This document shows, piece by piece, positions 1 through 64,000 of a stretch of DNA of 64,000 bases. Each line of letters begins with the position of its first letter. The stretch's first letter is position 1. The notes under the pieces are model-generated. The model searched no databases and had not been told where the DNA came from. It saw nothing but the letters and a program-made list of their open reading frames with translations. Both the position numbers and the translations under genes were made by a program. Source of the DNA: Sporolactobacillus sp. Y61 (GTDB lineage Bacteria; Bacillota; Bacilli; Bacillales; Sporolactobacillaceae); assembly GCF_040529185.1 (NCBI RefSeq), contig NZ_CP159510.1, forward strand, positions 186,001-250,000, in the 5' to 3' direction.

Positions 1-1
1 G

Positions 2-892
2 ATCCAGACGATCATTATCAAGCATAAAACTCCTTTTCTGCTTTATCATAATCTGGGGGAATTAAAAAACCTGTCAGCTGAAGCCTCTTTTTTTTATGTT
101 GGTCTTTTCCGGTTGCTCAGAGAAATTTCTCTCCCGCTTCGCTCCTCGAATCCCACTTGGATTAAAAGGCCAAAATTGGGTGAGCGGAAAATCAGTATAA
201 GTGACAATAGCATACTTGAGATTTTCCAAGATCAGGTAGAAGAGCTCATTGAGTTACTTCATCAGGAACAGAACATAAATGGACCGCGACAAGTTCGATT
301 AGATATCGCCATGTCTGAAAATCTTCCACTTGAAGACAAATCGGTCAATGCCATTGTAACCTCCCCACCTTATTGCACGAGAATCGACTATGCTGTATTA
401 ACCAGTCTTGAACTTGGTCTCCTGGGGTGTAGTCAGAAGGAAATGAAACATCTTCGTCAAAACTTCATGGGCACTCCTGTGATCAGTAAAACAAAGCCCG
501 TCGTGAGTCAAAAGTGGGGACAAGGCTGTCTGAAGATTATAGACGCAATTGGAAATCACGAATCTAAAGCGTCGCAGACGTATTATTTAAGAACATATCT
601 TCAATATTTTGATTCGCTGAACCATTCTTTGAGAGAACTGAATCGCGTTCTGAAAAATGATGGTCAGTGTGTGCTTGTGGTCCAGAATTCATATTACAAG
701 AATGTTTATATCAATCTGGCTGAAATTATTAAGGATATGACTGAACCTTTCCACTGGGAAATCGTTCAGATATTTGACTATTTATCACCTCAAAATATGC
801 TTCAGATTAATTCAAAAAGCAAAAAATACAGGGTGGACGGAAAAGAAAAAGAATTTGTACTTTTTTTCAAAAAGGAGGGATCCGATGACTAA
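2..892 (+). CDS. DNA methyltransferase (5'-truncated by window edge)
   Basis: The frame is open from base 2, so the gene starts outside the window; 296 residues are visible. A TSPPY motif at visible residue 120 is the catalytic motif IV of amino-methylating (N4-cytosine or N6-adenine) DNA methyltransferases. The C-terminal part (an LNRVLKNDG stretch, then VLVVQNSYY) fits the late strands of the Rossmann methylase fold. The reading frame ends in TAA overlapping the next start codon by 8 bases, so it is translationally coupled to the DUF262 gene. The three-gene cassette is visibly more AT-rich than the rest of the window, suggesting transfer. Whether the methylase belongs to a restriction system cannot be settled without the missing N-terminus and upstream genes. 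Target sequence unknown. Confidence 0.8.
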   Translation: MQTIIIKHKTPFLLYHNLGELKNLSAEASFFYVGLFRLLREISLPLRSSNPTWIKRPKLGERKISISDNSILEIFQDQVEELIELLHQEQNINGPRQVRLDIAMSENLPLEDKSVNAIVTSPPYCTRIDYAVLTSLELGLLGCSQKEMKHLRQNFMGTPVISKTKPVVSQKWGQGCLKIIDAIGNHESKASQTYYLRTYLQYFDSLNHSLRELNRVLKNDGQCVLVVQNSYYKNVYINLAEIIKDMTEPFHWEIVQIFDYLSPQNMLQINSKSKKYRVDGKEKEFVLFFKKEGSDD

Positions 893-2030
893 TCGTGGAA
901 AATCAGCACCAGTTGAACTAATTGAAAAAGTTGACTCAAAAATTGAAATGGTAAGAACTCGAAGCCTTGACCTTTCTTTTAACGAACTACTGGATATGTA
1001 CCAAAGCGAGGAATTAGAGATTGCTCCGGAATATCAAAGGTTATTTAGATGGTCAGAAGAAAAGCAGTCTCAATTTATTGAATCACTCATTCTTGAAATG
1101 CCGATACCCCCAATATATGTTATTGAAACCGAGGAAGGCGTTTATGAACTGATTGACGGCTTACAGCGTATTTCCTCCTATCTGCATTTTCGCGGTGCTC
1201 TGAAAGATTCTGATTTTTTACGTCTGATTGACTGTGATATTGTTACCGAATTGAATGGTTACACGTATGACGAACTGCCAAAGGCCTTACAAATCAAATT
1301 AAAAAGAAACTTTATCCGGGTAGAAGTTATTAGAAAAGGCAGCGATCAGCGCCTTCGTTACTATATGTTTAAACGGCTCAATACTGGCGGGGAGTTGCTG
1401 AGTGAACAGGAATTAAGAAATTGTACCATTCGTTTATTGGATGAAAGGTTCAATGATTTCATTATTGAATTGAGCCGGAATAAAGATTTCAAGGCCTGTA
1501 TGACGCACCTTTCGGCCCAAAATTTTAATTTGAAAATTGATCAGGAATATGTGTTAAAGTTTTTTGCTTTTAAAAATGATCGGGAACATTATCAAAAAAA
1601 CATTGCCTCTTTTGTCACTTCATACATGGAAGGTGTTTCTTACTCTCCTGGCGAAGAGGAACACATTCCTTTTGATTATCAGAAAGAGAAAGCTATCTTT
1701 AACAAGACATTTGCTGTTCTTCATTCATCTCTTGGAGAATATGCTTTTGCCCGTGTTAACAATCATGGAAACTGGGTGTCCTCTGTTTCGCCGACCCATT
1801 TTGATGCGATAACACTTGGTATTCAGCCGTACATTGAGGAACTAAACGCAGAAGACCCCCGGCAAATGGGGCATCTCAATCAATTGTTGAAACAGATCAA
1901 ACAGAACTCTGACTTTTTGAACGCAACTCTTGGCGGCGGTAAAAATACCAGAAGTTATCTTGAACAGCGCATTAAACTCGTGGAGGAGAGAGTTGGTGAG
2001 TGGCTTCGTGGATCAGGAAAAACTTCTTGA
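885..2030 (+). CDS. DUF262 (GmrSD-N/ParB-like) domain protein
   Basis: 381 residues. ATG at 885 is chosen because AAAGGAGGG lies just upstream; the frame is open further upstream but only as a shadow of the methylase. The N-terminal half holds the DUF262 signature: a YQR-x-FRW motif near residue 52 and DGLQR near residue 90, the ParB/sulfiredoxin-like NTPase core seen in GmrS, SspE and related defence proteins. The C-terminal half is alpha-helical and lacks a recognisable HNH (DUF1524) nuclease, so unlike GmrSD it has no obvious nuclease of its own. It overlaps the methylase stop and is overlapped by the HEPN gene, so all three are likely co-translated. By family, DUF262 proteins hydrolyse NTP and license a partner nuclease on modified or foreign DNA; that role here is inference. 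Confidence 0.85.
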   Translation: MTNRGKSAPVELIEKVDSKIEMVRTRSLDLSFNELLDMYQSEELEIAPEYQRLFRWSEEKQSQFIESLILEMPIPPIYVIETEEGVYELIDGLQRISSYLHFRGALKDSDFLRLIDCDIVTELNGYTYDELPKALQIKLKRNFIRVEVIRKGSDQRLRYYMFKRLNTGGELLSEQELRNCTIRLLDERFNDFIIELSRNKDFKACMTHLSAQNFNLKIDQEYVLKFFAFKNDREHYQKNIASFVTSYMEGVSYSPGEEEHIPFDYQKEKAIFNKTFAVLHSSLGEYAFARVNNHGNWVSSVSPTHFDAITLGIQPYIEELNAEDPRQMGHLNQLLKQIKQNSDFLNATLGGGKNTRSYLEQRIKLVEERVGEWLRGSGKTS

Positions 2031-2718
2031 TAAAAGGGCACAGCTGGAAGAGGAACTGACTTGGAGAGCTGATGAAATTCGACTGCTGCGAAATCAACTC
2101 TCATATATTGAATTCGAGAAAGATCAGAATCGTTTTCGCAAAGCATTACTTGTTATGCTTTATTCTCACTACGAAGGATTTTGTTCGATAGCTTTTCAGA
2201 TATATATTGCCGCTATTAATGAGGAACATCTAAAACGAAGCGAGGTCAATCATTTTCTCGCTGCTTCATCTATGATTGAAGCATTTGATGCTTATGAGGA
2301 TGATAACATCAAACCCCGGCACTATAAAAAAATTTTTAAGAAGACATTACCTGATAAAAACAATCTGCAGAAATTCGCCCGACAGATCGACTTTGTCGAC
2401 AGTTTCTCTGACTTATGGACGCAGAACGTATATATTCCGGATGATATCGTCGATACAGAATCTAATCTTTGGCCGATTGTGCTGAAAAAGCTTCTTTATC
2501 GACTTGGACTGCCCTGTAATTATTTTGAGGATCAGGAGTGTTATATTCATGAATTGGTAAATCGCAGAAACGGAATTGCCCATGGACGGGATAAGGAAGG
2601 GATTACGGCAGATATATATAACCACATTGAGAAGTCTACATTTTCAATTATGGAACGTGTGATTAACTTGATCATTGATGCATTGAAGAAAGGAATTTAC
2701 CTCGTTCCTTCTTCTTAA
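1996..2718 (+). CDS. HEPN-like nuclease candidate (MAE_28990/MAE_18760 type)
   Basis: 240 residues from GTG 1996, which has GGAGGAG at 1982-1988; the gene overlaps the DUF262 gene by 35 bases. A long N-terminal helical (coiled-coil) segment precedes a domain ending in an NRRNGIAHG motif near residue 190, the R-x4-H signature of HEPN RNases (Arg and His catalytic). The arrangement matches the MAE_28990/MAE_18760 HEPN family, which is typically found next to DUF262 genes. Likely an RNA- or nucleic-acid-cleaving effector held in check by, or acting with, its neighbours (inference). No signal peptide or membrane segment is seen. Confidence 0.7.
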   Translation: MSGFVDQEKLLDKRAQLEEELTWRADEIRLLRNQLSYIEFEKDQNRFRKALLVMLYSHYEGFCSIAFQIYIAAINEEHLKRSEVNHFLAASSMIEAFDAYEDDNIKPRHYKKIFKKTLPDKNNLQKFARQIDFVDSFSDLWTQNVYIPDDIVDTESNLWPIVLKKLLYRLGLPCNYFEDQECYIHELVNRRNGIAHGRDKEGITADIYNHIEKSTFSIMERVINLIIDALKKGIYLVPSS

Positions 2719-2837
2719 CCTCTCCGGTTTGTATTTTTTTATAAAGGTTGCTAACTTAGAAAACCTGGCTTTTTAATGCCAGGATGATTCAGTGCCCTGG
2801 ACGATCATATATTCTATGATATATAGTTATTAGGACA

Positions 2838-2990
2838 AAAACCAGTTCTTAAAAATATGGTGCTACTAAAACTGGCTCGGAATGAGCTATGGTAAGTAGC
2901 AGTAATCTCTACTTAGCCTGTCTAAGCCAGTTAGCAATGCTCTCAGAACCCCGGTACTTAAGTGCCCATGTAGACAGACATTTTCCGGCA
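2838..2990 (+). ncRNA. Structured element resembling a TnpB omega-RNA / IS605 right end, no tnpB
   Basis: No gene is visible in 2719-3064. Visible pairings: AACTGGCT (2870-2877) with AGCCAGTT (2925-2932), enclosing TAAGTAG/CTACTTA (2893-2899, 2909-2915). CTGTCTA (2918-2924) pairs with TAGACAG (2971-2977) and crosses the first helix, making a pseudoknot. A hairpin GGTAC-TTAA-GTGCC lies at 2953-2966, after CTCTCAGAACCCC. The order CTGTCTAAGCCA, TTAGCAATGCTCTCAGAA, then a terminal hairpin is what I recall from right ends of TnpB-only IS200/IS605 elements, where the guide RNA scaffold overlaps the element end. No tnpA or tnpB is present. The family assignment is from memory and tentative; strand assumed. 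Confidence 0.35.
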
Positions 2991-3010
2991 TTTTCAACAT
3001 CTTATATATA

Positions 3011-3046
3011 AAGGCGCTGCACCGGTATTCCGGGCAGCGCCTTTTC
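3011..3046. terminator. Hairpin terminator between convergent genes
   Basis: AAGGCGCTGC and GCAGCGCCTT form a 10-bp stem followed by TTTT on the plus strand and AAAA before it, so it can act in both directions. It sits between the HEPN cassette/structured element and the convergent L-2-hydroxyacid dehydrogenase gene, whose stop is at 3065. Confidence 0.75.
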
Positions 3047-3064
3047 CATTACTGTGCAGGCTAA

Positions 3065-4045
3065 TTATTTTTCAGCTGTCTCTTCGTAATCGGTCAGGGT
3101 CTGATCAATGTGGTCCCTGATCAGTTTCGCTGAAGCATTGAATGATTTGGTCTCTCTTTCGTTCAGGTGAAAATGAAGGATTTCTTCCACACCGTTTCCG
3201 CCAAGCACAATCGGAACACCGATAGAGACATGATGCTGCCCGTACTCCCCTTCCAGAATAACCGAAGCAGGCGTAATCGTATGGGCCTGATTCAGAATCG
3301 TTTTAGCAAAGAAAGCGAGCTGGTTGCCGATACCAAACTGTGTATTGCCTTTGCGCTTATGAATCTCCCAGCCAAAGTGACGGGCGGCGTCTTCAATCTT
3401 ATCACGGTCAAGTTTCCCAAACCTGGCCCTGTTTTCAGCCTCATAATCATCGATGGACTGGCCGCCAATCCGGGCGTGCGACCAGGCGGCAAACTGTGAG
3501 TCTCCGTGTTCGCCCAGCATGTAGGCACTGATGCTGCGCGGATCGATGTCGCCGACTGCTTTGGAAATCTGCCTGCGCAGCCTCATACTGTCAAGTGCCG
3601 TGCCGGTTCCGATTACATGGTTCTTTGGCAGTCCGGACAGATGATAGAATAAATAGGTAATAATATCACACGGATTGGTTGCAACGACATAAAAACCGTT
3701 GAATCCGGCCTGACGAAGTTTCGGCACGATATCATAGGCAATAGCCGAGGTGCCCTTCAGAAGTTTAAGCCGCGAACTGGTCGCGATCAGCGACCTGTCT
3801 GTTACAGTAACCAGAATGACATCACATGGCACCAGACCCTCAAGGGGCACTTCATAAACCCGCGTACGCGAAGGGTTGGTTTCAATGCTGTCCGCAAAGT
3901 CCCACGCTTCGCCTTTAGCCCGCTCACTGTCAATATCAGAAATGTAAAGTTCGTCCGCCACATTTTCATGAAGAATGGCTGTAGCTGCCGCTTTCCCTAC
4001 ATTTCCAATTCCGACTATACCGATTTTTCTGACTGTATGACTCAT
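3065..4045 (-). CDS. L-2-hydroxyisocaproate/L-lactate dehydrogenase family protein
   Basis: 326 residues, NAD-dependent 2-ketoacid reductase of the LDH/MDH superfamily. GIVGIGNVG at residues 9-17 is the NAD-binding Rossmann motif; R155 (in ALDSMR) and H180 (in GEHGDS) are the substrate-binding arginine and catalytic histidine. The stretch around residues 115-190 closely resembles the L-2-hydroxyisocaproate dehydrogenase of Weissella confusa. The mobile substrate loop reads DRSLIATSSR instead of the LDH QKPGETR, arguing for bulkier 2-ketoacids rather than pyruvate. Likely role: NAD+ regeneration by reducing branched-chain or other 2-ketoacids. It is monocistronic with its own promoter (4103-4131) and terminator (3011-3046). 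Confidence 0.85.
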   Translation of the reverse strand: MSHTVRKIGIVGIGNVGKAAATAILHENVADELYISDIDSERAKGEAWDFADSIETNPSRTRVYEVPLEGLVPCDVILVTVTDRSLIATSSRLKLLKGTSAIAYDIVPKLRQAGFNGFYVVATNPCDIITYLFYHLSGLPKNHVIGTGTALDSMRLRRQISKAVGDIDPRSISAYMLGEHGDSQFAAWSHARIGGQSIDDYEAENRARFGKLDRDKIEDAARHFGWEIHKRKGNTQFGIGNQLAFFAKTILNQAHTITPASVILEGEYGQHHVSIGVPIVLGGNGVEEILHFHLNERETKSFNASAKLIRDHIDQTLTDYEETAEK

Positions 4046-4102
4046 GAGTAACCCTCTCCTTTTTCTGATCGTCTATCCTTTTTTTCTGTGTTGTGTGACG
4101 TT

Positions 4103-4131
4103 ATTTTACACCTTGCGTTATCTGGTATCAA
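4103..4131 (-). promoter_or_regulatory. Sigma-A-like promoter of the L-2-hydroxyacid dehydrogenase
   Basis: On the minus strand TTGATA (4126-4131) and TAAAAT (4103-4108) are 17 bases apart. A partly symmetric GTGT...ACAC stretch overlaps the -10 region and weakly resembles a Rex half-site pair; I do not call it an operator. Confidence 0.65.
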
Positions 4132-4146
4132 GACGCCTCCGGGTAA

Positions 4147-4180
4147 AGAAAAAAACAGAGCCGGATTTCTCATGCTCTGC
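4147..4180 (-). terminator. Terminator of the cysH-siroheme operon
   Basis: On the minus strand CAGAGC...GCTCTG is followed by a run of seven T. It lies 25 bases past the last siroheme gene, so it ends the transcript started at the SAM riboswitch near 11.3 kb. Confidence 0.75.
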
Positions 4181-4204
4181 TTTGAATAAAAAACCGCTGT
4201 TTCA

Positions 4205-4840
4205 TTAAAATGTTCCGTCAGTCAGACAGACTCTGATGAATCCATCGACATCCGCAAGCAGCTCTGCCTGCCGTTCAGGCTGACGAAAAGCCGGATCCAT
4301 CATTTTTTGGAAACACTTCTTTTTACTTTCCGGATCGTGCAGTTTTTCCCTGATCTTGCGGCGTGCCTGGAACAGAAACTCAAGCCAGGTTTCCGTATCT
4401 TCAGGAAGCTGATCAGAAAGACTGTTGCGGATTTGCCGCGCAAGACCGGGACTCGCCCCGCCTGTTGAAACAGAAAGAGTGAGCCGGCCTCGACGCAGAA
4501 CCGCCGGCAGGATAAAGTCCCCCTGTTCATAATCACCGGCGATATGTACCAGCTGATTTGGCCCTACCTGTCCGGCAATCTCAGTATTCAGTTCCGCATC
4601 ATCCGTCGCTGCAAAAGTCAGGAAAGCACCTCTGGCATCGCCTTCCTGCCACGCTCTCCGTAACCATTTGATCTGCCCGGCAGCCGCCCATTTTTCAAGC
4701 TCCGCTGATTTCCGCGGACTGATCACCGTCACAAATGCGCCCCCGCTCAGGAGCGCCTGTATTTTCAAAGCGGCCGCCCGTCCGCCTCCGGCAACAACCG
4801 CTTTTCTCCCTTTCATGTCAAGCATAATGGGGAGGTACAT
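4205..4840 (-). CDS. sirC: Precorrin-2 dehydrogenase / sirohydrochlorin-processing protein
   Basis: 211 residues. Oxidises precorrin-2 to sirohydrochlorin with NAD+ in siroheme synthesis (Met8p/CysG N-domain family). The N-terminus MYLPIMLDMKGRKAVVAGGG gives the Rossmann GGG-x-AA-x-K motif, followed by the family hallmark SxGGASPGLARQIR near residue 128. It overlaps the upstream sirB by 23 bases and is the last gene of the sulfite-reduction operon. Since a separate SirB-type chelatase is present, this protein probably serves only the dehydrogenase step. The N-terminal-only length (about 200 aa) matches Bacillus YlnF. Confidence 0.85.
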   Translation of the reverse strand: MYLPIMLDMKGRKAVVAGGGRAAALKIQALLSGGAFVTVISPRKSAELEKWAAAGQIKWLRRAWQEGDARGAFLTFAATDDAELNTEIAGQVGPNQLVHIAGDYEQGDFILPAVLRRGRLTLSVSTGGASPGLARQIRNSLSDQLPEDTETWLEFLFQARRKIREKLHDPESKKKCFQKMMDPAFRQPERQAELLADVDGFIRVCLTDGTF

Positions 4841-5567
4841 CCTGCAGCGACTCCCTGATGCGTTTTTTCATTAACTGAATCAGAGCCGGATGATAACCGA
4901 GCGGACGGCACAGAACAAACGCTGCCCCGGCTTCATTCTTTTCGCGAACAGATCTGCTGATCGTTTTCATCAGCACACCGGTAAACAGCAGGTAGGGGAT
5001 GACAAATGTCTGTCCCCGTTTTTCCCGGACCACCCGCTCAAGACCCTCCTGAAAAGAGGGCGATGCGGCTGCCATGTAGCAGACGATGACGGACGGGATA
5101 CCTTTATTCAGCAGCAGTCGCCGGATTGCGGCAAAATCACGTTTTGTATCCGGATCACTTGATCCGCGGCCGACCAGCAGAATAGCGTAGCGTTCCGGAA
5201 GATTCTGCTGTTTTTCATGCAGGCGCTCAATTAACAGATGGATAATGATATCATCCACCCCGAACGGACGGCCACAGATAAAATGCACATGGCGATACTT
5301 CTTTCTGGCCTTATCAATTTCCCCGGGAATATCCCGCTTCGCGTGTCCCGCCGTCAGGAGCAGCAGCGGCTGAACAAGAAGTGTACGCACTCCGGCTGCC
5401 ACACATCGACGGATCCCCTCCTGAATATTAGGCCGAACCAGTTCAAGATAACAGACTTTTTGAATCGGTACATGAACCTGCAGCATGCATTTCTGTAAAA
5501 AATGGTTGGCCTGATGGAGTCCTTCTTTGACTCGGGTTCCGTGGCTGACATAAAGCACGCCCAGCAT
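4818..5567 (-). CDS. sirB: Sirohydrochlorin ferrochelatase (SirB/CbiX family)
   Basis: 249 residues. Inserts Fe2+ into sirohydrochlorin to give siroheme, the cofactor of the sulfite reductase in this operon. MLGVLYVSHGTR carries the metal-binding histidine of the CbiX fold (residue 9), and a second half-domain begins near residue 126 (YAILLVGRGSSDPD), giving the two-domain SirB architecture. In the second half the usual H is replaced by R in VGRGSSDP, normal for the degenerate half. The start directly abuts the stop of the uroporphyrinogen methyltransferase gene, so translational coupling is likely. A cobalt chelatase role (CbiX) is possible from sequence alone, but the context favours iron. 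Confidence 0.85.
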   Translation of the reverse strand: MLGVLYVSHGTRVKEGLHQANHFLQKCMLQVHVPIQKVCYLELVRPNIQEGIRRCVAAGVRTLLVQPLLLLTAGHAKRDIPGEIDKARKKYRHVHFICGRPFGVDDIIIHLLIERLHEKQQNLPERYAILLVGRGSSDPDTKRDFAAIRRLLLNKGIPSVIVCYMAAASPSFQEGLERVVREKRGQTFVIPYLLFTGVLMKTISRSVREKNEAGAAFVLCRPLGYHPALIQLMKKRIRESLQDVPPHYA

Positions 5568-6344
5568 CTAGTACGCCTCCCTTGCCGTATTGACCGAGGG
5601 ACGGACAGCCTCAAACCATTTTAATGTCTCCCTGAGCCGGACCACTTCGCCGACAATGATCATGGCCGGATTCAGCAGGTGCCGTCTTCCTGCTTCCTCA
5701 GATGCCTCTTTCAATGACGTGGTGATCGTCCGCTGATGATCGGTTGTACCCCATTCAATCAGTGCAACCGGCGTTGCGGGCTGACGGCCGTGTGCTATCA
5801 GCTCCGCAGTGATATGGGCGAGGCTGCTGACGCCCATATAAATCGCCAGCGTATCCACACTTGTCGCCAGTTTCGACCAGTCAACCGTCTCTTTCCCACC
5901 TTTTTTCGCATGACCGGTCACAAACGCGATCGAACTGGAATAATCACGGTGAGTGACCGGGATACCGGCATAAGCCGGCGCGGCGATCCCTGCTGTGACG
6001 CCGGGAACAATTTCAAACGGGATACCTGCCTTGGCAAGAAAGGCCGCCTCCTCACCGCCACGACCGAAAACAAACGGATCACCGCCCTTCAGGCGTACCA
6101 CTCTTTTTTTCTTTCTGGCCTGATTCACAAGCAGATGATTAATCGCTTCCTGTTTCAGCGGATGCGCATGAGGCAGTTTCCCGCAGTAAATCCGTTCCGC
6201 CGACGGCCTGGCTTCATCAAGCAGTTCCTCGTTCACCAGCCGGTCATAGAGGATCACATCTGCAGATCGAATCAGATGCAGCCCTTTCACGGTGATCAGT
6301 TCCGGATCACCCGGACCGGCACCGACTAGATAGACTTTGCCCAT
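5568..6344 (-). CDS. cobA: Uroporphyrinogen-III C-methyltransferase
   Basis: 258 residues. SAM-dependent methylation of uroporphyrinogen III at C2 and C7 to precorrin-2, first step to siroheme. MGKVYLVGAGPGDPELIT is the diagnostic N-terminal SAM-binding signature; YDRLVNEELL, the LKGGDPFVFGRGGEEA motif near residue 84 and the VPGVTAGIAAPAYAGIPVTHR block near residue 118 are all intact. Length matches the single-domain SUMT enzymes, not the CysG fusion. Its placement between DUF3906 and sirB in the cysH operon marks it for siroheme rather than cobalamin; no other cob genes are near. Confidence 0.9.
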   Translation of the reverse strand: MGKVYLVGAGPGDPELITVKGLHLIRSADVILYDRLVNEELLDEARPSAERIYCGKLPHAHPLKQEAINHLLVNQARKKKRVVRLKGGDPFVFGRGGEEAAFLAKAGIPFEIVPGVTAGIAAPAYAGIPVTHRDYSSSIAFVTGHAKKGGKETVDWSKLATSVDTLAIYMGVSSLAHITAELIAHGRQPATPVALIEWGTTDHQRTITTSLKEASEEAGRRHLLNPAMIIVGEVVRLRETLKWFEAVRPSVNTAREAY

Positions 6345-6358
6345 CAGCTATGCCCCTT

Positions 6359-6577
6359 TCATTCAAATGATTTTCTCTTATGCAGAACAAATCCGGCGCC
6401 GTTTTTCAGAATTCTTTTCTTTTCCACGAGTGCAATATCATCCACACGAATTTTTTTCAGAAAGGTTCGATCCAGCTCCCGGTCAACAATCCTGAATGCC
6501 GATTCTTCATTTTCCGCAACAGCGACCACCGGGATTTCCTGCTCTTCGGAGGTGACGATAAAACGATATAATTCCAT
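6359..6577 (-). CDS. DUF3906 family small protein
   Basis: 72 residues, cytoplasmic, no cysteine, no membrane segment. The pattern MELYRF...V...AENEESAF...VDxELxRxFLKK...DIALxEKKRI..GAGFVL matches what I recall of the DUF3906 family of Bacilli (function unknown). It lies 7 bases downstream of the sulfite reductase stop and 14 bases upstream of cobA in a SAM-riboswitch-controlled operon. That location suggests a helper role in sulfite reduction or siroheme delivery (inference only). Confidence 0.65.
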   Translation of the reverse strand: MELYRFIVTSEEQEIPVVAVAENEESAFRIVDRELDRTFLKKIRVDDIALVEKKRILKNGAGFVLHKRKSFE

Positions 6578-6584
6578 AGTTTTT

Positions 6585-8216
6585 TCACCCGGCTTCCTCT
6601 GAATGGCCCGCCATAATTTTATTGAGCAGATGCTGAAGAAAATCGGTCCCCACGCGATTTTTAAAAGAGAAAAACGACTCGCCTTTTCCCTTATGCTCCT
6701 TAAAATAGACCAGAAAATCCTTCAGTACAGCGGGAAGCAGATAATCGGGTATCCGCCCTTTAAGCCGTTCATTAAAATGACCCGTCCCTTTCAGCGACCC
6801 GCCGACAAACAGTTCATAAGCATCGACCAGCTGTTTATCCTTCGTGCGCAGTTTGAGTCCCTGGATACCGATATCGGCAATCTGTCGCTGGCCGCAGGAA
6901 TTCGTGCAGCCAACCATGTTTATACGCACCAGTACATCGATATCAATTTCTCTGTCCAGAAATTGAGCGATTTCCCGCATCCGGTCTTTTGTATTGGTCA
7001 GGGCAAGGTTACAGAACTCATTCCCCGTGCAGGCCACAGCATAGCCCATAAAGTGGGAGGGATGAATCGGAAACTTTTTGAAAAGATCATCGGCAAGCAA
7101 TTGATCCGTTTTTTCATTCGGTATATTAGGCAGAATCAGATTCTGAGAGTTGGCTGTACGCAGCTCGCCTGTTCCATATGCTCCGGCCAGGCGGGCAAAG
7201 CTTCGGAAATCATCTGCTGAAAGGCGACCGACCGGCACGCTGACGCCGACATAACTCAGGCCGTTTTGTTTCTGAGGATGCACGCCGTAAAAATATCCGG
7301 CATTCCATCCTTTGGTCTCGTCATGGCCGGCCGGGGTCAGGGGTCCGGTTAACTCCAGAACTTTCTCCTCAAATTTCTTAATCCCCCAGTCGGCGATCAG
7401 ATACTTAAGCCGGGCCCGGGCACGGCTTTTCCGATAGCCAAAGTCTCGGTAAAGCCTGGTTACGGCATCAGCTACTTTGATCACCTCATCTGCCGTATGG
7501 ATAAAGACATTCAGCTTCTTAGCAAGATAGGGTCTGGCAGCAAGCCCGCCCCCGACCAGGACATGGAAACCGCTGACTTTTTTGCTGTCGATCACTTTAG
7601 TGGCCGGCATGAAGGCAAGGTCGTTGATCTGAGCCTGACCGACATTATATACATTCGAATTAATGGATATCTTGTACTTACGCGGGAGATTGGAAAAATC
7701 GGGATTATCCTGAAAGTAGTGGAAAACCCGGTCAACAATCGGACGCGTGTCAAAAAGTTCATCCGGATCAATGCCGGCGAGCGGGTTTCCAACAATATTA
7801 CGCGGCGCGTCGCCTTCCGCCTCACTTGTCGTCAGCCCGACTGCCTTCAGCCGGTCAAAGATTTCCGGAAGGTGCTCAAGCGGGATCCAGTGGTACTGGA
7901 TGGCCTGGCGGGTGGTCAGGTCCAGAAAGCCGCGCCCGAATTCATCACCAATGTCTGCCAGAACGATCGCCTGCTCGCTCCTCAGAACCCCGGACGGCAC
8001 CTTCACACGCATCATAAAAAGCCCTTTGTCCTGCGGTTTCTGTACAGTCAGTCCCGCAAATTTAAAATACATATATTGATCCCTGGGAATTGATTCGAAC
8101 CCGTTTTTTGCATATTTTGGAATATCGTCAAAGATCGACAGGCCGTCTTTTTTCAGCTTATTGATTTCATTTTTATTCAGTCTTTCATTCTGAGCCCAGA
8201 CTTTTTCATAAGCCAT
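6585..8216 (-). CDS. Ferredoxin-type sulfite (nitrite) reductase
   Basis: 543 residues, the single-subunit siroheme/[4Fe-4S] reductase (NirA/Sir type). It reduces sulfite to sulfide with six electrons from ferredoxin. The cluster/siroheme ligands are C-x5-C in CTGNEFC and C-x3-C in CTNSC, in the C-terminal half. Two ferrodoxin-like half-domains and two nitrite/sulfite reductase repeats fit the length. Sulfite rather than nitrite is inferred from the operon (cysH, sat, cysC, siroheme genes, SAM riboswitch). No CysJ flavoprotein is present; the ferredoxin at 10849-11091 is the likely electron donor. RBS AAAGGAGGA upstream of ATG 8216. Confidence 0.85.
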   Translation of the reverse strand: MAYEKVWAQNERLNKNEINKLKKDGLSIFDDIPKYAKNGFESIPRDQYMYFKFAGLTVQKPQDKGLFMMRVKVPSGVLRSEQAIVLADIGDEFGRGFLDLTTRQAIQYHWIPLEHLPEIFDRLKAVGLTTSEAEGDAPRNIVGNPLAGIDPDELFDTRPIVDRVFHYFQDNPDFSNLPRKYKISINSNVYNVGQAQINDLAFMPATKVIDSKKVSGFHVLVGGGLAARPYLAKKLNVFIHTADEVIKVADAVTRLYRDFGYRKSRARARLKYLIADWGIKKFEEKVLELTGPLTPAGHDETKGWNAGYFYGVHPQKQNGLSYVGVSVPVGRLSADDFRSFARLAGAYGTGELRTANSQNLILPNIPNEKTDQLLADDLFKKFPIHPSHFMGYAVACTGNEFCNLALTNTKDRMREIAQFLDREIDIDVLVRINMVGCTNSCGQRQIADIGIQGLKLRTKDKQLVDAYELFVGGSLKGTGHFNERLKGRIPDYLLPAVLKDFLVYFKEHKGKGESFFSFKNRVGTDFLQHLLNKIMAGHSEEAG

Positions 8217-8255
8217 TTTCGCAGGTTCCTCCTTTGCAACAGATCACGTGCCGGG

Positions 8256-8861
8256 TTACGCACCGATGATTTTGTTCTTTTCTAATAACGCAATCACACG
8301 GGCCGTGCTTTGATCGAGTGTCTCTTCTGAGGTATCGACAACCAGTTCCGGGGCCGGCGGTTCTTCGTAGGGGGAACTGATACCGGTAAAAGCTTCAATT
8401 TCCCCGTCACGTGCTTTTCGGTACAGTCCCTTGGGATCACGTGCTTCACAGACGTCAAGCGGACACTTGACATAAATTTCAAAAAATTCATCTTCGGGTA
8501 CTTTTTCGCGGGCGGCCCTGCGCTCGGAGGTAAACGGTGAGATAAAGGCAGTCAGAACAACGGCATTACTGTCGACAAAGAGGGCCGCAACTTCACTGAT
8601 TCTGCGAATGTTCTCCTTCCGGTCAGCATCAGTAAATCCGAGATCATGGTTCAGTCCGGACCGGATGTTGTCGCCATCCAGCAGATACGTCCGAATCCCC
8701 TTCTTAAACAGCTCAGCTTCGACACGATTGGCGAGCGTAGATTTGCCGGAGCCGGAAAGTCCGGTGAACCAGACCACTGCGCCACGATGTCCGCTCCTTG
8801 CTTCTCTGTCCGCCCGGGTCACCGTCGTTTTATGCCAGACAATATTCTCTGAACCTGCCAT
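8256..8861 (-). CDS. cysC: Adenylylsulfate (APS) kinase
   Basis: 201 residues. Phosphorylates APS to PAPS with ATP. Walker A GLSGSGKS at residues 34-41, the DGDNIR motif near residue 63 and FISPF near residue 107 are the family signatures. It lies 16 bases downstream of sat. The CysH here has the iron-sulfur cysteines typical of APS-using reductases, so PAPS may not be on the main assimilatory path and CysC could serve PAPS-dependent sulfation or a bifunctional CysH (inference). Confidence 0.92.
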   Translation of the reverse strand: MAGSENIVWHKTTVTRADREARSGHRGAVVWFTGLSGSGKSTLANRVEAELFKKGIRTYLLDGDNIRSGLNHDLGFTDADRKENIRRISEVAALFVDSNAVVLTAFISPFTSERRAAREKVPEDEFFEIYVKCPLDVCEARDPKGLYRKARDGEIEAFTGISSPYEEPPAPELVVDTSEETLDQSTARVIALLEKNKIIGA

Positions 8862-8877
8862 ATGCCATACACGCTCC

Positions 8878-10029
8878 TTATTTAGCCTGGCCGGCTTTTT
8901 CTTTCAGTCCGTCGATCAGCACCTGCACGACTTGCGGCCGGCTGAATGTTTCCGGCGGCCGGATGCCGTCGCGCAGCATCGCTCTGACTTTCGTTCCGGA
9001 CAAAGCCACATGATAGGAAGCATCGTGCGGGCAGGTTTTATTCGATGCCATACTGCCGCATTTCGTGCAGTAATAACTGTTTTCAAAGAACAGCGTCTGA
9101 ATGTCCAGCTCCTCACGTGTAAAATGAGAAAAAATTTTCTGTGCATCATAAGGACCATAGTAATCTTTGACGCCTGCATGATCTCTGCCGACGATAAAGT
9201 GGGTACATCCGAAGTTCTTACGGCAGATCGCGTGAAACACCGCTTCACGCGGACCGGCATAGCGCATGGCGGCCGGAAATACGGCAAGCGCCGTCCGTTC
9301 TTTAACATAATAGTTGTCTATCAGAACATGGTAGCTGCGCAGACGAATATCGGCCGGAATATCATCCTTCTTCGTCTCTCCTACCAGTGGATTGATGAAA
9401 AGGCCGTCCACCGTCTCAAGGGCAGTCTTCTGAATATATTCATGTGCCCGGTGAATCGGGTTCCGGGTCTGGAAACCGACGATCGTCTTCCACCCTTTCT
9501 GATCAAACAGCCGGCGTGTTTCCACGGGATCGAGAAAGTCCGCGGCGAAGGCCTGCGGGCGCGGTGAACGTCTCAGAAGCCGGACCGGGCCGGAAAGATA
9601 AACCGCTCCCCGATCGAACAACCGCTTTACGCCCGGATGCTCGCGGTCGGTTGTTCCATACACTTTCCGGGCTTCATTTTCCTTATCCGGGCGAAATTTA
9701 CCGGTGACCTCAAGTGTCCCATAGACCACGCCCTGATAGACCAGACGGGCTCTGTCTCCCGCCGACACCTGAGCGGCTGCCTCCTCACTGACCGGCAGGG
9801 TGACCGGAATGGTCCAGGCAAGACCCCTTTTCAGTCTCATTTCCTCGACCACAGATTCATAGTTTTCCTGATCGAGAAATCCGGTCAGTGGACTGTATGT
9901 GCCATTCGCAATCAGTTCGAGGTCGCTCAGAGCAACGCGATCTATCGGAATGATCTGAGCATAACCTGCACCCGTCTGACCGAAGCTCTGGCGGTTGATC
10001 AGGATACCGCCGTGCGGTTTACTTGTCAT
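8878..10029 (-). CDS. sat: Sulfate adenylyltransferase (ATP sulfurylase)
   Basis: 383 residues from ATG 10029, which has GGGAGGC 6 bases upstream; a start 5 codons earlier lacks this spacing. Makes APS and pyrophosphate from ATP and sulfate. The [11 protein letters not shown] motif near residue 195 (catalytic Arg and HxxH) and VGRDHAG near residue 290 are conserved. CTKCG plus the C in NKTCPH form the zinc-site-like cluster found in bacterial Sat. Second enzyme gene after cysH in the SAM-regulated operon. Confidence 0.93.
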
Positions 10030-10092
10030 AGAAAAGCCTCCCATACGCTATTTCATTGTTGATACCTTGCAGCCATGTTTCGCATCTTCTTC

Positions 10093-10818
10093 TCATTTAT
10101 TCAGATGGAGACCGCACTCCGTTTTATCAAAAGCACTCCATCTTCCTGCCCGCTGAGATTCACCGGGCTTCACCGGACGCGTACAGAACGTGCAGCCGAT
10201 GCTGGGGTAATTCTGATCGTGGAGGGGATTATAAGGCAGCTGACGGCTGTGCACGTAATCCCAGACGTCGTCCCAGGTCCAGTAGATCAGCGGACAGATT
10301 TTAACAGAATGAAATTTTTCATCCCTGTTGACATAGGCAACCGAACGTCTTGTCGGAGACTGCTCATGTCTGAGCCCGGAAATCCAGGCATCATAGGCTC
10401 CGATCCTTGCAGCAAGTGGCTGAATTTTCCGTATATTGCAGCAAAGATCCGGACGTTTCGACCAAAGCGCGTCTCCGTATTTTTCTGCCTGCTGCTGCGG
10501 CGTGAGCGCCGGCTTCAGCCGGATGATATGCAACTTCGGGTACCGGTTTTCCACACGACGGATCAGCTCATAGGTTTCTTTGAAGTGAAAATCGGTATCG
10601 AGGAAGATGACTGAAGCCTCTTTTTTTACTGAATAAATCAAGTCGATCAGGACGATGCCTTCAACCCCGAAGCTGCAGGAATAAACGACTTTACCTCCAT
10701 AAGAATGATACGCCCACTCCAGGACCTCCCGGGCACCTTTAGATGTCGACTGCGGATTAAAATCCGGCAGCTGCACGTCTTTCCAGGTGCTGTATGTTGG
10801 AATTTTCGTTGTCCTCAC
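10093..10818 (-). CDS. cysH: Adenylylsulfate/phosphoadenylylsulfate reductase
   Basis: 241 residues. Reduces APS (or PAPS) to sulfite using thioredoxin/glutaredoxin. YSCSFGVEG is the PP-loop, DTDFHFKETYEL is the next family block, and the C-terminal ECGLH carries the catalytic cysteine. The CC pair in DLCCNIRK and CTFC near residue 205 are the [4Fe-4S] ligands of APS reductases, absent from the E. coli PAPS-only enzyme. It follows the ferredoxin gene and precedes sat, the standard Bacillus cysH arrangement but with the ferredoxin added in front. Confidence 0.9.
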   Translation of the reverse strand: MRTTKIPTYSTWKDVQLPDFNPQSTSKGAREVLEWAYHSYGGKVVYSCSFGVEGIVLIDLIYSVKKEASVIFLDTDFHFKETYELIRRVENRYPKLHIIRLKPALTPQQQAEKYGDALWSKRPDLCCNIRKIQPLAARIGAYDAWISGLRHEQSPTRRSVAYVNRDEKFHSVKICPLIYWTWDDVWDYVHSRQLPYNPLHDQNYPSIGCTFCTRPVKPGESQRAGRWSAFDKTECGLHLNK

Positions 10819-10848
10819 CTCTTCTCTTAATCAAATAGCATGAAAAGC

Positions 10849-11091
10849 TCAGGAAAAGAAATCGCGATTGAGCTGAACGTACTGGCGCTCTCCGTCCGGC
10901 ACTTCGTCTTCCGGATAAATAGCTTCAACCGGACAGACCGCTTCACAGGCCCCGCAGTCAATACAGTCATCCGGATTGATATAAAACATCTCATCTCCTT
11001 CAAAGATACAATCCACCGGGCAGGTCTCCACACATTCTCCCGCTTTTTCACCTTTACAGGCCGATGTAATCACAAAAGCCACTTCAGTCAC
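10849..11091 (-). CDS. Two-cluster (7Fe/8Fe) ferredoxin
   Basis: 80 residues. The N-terminal cluster motif is C-x7-C-x3-C-P with a further C (ACKGEKAGECVETCPVDC), typical of 7Fe ferredoxins; the second is CIDCGACEAVCP for a [4Fe-4S]. Being the first gene after the SAM riboswitch, it most likely feeds electrons to the NirA-type sulfite reductase five genes on. RBS AGGAGGTGA precedes ATG 11091. Confidence 0.9.
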   Translation of the reverse strand: MTEVAFVITSACKGEKAGECVETCPVDCIFEGDEMFYINPDDCIDCGACEAVCPVEAIYPEDEVPDGERQYVQLNRDFFS

Positions 11092-11104
11092 CTCCTCTAA
11101 AGAT

Positions 11105-11275
11105 CAATGAAAAAAAAGCTTTTTCCATCCAGAAAGTCAGGAAAAAGCTTCGCGTCACGATTCCTATCTTTCAAAATGGTCTGCCATTTTGCTGGAATTA
11201 GCACCTTACAGAGAAATACATGCTGTGCAGGTTGCCGGATGTCATCGGGCCAGTCCCTCAATCACTCTGGATAGT
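11105..11275 (-). ncRNA. SAM-I (S-box) riboswitch, reduction operon
   Basis: Minus strand. The aptamer runs 11275 to 11163: P1 CTATC/GATAG, then GAGGGACTGGCCCGATGA, CCGGCAACC, and AAGGTGCTAATTCCAGCA, the S-box consensus blocks in order. The expression platform is a terminator, AAGCTTTTTCC...GGAAAAAGCTT followed by eight T (about 11108-11148), just before the ferredoxin RBS. High SAM should switch the sulfate-reduction operon off. Confidence 0.95.
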
Positions 11276-11291
11276 TATTGAATTGGCTTTC

Positions 11292-11320
11292 ATTTTAAAG
11301 GGGATGCATCGAATTGTCAA
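11292..11320 (-). promoter_or_regulatory. Promoter of the sulfate reduction operon
   Basis: Minus strand TTGACA (11315-11320) and TAAAAT (11292-11297), 17-base spacer; predicted start about 11285, right before the aptamer. Confidence 0.8.
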
Positions 11321-11356
11321 TTATTCACCTTGTTTTAGTGTGAATTAATTTTTTTC

Positions 11357-11385
11357 TTGCATTATTCCAACCTGCATGATAGGAT
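11357..11385 (+). promoter_or_regulatory. Promoter of the sulfate uptake operon
   Basis: TTGCAT (11357-11362) and TAGGAT (11380-11385) with a 17-base spacer, placing the start just upstream of the plus-strand S-box aptamer. Divergent from the reduction-operon promoter, about 37 bases between the two -35 boxes. Confidence 0.65.
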
Positions 11386-11402
11386 TAAACCAATTTCATT
11401 GA

Positions 11403-11575
11403 TTCTTATCGAGAGCGGCGGAGGGAATTGGCCCAATGAAGCCCGGCAACCACGATGACAGACGTGATCGTACAGGTGCCACGTCCAACAGGTTATCCTG
11501 AAAGATAAGGAGATGCAGTGTGACCAAATCACGTACAGCACTCCTCATCCTTTCGGAATGAGGTTTTTTTATACG
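11403..11575 (+). ncRNA. SAM-I (S-box) riboswitch, uptake operon
   Basis: Aptamer 11403-11512: P1 TTCTTATC/GATAAGGA, GAGGGAATTGGCCCAATGA, CCCGGCAACC and CAGGTGCCA-CGTCCAACAG in S-box order. A terminator follows at 11541-11572 (CCTCATCC...GGAATGAGG plus seven T). 222 bases of further leader (11576-11797), with nothing else recognised, separate it from sbp. Confidence 0.93.
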
Positions 11576-11797
11576 CTTAGAGAACAAAACAATTTTTGTG
11601 GGGAAAAAAGCCTGTGGCGGCATCTGCGACCTGTGAGTCAGTACTTTTTTCCTGGTCTGGTAAACCAGTCATTCCCGGAGGTGAGCGCGGGGGGCGCAAG
11701 ATGTATTTGCTGTTAATCCAAGTATTCCTATGTTTTTTTATTTTATTTCAGAAATCAGAATGTACGTCTTAAAACAACTACAAGGGGGCGTTTACAA

Positions 11798-12841
11798 ATG
11801 AAAAAAATCAGTCTGTTCATCGTATCCATCTTAATTCTCGGGGCACTCAGCGCCTGCGGATCAGACCGTTCAGCTCAGGGATCCGGCTCAGGTGAAGCAA
11901 AAAAACCGGTCAGACTGCTCAATGTTTCTTATGATCCGACACGTGAACTTTATCAGCAGTACAATAAGCTGTTCGCGAAGTACTGGAAAAAGACAGGCCA
12001 TCAGGATGTGACGATTCAGCAGTCTCATGGTGGATCCGGAAAACAGGCGCGCTCCGTTATTGACGGACTCAAGGCAGACGTCGTCACGCTCGCTCTTTCC
12101 GGCGATATCGATGCCATTGCCGAAAACACGGACAGGCTGGATAAGGACTGGCAGAAACGACTGCCGCAGAATGCAACACCGTATACGTCAACCATTGTTT
12201 TCCTCGTCCGGGCCGGTAATCCAAAGAACATTAAGGACTGGGATGATCTGACAAGGAAAAATGTATCTGTTGTTACGCCCAATCCGAAAACCTCAGGCGG
12301 GGCTCGATGGAATTATCTGGCCGCCTGGGCTTATGCCGACAAGAAATTCAATAATGACCAGAAGAAAGCAGAGGACTTCGTGAAAAAGATCTATGCAAAC
12401 GTCAAAGTTCTCGATTCCGGAGCACGCGGAGCGACCACGACTTTCACGGAAAGAGGTGTCGGCGACGTGCTGATCGCCTGGGAGAATGAAGCCTTCCTGA
12501 GCATCGATGAACTCGGTAAGGACAAATTTGAAAGGGTCAGCCCTTCACTGAGTATTCTCGCTGAACCGCCCGTTGCCGTTGTTGATAAGAATGCGGAAAG
12601 TAACGGAACAGCAAAAGTGGCTGAGGCATATCTGAAGTACCTGTACAGTGATGAAGCCCAGGAAATCATTGCGAAAAGTTATTACCGCCCGCGTAACAAG
12701 GAGATTCTGGCAAAGTACAGCGATCAGTTCCCGAAAATTGAACTAGTCACTGTAGATGATCATTTCGGTGGCTGGGCGAAGGCGCAGAAAGAGCATTTTG
12801 CCGACGGCGGCACCTTTGATCAGATTTACCAGCCTAAATAA
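11798..12841 (+). CDS. sbp: Sulfate ABC transporter substrate-binding lipoprotein
   Basis: 347 residues. N-terminal signal peptide with lipobox GALSAC, so a membrane-anchored lipoprotein. The mature part has the Sbp/CysP family pattern ([60 protein letters not shown]), whose SGGSG-type residues bind sulfate. RBS AAGGGGGCG. First gene of the uptake operon sbp-cysT-cysW-cysA. Confidence 0.93.
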
Positions 12842-12942
12842 ACAAGCTCCGGGTAAATCCATCCGTAGATAATGGAGTTGAGTATTGTGGCTTTTTCCCA
12901 ACATTTAAAAAAAGGACGGTCCATCCCCGTTTCGGACTGACC

Positions 12943-13719
12943 ATGGGGCTGTCGACGTTCTATCTTTCCCTGCTCGTCCTGATCCCGCTGTCATTTATCT
13001 TTATCTATTCAGCACGATCCGGATGGGCGTCCTTTTGGCAGGACGTCACCAACCCGCGTGTCGTTGCATCGTACAAACTGAGTTTCCTGACAGCCCTGGC
13101 GGCGGCTTTTGTTAATCTGATTTTCGGTGTCCTGATCGCCTGGGTACTGACCCGTTATACTTTCCCATGGAAACGGGCAGTCGACGGGCTCGTGGATTTG
13201 CCTTTCGCTCTTCCGACCGCTGTGGCCGGCATTACGTTGACGACACTCTACTCAGAAAATGGATGGATTGGGCGATGGCTGCCCTTCGACGTCTCTTTTA
13301 CACCGATCGGTATCACGATTGCCCTGATTTTCGTTGGTCTGCCATTTGTCGTGCGCATGGTTCAGCCGGTTCTGCAGAATTTTGAACGCGAAGTGGAAGA
13401 AGCCTCATCTTCGCTTGGTGCGACACCTTTTCAGACCTTCAGAAAGGTGATTTTCCCTCAGCTGATGCCGGCGGCGCTGTCCGGATTCTCGCTGGCGTTT
13501 GCCCGCTCACTTGGCGAATATGGTTCTGTTGTATTTATTGCCGGCAATATGCCTTATAAAACAGAAATCGCGCCGCTGATGATTATGACCAAACTGGAGC
13601 AATTTGATTATTCTGCTGCGACGGCCATAGCCGTTGTCATGCTTGTCATCTCGTTTCTGCTTATTCTGCTGATTAATCTGATTCAATGGTGGTCGCGTCT
13701 TCGCTACGCCGGCCGGTAA
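12943..13719 (+). CDS. cysT: Sulfate ABC transporter permease CysT (N-terminal frameshift)
   Basis: 258 residues from ATG 12943, about 19 short of usual CysT. Six membrane segments and the inner-membrane EAA loop (EEASSSLGATPFQTF...P) are present. A better start, GTG 12887 with GGAG upstream, opens a frame reading VAFSQHLKKGRSIPVSD then stop; the following in-frame peptide RFGLTMGLSTFYLSL is the conserved CysT N-terminus. Adding one G at 12923-12926 (CCCCG-TTTC to CCCCGGTTTC) would join them as IPGFGLTMG. So either a real 1-base deletion or a sequence error; ATG 12943 has no convincing RBS. If real, translation may still start weakly at 12943. Confidence 0.85.
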   Translation: MGLSTFYLSLLVLIPLSFIFIYSARSGWASFWQDVTNPRVVASYKLSFLTALAAAFVNLIFGVLIAWVLTRYTFPWKRAVDGLVDLPFALPTAVAGITLTTLYSENGWIGRWLPFDVSFTPIGITIALIFVGLPFVVRMVQPVLQNFEREVEEASSSLGATPFQTFRKVIFPQLMPAALSGFSLAFARSLGEYGSVVFIAGNMPYKTEIAPLMIMTKLEQFDYSAATAIAVVMLVISFLLILLINLIQWWSRLRYAGR

Positions 13720-13741
13720 AGATACTGAGAGGGAGTCCTTT

Positions 13742-14608
13742 ATGGAAAGTCCTGTTGCGTCTCGTGTTGCCCGTCAGGCAGGTATTGCCCGGCATAATGT
13801 AAAAAATACCGCCATACGACTGACTCTGATCGCTCTTGTTCTGCTGTTTCTTTTCTTTTTTCTCGTCATTCCGCTGGTTGCGATCTTTACCGAGGCATTC
13901 AGACAGGGGGCAGGATTCTATTTTTCATCCATTACGGAACCTGATGCCCTGTCAGCGATCCGTCTGACGCTGCTGGTTGCCCTGATCGCGGTACCTGTGA
14001 ACACCATCTTCGGGATCCTGTTCGCCTGGGTCATGACCAAGTACGCCTTCAGGGGGAAAAGTGTACTCATGACATTGATTGATCTGCCTTTTTCCGTCTC
14101 TCCTGTCATCGCCGGTCTGATTTTTATCCTGATATTCGGTCAGCACAGTTCATTCGGCAGATGGCTGATGGCGCATGATATCAATATTGTTTTCAATGTA
14201 CCCGGTATTGTCCTTGCGACGTTATTTGTGACTTTCCCGTTTGTTTCCCGCGAGCTGATTCCGCTCATGCAAAACCAGGGCACTACAGCAGAAGAAGCCT
14301 CTCTGACACTTGGGGCAAGCGGCTGGCAAACTTTTCTGAAGGTCACCCTGCCTAATATCAAATGGGCGCTTTTCTACGGCATTATTTTATGCAATGCCCG
14401 GGCAATCGGCGAGTTTGGTGCCGTTTCTGTCGTATCCGGCCACATCCGCGGCCTGACGAATACCATGCCGCTGCAAATTGAGAACCTGTATAACGAATAT
14501 CAGTTTGTTGCCGCCTTTGCCCTGGCTTCAGTCATGTCCCTTCTGGCTGTTCTGACTATGATTCTCAAAGTCATCCTGGAAAATCGTGTGAAACAAGGAT
14601 TACGCTGA
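13742..14608 (+). CDS. cysW: Sulfate ABC transporter permease CysW
   Basis: 288 residues. Second membrane subunit of the sulfate/thiosulfate importer, pairing with CysT. About six hydrophobic segments and the EAA motif (AEEASLTLGASGWQTFLKVTLPNIKW) that docks on CysA, followed by NARAIGEFGAVSVVSGHIRG, a CysW hallmark. RBS GAGGGAG. The long charged N-terminus (about 30 residues) precedes the first helix. Confidence 0.92.
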   Translation: MESPVASRVARQAGIARHNVKNTAIRLTLIALVLLFLFFFLVIPLVAIFTEAFRQGAGFYFSSITEPDALSAIRLTLLVALIAVPVNTIFGILFAWVMTKYAFRGKSVLMTLIDLPFSVSPVIAGLIFILIFGQHSSFGRWLMAHDINIVFNVPGIVLATLFVTFPFVSRELIPLMQNQGTTAEEASLTLGASGWQTFLKVTLPNIKWALFYGIILCNARAIGEFGAVSVVSGHIRGLTNTMPLQIENLYNEYQFVAAFALASVMSLLAVLTMILKVILENRVKQGLR

Positions 14609-14637
14609 AAAACTACACCCTCGGGAGGGATATCATT

Positions 14638-15699
14638 TTGAGTATTGAAATCAAGCATGTTTCCAAGGCATATGATGATTTCCAGATTCTGGAAGATATT
14701 AATCTGACCATTCCATCGGGGGAACTGGTTGCCCTGCTCGGTCCATCCGGTTCGGGAAAAACCTCTCTGCTGCGCATTGTTGCCGGCCTTGAAGAACCTG
14801 ATCAGGGACAGATTATCTTTCATGGTGAAAATCTGACCGAGGCCAGCATAAAAGAGCGTCAGGTCGGCTTCGTCTTTCAGCATTATGCCCTGTTTCAGAA
14901 TATGACGGTTTTCGACAATATTGCTTATGGTCTGCGTGTCCGTCCAAGAAAAATCCGGCCCTCCAGAAGGGAAATCCGTGAAAGGGTCGATCGCCTGCTC
15001 AGACTTGTCCGTCTTGAGCCGTACGGAAAACGTTACCCTTCTCAGCTTTCCGGCGGTCAGAAGCAGCGCGTCGCTCTCGCCCGGGCACTGGCTATAGAGC
15101 CAAAAATTCTGCTGCTTGATGAACCCTTCGGTGCGCTCGATGCCAAGGTGAGAAAAGAGCTGCGCTTCTGGCTGCGTCACCTGCATGAATCTGTCAGAGT
15201 GACGAGCATCTTTGTGACGCATGATCAGGAAGAAGCCTTCGAAGTGGCCGATCGGGTGGTCATCATCCGGGACGGAAAGATTGAACAGATCGGAACACCG
15301 GAAGACGTTTACGAATACCCGGCTAATCCTTTTGTTTATGATTTTATCGGAAGTGCGAATCGTTTTGAAGGGAAAATTACACATGGTAAATTCATCGATG
15401 GCGCGTTTGAGACCGAGGTCCCGGAATATGCAGATCATGAATCCGGCGGTTTGGGTTTTGTCCGTCCCCATCATTTCATCATTGAAAAAAACCGCTCCGG
15501 CAAACAATCGATTCCCGGAACAGTAAAGCACATCCATGCAGCAGGACCCACCATTCGGATTGAAGTTGAAAGATCCGATACTCATGACTTTCTCAACATT
15601 GAATTGAATCGTGAGGAATTTGCTGCCCTTGAATTACATGCCGGTCAGCCGACTTACATCCGGCCAAAGAAAGTGCAGGTATTTGTCACTACTCAGTGA
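14638..15699 (+). CDS. cysA: Sulfate ABC transporter ATPase CysA
   Basis: 353 residues from TTG 14638, with GGGAGGGAT upstream. Walker A GPSGSGKT (residues 35-42), signature LSGGQKQRVALARAL, Walker B ILLLDEPFGALD, and H-loop VTHDQEEA are intact. The C-terminal TOBE-like regulatory region (SANRFEG... onward) is present. Ends the operon; terminator at 15761-15790. Confidence 0.93.
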   Translation: MSIEIKHVSKAYDDFQILEDINLTIPSGELVALLGPSGSGKTSLLRIVAGLEEPDQGQIIFHGENLTEASIKERQVGFVFQHYALFQNMTVFDNIAYGLRVRPRKIRPSRREIRERVDRLLRLVRLEPYGKRYPSQLSGGQKQRVALARALAIEPKILLLDEPFGALDAKVRKELRFWLRHLHESVRVTSIFVTHDQEEAFEVADRVVIIRDGKIEQIGTPEDVYEYPANPFVYDFIGSANRFEGKITHGKFIDGAFETEVPEYADHESGGLGFVRPHHFIIEKNRSGKQSIPGTVKHIHAAGPTIRIEVERSDTHDFLNIELNREEFAALELHAGQPTYIRPKKVQVFVTTQ

Positions 15700-15760
15700 A
15701 GCATTACCTGGCGGCTGTCACTTATGTTCATCAAACAGGGGAGAAAATTCAATAAAGCGA

Positions 15761-15790
15761 AACAGGTGCCTGGAGCGCACCTGTTTTTTA
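15761..15790 (+). terminator. Terminator of the sulfate uptake operon
   Basis: AACAGGTGC...GCACCTGTT stem with TTTTTT, 60 bases after the cysA stop. Confidence 0.85.
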
Positions 15791-15890
15791 TGCATTTCCC
15801 CGTCTGCCAGGATCTGTTCAGGAGTCGCATCATGCAGGCATCCACAGTGGGTCTCCAAAGAAGATGGCTTTACAGCCCTGACTCCAGATA

Positions 15891-15921
15891 GAAAAAACAA
15901 CCATGATATGCACCATGATTG
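15891..15921 (-). terminator. Terminator of the pur operon
   Basis: Minus strand CAATCATG...CATGGTTG stem followed by TTTTTT, 44 bases past the purD stop. Confidence 0.75.
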
Positions 15922-15964
15922 CCCGTATACAAGCCTCTCTTTTTCATGATCCTCTATATGTCGG

Positions 15965-18795
<2,831 letters not shown>

Positions 18796-18809
18796 GTTGA
18801 TACTTCCTT

Positions 18810-19382
18810 TCACTTATCTGTCAGTAATTTTTCAATGGTTTTCGGATAAAGCCGGTGTTCTGTTTCATGGATCCGCTGTTCAAGTGTATCAAGGGTGTCG
18901 GCGCTCGCAACAGGAACGGGCGCCTGGGCGATGATCGGCCCGGTATCCATGCCTTCGTCAACATAATGCACGGTCACGCCGGTCACCTTAACCCCTTTGC
19001 GAAACGCCTGCCCGATCGCATCCAGACCGGTGAAAGACGGCAGCAGCGACGGATGAATATTCACAATCCGGTGCGGGTAAGCGTCAAGCAGTGTATGCCC
19101 AAGCAGTCGCATATATCCGGCAAGGAAAATATATTCGATGCCGCGTTTCCGGCAGGCAGCAACAATCTGCTCTTCAAAGGCACGCTTCGAAGGGAAGTCC
19201 TTCCGTGAGACCACAAGTTTTGCCACATCTGCCTCTTGGGCACGGCGGATGACCCGGGCTCCCGGCTGATCACAGACCAGCAGTTCAAGCGTTGCCGGTA
19301 TCTTGCCGAGTCGCACAGCTTCAAGGATCGCCTGAAAGTTTGTTCCGTTTCCGGACGCAAAGACGGCTATTTTATGCTTCAT
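18810..19382 (-). CDS. purN: Phosphoribosylglycinamide formyltransferase
   Basis: 190 residues. Transfers formyl from 10-formyl-THF to [22 protein letters not shown], the AGYMRLLG stretch and [12 protein letters not shown] (catalytic N and H), and the D in [11 protein letters not shown] complete the catalytic triad. Overlaps the end of purM by 11 bases. Confidence 0.94.
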
Positions 19383-20412
19383 GATGGTTCACCAGCGTCA
19401 ATCCCTGTTTTTCCACAACACGCCCAATGATATAAGGCCTCTCGCCGAACTCAAGGAGTTTCTCAAAAGCATTCTGTTCGTCCTGAGGGGAAACGGCAAT
19501 CACCATACCGATCCCCATGTTGAACGTATGAAACATGTCGTCCGGATCGAGACTGCCGATCTCTTTCAGCCACCGGAACACATCCGGAAGCGGCCAGGCG
19601 TCTGTATCAATTTCCGCACCAAGCCCTCCGGTGAACATGCGCGGGACATTTTCATACAATCCCCCGCCGGTGATGTGAGCCAGCCCGTGAACATCCAGGG
19701 AGCGAATCAGCTTAAGCAGCGGTTTTACATAGATACGCGTCGGTTTCAGCAGTTCCTGACCAACCGTGAGCTTCGGATCGGGCGCGAACGGGCTGTCATA
19801 ACCCAGACCTGCCGCGGTGATCAGTTGCCGGACCAGGGAAAATCCATTGCTGTGCAGACCGTTTGAAGCAAGACCGATCAGGCTGTCTCCGGCTTCGATC
19901 CGCTCGCCGGTGATTCTCTTCGCTTTTTCAACCACACCGACTGAAAAACCGGCAATATCGTAATCTTCTCCCTGATACATGCCAGGCATCTCAGCGGTTT
20001 CGCCGCCGACAAGCGCGCAACCCGCTGCTGCGCAGCCATCAGCAATCCCCTTTACGATGGCTTCCGCTTTCTCCGGCTCCAGTGAGCCACAGGCCAGATA
20101 ATCGAGAAAATAAAGCGGTTCAGCCCCCTGCGTGACAATGTCATTCACACACATGGCAACCGCGTCGATCCCGATCGTGTCGTGTTGCCCGGTTTTAAAG
20201 GCAACCATCAGCTTGGTTCCGACACCGTCCGTTCCGGAAACGAGCACCGGTTCCTTTATGTTCATCTTCGACAGATCAACGGCTCCGCCGAATCCGCCCA
20301 GGCCGCCGATGACTTCCGGTCTGAACGTTCGCCGGACGTGTTTCCTGATCCGATCGACCGTCTCATAACCGGCTTTAATATTCACACCGGCCTTTTTATA
20401 TGCATCGGCCAT
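19372..20412 (-). CDS. purM: Phosphoribosylformylglycinamidine cyclo-ligase (AIRS)
   Basis: 346 residues. ATP-dependent ring closure of FGAM to AIR. Family blocks: [41 protein letters not shown], and the [13 protein letters not shown] motif. Ends by overlapping purN. Twelve bases separate it from purF. Confidence 0.95.
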
Positions 20413-20424
20413 TCCAGATCCTCC

Positions 20425-21849
20425 TCAGACAAGCAGTTCTTTTTCATGTGGCAGCACCGTATCCGGATAAATTTCCGTCGGGTAACTGCCGGTAAAGCAG
20501 GCCAGACACTGGCCGCAATTTTTCAGCGCCGGATCACGGCCAATCGCCTTCTTCAGACCGTCCACACTGAGATAGACAAGGGAGTCGGCGCCGATGATTT
20601 CCCGGATTTCTTCCACTGAATGTTTGGCGGCAATCAGTTCCGACGACGTCGACGTGTCGATCCCGTAAAAGCAGGGATGGGTAATCGGTGGCGAACTGAT
20701 CCGTACGTGCACTTCAGTGGCACCGGCTTCACGCATCATGTTGACGATGCGCCGGCTCGTGGTCCCGCGGACAATCGAATCGTCAACCATGACGACTCTT
20801 TTCCCTTCAATAATAGCCCGGACCGGGGATAATTTCATCTTCACGCCCTGCTCACGAAGCTCCTGAGACGGCTGGATGAAGGTCCGCCCGACATAACGGT
20901 TCTTGATCATTCCAAGTTCATAGGGGATTCCTGTGGCTTCGGCATAGCCGATCGCGGCTGAAATACTGGAATCCGGAACGCCGGTTACGACATCTGCCTC
21001 AACAGGTGCTTCCTGGGCCAGCATTTTTCCAAGATTTTTACGTGCGGCATGAACATTAATCCCCTGAATATTGCTGTCCGGGCGTGAGAAATAGATGTAT
21101 TCCATACTGCAGATCGCCGGTTCGGTATGATTGGTAAAAAATTCCGAACGCACCCCTTGATTATCGATCACCAGGATTTCACCCGGGTTCACATCGCGAA
21201 CATACGTCGCACCGATCAGGTCAAAGGCACAGGTCTCAGAGGCAACCACCCAGCTATTGCCGAGCCGGCCTAGTGAAAGCGGCCGCAGACCGTTCGGATC
21301 CAGTGCCGCAATCATCTGATGCTCCGTCAGCATGGTCAGAGCATAAGCCCCCTTGATCACCGACAGTGCATGCTTCAGGCTTTCCATAAAGTTGTCAGAA
21401 AAATCCCGTTTGATCAGATGAGCAATGACTTCCGTGTCTGAGGTGGTCTGGAAAATACTTCCCCGTTCCTCGAGCTCCCCCTTCAGTTTGTGCGCATTCA
21501 CCAGGTTGCCGTTATGGGCAATCGAAAGGGAATCCTTCTGTGAGCGAAAAACAAGCGGCTGCACATTCGCATAACTGTTTCCACCCTGAGTGGAGTAGCG
21601 GACGTGTCCGATCGCCGCATAACCCTTGCTGAGTGCTTCCAGTTTTTCGTGATCGAAAACGTCGTTAACCAGCCCGAGGCCTTTATGATCATAAAGATGT
21701 TTTCCATCTGTTACAGCAATGCCGGCGCCTTCCTGGCCTCTGTGCTGCATGCTGTGAAGTCCGTAATAGGTCAGCTTTGCTGCATTTTCATGCCCCCAGA
21801 TTCCAAAAACACCACATTCCTCGTTCAGTTCTTTGCCGACATCATACAT
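20425..21849 (-). CDS. purF: Amidophosphoribosyltransferase
   Basis: 474 residues. Committing step: PRPP plus glutamine to phosphoribosylamine. An 11-residue propeptide precedes the catalytic Cys in [11 protein letters not shown], as in the B. subtilis enzyme. The [4Fe-4S] cysteines are visible in the C-terminal [19 protein letters not shown] loop [14 protein letters not shown] near residue 345. Start overlaps the end of purL by 25 bases, the usual Bacillus arrangement. Confidence 0.95.
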
Positions 21850-24047
21850 GACAGAACTCCTCTCCAGTCCTTTTCAAGTTCCGGTCGATTAAGTCGCACT
21901 GTTTCAGAGTCAAATTTCAGGATGATTTGTTCACTGCGGATCACCGTCCCGATTCGGACGGCGTCTTCAACTGTAGATTCAAAGGCGGCCGAAGCCGGTT
22001 CAGGGACGGAAATCAGGTATCGTGACTGGGTTTCGGAGAACAGTTCCACCACCGGATCCGTGTGAAAAGAAAGACGGGCGCCGAAATCCGTACCGAATAC
22101 CGAGTCGGCCACAGCGGCGGCCAGGCCGCCTTCGGACAGGTCGTGTGCTGAAGAGACAAGGCCGGATGTAATCGCTTTGAGAATCTGCTTCTGACGCTTT
22201 TTCTCAAGAGAAAGATCCAGCTTTGGTGCCTTCCCGGATGCCTTTCCTTTCAACAGCAGCTGCAGCGCGCTGCCTCCGAATTCAGCCTGCGCCCGCCCGA
22301 CAAGATAGACAGCGTCGCCTTCCTGTTTAAATGCGGCCGAAGTCACGTGATCCAGATGCTCAATGAGCCCGACCATGCCGACGACCGGAGTCGGATCAAT
22401 GGCTTCATGATCCGTCTCATTATAAAGCGAAACGTTTCCGCTGATGACCGGTGTCTCAAGGACCCGGCAGGCTTCCGCCATCCCGTTCACCGCTTCTTCC
22501 ATTTCCCAGAACACTTCCGGATTTTCCGGACTGCCAAAATTGAGGCAATCGGTGATGCCAAGGGGGATGCCTCCGGAGCAGACAATATTGCGTGCTGCTT
22601 CGGCAACTGCAATCCGGCCTCCCTCTTTTGGATCAACGGCCAGATATTTCGCATTGCAGTCCGTCGTCATCGCCAGTCCCTTATTCGTGCCGCGAACGCG
22701 GATCACGGCTGCGTCAGAACCTGGCGGGATGACTGTATTCGTCTGCACCATATAATCGTACTGACGGGTCACCCAGTCTTTCGCAGCCAGAGTCGGCTGC
22801 ATCAGCAGCTTTCGGATCGTCCCGGCATAATCGGTAATGGATGGATGCCATGCAGGGGCTGACTGATTTTCTTTATATTCAGCGGGAACTTGCGAGGGCA
22901 TGTGCCGGACCGGAGCGGAAGCAAGTGCATCCGAAGGCACTTCTGCCACGACTTTGCCCCGGTGTTCCAGTCTGAGCACTTCTTCTTCAATCACTTCGCC
23001 GACAGCTACCGCGTGCAAGCCCCAGTGGGAGAAGATCGACTGGATTTCCTTCTCACTGCCCTTTTTAATCACGATCAGCATCCGTTCCTGTGATTCAGAA
23101 AGCATCATTTCATAAGGCGTCATCCCGGTCTCACGCTGGGGAATCAGATCGAGATTCATATGAATCCCGACGCCCGCTTTGGCGGCCATTTCACTGGCTG
23201 AAGAAACAAGCCCCGCCGCCCCCATGTCCTGGATCCCGACAAGTGCTTCGTGTCTCGTAAGTTCCAGGCACGCTTCAACAAGCAGCTTTTCCATAAACGG
23301 GTCACCAACCTGAACAGCCGAGCGCTTCTCATCCGACTTCGCTGAGATTTCTTCAGAGGCAAAGGTGGCCCCGTTAATTCCATCGCGCCCCGTGCTCGCT
23401 CCGACATACATCACCGTATTGCCGATACCGCGCGCCTGGCCGACCTGAATATCCTGATGGTTCATGATGCCGACACACATGGCGTTGACAAGCGGATTGC
23501 CGTTATAACACGGGTCAAACTGCAATTCACCTCCGACCGTGGGGATCCCGATGCAGTTCCCGTATCCGGCAATGCCGCTGACCACCTCTTCAAACAGATA
23601 ACGGACACGCGGATCACTCAGATCACCGAAACGGAGAGAATCGAGCAGGGCCACCGGGCGGGCACCCATCGAAAAGACATCCCGAATAATTCCGCCGACG
23701 CCTGTCGCCGCCCCCTGGTACGGCTCAATCGCCGACGGATGGTTATGACTTTCAATTTTAAAGACAACTGCCTGACCGTCACCGATATCCAGGATCCCTG
23801 CACCTTCACCGGGACCCTGGAGCACGCGTTTACCTCGGGTTGGAAATTTTTTTAAAAGCGGTTTTGACGTCTTGTAACTGCAGTGCTCCGACCACATCAC
23901 GGAAAAAAGTCCGGTCTCCGTGTAATTCGGTTTGCGTCCAAGAAGCCGTTTGACTTCCTGAAACTCATCCTCCGTCAGCCCCATGGTTCTATAGATTTTT
24001 TTCTGTTCAATCTGTTCCGGTGACGGTTCAAGATGTGTAAGCGGCAT
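21825..24047 (-). CDS. purL: FGAM synthase large subunit
   Basis: 740 residues, the small-type PurL that works with separate PurS and PurQ. Converts FGAR to FGAM. N-terminal [23 protein letters not shown] block (residues 50-68), [13 protein letters not shown] near residue 98, and [11 protein letters not shown] near residue 632 show the two repeated AIRS-like halves. Overlaps purQ upstream by 20 bases and purF downstream by 25. Confidence 0.95.
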
Positions 24048-24720
24048 GAGCGGATTCCCTCCAGTTGTTCAAAATGGACTTGAAAAGGCGGAGACCGTCG
24101 ACGTTGCCAAGCAGCGCATCAGCTGCCCGTTCCGGATGAGGCATCATCCCGAGCACGTTCCCGCTGCTGTTGACAATTCCGGCAATATTGGCCATTGAGC
24201 CGTTTGGATTTTCACCGGCATAGGAAAAGACAATCCGGTGGTTCTCCTTAAGTTCCTTCAGCGTCTGATCATCACAGAAGTAATTCCCTTCGCCATGAGC
24301 GATGGGGATGCGAATGGTTTCCCCTTTTTGATATAAAGAGGTAAAAAGCGTCCGGTTATTCTCTACTTTAAGATGGACGGTTTCACAGATGAATTTCAGA
24401 TCGCGGTTTTTCAGGAGTGCTCCCGGCAGAAGTCCGGACTCTGTCAGGATCTGGAAACCGTTGCAGACGCCGAGCACCGGTTTTCCTTCCCGTGCTGCAC
24501 GGATCACCGCCGGCATAATCCCGGAGAAACGGGCAATCGCCCCGCAGCGGAGATAATCTCCGTAAGAGAAGCCGCCCGGAATCATCACGGCATCGAACCC
24601 CTCAAGCGAGGTCTCCCCGTGCCAGACGTATTCCACGTCTTCACCCAGTCCGTCTTTTATCGCGTAGTACATGTCCTGATCACAGTTTGATCCTGGAAAA
24701 ACGATGACTGCGGTTTTCAC
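24028..24720 (-). CDS. purQ: FGAM synthase glutaminase subunit
   Basis: 230 residues. Class I glutamine amidotransferase delivering ammonia to Pur[12 protein letters not shown] at the N-terminus, nucleophile Cys in [11 protein letters not shown] near residue 86, and catalytic HPER at about residue 198. Start overlaps purS by 4 bases. Confidence 0.95.
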
Positions 24721-24968
24721 GGGCGGGCCTCCTCTTCGATTTCATAACGGTAATTTTCAATGACGGTGTTGGCCAGCAATTTGTCGCAAATTTCGTCCAC
24801 CTGCTGAGCCAGGTCTGCCGTATCCTCCATTTCGAGTTCGATGAATTTCCCGATCCGGACATCTTTCACCTTTTTATAATCCATATTATGAAGCGACTGC
24901 ATGACCGCCTGTCCCTGCGGATCCAGGACACTTTCCTTGAGCGTAATGAATACCTTCACCTTTTTCAT
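24717..24968 (-). CDS. purS: FGAM synthase subunit PurS
   Basis: 83 residues. Small bridging subunit of the PurLQS complex. [19 protein letters not shown] and the [10 protein letters not shown] segment are the family pattern. Overlaps purC stop and purQ start by 4 bases each, so the three are tightly coupled. Confidence 0.94.
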
Positions 24969-25675
24969 TTCACACCCTCCAGTCGGTTCAGCAGTTTTTC
25001 ATAAGTCTCCGGGAGATCAGCGATATTGCGACGGAATACATCCTTATCCAGCTTCTCGTGCGTTTTTCTGTCCCACAGGCGGCAGCTGTCCGGGGAAATT
25101 TCATCAGCAAGGACAATATCTCCTGTTGTTTTCAGTCTGCCGAACTCAATCTTGAAGTCGACCAGCAGAATGCCCGCTTCTGAGAAAAGGTCCTGCAGAA
25201 TCGTGTTGACACGGGCGGCCAGACTGCGGATCTCCGCCAGATCTTTCTCTGTCGCGAGCCCGATTGCCTGCGCGTGATCATCGTTAATCATCGGATCGCC
25301 GAGTTCATCGCTTTTGTAATAAAATTCAATGATCGTCCGTCCGAGGCGGACCCCTTCATCAAGCCCGAAGCGCTTTGCCAGGCTGCCTGCCACCACGTTA
25401 CGGACAACGACTTCAATCGGAATGATATCCACAGCTTTGACCAGCTGCTCTGTCTCAGAGATTTTGTCGATAAAATGTGTCGGAATACCCTTGCCCTGAA
25501 GCACATGAAAGATTCGGGTGCAGATGGCATTGTTCAGTTTTCCCTTGCCCGGAAATACAGCTTTTTTCTTCCCGTTAAAAGCTGTTGCATCGTTTTTATA
25601 CACGACACGCAGAACATTCGGATCATCGGTCGTAAACATTTTTTTCGCTTTACCTTCGTAGAGCAGCTGGCTCAT
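24965..25675 (-). CDS. purC: SAICAR synthetase
   Basis: 236 residues from ATG 25675 (AAAAGGGGAT upstream); a start 17 codons earlier reads through the RBS region and is rejected. Joins CAIR and aspartate with ATP. LLYEGKAKKMF, IDFVDK-like IDKISETEQ, VVRNVVAGSLAKR and VDFKIEFGR are conserved. Confidence 0.94.
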   Translation of the reverse strand: MSQLLYEGKAKKMFTTDDPNVLRVVYKNDATAFNGKKKAVFPGKGKLNNAICTRIFHVLQGKGIPTHFIDKISETEQLVKAVDIIPIEVVVRNVVAGSLAKRFGLDEGVRLGRTIIEFYYKSDELGDPMINDDHAQAIGLATEKDLAEIRSLAARVNTILQDLFSEAGILLVDFKIEFGRLKTTGDIVLADEISPDSCRLWDRKTHEKLDKDVFRRNIADLPETYEKLLNRLEGVK

Positions 25676-25737
25676 GGTTTTATCCCCTTTTGTTCGATAT
25701 TTTTCTATGATTATGGGCGCGATCATTTACTCCGGCT

Positions 25738-27036
25738 TCAGTCATTCAGGCCGAGCCGTTCAAAAATCAGATTCACGTTCTTCAGGTGATAGGTTTCATC
25801 AAAGCAGGCATCCAGTTCCGCCGGTGAGAGCCGGTCCGTCACGCGGGTATCCTTATCCAGCAGTGATCTGAACGGTGTTTCCGTCTCCCAGGATTTCATC
25901 GCATTCGGCTGAACGATATCATAGGCTTCCTCCCGGCTCAGACCTTTTTCAATCAGTGCCAGAAGCACATGCTGAGAGAAGGGCAGGCCGAATGTCCGTT
26001 TCATGTTGCGCCGCATATTTTTCGGGAACACGGTCAGGTTTTCCAGGATGTTCGAGAAACGGTGCAGCATATAATCGAGACCAATCGTCGCATCCGGCAG
26101 AATGACGCGTTCTGCCGAGGAATGCGAGATATCACGTTCATGCCAGAGCGGCACATTTTCGTAGGCTGTGAGCATGTAGCCGCGGATCACCCGGGCCATG
26201 CCGCACATATTTTCCGAACCGATCGGATTGCGCTTATGAGGCATGGCAGAGGATCCCTTCTGGCCCTTGGCAAAACCTTCTTCGACTTCACGAATCTCCG
26301 AGCGCTGCAAGCCGCGGATTTCCACGGCAAATTTTTCGATCGATGTCGCGATCAAAGCCAGCGTCGCCATATAATGGGCATGACGGTCACGCTGCAGCAC
26401 CTGAGTCGAAATGGGAGAAGCTTTCAGACCGAGATGCGTGCAAACATAGCGTTCAACGGACGGATCAATATTGGCATAAGTGCCGACCGCACCGGATAGT
26501 TTCCCGACACGGATATCCTCCGCAGCCGCCTTAAACCGGGCCAGATTCCGTTTCATTTCTTCGTACCACAGGGCCATGACAAGGCCAAATGTCGTCGGTT
26601 CGGCATGGACACCATGCGTCCGGCCCATCATCACAGTATTTTTATATTTTTTCGCTTTGCCGCGGATGACATCGATAAAATGTTCGATATCCTTCAACAA
26701 AAGGGTATTGCATTGTTTCAGCAGATAAGACTGCGCCGTATCGACCACGTCCGTCGATGTCAGGCCATAATGTACCCACTTTTTTTCATCGCCGAGCGAT
26801 TCGGAAACGGTCCGGGTGAAAGCCACCACATCATGGCGGGTGATCTTTTCAATTTCGTGAATCCGGTCCACCGTAAATGTAGCCTTCTCCCGCAGTTTTC
26901 TGCAGTCTTCTTTGGGAATCTCACCGATTTCGGACCAGCCCTCGCAGGCAAGAAGCTCTACTTCGAGCCAGACCCTGTACTTATTTTCTTCCGTCCAGAT
27001 TGCGCCCATCTCCGGCCGCGTGTAACGATCAATCAT
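25738..27036 (-). CDS. purB: Adenylosuccinate lyase
   Basis: 432 residues from ATG 27036, which overlaps the purK stop as ATGA; an in-frame start 11 codons upstream lies within purK. Cleaves SAICAR and adenylosuccinate. [14 protein letters not shown] carries a catalytic His, and the flexible signature loop [16 protein letters not shown] holds the catalytic Ser. Confidence 0.95.
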
Positions 27037-28181
27037 GCCTTTCGACCTGCTTCCTGTTCGATTTTCCATATCCCTGATTTCTGAGCTTTCGCTATCGCGT
27101 CCTCAACTGTATCGCCGAGGATGTTCAGATGGCCCATTTTTCTGCCGTACCTTGCTTCCGCTTTTCCGTACAGATGCAGATGAGCATCAGACAGCAGATC
27201 CAGGTGATCCAGAAGCGGCTGCACATGCTGGCCAAGGATATTGACCATAATCACCGGCTTTAACAGCTGCGTGCCCGCAAGCGGCAGACCGCAGATTGCG
27301 CGGACATGCTGCTCGAACTGCGAGGTTTCACAGGCATTGATGGAAAAATGTCCGGAATTATGCGGGCGCGGTGCCGTCTCATTCACGTAGACGGTGCCGT
27401 CCGTTCCGACAAACATCTCAACCGCGAGCGTCCCGACAAGATGCAGGGACTCCGCAAGACGCAGGGCATGCTGTGTCGCCTCTTCGCGGAGTGCGTCTGT
27501 AATCCGGGCCGGAACAAGGGTATGATGAAGAATATTATGACGGTGAATGTTTTCAGCAACCGGAAAAACCGAGGTTTCCCCCTTCGTGCTGCGAACCACA
27601 ATGACCGAAATCTCTTTCTCAAATGGCAGCCATTTTTCAAGTTCAAACGGCGTCCTGCCGATGTACGGGAGGGCTTCCTGCAGGTCATTTTCAGAATGCA
27701 GAACATACTGCCCCTTACCGTCGTAACCCCCTTCCGTCGTTTTCAATACGGAAGGAAATCCGATTTTGGCAAGCGCCGTTTTCAATTCGTCGCTGTTTCT
27801 CACAGGCAGATACGGAACAACCGGCAGTCCGGCCTTACGGATTGCTGCCTTTTCATTCAGCCTGTCTTTTGTTATTTCAAGTAAATGATAGCCCTGCGGA
27901 AGATAACTGTATTTCTGCAGATAATCCGCTGTCTTCACGTCCACATTCTCAAATTCATAAGTGACCACATCGGCACAGGCGGCCATTTTCTTTGCTGCCT
28001 CGGGATCATCGTATGCGGCAACAATGGCTGTGTCGGCAACCTGGGCACAGGGGCAGTCCTCAGTCGGATCGAGCACGGCAATGCGGTATCCCATCTGTTT
28101 CGCCGCAATCGCCATCATCCGTCCAAGCTGTCCGCCGCCCAGGATGCCAATGGTTTGTCCCGGTAAAATGGTTTTCTGCAT
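27033..28181 (-). CDS. purK: N5-carboxyaminoimidazole ribonucleotide synthase
   Basis: 382 residues. ATP-grasp enzyme converting AIR and bicarbonate to N5-[21 protein letters not shown] at the N-terminus, [15 protein letters not shown] near residue 143 and [15 protein letters not shown] near residue 263 are diagnostic. Start overlaps the purE stop. Confidence 0.95.
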
Positions 28182-28666
28182 CAGTTTAACTCACTTTCCT
28201 TTACTTTCTGCTCCATTGATTTCCGGTAATGTTCCAGTCTGTCTTTTAATGCCTCATCAAATGCCGACAGGAACTGTGCGGCAAGAAGTCCGGCATTGAC
28301 CGCACCGGATTTGCCGATGGCTACAGTCGCAACCGGTATACCGGCCGGCATCTGGACAATCGACAGCAGTGAATCCATACCACTCAGCGCATGTGACTGA
28401 ACCGGAACACCGATAACCGGCAGGGTCGTCTTCGCGGCAATCATTCCCGGCAGGTGTGCCGCTCCCCCGGCTCCGGCAATGATGACCTTCAGTCCGCGTT
28501 CTCTTGCCGACTCGGCATAGCGGAACATCAGATCCGGTGTCCGATGCGCCGAAACGACATTTTTCTCATATGGAATCTCCATTTTGTCCAGAATGTCACA
28601 GGAACGCTTCATAGTTTCCCAGTCCGATGTGCTTCCCATCACTACACCAACTGCTATCTGACTCAC
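28181..28666 (-). CDS. purE: N5-CAIR mutase
   Basis: 161 residues from GTG 28666, which has TAGGAGG 7 bases upstream. The frame stays open through the riboswitch leader, but that part has no PurE similarity. [20 protein letters not shown] and [12 protein letters not shown] form the active site. Converts N5-CAIR to CAIR. First gene of purEKBCSQLFMNHD. Confidence 0.95.
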
Positions 28667-28699
28667 ATTATGGCCTCCTAAAATCTTTGCCCGGTGAAC

Positions 28700-28880
28700 A
28701 CGTACAGACATAAAAAAGCCCAGAACAGCTGATTCTCCGTGCGAAGAGAAAACAGACCGTCTGGTCAAACCGCGGGCAGCGGTCTGCAAGTCAAACGTTT
28801 CTTTTTTCCCTTCATAGTCCGGCAATTCTCGGTCGCCGGGTAGAAACAGTTGGGCCATATTCCCAAAAATATATGACAGG
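28700..28880 (-). ncRNA. Guanine riboswitch of the pur operon
   Basis: Minus strand. The aptamer (about 28877-28811) reads ATATGGCCCAAC, GTTTCTACC, a CCGG...CCGG P3 arm, and GGACTATGA. These are the core elements of purine riboswitches; the C in GGACTATG gives guanine specificity. Downstream, alternative pairing between the repeated CAGACC/GGTCTG segments and a hairpin before TTTTTTA (about 28710) make a plausible expression platform leading to termination when guanine is bound. Confidence 0.93.
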
Positions 28881-28908
28881 GTTTGTTATGTCCTTTTTTA
28901 ACACCTTC

Positions 28909-28984
28909 ATCATATCAGTATCGTTCAGAATGTGTCAACCAAAATTCGAACATTACACGAAGCTTTTGGATTTATTGTTCGCCT
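28909..28984 (-). promoter_or_regulatory. pur operon promoter with paired PurBoxes
   Basis: Minus strand -35 TTGACA (28933-28938), 18-base spacer, -10 TATGAT (28909-28914). Just upstream are two inverted PurBox cores, CGAAC (28947-28951) and GTTCG (28977-28981), spanning 35 bases outer edge to outer edge, as in B. subtilis PurR control sites. The distal box lies inside the end of the NETI gene. Confidence 0.85.
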
Positions 28985-29208
28985 TTTGCCGGTCGCAGCT
29001 GCCCCTCAATCACACAATGCCGGCCGGCAACTTCCGGTCCTTCCGGTCCTTCCCGGAAAAAAGGACGCTGTGAACGCATAATGGGATCATATCCTTCTTT
29101 TTTCATCCGATCCAGACAGTCATCAATCGTTTCATTTTCCTGAACAATAAAGATCTTCCGGGCCGAATGACGTTTCTGATGCGCATGCTGCTTTCTGCTT
29201 TTCTTCAA
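28972..29208 (-). CDS. NETI motif-containing protein (YebG-like)
   Basis: 78 residues from TTG 29208. Contains the name-giving NETI tetrapeptide in VQENETIDDCLDRMKKEGYDPI followed by RR-rich, proline/glycine tail. Located directly upstream of purE, exactly as yebG in Bacillus. Basic N-terminus (KKSRKQHAHQKRHSARK). Function unknown. The stop codon sits in the distal PurBox, so the pur control region overlaps its 3' end. Confidence 0.75.
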   Translation of the reverse strand: MKKSRKQHAHQKRHSARKIFIVQENETIDDCLDRMKKEGYDPIMRSQRPFFREGPEGPEVAGRHCVIEGQLRPAKGEQ

Positions 29209-29286
29209 TGAACTTCACCACCTGATTCGAGCGATCCTGTCTATTATACCAGTGGACGTGTGCGAGGCGCACCAGTGCCACATTTT

Positions 29287-29565
29287 TCAGGAAACATAAA
29301 ACCCGAGTGCAACGCACCCAAATGCAAACAGAATCGCTCCGGTGACACCTGTCACAACATGGATGACAAAACTGGGGATATGGTTCAGCGCGCTGCCTTC
29401 GATCGTCATCGCAATGCTTGCCGAATTGTCCTTTCCTTTTTCGTGCTCGGCACGCATCATTAATTTTCTTCCTGCCGTTCTGAGCCGGTTGGTCAGTACA
29501 AATCCGAGCGTCAGGACGGCGAATCCGGCAACCCAGAAAATAACCGCCAGAATCAATGAAATCAT
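29287..29565 (-). CDS. Small two-helix membrane protein, unknown
   Basis: 92 residues. Two hydrophobic stretches (residues 2-25 and 66-91) flank a charged middle (RAEHEKGKDNSAS), suggesting two membrane segments with a cytoplasmic loop or both termini on one side. An AAAGGACG stretch precedes ATG 29565. It lies between pbuG and the NETI gene, the position of the yebC/D/E genes in Bacillus, but I do not recognise the family. Confidence 0.6.
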   Translation of the reverse strand: MISLILAVIFWVAGFAVLTLGFVLTNRLRTAGRKLMMRAEHEKGKDNSASIAMTIEGSALNHIPSFVIHVVTGVTGAILFAFGCVALGFYVS

Positions 29566-29682
29566 GGTCCATCACGTCCTTTACAGGGGTTATTTCTATC
29601 TTGCCTGTATCCGGACCGGCTTATGCAGAAAGCTGTTCCTGTGAAGAAAACGGCGATCGTCAACTCAGGCATGCCTTAAAGC

Positions 29683-29717
29683 TAAAAAATCCTCTCTCTT
29701 TTTACAGAGAAAGGATC
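29683..29717 (-). terminator. Terminator of pbuG
   Basis: Minus strand TCCTTTCTCT...AGAGAGAGGA stem followed by TTTTTTAG, 15 bases past the pbuG stop. Confidence 0.8.
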
Positions 29718-29732
29718 TATTGCACTATCCGT

Positions 29733-31046
29733 TCAGATATTCAGGACCCAGAAGAAAATGATAAAGACAAAGAACAGCCCGTAAACGATCGGGTGTACTT
29801 CTTTTCCGCGGCCGGCGGCAATCATCGTGATTGGATAAACAATGAATCCGAGCGCGATACCGTCGGAAATGCTGTACGTCAGCGGCATGCCCAGTACGGT
29901 CAGGAAAGCCGGAACAGCAATTTCAAATTTATCCCACGGAATGCCCTTCAGCGCGGTGGCCATCAGCACGCCGACAATGATCAGCGCCGGGGCAGTGACC
30001 TGCGAGGTGACAACAGCCAGGAGCGGCGAGAACAGCAGGCCGAACAGGAAGAGAATCCCGGTGACGACCGCTGTAAAGCCGGAACGGCCGCCTACTGCAA
30101 TTCCGGTTGATGACTCAACGTAAGCTGAAGTCGGTGAAGTCCCCAGTATAGAACCGGCAAGCATTGATGTCGAGTCGGCAAGCAGGGCCTGCCCGACGCG
30201 CGGCATTTTATTATTTTTAATAAATCCAGCCTGTTCCGCGAGCCCGATCAGTGTCCCTGCTGTATCGAAGAAGGTGACCAGAAGGAAAGTCAGAACAACG
30301 ACAGCGAGCTGAAGCGTATTGATATCACCAATATGGGTAAGGGCAACACCAAAAGTCGGAGCGAGACTCGGTGCGGCCGAAACAATTGCGGAGGGCAGCG
30401 GAACCAGATGGAAAATCATGCCGACAATTGCTGTCAGCACCATACCGATAAAAACCGATCCCGGTACCTTGCGAACCATCAGAATGATCGTTGCGATCAG
30501 TCCGAAAATCGTCAGCCAGGTTGTGCCGACGTTCAGTGGGCCGAAAGCGACAAGTGTTGACTTGTTAGCGACAATCAGTCCGCCTTGTTGAAGTCCGATA
30601 AAAGCAATAAAAAGTCCGATGCCGGCCGCCATCGCCAGCTTCAGGCTCTGTGGGATGGCATCGATGATCAGTTCCCGGATCTTAAAAATGGTAATCAGGA
30701 AGAAAATAACGGCAGCGATAAACACGCCGGCCAGCGCTGTCTGCCAGGGGATTTTCATGCCAATAACAACAGAAAAGGCGAAAAAGGCGTTGACCCCCAT
30801 GCCCGGTGCAATCGCGATCGGATATTTAGCGACAAGCCCCATGATCAGGCAGCCGAGAGCACTCGAAAGAGCCGTTGCTGTGAATACGGCCCCCTTGTCC
30901 AGACCCGCGTTGGCAAGAACAACCGGATTGACGAACAGTATGTAGGCCATGGAAATAAATGTCGTCAGTCCGGCCAGTGATTCACGTCCTGCTGATGTTT
31001 TCAGTTCGGAAAAATGGAAATAACGTGAAAGCCAGTTTTCGTTCAC
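29733..31046 (-). CDS. pbuG: Guanine/hypoxanthine permease (PbuG/AzgA type)
   Basis: 437 residues, about 12 membrane segments. AzgA subfamily of NCS2 nucleobase:proton symporters: N-terminal RYFHFSELKTSAGRESLAGLTTFISMAYILFVNP, GMGVNAFFAFSVV near residue 79, and the ILGTSPTSAYVESSTGIAVGGRSG block near residue 302 are hallmarks. Takes up guanine and hypoxanthine, fitting co-regulation with the pur operon by PurBoxes. RBS AAAGGAGGAT. It has no guanine aptamer, but carries a long structured leader (31073-31208). Confidence 0.9.
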   Translation of the reverse strand: MNENWLSRYFHFSELKTSAGRESLAGLTTFISMAYILFVNPVVLANAGLDKGAVFTATALSSALGCLIMGLVAKYPIAIAPGMGVNAFFAFSVVIGMKIPWQTALAGVFIAAVIFFLITIFKIRELIIDAIPQSLKLAMAAGIGLFIAFIGLQQGGLIVANKSTLVAFGPLNVGTTWLTIFGLIATIILMVRKVPGSVFIGMVLTAIVGMIFHLVPLPSAIVSAAPSLAPTFGVALTHIGDINTLQLAVVVLTFLLVTFFDTAGTLIGLAEQAGFIKNNKMPRVGQALLADSTSMLAGSILGTSPTSAYVESSTGIAVGGRSGFTAVVTGILFLFGLLFSPLLAVVTSQVTAPALIIVGVLMATALKGIPWDKFEIAVPAFLTVLGMPLTYSISDGIALGFIVYPITMIAAGRGKEVHPIVYGLFFVFIIFFWVLNI

Positions 31047-31072
31047 AATGATCCTCCTTTTGCAGCTGTTAG

Positions 31073-31208
31073 CGTCTGTCCTCTTAGAAACAGAAAGAAA
31101 CCGGTACAGGCCGCCCGTTCGATAATATCCGGGAGTTTATGAAAAGCCAATAAGAGCAGAAAAAGGCGGCCGGTACAGGATCTGAATGTCTTTTGAAGAG
31201 GTACAGAC
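31073..31208 (-). ncRNA. Long unidentified leader hairpin upstream of pbuG
   Basis: The pbuG 5' leader folds into a two-part stem: outer GTCTGTCCTCTT (31073-31084) with AAGAGGTACAGAC (31196-31208, one bulged base), inner CCGGTACAGGCCGCC with GGCGGCCGGTACAGG (13 of 15 pairs). The loop is about 40 bases. The guanine aptamer blocks (GTTTCTACC, GACTATG) are absent and I match it to no riboswitch class. Confidence 0.5.
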
Positions 31209-31224
31209 TCTTTTTTGCACGTTC

Positions 31225-31300
31225 ATTATAACAGTGTGCAGGCAGAGGAGTCAATCAAATAACGAACGTTTACAGTCCAGTTCAATTTGAATGTTCGTTC
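31225..31300 (-). promoter_or_regulatory. pbuG promoter with paired PurBoxes
   Basis: Minus strand -35 TTGACT (31249-31254), 18-base spacer, -10 TATAAT (31225-31230). Upstream are inverted PurBox cores CGAAC (31263-31267) and GTTCG (31293-31297), again spanning 35 bases, the same geometry as at purE. Confidence 0.85.
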
Positions 31301-31328
31301 TTTACAGGCCGCTGGCGCACGGCACCGT

Positions 31329-32447
31329 TTACAGATTGGCCCCCTTCTCCGACTGCCATCTGCTGACTTCCGGCTTCTGAACCCTGATTTTCTCTTTATG
31401 TGTCCACTTTTTTGCTGCCTCCTCCGTTTCCCAGGTGTCGTCCATTCCGTGAATCAGCCACTGTCTGGTCTCCGCCTCCCAGATCATCCGGAACACGACC
31501 CCGCGCTGATAGGAGTCATCATACATATGTGAATCCCCTTTTATCCAGTAGACATATTTATAGGAAACAACTGTTTCAATCGATGCATTCCATCTTCCGC
31601 CATACCGGGAGATCTCGATGGAATCAAGATTGACCGTCATACCAAGATAGGAAGATTCAATGGCTTCAAGGTGCGTTCTGATGGTCGCAAACTGGGCCAT
31701 TCTGCTTTGTGATTGCTGCATCCTGAATATTTCCGTCGCCGACGGCAGTTTATCCGGATGATAATCAGCAGTTTCCCATTCGGATACCTCAGCATTAAAC
31801 TGATGAACGGAAGCCATTACCTGCTTCTGAAAAGTCGGATCAGAGCGGACCCACTGCGCCGTATCTGCCTGAACCGTCACTTCATCTCCCCAGAGCGCTA
31901 TCTGTTCTTTTTTGACAAAAAGCCCAAGTTCATTCGTCAGAAATTTCTCAAGCCGGTATTTGCCGGGGAATACCGGACCGAAACGATCCTTTTCTTTCGT
32001 CTGCGGAACCGTATGCCCTTCCAGTTTGAGTGACAACCTGTCCCCTTCCTGCAGCCCGGAAACCATGATCATCTGAGGCTTGATTTTTACTCTGTACGTT
32101 GTAAAAAAGAACAGGAATTTATCGGAAGGGGTTAAAGTCAGGACCGCGTCCGAATCAAAGCTGCCTTCTCTGATCTCCTTTTTTAAGGCGTGCATTGCCT
32201 CTGTAAACACATCTTTCTCCTCTTTCAGATAAAGAAGCAGTCCGCCGGCTGCATTCCTGTCAAATGCCGTCTTTTTGTCCGCGGAGATCATCAGGCCCTG
32301 CAGCTTCTCTGCCTTGTTTTCCCGTATGGCCTGTTCAAACCTTTCGAGTGTACGTTCCGGAGCAGACAGGTGCCATCCGGTGAGAAGAAACAGGACCGCA
32401 GCTATACTGACAAGCGCGCCGGCAATGATCCAATAGTTCCGAAGCAT
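31329..32447 (-). CDS. TcaA-like membrane-anchored protein
   Basis: 372 residues from ATG 32447 (GGGAGGGATTGAT upstream); the frame is open 40 codons further but without an RBS. One N-terminal membrane helix (about residues 7-24) followed by a large extracytoplasmic part. The segment after APERTLERFEQAIRENKAEKLQGL resembles the TcaA second domain, and the C-terminal part, with SYKYVYWIKGD...RGVVFRMIWEAE, has an NTF2-like look. TcaA proteins of Firmicutes act in envelope stress and glycopeptide response. No N-terminal zinc ribbon is present, unlike S. aureus TcaA. Divergent to the lipoprotein gene at 32624. Confidence 0.6.
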   Translation of the reverse strand: MLRNYWIIAGALVSIAAVLFLLTGWHLSAPERTLERFEQAIRENKAEKLQGLMISADKKTAFDRNAAGGLLLYLKEEKDVFTEAMHALKKEIREGSFDSDAVLTLTPSDKFLFFFTTYRVKIKPQMIMVSGLQEGDRLSLKLEGHTVPQTKEKDRFGPVFPGKYRLEKFLTNELGLFVKKEQIALWGDEVTVQADTAQWVRSDPTFQKQVMASVHQFNAEVSEWETADYHPDKLPSATEIFRMQQSQSRMAQFATIRTHLEAIESSYLGMTVNLDSIEISRYGGRWNASIETVVSYKYVYWIKGDSHMYDDSYQRGVVFRMIWEAETRQWLIHGMDDTWETEEAAKKWTHKEKIRVQKPEVSRWQSEKGANL

Positions 32448-32623
32448 ATCAATCCCTCCCTTCAGGCATTCTATGCCGGGAACGTTTGTCCGCGGCATCG
32501 CCGTTTCATTTTTACTCAGATAAATCCCGTATATTTCTCCGGCGGGAAAAAGGACAAACCGGTTCATTCTATTTCATTTTCCCGACGCATAGAACCCCTT
32601 GTAGAAGTTTTATAAGGTTATTG

Positions 32624-33700
32624 ATGAAACGGAATTGGAGGTTGATCGCCATTAAGAACAGAGTCAGCTTATTGATTTTCAGTCTTGTCCTCGTACTCTT
32701 TGTCGCCGGATGCGGTAAGGATGAAAATGGAAAGGGAAGCTCCGATGTTGCGTCCGTCAAAGTTAAAAACGGACTGTATATCACACATGAAGGCCAGGAA
32801 AACACAAAAGAAAGTGCCCTTCTTGCACTCAATCTCACCGTCACCAACCACATGGGCGAAACACTGGAACTTTACCCCGGGGATTTTACACTGTTTGATT
32901 CCGATGAGACGAAAGTACCGGCTGAGGAGACGATTTATGACGATTCAGGCAAATTCAAAGTGATGGACAGCGCCGATCTTCCAGACGGGAAGTCCGCCTC
33001 GGGATACATTGCATTCAGAATTGATAAAAGCAAGTCCTATGAACTGCACTATCAGCCCTCTGTTTTCGATCCGGATAAAAAAGCCGAACCTGTTATTGTC
33101 AAAATCAGCGGCAAGGATTATAAAGATCAGCAAAAGGATATCCTCGATGCCGCCAGTGCCTACCTGAATGTCGTTTTCTTCGGAAAACAGGAGACAAACT
33201 ACGCAAAGCTTGTCGCAAATGATGCGAAAAAAGAGGAGGAACAGATCAGGGACCTGTTTACGGAAAATGCAGATTTTGGTGAAGACATCTCACCATCAGA
33301 AACAGAGGCAGCCTGGCAGGCGTTTAAAAAAACAAACGGTGAAAAAGGGAAAATTGACTTGAATGTGCAGACGGCTTTCGCCGAAACGGCTGAGGTCGAA
33401 GTGACACCCACCGTGCTGAATTTTAATGATATGTACGATGCGGTTCAGGATCTCCGGGATCAGTTTATCGATGACAACCGGGGGAAATACCCGGATTATA
33501 ATACGGCCCAAAAGGCATGGAATAAGTATCTGATCAAACATATCGCCGATGTTTTCAATAACTCCGATGTGAAAGAATCAGACGAAAGCTACCCGATCAA
33601 ACTGATTAAGGATGGAACCAGGTGGCGTATAGATTCCGAAAAACGAACGGAAAACTACGAATTCGAATCTCTCTCTGAAGTGATGACAGGGGGGTATTAA
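32624..33700 (+). CDS. Lipoprotein with DUF4352-like and DUF5105-like domains
   Basis: 358 residues from ATG 32624. Signal peptide with lipobox LFVAGC (Cys near residue 27). Residues 35-140 form a beta-rich DUF4352-like domain (SALLALNLTVTNHMGETLELYPGDFTLFD); the remainder, with QKDILDAASAYLNVVFFG and a helical C-terminus ending IKDGTRWRID, fits DUF5105. A GGAGG lies inside the codons right after the ATG, so a start slightly downstream (TTG 32642 or a rare ATT) cannot be excluded; the shorter form would still carry a signal peptide. Function unknown; envelope-located. Followed by a terminator. Confidence 0.7.
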   Translation: MKRNWRLIAIKNRVSLLIFSLVLVLFVAGCGKDENGKGSSDVASVKVKNGLYITHEGQENTKESALLALNLTVTNHMGETLELYPGDFTLFDSDETKVPAEETIYDDSGKFKVMDSADLPDGKSASGYIAFRIDKSKSYELHYQPSVFDPDKKAEPVIVKISGKDYKDQQKDILDAASAYLNVVFFGKQETNYAKLVANDAKKEEEQIRDLFTENADFGEDISPSETEAAWQAFKKTNGEKGKIDLNVQTAFAETAEVEVTPTVLNFNDMYDAVQDLRDQFIDDNRGKYPDYNTAQKAWNKYLIKHIADVFNNSDVKESDESYPIKLIKDGTRWRIDSEKRTENYEFESLSEVMTGGY

Positions 33701-33753
33701 TGGGGAACGACCGGCTGCGGTTTTTATTGATTTTCACACTCAGACTTTCTTGA

Positions 33754-33785
33754 TCAGGATGACAGCATCCTGATTTCTTTTTTTA
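33754..33785 (+). terminator. Terminator after the lipoprotein gene
   Basis: TCAGGATG-ACAG-CATCCTGA stem followed by TTTCTTTTTTT, 54 bases after the stop at 33700. Confidence 0.85.
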
Positions 33786-33966
33786 ATTTATGTCTGAATT
33801 ATCCCATAGAAAAGTGCATCATTAAGCCCCCGTTAACCGGAGTTGCCTTTTTCAGTTCAAGACAGGGTTCAGAAAAACTAATCCTCCGACGCACCTCGGA
33901 CTTGCCCGCCGGGAAGCCTTTTTTCATTAGATGACATGCAAAAGTGAGGGCATAGAGCGTAAAATT

Positions 33967-34445
33967 TCACTTCAATTCAAACCTGGCGGCGAAAACTCCG
34001 TCGGACATTTCTCTGATCACCCGGTACTTTCCCGTGTCAGCGGATATTTGAGGGTTTTTTCTGAAAGGCTGATGTCTTCCTCTGCCATTTGACCCGGTTT
34101 CAGTAGCCTGGCTATCTCTATAAATGCCACATCGTCACGGAAAGGGATCTGAAACCACGTCCCCTCCTGATATTTTTCGATCTGATAACTCAGACCGTAA
34201 CTGAGCGTCTTTCCGGTTCGGTTTACAAGGGTCACGGTAATCCTCTCTGTATGGACAGGATAGGTGCTTCTCCCCGTTTTCATGATGATATTCGGATTCT
34301 TATTCATCTGATCCTCAGAAAATCTCGATTTTGCAAGCGGCATCTCACGGGTGTCTGAACCCCGACTGAAATCAGAGTTGCAGCCGGCTACAAGATTCAG
34401 TGACAACGATACAAATACAAGCCACCGTATTTTTCTTCTGAACAT
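33967..34445 (-). pseudogene. Small Ig-fold lipoprotein, C-terminal frameshift
   Basis: The uninterrupted frame (34445-34017) gives 142 residues: signal peptide, lipobox LVAGC, then a beta-rich Ig-like domain (ITVTLVNRTGKTLSYGLSYQIEKYQEGTWFQIPF). It ends YPLTRESTG, but shifting frame at about 34030-34037 reads GKYRVIREMSDGVFAARFELK and stops at 33967, the normal end of this domain family. Restoring one C (ACACGGG to ACACCGGG) yields YPLTPGKYRVIRE. Hence a 1-base deletion or sequence error. The shortened form lacks the last beta strand. Function unknown; secreted and lipid-anchored. Confidence 0.7.
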
Positions 34446-34749
34446 GTCCTGGCCTCTTTTCGAATGACATCTGTGACAGAAACATCAGGTAAAAACAGAA
34501 CCGAAACTGGATAAATGGCGTTTTGACCAGCAGGAGAACGGCTTATGGGGCAGGATCATGTCCACGTTTTACAGGCTGCCTGTCCGCTTCTCCCACTGTT
34601 ATTATTCATTATATTCAGGAGGTGAGTCAATTGACATGCAAACTCCAGATGGTGATGCGGGCTGTTAACGTACCGGGGCAAAGAATAAAAGGGGCAGGAA
34701 TCAATAACCGGCTCATCGCTCAGATTATTTTCTTCCTGCCCCTGACCAT
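34446..34749. other. Intergenic, 304 bp
   Basis: No convincing gene. It holds the TetR/ABC operon terminator at its right end (34685-34745) and the promoter region of the frameshifted lipoprotein at its left end. A short open frame on the plus strand lacks any family pattern. Confidence 0.6.
34685..34745 (-). terminator. Terminator of the ABC-TetR operon
   Basis: Minus strand GGGGCAGGAA...TTCCTGCCCC with a 30-base internal segment, followed by TTTTATTC, directly after the TetR stop. Confidence 0.7.
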
Positions 34750-35373
34750 TCATTTTAGATCTTCATCATTCTTCACCAGTCCGTGCAGGCTCATCGTCAG
34801 CATGGCCAGCAGCTTATCGACATACGGCATGATCTCTTCAAAAGTAGCTCCCGGATGAGTTTTAAAATAGCCCAAAGTTTCTTTTGCATAATATTCGTAA
34901 TGAGATACAAGCACGGCTTTTAATACCTCTCTGTCGACACCTTCTTTGAGGTCAAGCCGGTCAATGGTCTGCTCAACAAACGCCGGCGTGGTATCCATCA
35001 GTTCTCTGAACAACTTTTTCATTTTCTCTGACAGGGTCTTCGGGGGCCTGATCAGTGCACTCAGAATGAACCGGTAAATATCCGGATAGGTTTTGTAAAA
35101 GCGGAATTCCGTCTCACAGATCTGCTTAATATCCGCAATGACGTGCTTCGTCAGATGCCAGTTTTCATAATCCAGTTCCTTCAGCGTGAATTTAAGCGCG
35201 TAATCCACACTGGCCTCAAAGAGCTTCTCCTTAGACTCAAAGTAATGAAAAATCAGTCCTTTGGAAACGCCGGCTGACCTGGCCATCTGATTGGTTGAAG
35301 CCTGATCGAAACCTTTAACAGCAAACTCATGAACAGCAGCCATTAAAATCGCTTTTTCTTTTGATTCATCCAT
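34750..35373 (-). CDS. TetR family transcriptional regulator
   Basis: 207 residues. N-terminal HTH (ILMAAVHEFAVKGFDQASTNQMARSAGVSKGLIFHYFESKEKLF) is a full TetR domain, and the C-terminal ligand domain is helical. It is the third gene of the operon ATPase-permease-TetR and starts directly after the permease stop. The tandem palindromes at 37102-37150 over the operon promoter are its probable operators, so it likely represses its own operon and responds to the exporter's substrate. Confidence 0.88.
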   Translation of the reverse strand: MDESKEKAILMAAVHEFAVKGFDQASTNQMARSAGVSKGLIFHYFESKEKLFEASVDYALKFTLKELDYENWHLTKHVIADIKQICETEFRFYKTYPDIYRFILSALIRPPKTLSEKMKKLFRELMDTTPAFVEQTIDRLDLKEGVDREVLKAVLVSHYEYYAKETLGYFKTHPGATFEEIMPYVDKLLAMLTMSLHGLVKNDEDLK

Positions 35374-36177
35374 TTAGGCCTTCAAATCCTTCCTCCTGTA
35401 AATCCAGTATGTCGCAAGAAAGCAGACGGCAAGCACAATCAGATCGGTAATCACATATTTCCATTCAATGCCGTGATTGAATACATTACTCGGAAGCGCG
35501 GTGTCCACCGGCGAGAAATAGACGAGGAACTCATAGTCAGCCTGGAGCCTGCCGACAATTCCGAGAATATAGGTTAAAAATACCAGCGCCAGCGAAATCG
35601 ATGTCGTCGACTTACTCGATGCAAGCAGTGAAGAAATCAGGATGCCCACGCTGAGAAAAGTCAGACCCATCACTTCCCCGGCAAACAGCAGAACGGAAAA
35701 ATCCTTAAACACTTCCGATGCCGAAGCACCTTCCTCAAGGAACAGCAGGCAGATCAGAAAAGAGGCGACGACCGTGATCACCCAGTATAATGTATAAACA
35801 AGCACGTTCGCCAGAATTTTCGATGAGACAATAGACGCCCGGGATATCGGCTGCGCATACAGATAACCGATCGTTCCGTCCGATTCTTCCCTTGCCAGTG
35901 CGTTCGTACCCAGCATCGCGGCAAAAATAGCTGAAGCGATCAGGATATACTGAAAATAGTAACCGAAAAAGCCTTCCGCTGTCCCCAGAACCGCCATATC
36001 AGACAAATTGAAAGCTTCCAGCATCTCTTTCGGGAAAGCGCTCATATCAAATGAGGCCATGCTGTCACGCATCGAAGGAAAAAGTGCCATCATACCGAAG
36101 ATCAGCGCAACAACCACAATCACCCAGATCAACAGACTTTTGATATGTGTTTTACTTTCGAGTCTGAAAAGTGTCAT
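35374..36177 (-). CDS. ABC-2 type transporter permease
   Basis: 267 residues, about six membrane segments with a large extracytoplasmic loop after the first (residues 35-60). MTLFRLESKTHIKSLLIW at the N-terminus and REESDGTIGYLYAQPISRASIVSSK match ABC-2 exporters. Overlaps the ATPase gene by 4 bases and abuts the TetR gene. Substrate unknown; TetR control suggests a drug, lipid or toxic compound. Confidence 0.85.
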   Translation of the reverse strand: MTLFRLESKTHIKSLLIWVIVVVALIFGMMALFPSMRDSMASFDMSAFPKEMLEAFNLSDMAVLGTAEGFFGYYFQYILIASAIFAAMLGTNALAREESDGTIGYLYAQPISRASIVSSKILANVLVYTLYWVITVVASFLICLLFLEEGASASEVFKDFSVLLFAGEVMGLTFLSVGILISSLLASSKSTTSISLALVFLTYILGIVGRLQADYEFLVYFSPVDTALPSNVFNHGIEWKYVITDLIVLAVCFLATYWIYRRKDLKA

Positions 36178-37076
36178 ACACGTTCCGCCTCCTGATTTTC
36201 ATACATAGACATAAATTGTTCCTCGAGATCGCGGTTGGTTACCGTCACATCATCGAGATTGACGGACAGCGCTGCCAGTGTGGCAAAAAGCCGGTCCAGC
36301 CCTTTCTCATAAATAAAATGCGCTTCGTGTCCCTCTTTTTTAATCAGTTCAGCTCCGATCGCTTTCATCTCATCCACAGGCAGACGGTCCCCTTTCAGAG
36401 TAATGATCTTGATCTTCTTATTCATTTGTGTCAGGTCTTCAACCCCGATCAGATGTCCCGCCTTGATAAAAGCAATTTTGGTGCAATAATCCTCAACTTC
36501 TTTCAGGTTGTGGCTGGACAGAAAGACCGTCACACCTGCTTTCTGCTTTTCCTTCAGGAGTCGAAACAGTCTGGAATGGATCAGCGGATCAAGTCCATTC
36601 GTCGGTTCGTCCAGGATCAGCAATTCGGGATGATGAATCAGGGCACAGATCACAGCCACCTTCTTCTTATTGCCAAGCGAAAGTTCGCCGAATTTTTTAT
36701 TCAGATCAACCTGAAACAGATCGCAGTAACGGTCGAGTTCCTGCCGGTCCTCTGCCAGGTGGTGGAAGTCGAGCGTATAGCGGATCAGGTCGTGCACCCT
36801 GAGCTGCGGATAAAATCGTACATCACTTGGTGCATAGCCAATCCGTTTTTTAACCAGACGGTTTGCGGCCGGCATCGGCTGCCCGAATACCCTGACACTG
36901 CCTTCACTTGTCTTGATGAAATTGAGGATCATGTTCATCGTTGTCGACTTCCCGGCACCATTTGGTCCGATAAATCCGAAAAATTCACCCTCATGAACCT
37001 GAAAGGATACATTTTTAACGGCAGCAAATTTTCCAAAATACTTACTGATATGATTCAGTTCAATGACCGATTTCAT
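36174..37076 (-). CDS. ABC transporter ATP-binding protein
   Basis: 300 residues from ATG 37076 (AAGGGGTG upstream); 37 further codons upstream cross the operator region and are rejected. Walker A GPNGAGKST near residue 37, LSLGNKKKVAVICAL signature, Walker B LLILDEPTNGLDP, and SSHNLKEVEDYC are intact. CcmA/drug-exporter type, partner of the ABC-2 permease that follows. Confidence 0.9.
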   Translation of the reverse strand: MKSVIELNHISKYFGKFAAVKNVSFQVHEGEFFGFIGPNGAGKSTTMNMILNFIKTSEGSVRVFGQPMPAANRLVKKRIGYAPSDVRFYPQLRVHDLIRYTLDFHHLAEDRQELDRYCDLFQVDLNKKFGELSLGNKKKVAVICALIHHPELLILDEPTNGLDPLIHSRLFRLLKEKQKAGVTVFLSSHNLKEVEDYCTKIAFIKAGHLIGVEDLTQMNKKIKIITLKGDRLPVDEMKAIGAELIKKEGHEAHFIYEKGLDRLFATLAALSVNLDDVTVTNRDLEEQFMSMYENQEAERV

Positions 37077-37101
37077 GATAACACCCCTTGTTGGAACGTG
37101 A

Positions 37102-37150
37102 TTGACCACCTGGTCAAGACCAATATAGCATCTATTGACCGGGTGGTCAA
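37102..37150 (-). promoter_or_regulatory. ABC operon promoter with tandem TetR-type operators
   Basis: Two 16-bp palindromes, TTGACCACCTGGTCAA (37102-37117) and TTGACCGGGTGGTCAA (37135-37150), centres 33 bp apart (about three helical turns). On the minus strand the distal one supplies the -35 TTGACC (37145-37150); with a 17-base spacer the -10 is TATATT (37122-37127), and the other palindrome lies at the start site. Confidence 0.85.
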
Positions 37151-37257
37151 CACAGGATGAAATAAATTCTTTGTCAGATCTTTTCACAAACCAGCCATAA
37201 CAATTTTCAGGAAGTGATATACTTTTTTACTAAAAGCAGACACTGGAGGCAAAAAAA

Positions 37258-37701
37258 ATGGCCTATTCTTCAGTAACAGAACTTATCCTGGAAGCAAAAG
37301 AAAAGAAACATCTGAGCTTCGCGCAGATTGCGGAAACGGCCGGCTGTTCGGAGGTCTTTTGCACTGCCGCTATTTACGGTCAGCAAACGCTGAACCCCGA
37401 GCAGGCAAAAGCGGTTACCGATCTGCTGGATCTGCCGGAAGAAGCTGAGCGGGATTTAAAGTCCATACCTTATCGTGGCATGAATTTTTCTTCCCCTCCG
37501 ACCGACCCGACCATTTACCGGCTGTATGAAATTGTTCTCGTTTATGGTGATGCCATCAAAGCGCTGATTCACGAAAAGTTTGGTGACGGAATCATGAGCG
37601 CCATTGATTTCAAAATGGATCTGGACAAAAAAGAAGATCCGCATGGCGACCGCGTGGTGATTACGTTAAATGGTAAATTCCTGAAGTATAAAACATTCTG
37701 A
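37258..37701 (+). CDS. cynS: Cyanate hydratase (cyanase)
   Basis: 147 residues. Converts cyanate and bicarbonate to CO2 and carbamate (ammonia). An N-terminal HTH-like dimerisation domain is followed by the cyanase core; the catalytic Arg and Glu lie in YRLYEIVLVYGD and the Ser in DGIMSAIDFK. The usual length is about 150. Stands alone; no carbonic anhydrase (cynT) or transporter (cynX) is adjacent. Confidence 0.93.
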   Translation: MAYSSVTELILEAKEKKHLSFAQIAETAGCSEVFCTAAIYGQQTLNPEQAKAVTDLLDLPEEAERDLKSIPYRGMNFSSPPTDPTIYRLYEIVLVYGDAIKALIHEKFGDGIMSAIDFKMDLDKKEDPHGDRVVITLNGKFLKYKTF

Positions 37702-37711
37702 TTGTCCCCCA

Positions 37712-37741
37712 TTCATATTCCTCTGATCAGGCGGCATACTA
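37712..37741 (+). promoter_or_regulatory. Sigma-G-like forespore promoter of tlp
   Basis: TTCATA (37712-37717), 17-base spacer, CATACTA (37735-37741) matches the sigma-G -10 consensus CATWMTA and a plausible -35. It sits 27 bases before the tlp start. Confidence 0.6.
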
Positions 37742-37767
37742 ATCCTGACTGAAAGGAGGCAATATCA

Positions 37768-37998
37768 ATGGCAAAACCGGATGATCGTTCGGATAATATG
37801 GAAAAGATCGAAAAAAACATCGGCCATACATTGAAAAACATGGATGAAGCGGATGATTACCTGAAGGCGCACGGCTCACAGATGAGTGAAGCAGAAAAGC
37901 GGCAGATCATGGAGAAAAATGAACGCCGCGAACAAAGTATCGAAGGTTTACGTGAAGAAATCAGGGATGAAGCTGCCTACAGCAAGACAGGCAAATAA
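37768..37998 (+). CDS. tlp: Small acid-soluble spore protein Tlp
   Basis: 76 residues, highly charged, no cysteine. AKPDDRSDNMEKIEKNIGHTLKNMDEADDYLKAHGSQMS is the Tlp pattern, a forespore-made spore core protein. Strong evidence that the host sporulates. RBS AAAGGAGGC. A sigma-G-type promoter precedes it and a terminator follows. Confidence 0.92.
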   Translation: MAKPDDRSDNMEKIEKNIGHTLKNMDEADDYLKAHGSQMSEAEKRQIMEKNERREQSIEGLREEIRDEAAYSKTGK

Positions 37999-38003
37999 GA
38001 ATG

Positions 38004-38034
38004 TAGCGTCGCCATGAAGGCGGCGCTATTTTAC
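38004..38034 (+). terminator. Terminator of tlp
   Basis: TAGCGTCGCC-ATGAA-GGCGGCGCTA stem followed by TTTTA, just after the tlp stop. Confidence 0.85.
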
Positions 38035-38082
38035 ATCCATCGGTCGGGCGGAGTTATGAAAAAAAATCCGGATCTTCAGAAG

Positions 38083-38583
38083 CTAAATAAACCGCGCCAT
38101 CATATATTCATCCACGTATGCATCGCCTTCTCTCATGGCTTCCCTGTCTTCTCCATAGATTTCAAATCCCATATTTTTATAGGCCTGGATGGCCCTTTCA
38201 TTGGCGACCATCACGTAGAGGTAGAATTTTTTTACGATGCCTTCTTCACGGGCAATTTCCATTAATTTTTCGATCATCTTCCGGGAGATCCCCATTCTTC
38301 GGTAATTGGGTGTGACATAGACTGCTTCGAGGGTTGCCCTGTGCTGCATTTTAGGCAATGTTTCCTTAACCAGCGTCACGACTCCGACCAGCTGGTCTGC
38401 ATCGAACGCCCCGACCGTGATCGCATGTCCTCGGGAAAGCCGCCCGGCATAATCGGCTACAGATAAATCCTTCTCAATCGCATATTCCGATGCAAAAGCC
38501 TTCGGATTCTTCAGCAGGGCTTCCAGCCTCAGTTTCCGGTAAATCGCCGCATCTTTTTCTGTCAGTTCTTCATATCGTATCAC
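38083..38583 (-). CDS. GNAT family N-acetyltransferase
   Basis: 166 residues. IRYEELTEKDAAIYRKLRLEALLKNPKAFASEYA at the N-terminus and the acetyl-CoA motif NYRRMGISRKMIEKLMEIAREEG near residue 94, then ANERAIQAYKNMGFEIYG, are the GNAT fold. Substrate unknown. Monocistronic. Confidence 0.85.
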   Translation of the reverse strand: MIRYEELTEKDAAIYRKLRLEALLKNPKAFASEYAIEKDLSVADYAGRLSRGHAITVGAFDADQLVGVVTLVKETLPKMQHRATLEAVYVTPNYRRMGISRKMIEKLMEIAREEGIVKKFYLYVMVANERAIQAYKNMGFEIYGEDREAMREGDAYVDEYMMARFI

Positions 38584-39143
38584 TGTGCATTCCCCCTGAT
38601 GGATGTTTGTTCCTTTGGTAAGATAGATCTATTATGTGCCGATCACTGCCATCTTATTGTTGCCCTTAACACGTTATATGGATTGTTCTGAGAAATTGAC
38701 CTGATCGGTTTTTACGACAAAAAGAATCCGTCCCTCTGCTGAAGAGACGAATTCCATACGATTTGAAAATGATCGTTATTTTCTTTTCATACGCCGGAGC
38801 AGATCCGCCAGAAAGCGGCACCCAAAGCGTCGTGACACCCGAAAAGGAGCTGAAAATAATTATAGCGTATATTATTGAGAAAACTGCGCCCGAATGGCCC
38901 CGCATAAACGTGTGTCCGTCCAATCCATCAATGTGTGATAATGCCCATTCTACTGGATCCTGAACCAGGGGTCAATACCGGCTGAAATCGTCATGCATCT
39001 GGTCGCATCTTTTACCGGAGGGTTGAAAAACCCTGCCCTGCCCGGCTGATGGATTCGTCCGACATGCCGGCCGTGTGCCGGAATCGCACCCTGTCTGCCG
39101 AAATGAGCGGACCATTCCGCCTGATTACAGGGGATTTTTCCGC
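38584..39143. other. Intergenic, 560 bp; possible short minus-strand transcript
   Basis: No gene with family similarity. Minus strand shows a TATAAT (near 38862-38867, no strong -35) and a terminator-like hairpin GAATTCGTC...GGACGGATTC plus TTTTT at about 38715-38757, which would bound a transcript of about 150 bases not attached to a gene. The rest (38950-39140) contains only short GC-rich inverted repeats. Confidence 0.35.
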
Positions 39144-40619
39144 TTATTTAATGTTGAGGACCTGCGCCGTGGAGGCATGAATTTCATCCAGAAGCGCCGG
39201 ATGTTCAGCCAGAGACAACCCGTAAGAAGGAATCATTTCCTTAATTTTCGGTGTCCACTCCGCCATCTTCTGCGAAAAACACCGGTTCAGGACATCCAAC
39301 ATCACGTAAACGGCAGTTGATGCGCCGGGTGAAGCGCCAAGCAATGCGGCAATCGAGCCGTCTGAGCCCGTCACGACTTCTGTGCCGAATTGAAGGGTTC
39401 CTTTGCCTCCGGAAGCGGTGTCTTTGATCACCTGTACACGTTGTCCGGCCGTCACCAGATTCCAGTCCGCGCCGTTTGCCGCCGGAATAAACTCGCGCAG
39501 GGCATCCACCCGTTTCTCCTGCGATAAGAGCAGCTGCTGGATCAGATACCGGGTCAGTTTTCTCTGTTTGACCCCCGCGGCCAGCATCGTCAGCACATTA
39601 TCCGGTCTGACAGAACGGAGAAGATCACAATTTGATCCGGATTTCAGAAATTTCGGTGAGAATCCGGCAAAAGGTCCGAACAGAAGAGTCTGTTTACCGG
39701 CAATATACCGGGTATCCAGATGGGGCACCGACATGGGGGGAGCACCGATTTTCGCCTTCCCGTACACTTTCGCATGATGCTGAGCAATGACCTGCGGATT
39801 TTTACATACCATAAACAGTCCGCTGACCGGAAATCCACCAATGTGTCTGGATTCGGGAATGCCTGTTTTCTGCAAGAGAGGCAGGCTCCCGCCACCGCCA
39901 CCGATAAAGACGAATTTCGCTGTATGGACTTCATTATACCCACTGGCCAGATCGCGCACCCTGACTTTCCACTGTCCGCCTGAACGCTGGATGTTTTCAA
40001 CGCGATGCCTGTAACTGACTTCGACGTTCTCTTTTTCCAGATGATCAATCAGCATGCGTGTCAGCGCTCCAAAATTCACATCCGTGCCTGATTCCATTTT
40101 CGTTGCTGCTACCGGTTCCCGTGATGACCGTCCGTTCATAATCAATGGAATCCATTCTTCCAGCTGAGCCGGATCTTCGGAAAACGCCATTCCCTTAAAA
40201 AGGGGATGACCGGAGAGCGCCTGAAATCTTTTTTTCAAAAAAGAAACATTTTGCTGTCCAGTAACAAAACTCATATGAGGGATTGGACGAATAAAGTTCT
40301 GTGGATGCCGTAACAAATCGTTTCTGACGAGATAAGACCAGAATTGTCTTGAAAGTTGAAACCGCTCATTAATCGTGATCGCTTTACGAATATCGACCGA
40401 ACCATCCGGTTTCTCAGGTGTATAGTTCAGTTCACACAAAGCGGAGTGCCCGGTACCGGCATTATTCCACTCATTAGAACTTTCCTGACCTGCTTTGTCA
40501 AGTTTCTCAAATACTTTGATATTCCAATCGGGTGATAGCGCTTTCAACAATGATCCCAAAGTGGCACTCATAATTCCCGCACCGATTAAGATGACGTCTG
40601 TTTTCTTCTGAATACTCAT
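39144..40619 (-). CDS. mqo: Malate:quinone oxidoreductase
   Basis: 491 residues from ATG 40619; a longer frame is open upstream but the FAD-binding start is here. Peripheral membrane flavoprotein oxidising malate to oxaloacetate with quinone. [19 protein letters not shown] is the FAD motif, [20 protein letters not shown] is the Mqo hallmark, and [21 protein letters not shown] is a second dinucleotide-type block. Its presence implies a quinone-linked chain despite fermentation genes. Confidence 0.92.
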
Positions 40620-40972
40620 GATCTCTTTCCTCATCCCCTGTTTTTTCATTAGATGCTGCTGTCCCTGCATCAAAAAGGCGAAACTCAAAATGTACTATTT
40701 CTGTCACAATGTTAAGTCTATAATAATCGAAAATCAGCCGATAATAAAGCGGGAAGGTAATTGCCCGCAATGAATAGCCTCATTCCCGTCTATGGGACTG
40801 TCCAACTTTAATTCTGAATGGAAGGACGTGTCCCCCAGATCTGTCTTAAATATTATGTTAAAACGAGACCGTTTATTATGAGGGAAGCGAAAACATATAT
40901 ATAAGGTCATTCCAGTATAAAGTCAGATCTGACCTGCCTGATAGTCGTTCGATTTGTGGAAGGAGGATGGAT
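40620..40972. other. Divergent intergenic region mqo / P-type ATPase
   Basis: 353 bp without a gene. A perfect 12-bp palindrome GTCAGATCTGAC at 40922-40933 lies 40 bases before the ATPase start and may be an operator. No clear -35/-10 pair was found for either gene. Confidence 0.4.
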
Positions 40973-43792
40973 ATGCGCACAGATCAAAAAGCAAGTCATG
41001 ATGAGCAAATCAGCATCCAGAGAGCCCAGACGAAAGATGTGTTTGGCCTTCTGGGAACCCGTTCCGACGGGCGTCGCGCGGATGAACTGGAAGGATTAAG
41101 AAGCAAATACGGCACCAATAAAATCACAGAGACAAAAAAAGAATCGACTTTTATTAAATTTGTGAAAAATTTCATAAGTTTAATGGCCATTCTGCTGTGG
41201 GTTGGCGGTGCCGTCGCCTTCTTCGCCGGAACGCCTGAGCTGGGGTTTGCCATATGGCTCGTCAATATCATCAACGGCCTTTTCAGCTTCTTTCAGGAAA
41301 ACAAGGCCAGCAAAGCCACAGAGGCACTGAAAAACATGCTGCCCTCTTACACCAGAGTCATCCGTGACGGCCAGGAGCAGAAGATTCTTGCAGAAGAACT
41401 GGTGCCGGGTGATATCATGCTGGTGGAAGAAGGCGATCGCATCTCAGCTGATGCACGTCTGGTGGCTTCTACCGATTTACAGATTAATCAGGCCGCACTG
41501 ACCGGGGAATCGAATCCGGTGAGAAAAAATGCGGAACCGGTCAGTGATCCGGATGTCTCCCGACTTGAATTTAAAGATATGATCTTTACCGGTACCACCG
41601 TATCGAGCGGAAGCGGTAAAGCTGTTGTGACCAAAATTGGCATGGCGACCGAATTCGGTAAAATTGCCGGGCTCACCCAATCAATGGATGAAGACATGAG
41701 CCCGATGCAAAAAGAACTGAACAAATTGACCCGGCAAATCTCCGTTATCGCCATTTCAATCGGCATCTTCTTCTTTATCGCAGCTGTCCTGTTTGTTGAT
41801 GAACCGATGGCACAGGCCTTCATCTTTTCACTGGGGATGATTGTCGCCTTTATTCCTGAAGGGCTGCTGCCGACCGTAACGCTTTCCCTGGCCATGGGCG
41901 TTCAGCGGATGGCAAAAGAGCACGCCCTGGTCAAGAAGCTGTCCTCTGTGGAAACGCTTGGCTCGACATCTGTGATCTGTTCGGACAAGACAGGTACATT
42001 AACGCAGAACGAAATGACGGTGAATGATATCTGGCTGCCCGGTCAGGAATTGAAGGTCACCGGCTCCGGATACGCCCCGAAAGGATCGGTACTTGATCAG
42101 GGCCGGAAGGTTTCCGCAAATGAAAACTTCGATCTGAAACTACTCTTATCAGCCGCATCACTTTGCAGTAATGCCCGGATACTCCCGCCCGATAAGCAGC
42201 ATACGCGTTACACCGTCCTGGGGGATCCGACAGAAGCCTGTCTGGGCGTGGCCGCACAAAAGGCCGGACTCACTCTGAAGGATATTGAGACTGAGGCTCC
42301 GCGAATCAGGGAACTTCCTTTTGATTCGACCCGTAAGCGGATGACGACGATCCATCAGTTAAAATCACCACTGGACGGCTCCAGTCGTATCGCCTGCGTG
42401 AAAGGAGCTCCTAAGGAAACTGTGGAATCCTGCAGTCAGATACGCGTCCACGGCAAGGTTCGCTCTATAACAGATGACGACCGTCAGAAGATCATGGCGG
42501 CAAATGATCGATATGCCCGCAATGGACTGCGGGTCCTGGCTGTGGCATACCGGGGACTGGACCACGCAGAAGGTCTTCCTGCAGCCCTGAGCGCATACAC
42601 ACCTGAACTGATTGAAAAGCAAATGACATTTACAGGCCTCGTCGTGATGGTCGATCCGCCACGGGTTGAAGTCGCTGCAGCGGTTAAAAAATGTCACGAA
42701 GCCAGCATCCGTATCATCATGATTACAGGCGATTATGGACTGACGGCAGAAAGCATCGCCAGGCGGATCGGGATTGTCCAGGGAGATCACCCGAGAGTGG
42801 TAACGGGTATCGAACTCGGAAAAATGTCTGATGAGCAGCTGAAAGACGCACTGTCAGATGAAGTGATTTTTGCCCGCGTGGCTCCGGAACAGAAATATCG
42901 TGTCGTCACAAATCTTCAGGAAATGAATAATGTTGTTGCGGTAACCGGAGATGGAGTCAATGATGCACCTGCATTGAAAAAGGCCGACATTGGCGTAGCA
43001 ATGGGGATGACCGGAACCGATGTTGCCAAAGAATCAGCAGATATGATTCTGACAGATGATAATTTTGCTTCCATTGTCCACGCCGTTGAGGAAGGACGGG
43101 CGGTCTTCAACAACATCCGGAAGTTCCTCCTGTATATCTTCAACAGTAACACGTCTGAAGCCGTTCCTTCGGCTGCTTTCCTGTTCTCACGGGGAGGCAT
43201 CCCCCTGCCCCTGACTGTCATGCAGATTTTATCCATCGACCTTGGAACAGATATGGTACCAGCTCTGGGTCTTGGAACTGAATTACCGGAGAAGGGCATT
43301 ATGAATCGTCCCCCTCGAAAGATGAACGATTCACTGCTGAACAGGCGCATTCTGGTCAAAGCCTTCCTGTGGTATGGAATGATTGAAGCGATCATTGCCA
43401 TGGCCGCCTATTTCTTCGTCAACCTGATGCACAGCGGCTCATTATTCCAGTTAGCAGATTCCGGGCAGATCTATCGCGAGGCAACAACAATGACGCTTGG
43501 CGCGATTATTTTCTGCCAGATCGGTGCGGTCATCAACTGCAGAACCGAATCTCAGTCTATTTTTTCATTAAACCCGTTCGGTAACCGGCTGATCAATATC
43601 GGGATTGTGACTGAAATCGTTCTATTGTGTCTTTTATCGTACGTTCCCTTTTTACACGGGTTATTTAATACGGCTCCGCTCAGTTGGGCAGACTGGCTGT
43701 TCCTGATTCTCTGTCCGATTCCTGTTGTGGCACTGGAAGAAGCCCGCAAGGCATGGATTCGAAGAAAAGATTTAAGGAGGTCATCTGAATGA
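40973..43792 (+). CDS. P2-type cation ATPase, Na,K-ATPase-like
   Basis: 939 residues from ATG 40973 (AAGGAGG with 6-base spacing; an ATG two codons earlier is too close). N-terminal cation-ATPase domain, TGES near residue 177, phosphorylation site CSDKTGT near residue 338, and TGDGVNDAPALKKADIGVAMG hinge motif. The M4 motif reads PEGLLPTVTLSLA and M5-M6 read LPLTVMQILSIDLGTDMVPALGLGTE, closer to Na,K/H,K-ATPases (P2C) than to SERCA (PEGLP). Likely exports Na+ or moves K+ (inference). Overlaps the following TrkA gene by 4 bases. Confidence 0.85.
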   Translation: MRTDQKASHDEQISIQRAQTKDVFGLLGTRSDGRRADELEGLRSKYGTNKITETKKESTFIKFVKNFISLMAILLWVGGAVAFFAGTPELGFAIWLVNIINGLFSFFQENKASKATEALKNMLPSYTRVIRDGQEQKILAEELVPGDIMLVEEGDRISADARLVASTDLQINQAALTGESNPVRKNAEPVSDPDVSRLEFKDMIFTGTTVSSGSGKAVVTKIGMATEFGKIAGLTQSMDEDMSPMQKELNKLTRQISVIAISIGIFFFIAAVLFVDEPMAQAFIFSLGMIVAFIPEGLLPTVTLSLAMGVQRMAKEHALVKKLSSVETLGSTSVICSDKTGTLTQNEMTVNDIWLPGQELKVTGSGYAPKGSVLDQGRKVSANENFDLKLLLSAASLCSNARILPPDKQHTRYTVLGDPTEACLGVAAQKAGLTLKDIETEAPRIRELPFDSTRKRMTTIHQLKSPLDGSSRIACVKGAPKETVESCSQIRVHGKVRSITDDDRQKIMAANDRYARNGLRVLAVAYRGLDHAEGLPAALSAYTPELIEKQMTFTGLVVMVDPPRVEVAAAVKKCHEASIRIIMITGDYGLTAESIARRIGIVQGDHPRVVTGIELGKMSDEQLKDALSDEVIFARVAPEQKYRVVTNLQEMNNVVAVTGDGVNDAPALKKADIGVAMGMTGTDVAKESADMILTDDNFASIVHAVEEGRAVFNNIRKFLLYIFNSNTSEAVPSAAFLFSRGGIPLPLTVMQILSIDLGTDMVPALGLGTELPEKGIMNRPPRKMNDSLLNRRILVKAFLWYGMIEAIIAMAAYFFVNLMHSGSLFQLADSGQIYREATTMTLGAIIFCQIGAVINCRTESQSIFSLNPFGNRLINIGIVTEIVLLCLLSYVPFLHGLFNTAPLSWADWLFLILCPIPVVALEEARKAWIRRKDLRRSSE

Positions 43793-44436
43793 AGATCATC
43801 ATTGCCGGATGCGGCCGGCTTGGTTCCGGACTGGCACTTGAATTATCCCGTCAGGGGGAGAATGTCACTGTAATCAGCTCAAACGCTGAGCTGTTCAAAC
43901 CACTGGCAAAAGATTTTTCCGGAAAAACGATTGAAGGGGTGGAATATGATAAAGACACACTGGAGAAGGCCGGAATTCAGCGTACCGACAGCCTGATTTC
44001 CTGTACCAGAAGCGATGAAGTCAATGCCCTGGTCGCCAGAATTGCCCGTAATCACTACCGGGTGCCCAAAGTGATTGCACAGCTGAACGACAGCCGGAAG
44101 AAGGAGATCTTTAATTCTTTAGGGATCCAGGTGATTACAACGGTTCAGTGGGGGATTGCCCGGACCAAAGAACTGCTCACCTTTAATCGTGTGGAACGTG
44201 TCATGAGCATCGGCAATACCCCTGTAGAAATCATCCGCGTCGTGATCCCCGCGCTGCTTTCGGGTCACACCATCAGAGAAGCCTTTCCTGTGAATGAAGC
44301 AGGACTCGTCGCCGTTAACCGGGGAAATCATTCCTTTATTCCTGCTCCTGACACAAAATTACAAAATCGGGATATTGTCTATCTATCCGTGTTAGCTGAT
44401 TCGATGGATGAAATCAGCCGCATTCTGGATCTATAA
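43789..44436 (+). CDS. TrkA/RCK-domain NAD-binding protein 1
   Basis: 215 residues. MKIIIAGCGRLGSGLALELSRQGENVTVIS is the RCK_N Rossmann motif, and a RCK_C (TrkA-C) domain follows from about residue 140. Normally such proteins gate TrkH/KtrB/KdpA-type or other channels in response to NAD(H) or ATP. None of these is encoded near; the gene overlaps the ATPase stop (ATGA), so the ATPase is the likely partner. Confidence 0.85.
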   Translation: MKIIIAGCGRLGSGLALELSRQGENVTVISSNAELFKPLAKDFSGKTIEGVEYDKDTLEKAGIQRTDSLISCTRSDEVNALVARIARNHYRVPKVIAQLNDSRKKEIFNSLGIQVITTVQWGIARTKELLTFNRVERVMSIGNTPVEIIRVVIPALLSGHTIREAFPVNEAGLVAVNRGNHSFIPAPDTKLQNRDIVYLSVLADSMDEISRILDL

Positions 44437-44449
44437 GGAGGGAATCTGA

Positions 44450-45109
44450 ATGAAAATTATCGTAATAGGCGGCGGGCAGATTGGTTCCTACGTTGCCCGG
44501 ATGATGTTAGCGTCAGGAAACGATGTGAAAATAATCGAGCACAGAGAAAAGCTGATCAAAGATATCCGACATCATTTCCCGGATGATTTGATTATTGAGG
44601 GCGATGAAGCAAGCCCGAAAGTGCTGGAGAAGGCCGGAATCAGCGAAGCAGATGTTCTGGCCGCCGTAACAGATGCCGATGAGATCAATCTGGTGGCGTC
44701 GACCATTGCGAAGTTTGAATTCCAGACAGATCGCGTCATCGCCTGTGTCAATAATCCGAAAAACGACTGGCTTTTTACGGCGGAAATGGGCGTCGACGTC
44801 AAGATCAGTCAGGCTAACCTCCTGGCCCGCGTCATTGCGGATCAGATTGATATGGATAATATGGTCACGCTGATGCGGTTAAATCATGGTGACAATTCAA
44901 TTGTCGAAGTAACAGTCCATGGCGGCGCCAAAGCAGACGGCTTTGCCCTGAAAGATATTCCGATTCCGAATGAAACCGTACTCATCGCCATTCAGAGAGG
45001 AAACAAAAATATTGTTGCCCGGGGAAATACAGTACTGAAAGCAGGCGACCACATTCTGGCTTATACGAAAACAGCTGATCAAGGCGTTTTATTTGAGTTA
45101 ATGCGCTGA
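44450..45109 (+). CDS. TrkA/RCK-domain NAD-binding protein 2
   Basis: 219 residues. MKIIVIGGGQIGSYVARMMLASGNDVKIIE followed by IEGDEASPKVLEKAGISEADVLAAVTDADEIN is a canonical RCK_N; TrkA_C from about residue 140. Diverged from the first copy but homologous. RBS AAGGAGGG. Ends the operon, terminator at 45130-45162. Confidence 0.85.
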   Translation: MKIIVIGGGQIGSYVARMMLASGNDVKIIEHREKLIKDIRHHFPDDLIIEGDEASPKVLEKAGISEADVLAAVTDADEINLVASTIAKFEFQTDRVIACVNNPKNDWLFTAEMGVDVKISQANLLARVIADQIDMDNMVTLMRLNHGDNSIVEVTVHGGAKADGFALKDIPIPNETVLIAIQRGNKNIVARGNTVLKAGDHILAYTKTADQGVLFELMR

Positions 45110-45129
45110 CAGGGAAAATCATAGGATAC

Positions 45130-45162
45130 AAAAAACTGCTCTTCCTCAGGAGAGCAGTTTAT
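45130..45162 (+). terminator. Terminator of the ATPase-TrkA operon
   Basis: AAACTGCTCT-TCCTC-AGGAGAGCAGTTT stem ending in TTTATTTAG, 21 bases after the second TrkA stop. Confidence 0.85.
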
Positions 45163-45174
45163 TTAGTGTATATT

Positions 45175-45330
45175 TTTATCCCGCATTAACGGGCAGTAAG
45201 ATCCCCACCTCAGAGTCATGTGGGTAAATGAAAATACCCGGGTGGGGATCACTGCCCGTAAAAGCCCGATGGGTTCAACGAACAATCCGTGGGGGATGAA
45301 GTAACCCCCCCACGGATTGAAGTTTCACCT
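45175..45330 (+). mobile_element. Palindromic non-autonomous element, IS200/IS605-like ends
   Basis: Between convergent stops of TrkA2 and adhE. TTTAT (45175-45179) is followed by a small hairpin CCCG-CATTAA-CGGG, then a long stem: ACGGGCAGT..GATCCCCACC (45189-45209) with GGTGGGGATC.ACTGCCCGT (45241-45259), 19 pairs with a 2-base bulge, capped by GGGTA/TACCC. A second 12-bp stem AATCCGTGGGGG/CCCCCACGGATT (45284-45318) follows GATGGGTTCAACGAAC, then GAAGTTTCAC. No T-run, so not an ordinary terminator. The order resembles the guide-RNA scaffold/right end of TnpB elements as I recall them. No tnpA or tnpB. Boundaries are estimates. Confidence 0.45.
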
Positions 45331-45334
45331 ATCT

Positions 45335-47995
45335 TCAGACTTCTGTGCCGACTCCTTCGTACGCATTTGTCAGAAGCTGTTTCAGCTCACTGATCAGGGG
45401 TTCTTTAGGGTTGGTCGAGGTGCACTGATCCTCATAAGCGAGTTCAGCGAGCTTGTCCACGGTTGCGTCAAAGTGCTTTTTCTCCACCTGATTATCTTTC
45501 AGATTCAGTGTAACATCGACATCATGGGCCAGTTTAATAAATTCCTGAACAAAACTTTCAACCAGCTCTTCTGTCGTGCTTCCTTTAAATCCGAGGAACC
45601 GGGCGATTGCTGCATAATCCTCATCCGCTCTGAAACGATTATATTTTGGCCAGATGGCAAGCTTCGTTGGTATCTTCGCATTGTAGCGAACAACCTGCGG
45701 GAACATAATCGAAATGGCAAGACCGTGTGGCAGACCGAACTCATCGCCCAGCTTATGAGCGAGCGAATGGTTAATCCCCAGAAAGGCATTGGCAATAGCC
45801 ATACCGGCGATCGTTGAGGCATTATGCATGGCCTCCCGTGCATCCTGATCACCGGCATAAGAAGCGCGCAGATTCTCGAATACCAGCTTGATTGCCTGAA
45901 GCGACCAGCCGCGTGTATAATCCGAGGCGTAGACGGATACATAAGCTTCCACTGCATGCGTCAGCACATCCAGCCCGGACCAGGCGACCGTCCGTTTCGG
46001 CAGGGTCTCAACAAACTGCGGATCGATGATGGCGACGTCAGGCTGCAGCGCATAGTCTGTAATCGGATATTTGACATGCGTTTTCACATCCGTGATCACG
46101 GCATAGGGTGTTACTTCCGAACCTGTGCCGGATGTCGTCGGAATACCAATATATTTTACTTTTTTCAGTTCCGGCACTTTACAGGTCCGCTTATGTGTGT
46201 CATGGAATTTCTGCTTGGCGGCGGTAAATAAAACATCGGGGCGTTCGTAAAACAGCCACATCCCTTTTGCTGCATCCATCGCGGAACCACCGCCTAATGC
46301 GATGATCGTATCGGGATGGAATTGTTTCATGCTGTCCACACCACGGCAGATCGTATCCGTTGTCGGGTCCGGTTCAACCTGAGAGAAGATTTCAATCGAT
46401 GGTGCTTCTCTGCGCCGGTTCAGCATGTCAACGACGCGATCAGCATAACCGAGCTTGACCATGTCGGGATCGCAGACCAGAAAGACACGATGGATGTCGG
46501 ACATCTGTTTCAGATAGCGCAGCGCGTTCCGTTCAAAATAAATTCTCGGCGGCAGTTTAACCCACTGCATGTTATTACGCCGTTTCGCAACAATCTTAAT
46601 ATTAAGCAAATCGAAGTCGGACAAGTTGTGCGAAATCGAGTTATGCCCGTAAGAGCCTGTACCCAGGGTCAGCGACGGGACCATGTTATTGTACAAATTG
46701 CCCAGGCCACCGAGAGCAGACGGAGAATTGACGATAATTCGGCAGGCCTTCATTTCAATTCCAAACCGTTTAATCAGTGCCTGATCCTTTGTATGTATCG
46801 CCGCCGTATGACCGGCACCACCAAAGTCCAGCAGCTGTTCAGCAATCTTAAATCCCTCTGCATGATCCTTTACCTTGTACATGGAGAGCACAGGGGACAG
46901 CTTCTCACGCGACAACGGATAGTCCGGACCTACGCCATCAATCTCAGCAATCAGTACCCGGGTTTCCTTCGGTACGCTGATCCCGGCTAATCTGGCAATC
47001 TCATAAGCGGATTTCCCGGCAATCGGCCCGCGGACGCTTCCGCGCTTTGGATCCATCATGGCGTCGCCAAGCGCGTCGTTATCCTTTTTATCAATAACTA
47101 CGCTGCCCAGCCGCTTAAACTCATCCTTAACCGCCTCATAAATCGCCTCATCAACAATCACACTGTTTTCTGAGGCACAGATCATACCGTTATCGAACGT
47201 TTTGGAAAGGGTGATGTCATTGACCGCCTGTTTGATGTCTGCCGTCTTTTCAATATAAGCGGGACCATTCCCGGGGCCGACACCGAGTGCCGGCTTACCG
47301 GTTGAATACGCCGCCTTAACCATGCCCGGGCCACCGGTTGCCAGTACGGTCGCGACGCCTGGATGATTCATCAGCGCGCCAGTTGCCTGAATGCTGGGCT
47401 TTTCAATCCACTGAATACAATTTTGCGGCGCACCGGCTTTCACTGCCGCCTCGGCAATAATTCTGGCCGTTTCCACACAGGACTTCTGCGCCTGCGGGTG
47501 GAAACCGAAAATGATCGTATTACGTGTTTTCAGTGCAATCAGAGATTTGAAGATCACCGTCGATGTCGGGTTGGTTACCGGCGTGACCCCGGCAATGACG
47601 CCCACAGGTTCAGCAATCTTAACGATCTGTTCCTGATCATCTTCCTCAATGATCCCAACCGTTTTGTCGTGGCGAATCTTGTCCCAGATGTATTTGCTTG
47701 CATAAATGTTTTTGACATCCTTATCCTCAACAACCCCGCGTCCGGTTTCCTCTACGGCCATCTTCGCCAGTTTCATGTGATTGTCCAGTGCGGCAATCGC
47801 TATCGCTTCACAGATTTTATCCACCTGACCCTGGTTAAAATGTGCCAATGTATCCAGAGCTTTTGTTGATTTCTGAACCAGACTGTCAATATATTTCTTA
47901 ATTGATTCCAGATCTGCCTCCGGGCGGCTTGGTCGACCTGCAGCTTTCTGTTCCAGACTTTTCTCTTTGTCATTTTGTTTAGCCGTCTTTAACAT
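45335..47995 (-). CDS. adhE: Bifunctional aldehyde-alcohol dehydrogenase
   Basis: 886 residues from ATG 47995 (GGAGAGG 8 bases upstream); a start 10 codons earlier would lie in the Rex operator. N-terminal CoA-acylating acetaldehyde dehydrogenase (catalytic Cys in NGMICASENSVIV) linked to a C-terminal iron alcohol dehydrogenase (GGGSAMDAAKGMWLFYE, His ligands in GINHSLAHKLG and FGLPHG). Converts acetyl-CoA to ethanol, re-oxidising two NADH. Controlled by Rex. Confidence 0.95.
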   Translation of the reverse strand: MLKTAKQNDKEKSLEQKAAGRPSRPEADLESIKKYIDSLVQKSTKALDTLAHFNQGQVDKICEAIAIAALDNHMKLAKMAVEETGRGVVEDKDVKNIYASKYIWDKIRHDKTVGIIEEDDQEQIVKIAEPVGVIAGVTPVTNPTSTVIFKSLIALKTRNTIIFGFHPQAQKSCVETARIIAEAAVKAGAPQNCIQWIEKPSIQATGALMNHPGVATVLATGGPGMVKAAYSTGKPALGVGPGNGPAYIEKTADIKQAVNDITLSKTFDNGMICASENSVIVDEAIYEAVKDEFKRLGSVVIDKKDNDALGDAMMDPKRGSVRGPIAGKSAYEIARLAGISVPKETRVLIAEIDGVGPDYPLSREKLSPVLSMYKVKDHAEGFKIAEQLLDFGGAGHTAAIHTKDQALIKRFGIEMKACRIIVNSPSALGGLGNLYNNMVPSLTLGTGSYGHNSISHNLSDFDLLNIKIVAKRRNNMQWVKLPPRIYFERNALRYLKQMSDIHRVFLVCDPDMVKLGYADRVVDMLNRRREAPSIEIFSQVEPDPTTDTICRGVDSMKQFHPDTIIALGGGSAMDAAKGMWLFYERPDVLFTAAKQKFHDTHKRTCKVPELKKVKYIGIPTTSGTGSEVTPYAVITDVKTHVKYPITDYALQPDVAIIDPQFVETLPKRTVAWSGLDVLTHAVEAYVSVYASDYTRGWSLQAIKLVFENLRASYAGDQDAREAMHNASTIAGMAIANAFLGINHSLAHKLGDEFGLPHGLAISIMFPQVVRYNAKIPTKLAIWPKYNRFRADEDYAAIARFLGFKGSTTEELVESFVQEFIKLAHDVDVTLNLKDNQVEKKHFDATVDKLAELAYEDQCTSTNPKEPLISELKQLLTNAYEGVGTEV

Positions 47996-48009
47996 AATCA
48001 GCCTCTCCT

Positions 48010-48027
48010 TTGTGAATTTTTTCACAA
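48010..48027. promoter_or_regulatory. Rex operator, proximal
   Basis: TTGTGAATTTTTTCACAA, a perfect-arm Rex palindrome, between the promoter and the adhE RBS. Rex binds when NADH is low and releases when NADH rises. Confidence 0.88.
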
Positions 48028-48091
48028 GAAACTGTTAACAATAAGAGCTCCGGAAATAAAGCCCCTGTGTAAGCGGTTTCTCGGTATTCCA

Positions 48092-48120
48092 AGCATAATA
48101 TCAATGGAACATGAAATCAA
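48092..48120 (-). promoter_or_regulatory. adhE proximal promoter
   Basis: Minus strand TTGATT (48115-48120), 17-base spacer, TATGCT (48092-48097), upstream of the Rex box. Confidence 0.6.
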
Positions 48121-48226
48121 TATGTTTTTGAAAATTCCTAGATTGCCACAATAACTTAGCCACCTGGATATCCGGCGGTCCCACTGGGTTTGTTCTGCCG
48201 CCTGGGCGCCAGAAATAAAAGACAGC

Positions 48227-48318
48227 TCAGTTCGCCCATTGCTGTAGTTCCATTTTGAACGCTTCAGCAGGTGTACGTTGGTTCAGAATTTTCCCTGGGG
48301 AGATGGACAATAGCTCGA
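48227..48318 (-). pseudogene. Transposase C-terminal remnant (IS30-like)
   Basis: Minus strand reads SISPGKILNQRTPAEAFKM then ELQQWAN and a TGA stop (48227-48229). KIL-x-x-RTPAEAF is the typical C-terminal end of IS30-type transposases. The rest of the gene is missing. It lies exactly between the two adhE promoter copies. Confidence 0.55.
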
Positions 48319-48319
48319 A

Positions 48320-48433
48320 TCATTCGGTATATTTTTCAATGGATTCCAGATCTGCCTCCGGGCGACTTTGTCGGTTTGCAGTTTTCTGTTCCAGACTTTT
48401 CTCTTTGTCATTTTGTTTAGTCGTCTTTAACAT
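48320..48433 (-). pseudogene. Truncated duplicate of the adhE start
   Basis: A second ATG (48431-48433) with intact RBS reads MLKTTKQNDKEKSLEQKTAN, continues adhE-like through EADLESI, then ends EKYTE and TGA at 48320. 37 codons instead of 886; the break point is at about 48328. Could be translated as a peptide, but is best seen as a relic. Confidence 0.8.
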
Positions 48434-48447
48434 AATCAACCTCTCCT

Positions 48448-48465
48448 TTGTGAATTTTTTCACAA
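48448..48465. promoter_or_regulatory. Rex operator, distal copy
   Basis: The same 18-bp palindrome TTGTGAATTTTTTCACAA, unchanged in the duplicate. Confidence 0.85.
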
Positions 48466-48531
48466 GAAACTGTTAACAATAAGAGCTCCGAAAATGAAAG
48501 CTCCTTCTGTAAACGGTTTCTCTATGCTCCA

Positions 48532-48560
48532 AGCATAATATCAAAGTAGCATAAAGTCAA
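48532..48560 (-). promoter_or_regulatory. adhE distal promoter
   Basis: Minus strand TTGACT (48555-48560), 17-base spacer, TATGCT (48532-48537). The -35 is better than in the proximal copy, so this promoter may be the stronger one. Confidence 0.6.
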
Positions 48561-48649
48561 TATGATTTTTGAAAATTTTTTCTCTGCTCATAAATTTTTC
48601 TGAAACTCGCCGATGATGTAGCTCATGCTGACAGAGTGCTTAGATCATT

Positions 48650-49909
48650 TCAGTTATTTCTCTGCCTGACGTTACTGATGATCAATCGGCTGGCGGGTAA
48701 AGTGGGAATCCTCGACAGACTGATGCTCAAATCCTGAACGGGTACATGATACATGATTTGATTTGCCAGAAAATCCAGACTCGCCTCCATGACTTTAAGG
48801 GTTAACCATTCTCCAGCGCAGCGATGCCCATAATCTCTGTCTCCTCCCCCCTGAGGAATGAAGTCAAATAGACCGCCCGCCCAGTGATGAAAACGATCCG
48901 GCCGAAACTCATCCGGCCGATCCCAGAGGCGGGGATCATGATGGGTCCCATATACATCGAGCAGGACCAGTGTGCCCCGCTTGAATGGATACTGCTTCCA
49001 GGCGAATTCCCGGCGCACCCGGGCACCCACAAAGGGAGTAAAAGGATAGTAGCGGCGGACTTCCTGAACAAATGGGCGAACGTCCCCTTTTCCAGACTGC
49101 AGTTTGTCCATACATTCCGGATGTTCATGAAGCGCATGGGCACCAAAGGTAATATAGGTTGCGATCGCAACAATCGGCCTTAATATATTCAGCAGTTCTA
49201 CTGCTGCAATTTGCGTGTCAAGGAGCCTGCCATTTGGCTCGCGATACCAGGCCATAGCGTATGCGGCTGCATCTTCCGGGGGATCCATCTCTCCCTTTCG
49301 AACGTGTTCAATGATTTGTCCGGCCCATTGTTCAGATCTTACCCGGGCACTTCTTCCCTGCCAGTGCCTCGGTCCCATTGCGCCAAAAGCGTCCACCATC
49401 TTGCCAAGATCGTTCGCTCTGTTTTTCACTTCCTGGTCGATGATTGAGACGCCTGCCCATTCGCAGGCGATTTTACACAACATTTCCTGCACTTCATCGA
49501 AGAGGACAACCTGATCCCTTTGCATCCACTTTTTACTCGTTTCCCGCCATTGTTTTTTTGTCAGATCGACAATCACCTGCAGGCGTTCAGGACTCATCAG
49601 TTTCATGAACATTTGTTTGCGGTGCCTGTGCCGGGCGCCATCCAGTCCCTGAACGCCGTTCTGTCCAAGCAGCGTTTTCTGGACTCTTTTTGGTGCCGCT
49701 CCCTTGCGAACAAACCGCTCTTCATCATAAAAGAGTTCTGCCGCTTCAGGTCCGGTCATGCAAATCACATTCTGAGCGAGAAGACGGGTTTGGAAAATAT
49801 CAGTTTGCAACTGACGGCATCTGTTCCGGATAAACACATACCCTTCCCTTAACAAAGCCAGACTATTATCCAGCCCATCATCACGGGGGATTTCTGTTTC
49901 TGTAGTCAT
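48650..49909 (-). CDS. Cytochrome P450 peroxygenase, CYP152 type
   Basis: 419 residues from ATG 49909 (AAAGGAGATGG upstream); B. subtilis CypC (YbdT) has 417. Hydroxylates fatty acids at alpha/beta carbons using H2O2. The heme loop FDFIPQGGGDRDYGHRCAGEW with axial Cys, the EVRRYYPFTPFVGARVRREF stretch (E-x-x-R), and LNILRPIVAIATY, with the RPI replacing the acid-alcohol pair, mark the H2O2-using CYP152 class. No redox partner gene is needed or seen. Monocistronic. Confidence 0.88.
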   Translation of the reverse strand: MTTETEIPRDDGLDNSLALLREGYVFIRNRCRQLQTDIFQTRLLAQNVICMTGPEAAELFYDEERFVRKGAAPKRVQKTLLGQNGVQGLDGARHRHRKQMFMKLMSPERLQVIVDLTKKQWRETSKKWMQRDQVVLFDEVQEMLCKIACEWAGVSIIDQEVKNRANDLGKMVDAFGAMGPRHWQGRSARVRSEQWAGQIIEHVRKGEMDPPEDAAAYAMAWYREPNGRLLDTQIAAVELLNILRPIVAIATYITFGAHALHEHPECMDKLQSGKGDVRPFVQEVRRYYPFTPFVGARVRREFAWKQYPFKRGTLVLLDVYGTHHDPRLWDRPDEFRPDRFHHWAGGLFDFIPQGGGDRDYGHRCAGEWLTLKVMEASLDFLANQIMYHVPVQDLSISLSRIPTLPASRLIISNVRQRNN

Positions 49910-50030
49910 GCAGGCCATCTCCTTTGCCTTCAACTGGTTAAACATTATCTGTATTAACTTAGATGAAAGATTTTATTCATCGATTTCTTCGCTAAATTCC
50001 TCCTTTGGGTTGCCGCTTATCTCACAAAAA

Positions 50031-50085
50031 AGCCCGAATGATCAGATTTATATCCGTTCATCTGAATCATTCGGATTTTTATTTT
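50031..50085. terminator. Terminator hairpin downstream of the MMPL gene
   Basis: CCGAATGATCAGAT...ATCTGAATCATTCGG stem, flanked by AAAAAAG on the left and TTTTTA on the right, so usable on both strands. Terminates the MMPL transcript before the P450 gene. Confidence 0.8.
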
Positions 50086-50185
50086 CAAGAATTTCTGTAT
50101 CCATTTTTTTCTGCACGAGAAACCACTATTCGTCTGATTTCAATGCACTGGACGAGGCCCTTTCGTTTTACTCATCATTCGCTGA

Positions 50186-53100
50186 TCATTCTGCGTTCCT
50201 TTTAAACTTTGGTGGCGAGTCAAAGAGTGAAATCATCGCCGGAACAAAGATCGGAAGCATAATGAAGCAGAGTACGATCAGACCGGTAATGACAGCCGTT
50301 GCCAGCTCAATAAGGAGCACAATTCCTGACGGCATCAGTGTCGCGAAGGTTCCCCCAAGGATCACGAAGGCCGACAAAATGATGGTGCCCACTCGTTTTG
50401 CGGCTTCGACAATCGCTTCCTTGCCCGACATCAGCGGATATTCCTTATAACGCGCCAGCAGAAAGATGCTGTAGTCTACGCCCAGAGCAACGATCACGAT
50501 AAAGGCGAAGAATGGAACGAAAGAGGAGATTCCCTCCAGGCCAAACATACTGATGAACAAAGCGTTCAGGACAAACATGGCCGCATAGTAGGCCCCCATT
50601 AGAGACACCGTGATAAACACCGGGATCCAGAAGGAACGCATCACAACGATCAGTACAAGCAACACGCCAATGAGTACAATAACCGTTAAGCGATTCAAAT
50701 CTTTTGTCAGAACATTGTTTGTGTCATAGGTTGTCGAGCTTGGACCGGAAACGGCTGCCTTGGCATCAGTCAAAGTTGTTCCTTTCACTCCGTTCTCCAC
50801 CGTTGTATTCATGTGCCTGATTGTATTTAAAGCTTGCTTTGAATAAGGGTCATTATCGAGAATCACCGTTATTTTGGTAATGGTCCGGTCTTTGGACATG
50901 AACGCATCCAAAGCCTGCTGATACTGTTTATCTTTCAGTGCTTCATCTGGTATTGAGAAGCTTCGATTTGTATTAAGCTGCGTGAGAAAAGTGTTGGTCT
51001 TTCCCAGGCCGCTGGATATTTGATCCAATCCTTTATTGACATCCGCCAGCTTGTCGCTGAATGTATGGAACCCGTTAAGCCCATCTGCCAGCTTCTGCTG
51101 ACCGGATTTCATTTGTCCCAGTCCGTCCGTTACCTGGTCCATATTGGTAACGATCTTTCCGATGCCTGAAGAGGCGCTGTCAAGACCGCTTTTCGTTTTT
51201 ACAAGTCCTTCCGCCATTTTGGACAGGCCGGCACTCATCTCAGCCAGATGCGTGTTCGCCGTTTTGAATCCGGTCGTCAGTGCATTGTAGTTCTTGTTCA
51301 ATGCATTGATGCCTTCCGGGGTGATCCTGGCCAATGATGCAGACAACTGATCGATGCCTGCTTTTAATTGAAGATAGTTCTGATCACTGGCAACTCCCGG
51401 ACTGCTTTCACCGAGCGCCGCCGTCAGCATTTGCATCTGCGTGAGTGCATTCTTGACGCCGAGCAGCGCTTTTGCGGTGTCTTGATAACTGGTGCCCATT
51501 TTTGCATAGCCGGACTGCATCTGATCATAGTTATCAGCGAGTGTATGCACAGCACCACTCATTTTTTCAAGATTACTTTCAATTTGTCCGATCCCGTCAC
51601 TGATATTTTGTGATTGACCGGTGCCTCCGAGCCCATTTTGAATTTGCTTAAGTCCGCTGGTGAGAGCAGTCATGCCATTCTCAAGTCTGGCTGTTCCGTC
51701 GACCATCTTATTGACTTTAGAGAAATCAGCCGAGCCAAGTTTTTCCTGAGCCGTTTTCAGACCGCCGCCGATCTGATCGACGCCCTTCCGTGTCGCGGAC
51801 AATCCCTCTGTGACCGACTTCGTCTGATCACCGATGTAAAACCCATTCACTTCTTGTCCCTGAGGCCTGGTTATGGAAGAAACTTCTTTAACGCCTTTAA
51901 TTTTTTCCAGTTGCCCGGTTAGTCGATCGATTGCCGCCAGAGATTCGTTATTGTCTAAAGCTTTTTTATTCTCAATGACGACAGTGGCCGGCATTGCATT
52001 ACCTTTGCCAAAATGATCCGCCACAATATTCATGGCTTTAGAGGAAGGATAGCTGTTGCCCAGTTCGCTGATCGTATCAAAGTTTAATTTTTCCTGATAG
52101 AAAAACACGGCCGGAACAATAAGTACAGCCACAACGATTACGGAAACAATCGGATGCTGGGTGGCGAGCGTTGCAGTTCCTGCCCACATTCTGTTCTCCC
52201 CATGTCCTTTACTACTTTTGGATGGCCAGAACAGCCTTTGACCGAGCAGTTTCATCGCAAACGGAGTCAGGGTGATCATCTCGAGCAACAGAAACGCAAC
52301 ACCAATGACCACGACAATGCCCGACCGATAGATTGGCGATTGAGAGAATATAAGTGCCGCAAAAGCGATAAAGACAGTCAGGATACTGTAGAAAATCGTT
52401 TTTCCGGCCGTTTGGTAAGTCGAGACAATCGCATCGTCAATAGACAATCCTTTTGACAGTTCTTCCTTAAAGCGGTTTAACAGCAATATATTATAATCGG
52501 TCCCAATGCCGAACAGGATCAGAATAAGCAGCATCTGCGTCAGACTGGTTAGCGGGAAACCTGCTTTGTCAATCAGCTGAGCAGCGACCCCCATTGAGCA
52601 AAGGTAGGAGAACATAACCGCAAGTAACGAAATGACCGGTGTCACGATGGATCGAAACATAAGGACAAGAACAATTAAAATGAACAGAACGGTCAGTGCC
52701 GCACTTTTCTCAACTCCGCCCTGAGATGCCTTTAAATAGTCATTATTAATGAAATCCTCGCCGGTCAGATAATGAGTAACCGTGACCTTGTCCAGCCGCT
52801 GATCAATAGCTTTCTTAATATCATCGATTTCTCGAGACTTTTTATCTAACTTGAAGCTCACCATTACCGTTGTTTTATCTTTCGAAATCAGCGAATTTTT
52901 CGCTTCAGGCAGGCTGAAGGGATCCATGATTTCGGCAACTCCGAGCGTGTCTGCATCATCACGTAATTGTTCCACACCCTGCCTGATCTGATTCAGCTCA
53001 TTATTGGAAATTTTATTCTTATCATAAAAGACAATAAGGTCATTGGTTCCCTTCGACCTTTCCATTTTACTCAATATGGCGTCGGCTTGTACCGACGGGC

Positions 53101-53233
53101 TGTTTTCGTTTAATGCCTTCTGCCCTCTGTCTCTCAGGATGGCATTGATATCCGGCTGCATAGCAACGAGCACAACCGTTGCAACAAGCCATAAGGATAA
53201 AATGAGCCAACGCGCTTTAATGATTCCTCTCAC
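50186..53233 (-). CDS. MMPL/RND family transporter with heptad-repeat loop
   Basis: 1015 residues from GTG 53233 (GGGGAGGATC upstream). Two sets of about six membrane helices at residues 140-390 and 810-1000, the YdfJ/MmpL layout. The large extracytoplasmic region between them (residues about 420-780) is full of xxxLxxG-type heptads (GLxKMAEGLVKTKSGLDSA, MKSGQQKLADGLNGF), as in YhgE/Pip proteins. Proton-driven export of lipids or drugs is the family role. Divergent from a TetR gene. Confidence 0.88.
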   Translation of the reverse strand: MRGIIKARWLILSLWLVATVVLVAMQPDINAILRDRGQKALNENSPSVQADAILSKMERSKGTNDLIVFYDKNKISNNELNQIRQGVEQLRDDADTLGVAEIMDPFSLPEAKNSLISKDKTTVMVSFKLDKKSREIDDIKKAIDQRLDKVTVTHYLTGEDFINNDYLKASQGGVEKSAALTVLFILIVLVLMFRSIVTPVISLLAVMFSYLCSMGVAAQLIDKAGFPLTSLTQMLLILILFGIGTDYNILLLNRFKEELSKGLSIDDAIVSTYQTAGKTIFYSILTVFIAFAALIFSQSPIYRSGIVVVIGVAFLLLEMITLTPFAMKLLGQRLFWPSKSSKGHGENRMWAGTATLATQHPIVSVIVVAVLIVPAVFFYQEKLNFDTISELGNSYPSSKAMNIVADHFGKGNAMPATVVIENKKALDNNESLAAIDRLTGQLEKIKGVKEVSSITRPQGQEVNGFYIGDQTKSVTEGLSATRKGVDQIGGGLKTAQEKLGSADFSKVNKMVDGTARLENGMTALTSGLKQIQNGLGGTGQSQNISDGIGQIESNLEKMSGAVHTLADNYDQMQSGYAKMGTSYQDTAKALLGVKNALTQMQMLTAALGESSPGVASDQNYLQLKAGIDQLSASLARITPEGINALNKNYNALTTGFKTANTHLAEMSAGLSKMAEGLVKTKSGLDSASSGIGKIVTNMDQVTDGLGQMKSGQQKLADGLNGFHTFSDKLADVNKGLDQISSGLGKTNTFLTQLNTNRSFSIPDEALKDKQYQQALDAFMSKDRTITKITVILDNDPYSKQALNTIRHMNTTVENGVKGTTLTDAKAAVSGPSSTTYDTNNVLTKDLNRLTVIVLIGVLLVLIVVMRSFWIPVFITVSLMGAYYAAMFVLNALFISMFGLEGISSFVPFFAFIVIVALGVDYSIFLLARYKEYPLMSGKEAIVEAAKRVGTIILSAFVILGGTFATLMPSGIVLLIELATAVITGLIVLCFIMLPIFVPAMISLFDSPPKFKRNAE

Positions 53234-53575
53234 TTCTGATCCTCCCCGTAAAAACTAAATGAATTTCACCTGTTCATGAAGACGACTCATAAGCAGATAT
53301 CGTCTTTTCTCGATTTAACATCTATGTTCAGCAATTTATTTATTATGGAGAGGCATTGTCGAATCTCAGTGGTGCATCGTTTAAATGTATGCTTATCTTC
53401 TAAAAACCTCATTTATTCTCCTCTTAGAATTCATTGAACACAGTGTTGATTTAATACCATGCTGATAGTATAGTAAACGTAAAAGTTAAGTTCAATATGT
53501 AATTTTTCGTTTTCTGTTATTGAATAAACAAACACATCACGTATTGTTTAATAAATGAAGGAAAGGGTGAATCTG
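53234..53575. promoter_or_regulatory. Overlapping divergent promoters, MMPL / TetR
   Basis: 342 bp without a gene. Plus strand: TTGATT (53446-53451), 17 bases, TATAGT (53469-53474) for the TetR gene. Minus strand: TTGAAC (53490-53495), 17 bases, TATACT (53467-53472) for the MMPL gene. The two -10 boxes overlap, so one repressor could block both. Candidate operators: the imperfect palindrome ATTGAACAC-A-GTGTTGATT at 53433-53451, and ATTGAATAAACAA...TTGTTTAATAAAT at 53519-53556. Confidence 0.65.
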
Positions 53576-54130
53576 ATGGTGGGTACAAAGAATAACAGAC
53601 GCACCCAATATACGATCCAGGTAATCAAGGAGGCCTTTTTACGTCTTCTGAACACGAATGAGCTCTCCAAAATAACGGTTACTCAAATTTGCAGGGAAGC
53701 GGATGTCAATCGGGGAACCTTTTATTTGCATTTTAACGACCCGCTTGATTTATTTCATAACATTGAAACGGATCTGACCAATCAAATCCGACCGGTTTTA
53801 GCCATGCGTCCGCAAGAACAGCTTCATGACTGGCTAAAAAGACTGATTATTATACTTAAAGATAACGAAGCAGTTAGCCAATTGATTTTGGCAAATTACC
53901 GTGACGGTATCATGATCAATGAGTTGTTTTCTGAAGTACAGGAACAAGCGATCGAGGAATTTAAAGAGGATTTTCATGAGCAGGATCCTCACATTCTAAA
54001 GTATTACTTTTCCTATTTTGTCAATGGTTCAATTAGCGCTATTTTAAGTTGGTTCGCAGATGAGGAGGATCAATCGATTGAGGGAATTACTAAAGCTTTA
54101 GCAAACGTCTTGTCGCGATCAACGGAATAA
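53576..54130 (+). CDS. TetR family transcriptional regulator
   Basis: 184 residues from ATG 53576 (GGAAAGGGTG upstream); an ATG 7 codons earlier lies in the RBS. HTH TIQVIKEAFLRLLNTNELSKITVTQICREADVNRGTFYLHF with the typical C-terminal end at YLHFNDPLDLFHNIE; the C-terminal domain is TetR_C_8-like by its helical pattern. Divergent from, and presumably the repressor of, the MMPL exporter. Confidence 0.88.
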   Translation: MVGTKNNRRTQYTIQVIKEAFLRLLNTNELSKITVTQICREADVNRGTFYLHFNDPLDLFHNIETDLTNQIRPVLAMRPQEQLHDWLKRLIIILKDNEAVSQLILANYRDGIMINELFSEVQEQAIEEFKEDFHEQDPHILKYYFSYFVNGSISAILSWFADEEDQSIEGITKALANVLSRSTE

Positions 54131-54471
54131 TTGGAAGAGATAAATGGATATTATGGGTCAATGCCGGCATCTTGCACCTCTGCTTTTATTCTCAGCCGGG
54201 ACCCTGTTATATTTACATGGCAAAGGTGCTTCACAGTCAATAAACCAGTGAAACACCCACATCGTTGTTTTGTATCTGATTAGATAAATAGATTCACATT
54301 AGATTTTGTTGCTTCGCCCAGAAGCCGGCCAAACCGCCGAACGTAACACCCCCTCACGTGCTACGCCCATTCACTCCATACTTATCATACAGGCAACCAT
54401 TTTAACAGCTGAGAACATATTTTTTGTTTTTAGTCCTGATTCATTTCCCCGGCTTGTTGTCGGTAAAGAGA
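54131..54471. other. Intergenic, 341 bp
   Basis: Between the TetR gene and the convergent glutaredoxin gene. A short stem GTGCTTCAC...GTGAAACAC near 54220-54260 has no T-run. Nothing else recognised. Confidence 0.5.
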
Positions 54472-54705
54472 TTAGTCATGAATCAGACTCATAATCCGAT
54501 TTGGATCAAATCCGAGTACCCATTGTCCATTCACGTTTGTTTGGGGTACGCCCATTTGTCCGGTTGTTTCGACAAGACGCTGACCGGCAGCCGGGTCTTG
54601 CTGGACATTCACTTCTTTAAAAAGCAGCCCTTTTTCTCTCAGAAAGTTTTTTACCATATGGCAGAAGGGACAGGTATTAGTCGTATACACAGTAATTTCA
54701 TTCAT
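54472..54705 (-). CDS. Glutaredoxin family protein
   Basis: 77 residues. MNEITVYTTNTCPFCHMVKNFL carries the dithiol CPFC active site at residues 12-15; GVPQTNVNGQWVLGFDP contains the cis-Pro and GF elements. RBS AAAGGAG. Thiol reduction or deglutathionylation/bacillithiol analogue. Lies beside the CstR sulfur group but behind its own 138-bp leader. Confidence 0.85.
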   Translation of the reverse strand: MNEITVYTTNTCPFCHMVKNFLREKGLLFKEVNVQQDPAAGQRLVETTGQMGVPQTNVNGQWVLGFDPNRIMSLIHD

Positions 54706-54843
54706 CGTTAATTACTCCTTTAAAAGTTTTTTCACTCTTAATCAGTCAATCGTTTAATTATTAATCGTCGCTCGGATCATTTATTTATTGCACTTCTGTA
54801 ACCGCTGCCGGCTTCATCGAATGAATAAATTATTCTTCTTTCC

Positions 54844-56493
54844 TCATTCCGTTACTTTCTCCGGAAAAACAGTTTTATATAGTTTATATCCTCCATCTAA
54901 ATTCTTAACCCGATAGCCTTTCTGAGCAAGAATACGAGATGCGAGATAGCCGCGAAGGCCCACCTGACAAGTCACAATCAAATCACGGTTTTTCGGAATC
55001 TCACGTAATCGTTCACGAAGATCGTCCAAAGGAATATTCACCGCTCTCTGGATGGTTCCGTTCCCGTATTCCTGTGCTGTCCGAACATCAATGAGCATTG
55101 CCCCCTGTTCTACCAGCCGGTCGACCTCATTCCACTGAACATGCTGCACTTTGCCTTCCAGCAGATTTTCTGACGCATAACCGATTAAATTAACCGGAGC
55201 CTTTGCCGAGTTAAACGGCGGCGCATAGGCAAGTTCAAGCTCAGTCAGGTCATGAACCGTCATCTGTCCATGGATCGCCGCGGCAAGCACATCGATGGTT
55301 TTATCGATCCCCTTTTTGCCAACCGCCTGAGCACCCAGTAACTTTCCGGATTCCGGGTCAAAGAGCAGCTTAAGTGTCATCTGCGAGCTGCCCGGATAAT
55401 AAGACGCGTGATCCGGCGGACTGGTGTGCAGCGCTTCATAAGGGATCTGATATCTCTGCAGCATTTTTTCACTTAATCCTGTTACAGCGGCAGATGTATC
55501 AAAAACTTTCACAATAGATGTACCCAGAGTCCCCTTGTAACTGCGTTTCATACCGCTTAGAATATCAGCAACCATTCGTCCCTGGCGATTGGCCGGTGAG
55601 GCGAGTGGAATAACTGCGGCTTTCCCGCTGATTGTCTGAGTCACTTCGATTGCATCACCGATCGCATAAATATTTGGATCACTGGTCTGTAGCTGATCAT
55701 TAACCGATATGCTGCGGCGGATACCCAGCGCTAAGCCTGCTTGCTCAGCTAAGGCTGATTCTGGAACGACGCCGACTGATAAAAGGGTCAAATCTGTCGC
55801 TATGCGCCGCCCATCATCCATCACCAGAACGGCACCCTTTTCTTCAAAACCCGTGACGGTTTTTCCTTTGAGCACCTCAATACCGTGCTCTTTCAGTTCA
55901 GCTTCTACGCTGGCCGCCATTTCCGGGTCAAGCGGGGGAAGGACTTGATGCTCCCGTTCAATGATCGTCACTTTAAGTCCGCGTTCTGCAAGGTTCTCGG
56001 CCATTTCCAGGCCGATAAAACCGGCACCGATAATCACGGCCCGATCTGCTTGACGCTGCTGCAGATCGTGAACAATGCGTTCAGCATCCGGAACATCGCG
56101 TAGCGTGAATACATGCTCCGCCTGGTCCATTCCTTTAATTGGCGGACGCATCGGGTGCGCCCCGGTTGAGAGAATCAAAGCGTCATAGGTTTCTTTATAA
56201 GTCTTTCCATGATGAGTAATGGTCACTTCCTTTTGTTCTCGATTAATATGTGTTGCTTCACTTTCTGTCCGCACATCCAGACGAAAACGCTGGTACAGCT
56301 TTTCTGCCGTCTGCACAAGCAGCTGTGACCGTTCCTGGATCACGCCGCCAATAAAATAAGGAAGACCGCAGTTGGCAAAAGAAACATAAGGACCGCGTTC
56401 CACGACAATAATCTCTGCTTCTTCATTTAATCGGCGAAGCCGCGTGGCTGCCGACATCCCACCGGCCACCCCGCCAATAATGACGTATTTCAT
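54844..56493 (-). CDS. CoA-disulfide reductase with C-terminal rhodanese
   Basis: 549 residues from ATG 56493 (AAGGAGGG upstream). FAD motif VIIGGVAGGMSAATRLRRL, active cysteine in SFANCGLPYFIGG, NAD motif VIIGAGFIGLEMAENLAERG, and a dimerisation domain, followed by a rhodanese domain (residues about 455-545) with Cys in VTCQVGLRGYLA. CoADR-RHD enzymes reduce CoA-disulfide, CoA-persulfide and polysulfide. Downstream of a rhodanese gene and a CstR operator. Confidence 0.9.
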   Translation of the reverse strand: MKYVIIGGVAGGMSAATRLRRLNEEAEIIVVERGPYVSFANCGLPYFIGGVIQERSQLLVQTAEKLYQRFRLDVRTESEATHINREQKEVTITHHGKTYKETYDALILSTGAHPMRPPIKGMDQAEHVFTLRDVPDAERIVHDLQQRQADRAVIIGAGFIGLEMAENLAERGLKVTIIEREHQVLPPLDPEMAASVEAELKEHGIEVLKGKTVTGFEEKGAVLVMDDGRRIATDLTLLSVGVVPESALAEQAGLALGIRRSISVNDQLQTSDPNIYAIGDAIEVTQTISGKAAVIPLASPANRQGRMVADILSGMKRSYKGTLGTSIVKVFDTSAAVTGLSEKMLQRYQIPYEALHTSPPDHASYYPGSSQMTLKLLFDPESGKLLGAQAVGKKGIDKTIDVLAAAIHGQMTVHDLTELELAYAPPFNSAKAPVNLIGYASENLLEGKVQHVQWNEVDRLVEQGAMLIDVRTAQEYGNGTIQRAVNIPLDDLRERLREIPKNRDLIVTCQVGLRGYLASRILAQKGYRVKNLDGGYKLYKTVFPEKVTE

Positions 56494-56506
56494 TGCATTT
56501 CCCTCC

Positions 56507-56809
56507 TTAGCGTTCAATCGGTCCGTGCCAGTTCATCATTCCGCCGGCCATATTTTTCACCTTAAATCCATTTGCGGACAGGATGGCAGAAGCCACATCG
56601 CTTCTGTTTCCGGATTGACAAACCATGATGTGTTCTTGCTCTTTGTTGATTTCACCGATTCGGTTCGGAATCTCATTAACCGAAATATTGATCGCCCCCG
56701 GAATATGTCCCCCGGCAAATTCAAACGGTTCACGGACATCAATAATACTTAACGGTGTATGGTTGCGCACCAGACGTTCGACTTCTTCAGGTGTCAGTTC
56801 TTCATACAT
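56507..56809 (-). CDS. Single-domain rhodanese 1
   Basis: 100 residues. YEELTPEEVERLVRNHTPLSIIDVREPFEFAGGHIPGAINI and the active loop CQSGNRS (Cys near residue 65) define the fold. Sulfurtransferase carrying persulfide. First gene after the second CstR operator; 13 bases before the CoADR gene. Confidence 0.9.
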   Translation of the reverse strand: MYEELTPEEVERLVRNHTPLSIIDVREPFEFAGGHIPGAINISVNEIPNRIGEINKEQEHIMVCQSGNRSDVASAILSANGFKVKNMAGGMMNWHGPIER

Positions 56810-56856
56810 GCTGTTTTCCTCCCTGGATCATTTCTTATCAAAAACCTGCACAGCAT

Positions 56857-56874
56857 TATACCCGTGGGGGTATA
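56857..56874 (-). promoter_or_regulatory. CstR operator 2
   Basis: TATACCCGTGGGGGTATA, palindromic TATACCC-N4-GGGTATA, 48 bases upstream of rhodanese 1, overlapping a minus-strand TATAAT (56855-56860). Confidence 0.82.
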
Positions 56875-56892
56875 ATTTACTCCATAAAAAAA

Positions 56893-57210
56893 CTACCAGC
56901 GATTCATCCCGCCGCGTACATTGGTCACTTTTTCATAGCCCGCTTTTTTCAAAAACTTGCAGGCGACTGAGCTTCTCATACCGCTTTGACAGATGACGAC
57001 GACTTCTTTTTCTTTCGGGATCTTGTTGAGATGATTTTTCAAAGTTTGCAGCGGAATATTGATAAAGCCCGGGATGGATCGACTGCTGAACTCCGGCTTT
57101 GTGCGCACATCAAGAAAGTATTTTCCCTTTTTATCAGGCAGATAAGTCTCTTTTAGTTCCGAAGTGCTTATCTTCTTTATTTTAGGTCTGCAAAAGAACA
57201 GGCATTTCAT
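56893..57210 (-). CDS. Single-domain rhodanese 2
   Basis: 105 residues from ATG 57210 (GGGAGG upstream). The N-terminus MKCLFFCRPKIKKISTSEL has two extra Cys; the active loop is CQSGMRSS. GMNRW ends the protein. Follows cstR by 46 bases, probably in one transcript. Confidence 0.87.
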   Translation of the reverse strand: MKCLFFCRPKIKKISTSELKETYLPDKKGKYFLDVRTKPEFSSRSIPGFINIPLQTLKNHLNKIPKEKEVVVICQSGMRSSVACKFLKKAGYEKVTNVRGGMNRW

Positions 57211-57256
57211 ATTTATTTTTCCTCCCTTCGCCATCGATTCACGGCATCTTGATTCC

Positions 57257-57520
57257 TTAGCGACTTTTCACCAGCATTTGAACCGCTTCATTTACGATGG
57301 ATTCAGTTGATCCTTTACCGCTCTCAATCTGCTCCCGCAGACAGGCTTCCAGATTCTTTCCAATAACTAAACCAAGTGCACGATCCATTGCCGTCCGGGC
57401 AGCAGTCATCTGGGTCACTACACTGCGGCAGTCTTCACCTTGTTCCATCATGTTAAGAATTCCGCGGATCTGACCATCAATTCGTTTCAATCGATTTTTC
57501 ATTTGCGCTGTATACTCCAT
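57257..57520 (-). CDS. cstR: Persulfide-sensing repressor CstR (CsoR family)
   Basis: 87 residues from ATG 57520 (AAGGAGGG with 7-base spacing). All-helical DUF156 fold: MKNRLKRIDGQIRGILNMMEQGEDC, then VIGKNLEACLRE. The CsoR copper ligands are Cys-His-Cys; here the His position is Asn (KNLEAC), leaving two Cys, the CstR pattern that forms di- and trisulfide bridges with sulfane sulfur. Binds the TATACCC-N4-GGGTATA sites. Confidence 0.88.
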   Translation of the reverse strand: MEYTAQMKNRLKRIDGQIRGILNMMEQGEDCRSVVTQMTAARTAMDRALGLVIGKNLEACLREQIESGKGSTESIVNEAVQMLVKSR

Positions 57521-57534
57521 GAACAATCCCTCCT

Positions 57535-57578
57535 TATACCCCTATGGGTATAATAATTGATACATTTTTTCCTGTCAA
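57535..57578 (-). promoter_or_regulatory. CstR operator 1 with cstR promoter
   Basis: Minus strand TTGACA (57573-57578), 17 bases, TATTAT (57550-57555). The operator TATACCCCTATGGGTATA (57535-57552) overlaps the -10 and start site, so cstR is self-repressed. Confidence 0.88.
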
Positions 57579-57624
57579 ATAAAAGGACTGTAACCAAATA
57601 ATTGGGATATCCTTTAGATTCCAC

Positions 57625-57664
57625 GAAGTAAAGAACCTGACGAAATTCATCATTCCGTCAGGTC
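57625..57664 (-). terminator. Terminator after the SDR gene
   Basis: Minus strand ACCTGACG...CGTCAGGT stem followed by TCTTTACTT, between the SDR gene end (57793) and the cstR promoter. Confidence 0.65.
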
Positions 57665-57792
57665 CATCTATCTCGATCTTGTCTTATTTATAGCTTTGGG
57701 TGATGCTTTTTATGCTGTTCAGCGGTGTGGTGCAATTAAGTAACTATTTTCAAAGAATGCGCATTCCAGAAACAAGCGCCTAATAAAACGAC

Positions 57793-58431
57793 TTAAAACC
57801 AGGCGGGTTTGTCACCGTCGGTATGCGGTTTATCTATTCCGACCGAAGCGTGCACTTCTTTTGAAGGATCCTGGATAAGGCGGACAACAAAAGCAGCAAC
57901 ACTTTTTCTGGAAACTTCCGTCCCCTTGAACAGCTCACTCTTCTCGGTCGTTTCATAGTCAATTTCATCTTTATTTGTCAGCCAGGCGGGACGAATGATC
58001 GTCTCATCCAGACCTGAGTTTTCGATGACTTTTGCCGCTGCGCCGTAGCGATCCAGATAGCTGCCCAGCTGCTGTTTGTTCCATTTACCGAAGTTGCCCG
58101 GAACCTCATCATAGATACCGAGCGTTGAAATCCAGATGAGTCTCCTGACACCGCTCTTATTCATGGCGGCGGTCACTGCTCTGGCCTGCTCTTCAATATT
58201 CTGTCCAGCCAGATTGGCATAGACCACATCAATCCCGTTCATCGCTTCGATAAGCGCACTCTGATCAGTCGCGTCACCACCGATGACTTTTTCTCTGCGG
58301 GCATCGGCCGGCGTCAGTCGATTCGGACGACGCAGAAAAAGTGTTAATTGCGCCTCTGTCTCCGCAAGCAGCAGCTGCTCGGCAAGTCGGGCAATCTGAC
58401 CATTGGCACCTAAAATAAGTACACGAACCAT
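57793..58431 (-). CDS. NAD(P)H-binding SDR-like protein (YhfK type)
   Basis: 212 residues from ATG 58431 (AAGGAGG upstream). VRVLILGANGQIARLAEQLL is the GxxGxxG motif of atypical SDRs; NAGVRR-like KSGVRRLIWISTLGIY follows. NmrA/YhfK-like oxidoreductase or redox-sensing protein, substrate unknown. Monocistronic. Confidence 0.8.
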   Translation of the reverse strand: MVRVLILGANGQIARLAEQLLLAETEAQLTLFLRRPNRLTPADARREKVIGGDATDQSALIEAMNGIDVVYANLAGQNIEEQARAVTAAMNKSGVRRLIWISTLGIYDEVPGNFGKWNKQQLGSYLDRYGAAAKVIENSGLDETIIRPAWLTNKDEIDYETTEKSELFKGTEVSRKSVAAFVVRLIQDPSKEVHASVGIDKPHTDGDKPAWF

Positions 58432-58752
58432 CGATCCAGCCTCCTTGATTTTTATAAGAACAGGTTTCATCCCTGTGCCTTTACTTACTATTGTTTGCAA
58501 TTATAGTCTATCTTCTTACAGGCCAGTTGTAAAATCAGATCAGCTGGAACTGAAGGGTTCGCTGATCCTTATGGCTATCTATTCATCCCTCAATCTGTTT
58601 ATTCTCTACAATCACTCGATCCAGCCAGGTAAACAAAGCCTTTACAGTCCGGCACATCAATAGGTACATGTACTTCATGGCTTCCTTCCCAAAATCAGGC
58701 AGGTCCCGATACTTTCTGTTTCAATAAATTCGAAATTATAATGTTTGAAAGC

Positions 58753-58780
58753 TTGCAAAAAAAACTTTTTGGCGTAAAAT
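58753..58780 (+). promoter_or_regulatory. Promoter of the metC operon
   Basis: TTGCAA (58753-58758), 16-base spacer, TAAAAT (58775-58780), about 35 bases ahead of the S-box aptamer. Confidence 0.55.
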
Positions 58781-58813
58781 AGGGTTCAACTAAACAAGTT
58801 AAAATGATTCATT

Positions 58814-58980
58814 TTCTTATCTAGAGAAGTTGAGGGACTGGCCCGATGACGCTTCAGCAACCGCCGTATCTACGTGATCCGGTAAGGTGCTAATCCCAGC
58901 AGACACAGTGATGTGACTGAGGGATAAGAAGAGACATTCGAGCGTATGGCTCTCTTCTTCCCGAAGAGAGCCTTTTTATT
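58814..58980 (+). ncRNA. SAM-I (S-box) riboswitch, methionine operon
   Basis: Aptamer 58814-58930 with P1 TTCTTATC/GATAAGAA, GAGGGACTGGCCCGATGA, TCAGCAACC, and AAGGTGCTAATCCCAGCA. Terminator GGCTCTCTTC...GAAGAGAGCC plus TTTTTATT at 58948-58980. Controls metC and the MetE-like gene. Confidence 0.95.
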
Positions 58981-59024
58981 TTACGCAATTGCTTCAACAA
59001 ATTTTTTGAAAGAGGTGCCTGTCA

Positions 59025-60212
59025 ATGGCTGACGATTATCAGTTCCCGACCCGGATTGTCCGCGACACTGTCCGGGTAGATCCCGAGACTGGTGCGGCAA
59101 ATGTTCCTGTCTATCTGTCATCCACATTTCATCAATCAGATTTTGATCACTTTGGGAAATATGATTATACACGATCAGGAAACCCGACACGTGACGCTTT
59201 AGAAAATGCCATTGCCGATCTGGAAGGAGGCGTCCGCGGTTTCGCCTTTGCCTCGGGAATGGCTGCTATTTCCACAGCATTTCTGCTTCTGTCAGCGGGA
59301 GATCATGCCGTTGTTCCCAAGAATGTCTACGGAGGAACCTTTCGTATTTTAACTGAAGTACTTGGACGTCTCGGTATCGACCACACCTTTGTCGATACAA
59401 CCCGGCTCGATGAAGTAAGGGCAGCCATCCGTCCGAACACAAAAGTCATCTATGTCGAAACACCGTCCAATCCAACGCTTAAGGTCTCAGACATCCGCGC
59501 CATTGCGAAAATTGCAAAAGTTCATCGATGTTATACCTTTGTAGATAACACCTTTATGACGCCGGTCTTTCAGCGGCCGTTGCAGTTAGGTGCCGATCTG
59601 GTGCTGCACAGTGCGACAAAATTTATTTCCGGACATAGTGATGTTATTGCCGGTCTGGCCGTAGCCGGAAATAAAGAATTGGCAGACAAGCTGTATTTTT
59701 TGCAGAATGCACTGGGTGCCGTGCTCGGCGTCCAGGATTCCTGGCTGCTTTTGCGAGGCCTGAAAACACTGGATGTACGGATTAAAAAGTCGGCGGCATC
59801 CGCCTTAAAAATCGCTTCATTCTTCTCGGATCGTCCAGAAGTCAAAAAGGTATTCTATCCCGGATTACCCGGACATCCCGGCTCGAAAATCCAGAAGCAA
59901 CAGGCAATGTCCGGCGGCGCCGTGCTCTCCTTCGAACTGGAAAACGAGGCGGCGGCGCGCACGTTTGTCAACCACATTTCTCTGCCGATTTTCGCCGTTA
60001 GTCTCGGCGCCGTCGAGTCGATCCTCTCCTATCCACCGAAAATGTCTCATGCGGAACTCAGCGAAGAAGAGCGAATCAAAGCTGGTATCGGCAGCGGTCT
60101 GCTCCGTCTGTCCGTCGGTCTGGAAGATGCGGATGACTTGATCAAGGACTTCACCAGGGGCCTTACAGCAATCAATGAAAAGAAACAGGAAACAGTGACC
60201 AGCGTTAACTGA
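59025..60212 (+). CDS. metC: Cystathionine beta-lyase (Cys/Met metabolism PLP enzyme)
   Basis: 395 residues. PLP-dependent trans-sulfuration enzyme, gamma-synthase/lyase superfamily. PVYLSSTFHQSDFDHFGKYDYTRSGNPTRDALE and the FAFASGMAAIS block match B. subtilis MetC; the PLP lysine is in HSATKFISGHSD. SLGAVESILSYPPKMSHA is the C-terminal signature. Likely cleaves cystathionine to homocysteine, feeding the next gene. A gamma-lyase activity cannot be excluded from sequence. RBS AGAGGTG. Confidence 0.85.
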   Translation: MADDYQFPTRIVRDTVRVDPETGAANVPVYLSSTFHQSDFDHFGKYDYTRSGNPTRDALENAIADLEGGVRGFAFASGMAAISTAFLLLSAGDHAVVPKNVYGGTFRILTEVLGRLGIDHTFVDTTRLDEVRAAIRPNTKVIYVETPSNPTLKVSDIRAIAKIAKVHRCYTFVDNTFMTPVFQRPLQLGADLVLHSATKFISGHSDVIAGLAVAGNKELADKLYFLQNALGAVLGVQDSWLLLRGLKTLDVRIKKSAASALKIASFFSDRPEVKKVFYPGLPGHPGSKIQKQQAMSGGAVLSFELENEAAARTFVNHISLPIFAVSLGAVESILSYPPKMSHAELSEEERIKAGIGSGLLRLSVGLEDADDLIKDFTRGLTAINEKKQETVTSVN

Positions 60213-60240
60213 CCAATATCTCATTCAGGAGGAAACAAAA

Positions 60241-61368
60241 ATGGCTATCACAACAACCAAAACAGTACCCTTTCGATTCGACCAGGTAGGCAGTCTGCTA
60301 AGACCTGATGAACTTAAATCCGCCCGCGAAAAGTTCCTTTCAGGAGAAATTACCCGGTCAGATCTGACCAAAGTAGAAGATGAAGAAATACGGAAAGTTG
60401 TCGCGAAACAAGTCAATCTCGGATTGAAAGCTGTTACGGACGGTGAATTCCGTCGCAGCTGGTGGCACCTGGATTTTCTGGCAGGGTTGAATGGTGTTGA
60501 AACCTATTCACAACACGCCAGCTATAAATTTAAGGGGGCAAAAACACGCGATACGAATGTTCGTTTCTCGGACAAAGTGTCTTATAATCCGGATCATCCT
60601 TTTTTCAAAGCCTTTGAATTTCTGAACAGCATTGTTCCCAAAGGGATTCTGGCAAAACAAACCATTCCCAGCCCCACGCTCTATTTCCGTGACCATCGCG
60701 ACGACAATGCCGTTAAGTTCTATGCTTCCCGCCAGGATTTTCTGAAGGACCTGGCAGTCGCCTATCGTCAGACCATTCGCCATTTCTATGATCTCGGCTG
60801 TCGCTATCTGCAGCTTGACGATACAACCTGGGCTTTTCTGATCAATCAGATCATCAACGCCAAAAGTGCTGAAGAAAAGGCAAAATATGAACAAATTGCC
60901 AAAGACAGTGTGACCGTCATCAATGGTGCTCTTCAGGACCGCCCGGAGGATATGACGATCACTACCCATATCTGTCGCGGAAATTTCCGTTCCACATTCC
61001 TTTTCTCCGGCGGTTACGGACCGGTGGCAAAATACCTGTCGCAGCTGAATTATGATGGGTATTTCCTGGAATACGATAACGAACGGTCCGGAGACTTTTC
61101 ACCGCTCGGCGATATTTTCACCAAGGGTTCGGATAAAAGGATTGTTCTTGGTCTGGTCACGTCTAAATTTCCGGAACTTGAATCAGAGGAAGCATTGGAA
61201 AAGCGCGTCAGGGAAGCGACTCATTATGTTCCGCTGAACAATCTCTGCCTGTCTACACAATGCGGGTTTGCTTCTACTGAGGAAGGGAATAAATTGACTG
61301 AAGCTGAGCAATGGGCCAAATTAAAACGTGTTATCGACACGGCTCAAAAAATCTGGTCAGAGGCCTGA
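60241..61368 (+). CDS. MetE-like methyltransferase (YxjG/YxjH family)
   Basis: 375 residues, equivalent to the catalytic C-terminal half of cobalamin-independent methionine synthase. Zn ligands His and Cys in THICRGNF and Cys in STQCGFAS, with the D-DDT substrate region QLDDTTW. N-terminal RFDQVGSLLRPDELKSAREKFLSGEI is the YxjG/YxjH hallmark. Probably methylates homocysteine or recycles it from an S-methyl donor; methyl donor not determinable from sequence. RBS AGGAGGAAAC. Confidence 0.88.
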   Translation: MAITTTKTVPFRFDQVGSLLRPDELKSAREKFLSGEITRSDLTKVEDEEIRKVVAKQVNLGLKAVTDGEFRRSWWHLDFLAGLNGVETYSQHASYKFKGAKTRDTNVRFSDKVSYNPDHPFFKAFEFLNSIVPKGILAKQTIPSPTLYFRDHRDDNAVKFYASRQDFLKDLAVAYRQTIRHFYDLGCRYLQLDDTTWAFLINQIINAKSAEEKAKYEQIAKDSVTVINGALQDRPEDMTITTHICRGNFRSTFLFSGGYGPVAKYLSQLNYDGYFLEYDNERSGDFSPLGDIFTKGSDKRIVLGLVTSKFPELESEEALEKRVREATHYVPLNNLCLSTQCGFASTEEGNKLTEAEQWAKLKRVIDTAQKIWSEA

Positions 61369-61603
61369 TGATTAAAAGAGAACCCTTAAAAGATGCACGG
61401 CGCACCCACTATTTGGAATGCACCGTGTTGTTTCGTTCTTTAACAAATCTAAATAACACAGGCAAAAATAATTTCTCCAAGATGCTCAGATGCTTGATCT
61501 GATCACTTTTCTCGATCGCACCCTGTGCATGAAAAAAGTGTACGAAAAAAGAATCCAAATCTGGTAAAATTAAATCACCACACAGCCAGAGAGGATCCTT
61601 CTT

Positions 61604-61750
61604 TTGAGTACGTTTTACGCGAAAAAGCAGACAAAATCAGGTCACCCTGGTGCGCTGATGATCAAGAATCGACGGTTTATCATGACCAATATTAGCTGTC
61701 TAACGATCATATGGCCAATTAACGATTGCATGAAAACGCTCAACGATTAG
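61604..61750 (+). CDS. Candidate small protein, 48 aa
   Basis: TTG start at 61604 behind GAGAGGATCC, 49 codons including TAG. Sequence starts MSTFYAKKQTKSGHPGALMI and has a weakly hydrophobic middle (NISCLTIIWPIN). A TAAAAT-like -10 lies upstream (61565-61570) and a terminator hairpin follows within 10 bases. No family recognised; it may be a decayed fragment. Confidence 0.3.
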   Translation: MSTFYAKKQTKSGHPGALMIKNRRFIMTNISCLTIIWPINDCMKTLND

Positions 61751-61752
61751 AG

Positions 61753-61795
61753 AAAGAGGATGTCACAAAGGTCTATGACTGTGCGACATCCTTCT
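61753..61795 (+). terminator. Terminator-like hairpin
   Basis: AGAGGATGTCACA...TGTGCGACATCCTTCTTTA: stem AGGATGTCACA/TGTG.GACATCCT with a weak T-rich tail. Confidence 0.6.
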
Positions 61796-61947
61796 TTACT
61801 TTGCAGCTGCATAAGGACACAAAATGAAGGTACAGACTGCTTGCTAAGCTGGCCGGTATAAACTTTGCCTGGAAGGGCCTGAATTTGATGAACCTGATCG
61901 GGTATCCATTAGAGTGAGGATAGATAAGCACCATAATTATTAACTGC

Positions 61948-62958
61948 ATGCCCGCCATGTCGGACGATCAAACGGAAAAAGGAGTTGCTTTCGAGAAAAT
62001 GAGTCTGGATGATCATGCGGCCACGCCGATGTCAGATAATGCCAATGGATCGCTTAAAGCGGAAACCATCAGACTGGCTAATCTGATTGATACTCATTCT
62101 TCACATGATGGGACCTATGCCGCGCGAATCCCCGGGTTATATGTCAATCGCTATTCGCGAATAGAAGCCGCGGATTATGTGCATACCATTTACTCGCCTG
62201 CTGTCGGCATTGCAGCACAGGGTAAAAAAATCATAACTGTCGGAAGGGATGTCTATGAATACGGAGGGTCACGGATTTTTATTGCTCCCGTTGCCTTACC
62301 GGTTGCCATGAAAACCATTTTGGCCAGCCCTGCCGAACCGTTTCTGGGAGTAGGGCTATATCTCGACCCGCAAAGGATCGCGGTGTTGGTGTCGAAAGTA
62401 TATCCGCAGGGCTTGCCAACGATTCGTAATCGGCGTGCGGGTTATGTCATGGATGCTGATTTGGCTCTGATTAATGCCATGGCAAGACTGGTCGATTGTC
62501 TCTCTAGTCCCGGCGATGATCATTTAATTGCCCCGCTCATCACGGATGAGATTTTCATTCGACTTCTTCGCAGCCCCATCGGCGTTTACGTTGCTGAGAC
62601 CGTTTTTGCGGAATCCAGCATACAGCGAGTTGTGAAAGCAATGGACTGGCTCCAGAACAACTTCTCCCAGCCATTTAAAATCGCTGATTTGGCAGAGATG
62701 GTCCATTTGAGCGAGTCCTCTTTCCGTGAGCATTTTAAGTCCGTCACCGCGATGAGCCCCTTGCAATACCGTAATGTACTGCGTCTTCAAGAAGCCAGGC
62801 GGCTGATGTTATCCAATCAAATGGATGCGACAACTGCATGCCGAATTGTGGGATATGCGAGCGATTCCCAATTCAGCCGGGAATACAGTCGCTTCTTTGG
62901 AAGCCCGCCAAACAGAGATATCGCCAGATGGCGCCAGAAAAGACAGAATTTAAACTGA
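61948..62958 (+). CDS. AraC family transcriptional regulator
   Basis: 336 residues from ATG 61948; ATG 61999 (AAAAAGGAG about 13 bases upstream) is an alternative, and neither has ideal spacing. N-terminal AraC_N (cupin-like) domain from IRLANLIDTHSSHDGTYAARIPGLYVNRYS; the C-terminal AraC HTH pair begins RVVKAMDWLQNNFSQPFKIADLAEMVHLSESSFREHFKSVT and ends SDSQFSREYSRFFGSPP. Likely activates the following SDR gene. Confidence 0.85.
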   Translation: MPAMSDDQTEKGVAFEKMSLDDHAATPMSDNANGSLKAETIRLANLIDTHSSHDGTYAARIPGLYVNRYSRIEAADYVHTIYSPAVGIAAQGKKIITVGRDVYEYGGSRIFIAPVALPVAMKTILASPAEPFLGVGLYLDPQRIAVLVSKVYPQGLPTIRNRRAGYVMDADLALINAMARLVDCLSSPGDDHLIAPLITDEIFIRLLRSPIGVYVAETVFAESSIQRVVKAMDWLQNNFSQPFKIADLAEMVHLSESSFREHFKSVTAMSPLQYRNVLRLQEARRLMLSNQMDATTACRIVGYASDSQFSREYSRFFGSPPNRDIARWRQKRQNLN

Positions 62959-63185
62959 CCAGGATGCCTCGTCGCCCTTTTTTCATATCCTCGCTGCTTC
63001 AAGGCTTGGCGCTTTTTTTGAACAGGTTTCGTTAAATCGAGCAATAACTCAATCAGAACACGCAAACATCCAAGTGAACCCTCTTCTATAATTAGGTTAA
63101 CCATGAGACGACCGTGCAACTCGCTTACGGCACTGAGCATGGTTCAAACCACCCAATTATAACTGCTTATAAGGAGGTTTTTCAT

Positions 63186-64000
63186 ATGCGTGTTTTTGTT
63201 ACGGGAGCGACCGGATTCATCGGATGGGCGGTTGTTCGTGAACTAATGGATGCCGGCCATCATGTTATCGGCCTTGTTCGTTCCGGGGAAGCTGCCAAAA
63301 GGCTTATTGCCCTTGGTGCAGAGGCTCACCAGGGTTCAATCGAAGACCTGGGAAGCTTGCGCAGCGGTGCTGCCGCTGCAGATGGCGTCATTCACACAGC
63401 CTTCTTCCATAAGTTCTCTCATGCACGACTATCAACACGCCTGCGAATAATGTTTGGTGGAACCCCCCGTCAGGCGCCATTGCGATTCATGACGGCAGCT
63501 GTCGAGACGGACCGACGTGCCATTGAGACACTGGGTACCGCGCTTTCCGGCCGCGACCGCCCTCTTGTTGTCGCTATGCCGACACTGACCCTCACTCCCA
63601 ATCAACTCGGAACGGAGGACAATGCGGCTGACCCTGATTCCGCTGGAAAATTACGCGTCCCGTCGGAAAAGACAACGCTGGCGTTAGCCGATCAAGGCGT
63701 TCGTTCCTCAATTGTTCGTATCCCTCCACTTGTACACGGTGATGGCGATAAGCATGGGTTCGTCCCGAGCCTGACCGACATCGCTCGCAAGAAGGGCATT
63801 TCAGCCTACATTGGAACTGGAGCCAACCGTTGGCCAGCTGTGCATCACCTCGATGTGGCACATCTTTTTTGCCTCGCTTTGGAAAAGGCCCCGGCAGGGT
63901 CGCGGTTTCACGCTGTTGCCGATGAGGGCGTGCCCTTTCGTGATATCGCCGTCGCCCTTGGCCAACATCTCAACCTGCCGGTAAAAAGCATAGACGCGAA
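63186..64000 (+). CDS. NAD-dependent epimerase/dehydratase (SDR), 3'-truncated by window edge
   Basis: Open from ATG 63186 (AAGGAGG upstream) to the right edge, 271 residues visible. MRVFVTGATGFIGWAVVRELMDAGHHVIGLVRS is the extended-SDR Rossmann start, with AHQGSIEDLGSLRSGAAAADGVIHTAF following. Between HTAFFHKFSH and ETDRRAIETLG there is a block of about 28 residues, mostly basic/hydrophobic (ARLSTRLRIMFGGTPRQAP), not seen in the shortest family members. GC-richer than its neighbours. Substrate unknown; probable target of the AraC regulator. Confidence 0.85.
   Translation, partial: MRVFVTGATGFIGWAVVRELMDAGHHVIGLVRSGEAAKRLIALGAEAHQGSIEDLGSLRSGAAAADGVIHTAFFHKFSHARLSTRLRIMFGGTPRQAPLRFMTAAVETDRRAIETLGTALSGRDRPLVVAMPTLTLTPNQLGTEDNAADPDSAGKLRVPSEKTTLALADQGVRSSIVRIPPLVHGDGDKHGFVPSLTDIARKKGISAYIGTGANRWPAVHHLDVAHLFCLALEKAPAGSRFHAVADEGVPFRDIAVALGQHLNLPVKSIDA

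Follow-up and report, generated by a model that had tools for sequence, protein, structure and literature searches.

A methyltransferase-DUF262-HEPN gene cassette of Sporolactobacillus sp. Y61: a candidate mobile defence operon with a predicted RNase effector

Genes and products of the cassette

The cassette comprises three genes, all on the forward strand, at the left edge of the window (the whole 64,000-nucleotide stretch of Sporolactobacillus sp. Y61 DNA that was analysed). The first encodes a DNA methyltransferase, and its 3' two thirds lie inside the window (1..892, from the open reading frames). The source chromosome is a single contig of 3.22 Mb, and reading it leftward, as the preliminary description had proposed, completed the gene cut by the window's left edge: it occupies positions 13576-14892 of the extended locus (L003), with its ATG lying 425 bases to the left of the window's first base and its end at window position 892, and encodes 438 residues. 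The second gene (885..2030, ATG at 885, 381 residues) encodes a DUF262 protein (GmrSD_N, ParB/Srx-like) and the third (1996..2718, GTG at 1996, 240 residues) a HEPN protein of the MAE_28990/RiboL-PSP type. In the open reading frames the methyltransferase and DUF262 genes overlap by 8 bases and the DUF262 and HEPN genes by 35, as first described. Purine-rich, ribosome-binding-like sequences stand just 5' of the DUF262 start (aaaaggaggg) and of the HEPN start (ggaggaga). Pfam matches agree with the identities assigned earlier, namely a methyltransferase, a DUF262 protein without HNH and an Rx4H HEPN protein.

The methyltransferase matches N6_N4_Mtase (Pfam PF01555) with 54 bits and the PADLOC profile MTase_II with 115 bits, nearly full-length, over residues 23-401. 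Its AdoMet motif, DPWNGSG, is located at residues 54-60 and the catalytic SPPY about 200 residues later, at 263-266. Residues D54, P55, W56, N57, G58 and G60 and the S263-P-P-Y stretch are invariant in 56 of 56 aligned relatives (from 120 listed, 3058 found). Motif I before SPPY is what we take to be the alpha-like order, and SPPY presumably points to N4-cytosine or N6-adenine as the predicted target base. Solved relatives searched by sequence gave partial motif matches. By its MTase_II match and motifs, the cassette contains the type II-like DNA methyltransferase feature of type II restriction-modification.

The sole significant domain of the DUF262 protein in Pfam is GmrSD_N (PF03235, 91 bits, cut-off 33.2), and no HNH, DUF1524 or other nuclease domain was detected in it at E 1; DUF1524 was likewise absent at that threshold from all three cassette proteins and from the neighbouring HAD protein. 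The protein presents a DGLQR motif at 91-95 and a helical C-terminal half. Both D91-G-L-Q-R95 and N166-T-G-G are invariant across 65 aligned relatives (from 120 listed, 3227 found). Its best PADLOC match is NsnA (196 bits), followed at a lower score by PD-T4-2_A (144 bits, E 1e-42). No solved relative was identified by sequence at E 0.1, and neither the DUF262 model nor the HEPN model had a Foldseek match at E 0.001. The DUF262 model aligned loosely with BrxU, over residues 1-419 of 580 (417-419 as the end, rmsd about 12); the BrxU nuclease lies beyond these residues.

The HEPN protein matches two Pfam families, HEPN_MAE_28990 (PF18737, 113 bits, cut-off 26.8) and HEPN_RiboL-PSP (PF18735, 109 bits, cut-off 28.4), and carries the Rx4H motif as R191-N-G-I-A-H196. 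All 120 aligned relatives, the best of 260 found, share the residues E60, G61, R191 and H196. In structure, its fold match falls within the chance range for helical bundles, with a designed filament ranking first, and by sequence its solved relatives were chance-level matches only. PADLOC returned no match at E 1, PD-T4-2_B included. From its motif and family the protein is a predicted RNase effector.

It is unlikely that the DUF262 protein is instead a DNA nickase or nuclease of type II-like restriction, with HEPN as a PrrC-like back-up that kills the cell if restriction fails. The PADLOC Type II REase profile PDLC03418 does match the DUF262 protein, weakly (44 bits), and DNA nicking by ParB/Srx proteins is mentioned in PMC12839542. 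The survey of PMC3710099 names the operon partner of this HEPN family a "ParB nuclease" and proposes a PrrC-like release of restriction-modification-linked HEPNs once restriction-modification is neutralised. Against this stand the lack of a detectable nuclease domain in the DUF262 protein at E 1 and the loose BrxU alignment, which stops before the BrxU nuclease, as well as the retention of HEPN described below.

Insertion site, mobility and linkage across genomes

The left neighbour of the cassette is a HAD-type phosphatase gene (Pfam) and the right one an ldh-like gene on the opposite strand. Farther left are adenine-deaminase-like, pcrA, ligA and gat genes, pcrA being a housekeeping helicase. 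Among the frames of at least 80 aa in the 13 kb upstream, judged by eye from their translations except for the HAD gene, which was scanned with profiles, no BREX or DISARM gene (PglZ, BrxC-like ATPase, helicase core) and no restriction gene was seen. The possibility, raised at the outset, that the cassette was the tail of such a larger system was rejected on these grounds.

The cassette is an acquired insertion of low G+C (39.2% versus 48.6% for the window), confirming that the block is AT-rich. Within the kin set of 58 genomes, the HEPN protein was identified in the source genome and in no other. The ldh-like gene is present in 13 of 13 same-genus genomes, and in 9 of them the HAD gene lies less than 0.5 kb away; the gap is about 0.1 kb in L186 versus 3.7 kb in the source genome. 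In one more genome (G008, L185) the two genes are 1.3 kb apart with a transporter-like frame between them, so the site is not presented as a defence hot spot, and in the remaining three the HAD gene was not found in the fetched stretches. None of the 13 carries the cassette, and the methyltransferase had no match in any of these stretches. Acquisition, argued earlier from composition and a presumed mobile-element remnant, is supported by the G+C content, the kin-set count and these closely spaced flanking genes. The non-coding stretch between the cassette and the ldh-like gene (2719..3064, forward strand, 346 bp) had been read as a mobile-element-like remnant. This is unsupported and was rejected: the stretch is single copy in the genome, its second match being a self-complementary run of 35 bases that lies within the stretch itself, and no direct repeats, other repeat or mobile-element signature was found in it.

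Relatives also occur on mobile DNA. Viral contigs contain DUF262 relatives at 33 loci and HEPN relatives at 11; reading of the frames places one relative between terminase-like and portal-like frames (L096) and another among tail-type frames (L101). A DUF262-HEPN pair is found in a P2-like phage record and others on plasmids, where 150 records match DUF262, all below 60% identity. A housekeeping role or a decayed gene block is very improbable. It would suit the ordinary gene neighbours of many copies, and it is opposed by the patchy distribution within the kin set, by the cargo position in viral contigs and plasmids, by motifs intact in every aligned relative and by the validation of the related pair PD-T4-2.

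Conserved linkage of the genes, which the preliminary description left to be examined, was found across genomes. When species genomes were scanned with the DUF262 alignment, 242 relatives were found, and the best 80 of these 242 loci were read. HEPN adjoins DUF262 in 77 of the 80; exceptions are L076 and L081, whose contigs end soon after DUF262, and L073, where the frame in the HEPN place is one we take to be transposase-like. The methyltransferase (above 150 bits) was identified in 55 of the 80: 54 have it upstream and on the DUF262 strand, one (L026) downstream on the other strand. The canonical three-gene order is complete in 51. HEPN is thus kept with DUF262 more strictly than the methyltransferase is, which fits a main effector better than the back-up of a DNA-cutting enzyme. 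The 55 methyltransferase-bearing loci span 14 named phyla, with one locus without phylum, and comprise bacteria and some archaea.

The 80 loci were chosen by DUF262, so each protein was also searched in 378 genomes of the phylum (E 1e-30 for the methyltransferase and DUF262, E 1e-6 for HEPN). The methyltransferase was identified in three genomes, always within the trio, and HEPN in seven, always beside DUF262. DUF262 was identified in 11: seven with HEPN by profile, an eighth (G539) with a divergent HEPN, and three without. Of these last, G608 has an AAA/DUF3696 neighbour, an arrangement that looks like Menshen, G642 a neighbour that is type I M-like by eye, and G416 neighbours without a gene recognised by eye. 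In G487 the HEPN gene is disrupted and its partners are apparently intact.

A scan for defence islands compared 145 of 172 near frames and 91 of 108 far frames of the three-gene loci, picked from the same loci by a simple longest-frame rule, with PADLOC at E 1e-10. Near-frame families (25 of 63 shown) were mad2 in three members, PDC-S07 in two and, as singles, mad3, type I and type II methyltransferases, AbiEii, NsnA and other PDC models. Far-frame families (25 of 101 shown) included a type I specificity subunit, mad5 and a type I methyltransferase. This output counts families rather than a rate per gene, and no defence-island enrichment is therefore claimed. Pfam matches of the near frames were to ordinary genes, with a few integrases and resolvases in their midst.

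Some of these observations would also suit a guard of toxin-antitoxin kind, in which DUF262 would be the antitoxin of HEPN, the methyltransferase an accessory, and the unit would serve its own persistence as much as defence. The genes overlap, the HEPN gene is disrupted in G487, where its partners look intact, and replaced by a transposase-like frame in L073, and pairs are carried in viral contigs, phage and plasmids. We consider this decidedly unlikely, as DUF262 has the fold of proteins that bind or sense DNA under nucleotide control and the co-inherited methyltransferase is left unexplained. The nucleotidyltransferase partner of HEPN-MNT toxin-antitoxin pairs is absent from the cassette, where the partner of HEPN is DUF262 (Pfam).

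Two-gene forms and the proposed mechanism

A quick DUF262 tree of 115 rows (65 with and 50 without the methyltransferase; SH-aLRT support only, root not inferred) requires three changes in methyltransferase presence, versus a mean of 37 in 500 shuffles, none of them as low. Its outermost rows are viral-contig rows without the methyltransferase, nearly all with an adjoining HEPN. Every methyltransferase-bearing row falls in a clade of 91 rows (support 99), which contains in turn a clade of 25 rows (support 99) without any. The latter is formed mostly by Lachnospiraceae and other Clostridia, with one viral contig and one Campylobacteraceae row. On this tree, with its long branches and several open forks, one capture of the methyltransferase and one later loss would be the simplest reading, and the trio would have been built by a methyltransferase joining a PD-T4-2-like DUF262-HEPN pair. 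Across 53 trios the distances for the three proteins are correlated with one another (0.65-0.71, against at most 0.21 after shuffling), and on the DUF262 tree a Methanothrix copy falls within Bacillota and a cyanobacterial one within Pseudomonadota; the trio therefore seems to travel as one unit.

The methyltransferase is missing from 25 of the best 80 DUF262 loci. No cognate enzyme was identified elsewhere in the genome in 24 of 24 genomes of two-gene loci (several of them drafts or MAGs), nine of which gave weak local matches of 19-61 bits, whereas the enzyme scored 360-431 bits in 4 of 4 three-gene genomes used as positive control. The remaining locus (L038) has a different N6_N4 methyltransferase on the same strand, two genes after HEPN, and in a Terrisporobacter phage the pair is followed by an Eco57I-type methyltransferase.

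We propose, at somewhat less than an even chance, that the trio is a self-contained, horizontally mobile defence operon, restriction-modification-like, with an RNase as its restriction limb. The methyltransferase would put a mark on a site in host DNA. The DUF262 protein would act as a ParB-like nucleotide-binding DNA sensor, a relative of BrxU and SspE without a detectable nuclease, and the mark would hold it off. Unmarked phage DNA would change its state and so free or activate the HEPN RNase, which would cleave RNA and stop the infected cell. A self-mark is the simplest reading of a conserved, co-inherited methyltransferase standing before a sensor and a toxin, and the absence of a visible DNase together with the invariant HEPN motif points to RNA cleavage as the answer to unmarked DNA.

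Self-marking meets its main difficulty in the two-gene lineage, which does without the mark: the 24 genomes without a cognate enzyme indicate that the pair can persist alone and that self-marking is not obligatory. Also weighing against the proposal are the chance-range fold match of the HEPN protein, the loose BrxU alignment, the lack of a PD-T4-2_B match and neighbouring genes in which defence-island enrichment is not clear. By analogy with GmrSD, this lineage may sense modified DNA, or it may sense something else. An unlikely extension of type IV logic to the trio would have DUF262-HEPN sensing modified phage DNA, with the methyltransferase marking progeny in a Pgl-like manner or tuning the sensor. 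The same 24 genomes agree with it, and T4, the phage countered by PD-T4-2, has modified DNA. It is further favoured by the DUF262 relatives BrxU, GmrSD and SspE, which sense modified DNA (PMC10952713). However, if the mark made by the operon itself triggered the sensor, the host would come under attack, and the methyltransferase is retained in loci of 14 named phyla.

The proposal of a self-marking operon can be taken further, as a possible though doubtful account: a restriction-modification system attacking RNA, in which a nuclease-less GmrS-like NTPase would read DNA methylation and HEPN would cleave RNA in trans. Capture of the methyltransferase by a DUF262-HEPN pair would have switched sensing from modified to unmodified DNA, a change reversed at least once, in the mostly-Clostridia lineage. 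Positions separating three-gene from two-gene DUF262 proteins were only two above 85% in both groups, too few for naming a specificity switch.

Judged from its genes, the trio is probably a virus defence that marks the DNA of its host cell and responds to unmarked incoming DNA by destroying RNA. If this is true, a DNA sensor of the GmrSD type can part from its nuclease and act through a separate RNase instead, and whether DNA is modified can decide if an RNA-directed suicide response is set off. The sister lineages with three genes and with two offer a natural comparison of the same scaffold with and without the methyltransferase, and the question whether the sensor switched from modified to unmodified DNA can be put to them. 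The trio has a wide distribution, the 55 loci from the best 80 of 242 representing 14 named phyla. PADLOC-DB 2.0.0 has no model that matches its HEPN at E 1, and the DUF262 models that its sensor matches come from other systems, so surveys could miss or mislabel it.

Comparison with known systems

The association itself is on record. Table 1 of Anantharaman et al. 2013 (PMC3710099) lists the MAE_28990 HEPN "in operon with a ParB nuclease and DNA methylase genes" and the RiboL-PSP HEPN in "operon with ParB"; from the usage "ParB (DUF262)" in that paper we infer that the partner is DUF262. The gene kinds are the same three as in the trio and the HEPN family is the same (PF18737). This single table entry does not describe distribution, evolution or the missing nuclease. 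HEPN and methyltransferase systems, which may differ from the trio, are also reported in PMC13092281 (DefensePredictor). The trio was at first thought unfamiliar as a characterised system: the 2013 listing precedes it as an association, while a literature search of mostly open papers, without supplements, found no characterisation and no study testing it.

PrrC-EcoprrI is an HEPN-superfamily RNase tied to restriction-modification, with a type I enzyme as the DNA-cutting part and PrrC as the guard; in the trio no DNA-cutting subunit is visible. Menshen, of which we take the gene name NsnA to denote a component, has an NsnA-type DUF262 protein without DUF1524, and among PADLOC profiles the trio's own DUF262 protein scores highest against NsnA. 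Its partner is a predicted OLD nuclease (PMC10952713) instead of HEPN. One locus (L163) has the look of this OLD-partner arrangement, and no OLD/AAA-type partner was found beside the DUF262 gene of the trio, which is accompanied by the methyltransferase, HEPN, HAD and ldh-like genes. CoCoNuTs, relatives of McrBC with RNA as their predicted target, share the logic of a restriction-type sensor minus its DNase, encoded with HEPN or another nuclease (PMC11090510), but their sensor is the McrBC GTPase, filed as type IV, and that of the trio is DUF262. GmrSD and BrxU share the DUF262 domain (PF03235); with SspE, they carry a DUF1524 HNH-type nuclease and sense modified DNA (PMC10952713), and this nuclease was not detected in the trio. 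DndI was grouped with GmrSD, BrxU and SspE as a comparison system.

PD-T4-2 comprises two genes without a methyltransferase, in line with its profile names A and B, whereas the trio has a methyltransferase overlapping the DUF262 gene. It is formed by DUF262 and a PF18735 HEPN (PMC10952713) and protects both its native strain and E. coli K-12 against T4 (Vassallo et al. 2022, PMC9519451). The DUF262-HEPN core is shared, the trio DUF262 matching PD-T4-2_A, although it scores higher against NsnA and the trio HEPN lacks a PD-T4-2_B match at E 1. The comparison was made by profile: PD-T4-2_B was identified in none of 247 genomes of the order of Izhakiella (G084) and in 1 of 14 control genomes, Bacteroides ihuae, and the closest of the pairs looked at, from a plasmid of E. 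coli (L142), scored 18 bits against it. With the 2013 tabulation and the DUF262-HEPN core of PD-T4-2, the kind is already known, and the trio is a widespread, apparently uncharacterised variant of it.

Genes to the right of the cassette

As judged from translations, the region to the right of the cassette (window 3065-10044) begins with an ldh-like gene on the opposite strand, and the genes after it resemble those for siroheme synthesis, sulfite reductase, APS kinase and sulfate adenylyltransferase. The predicted role of this stretch is ordinary sulfate assimilation.

Variants and neighbors of the trio and the pair

The complete methyltransferase-DUF262-HEPN trio was identified at locus L166:2283-7865, with a C5 cytosine methylase and a Vsr endonuclease immediately upstream. 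In another genome with the trio (G487, L165:4008-7171) the HEPN frame is disrupted, the methyltransferase and the DUF262 gene being seemingly intact.

The DUF262-HEPN pair was also identified near other methyltransferases. In Terrisporobacter phage TVCOM_ph1 (L143:3950-7376) the pair is followed by an Eco57I-type methyltransferase, and the phage's integrase gene lies approximately 1 kb away; this is apparently a separate pairing of DUF262-HEPN with a different methyltransferase. At locus L038:2389-4987 the order, on a single strand, is DUF262-HEPN, a 257-aa protein and an N6_N4 methyltransferase; the 257-aa protein had no match in Pfam and could, as a guess, be a restriction enzyme. At locus L116:6974-12402, a protein in which an Eco57I-type methylase is fused to a BsuBI/PstI restriction endonuclease is encoded near the pair, on the opposite strand.

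A second DUF262 locus in the source genome

At a locus outside the window (L004:4440-9850; G000:C1, approximately 449.4-454.8 kb), a second DUF262 protein of Sporolactobacillus sp. Y61 (609 aa) adjoins a 1123-aa DUF499 ATPase containing an N-terminal Swt1-type HEPN. The locus resembles the Hma / BREX-related type 1 systems of PMC12839542, with a GmrSD-like gene alongside.
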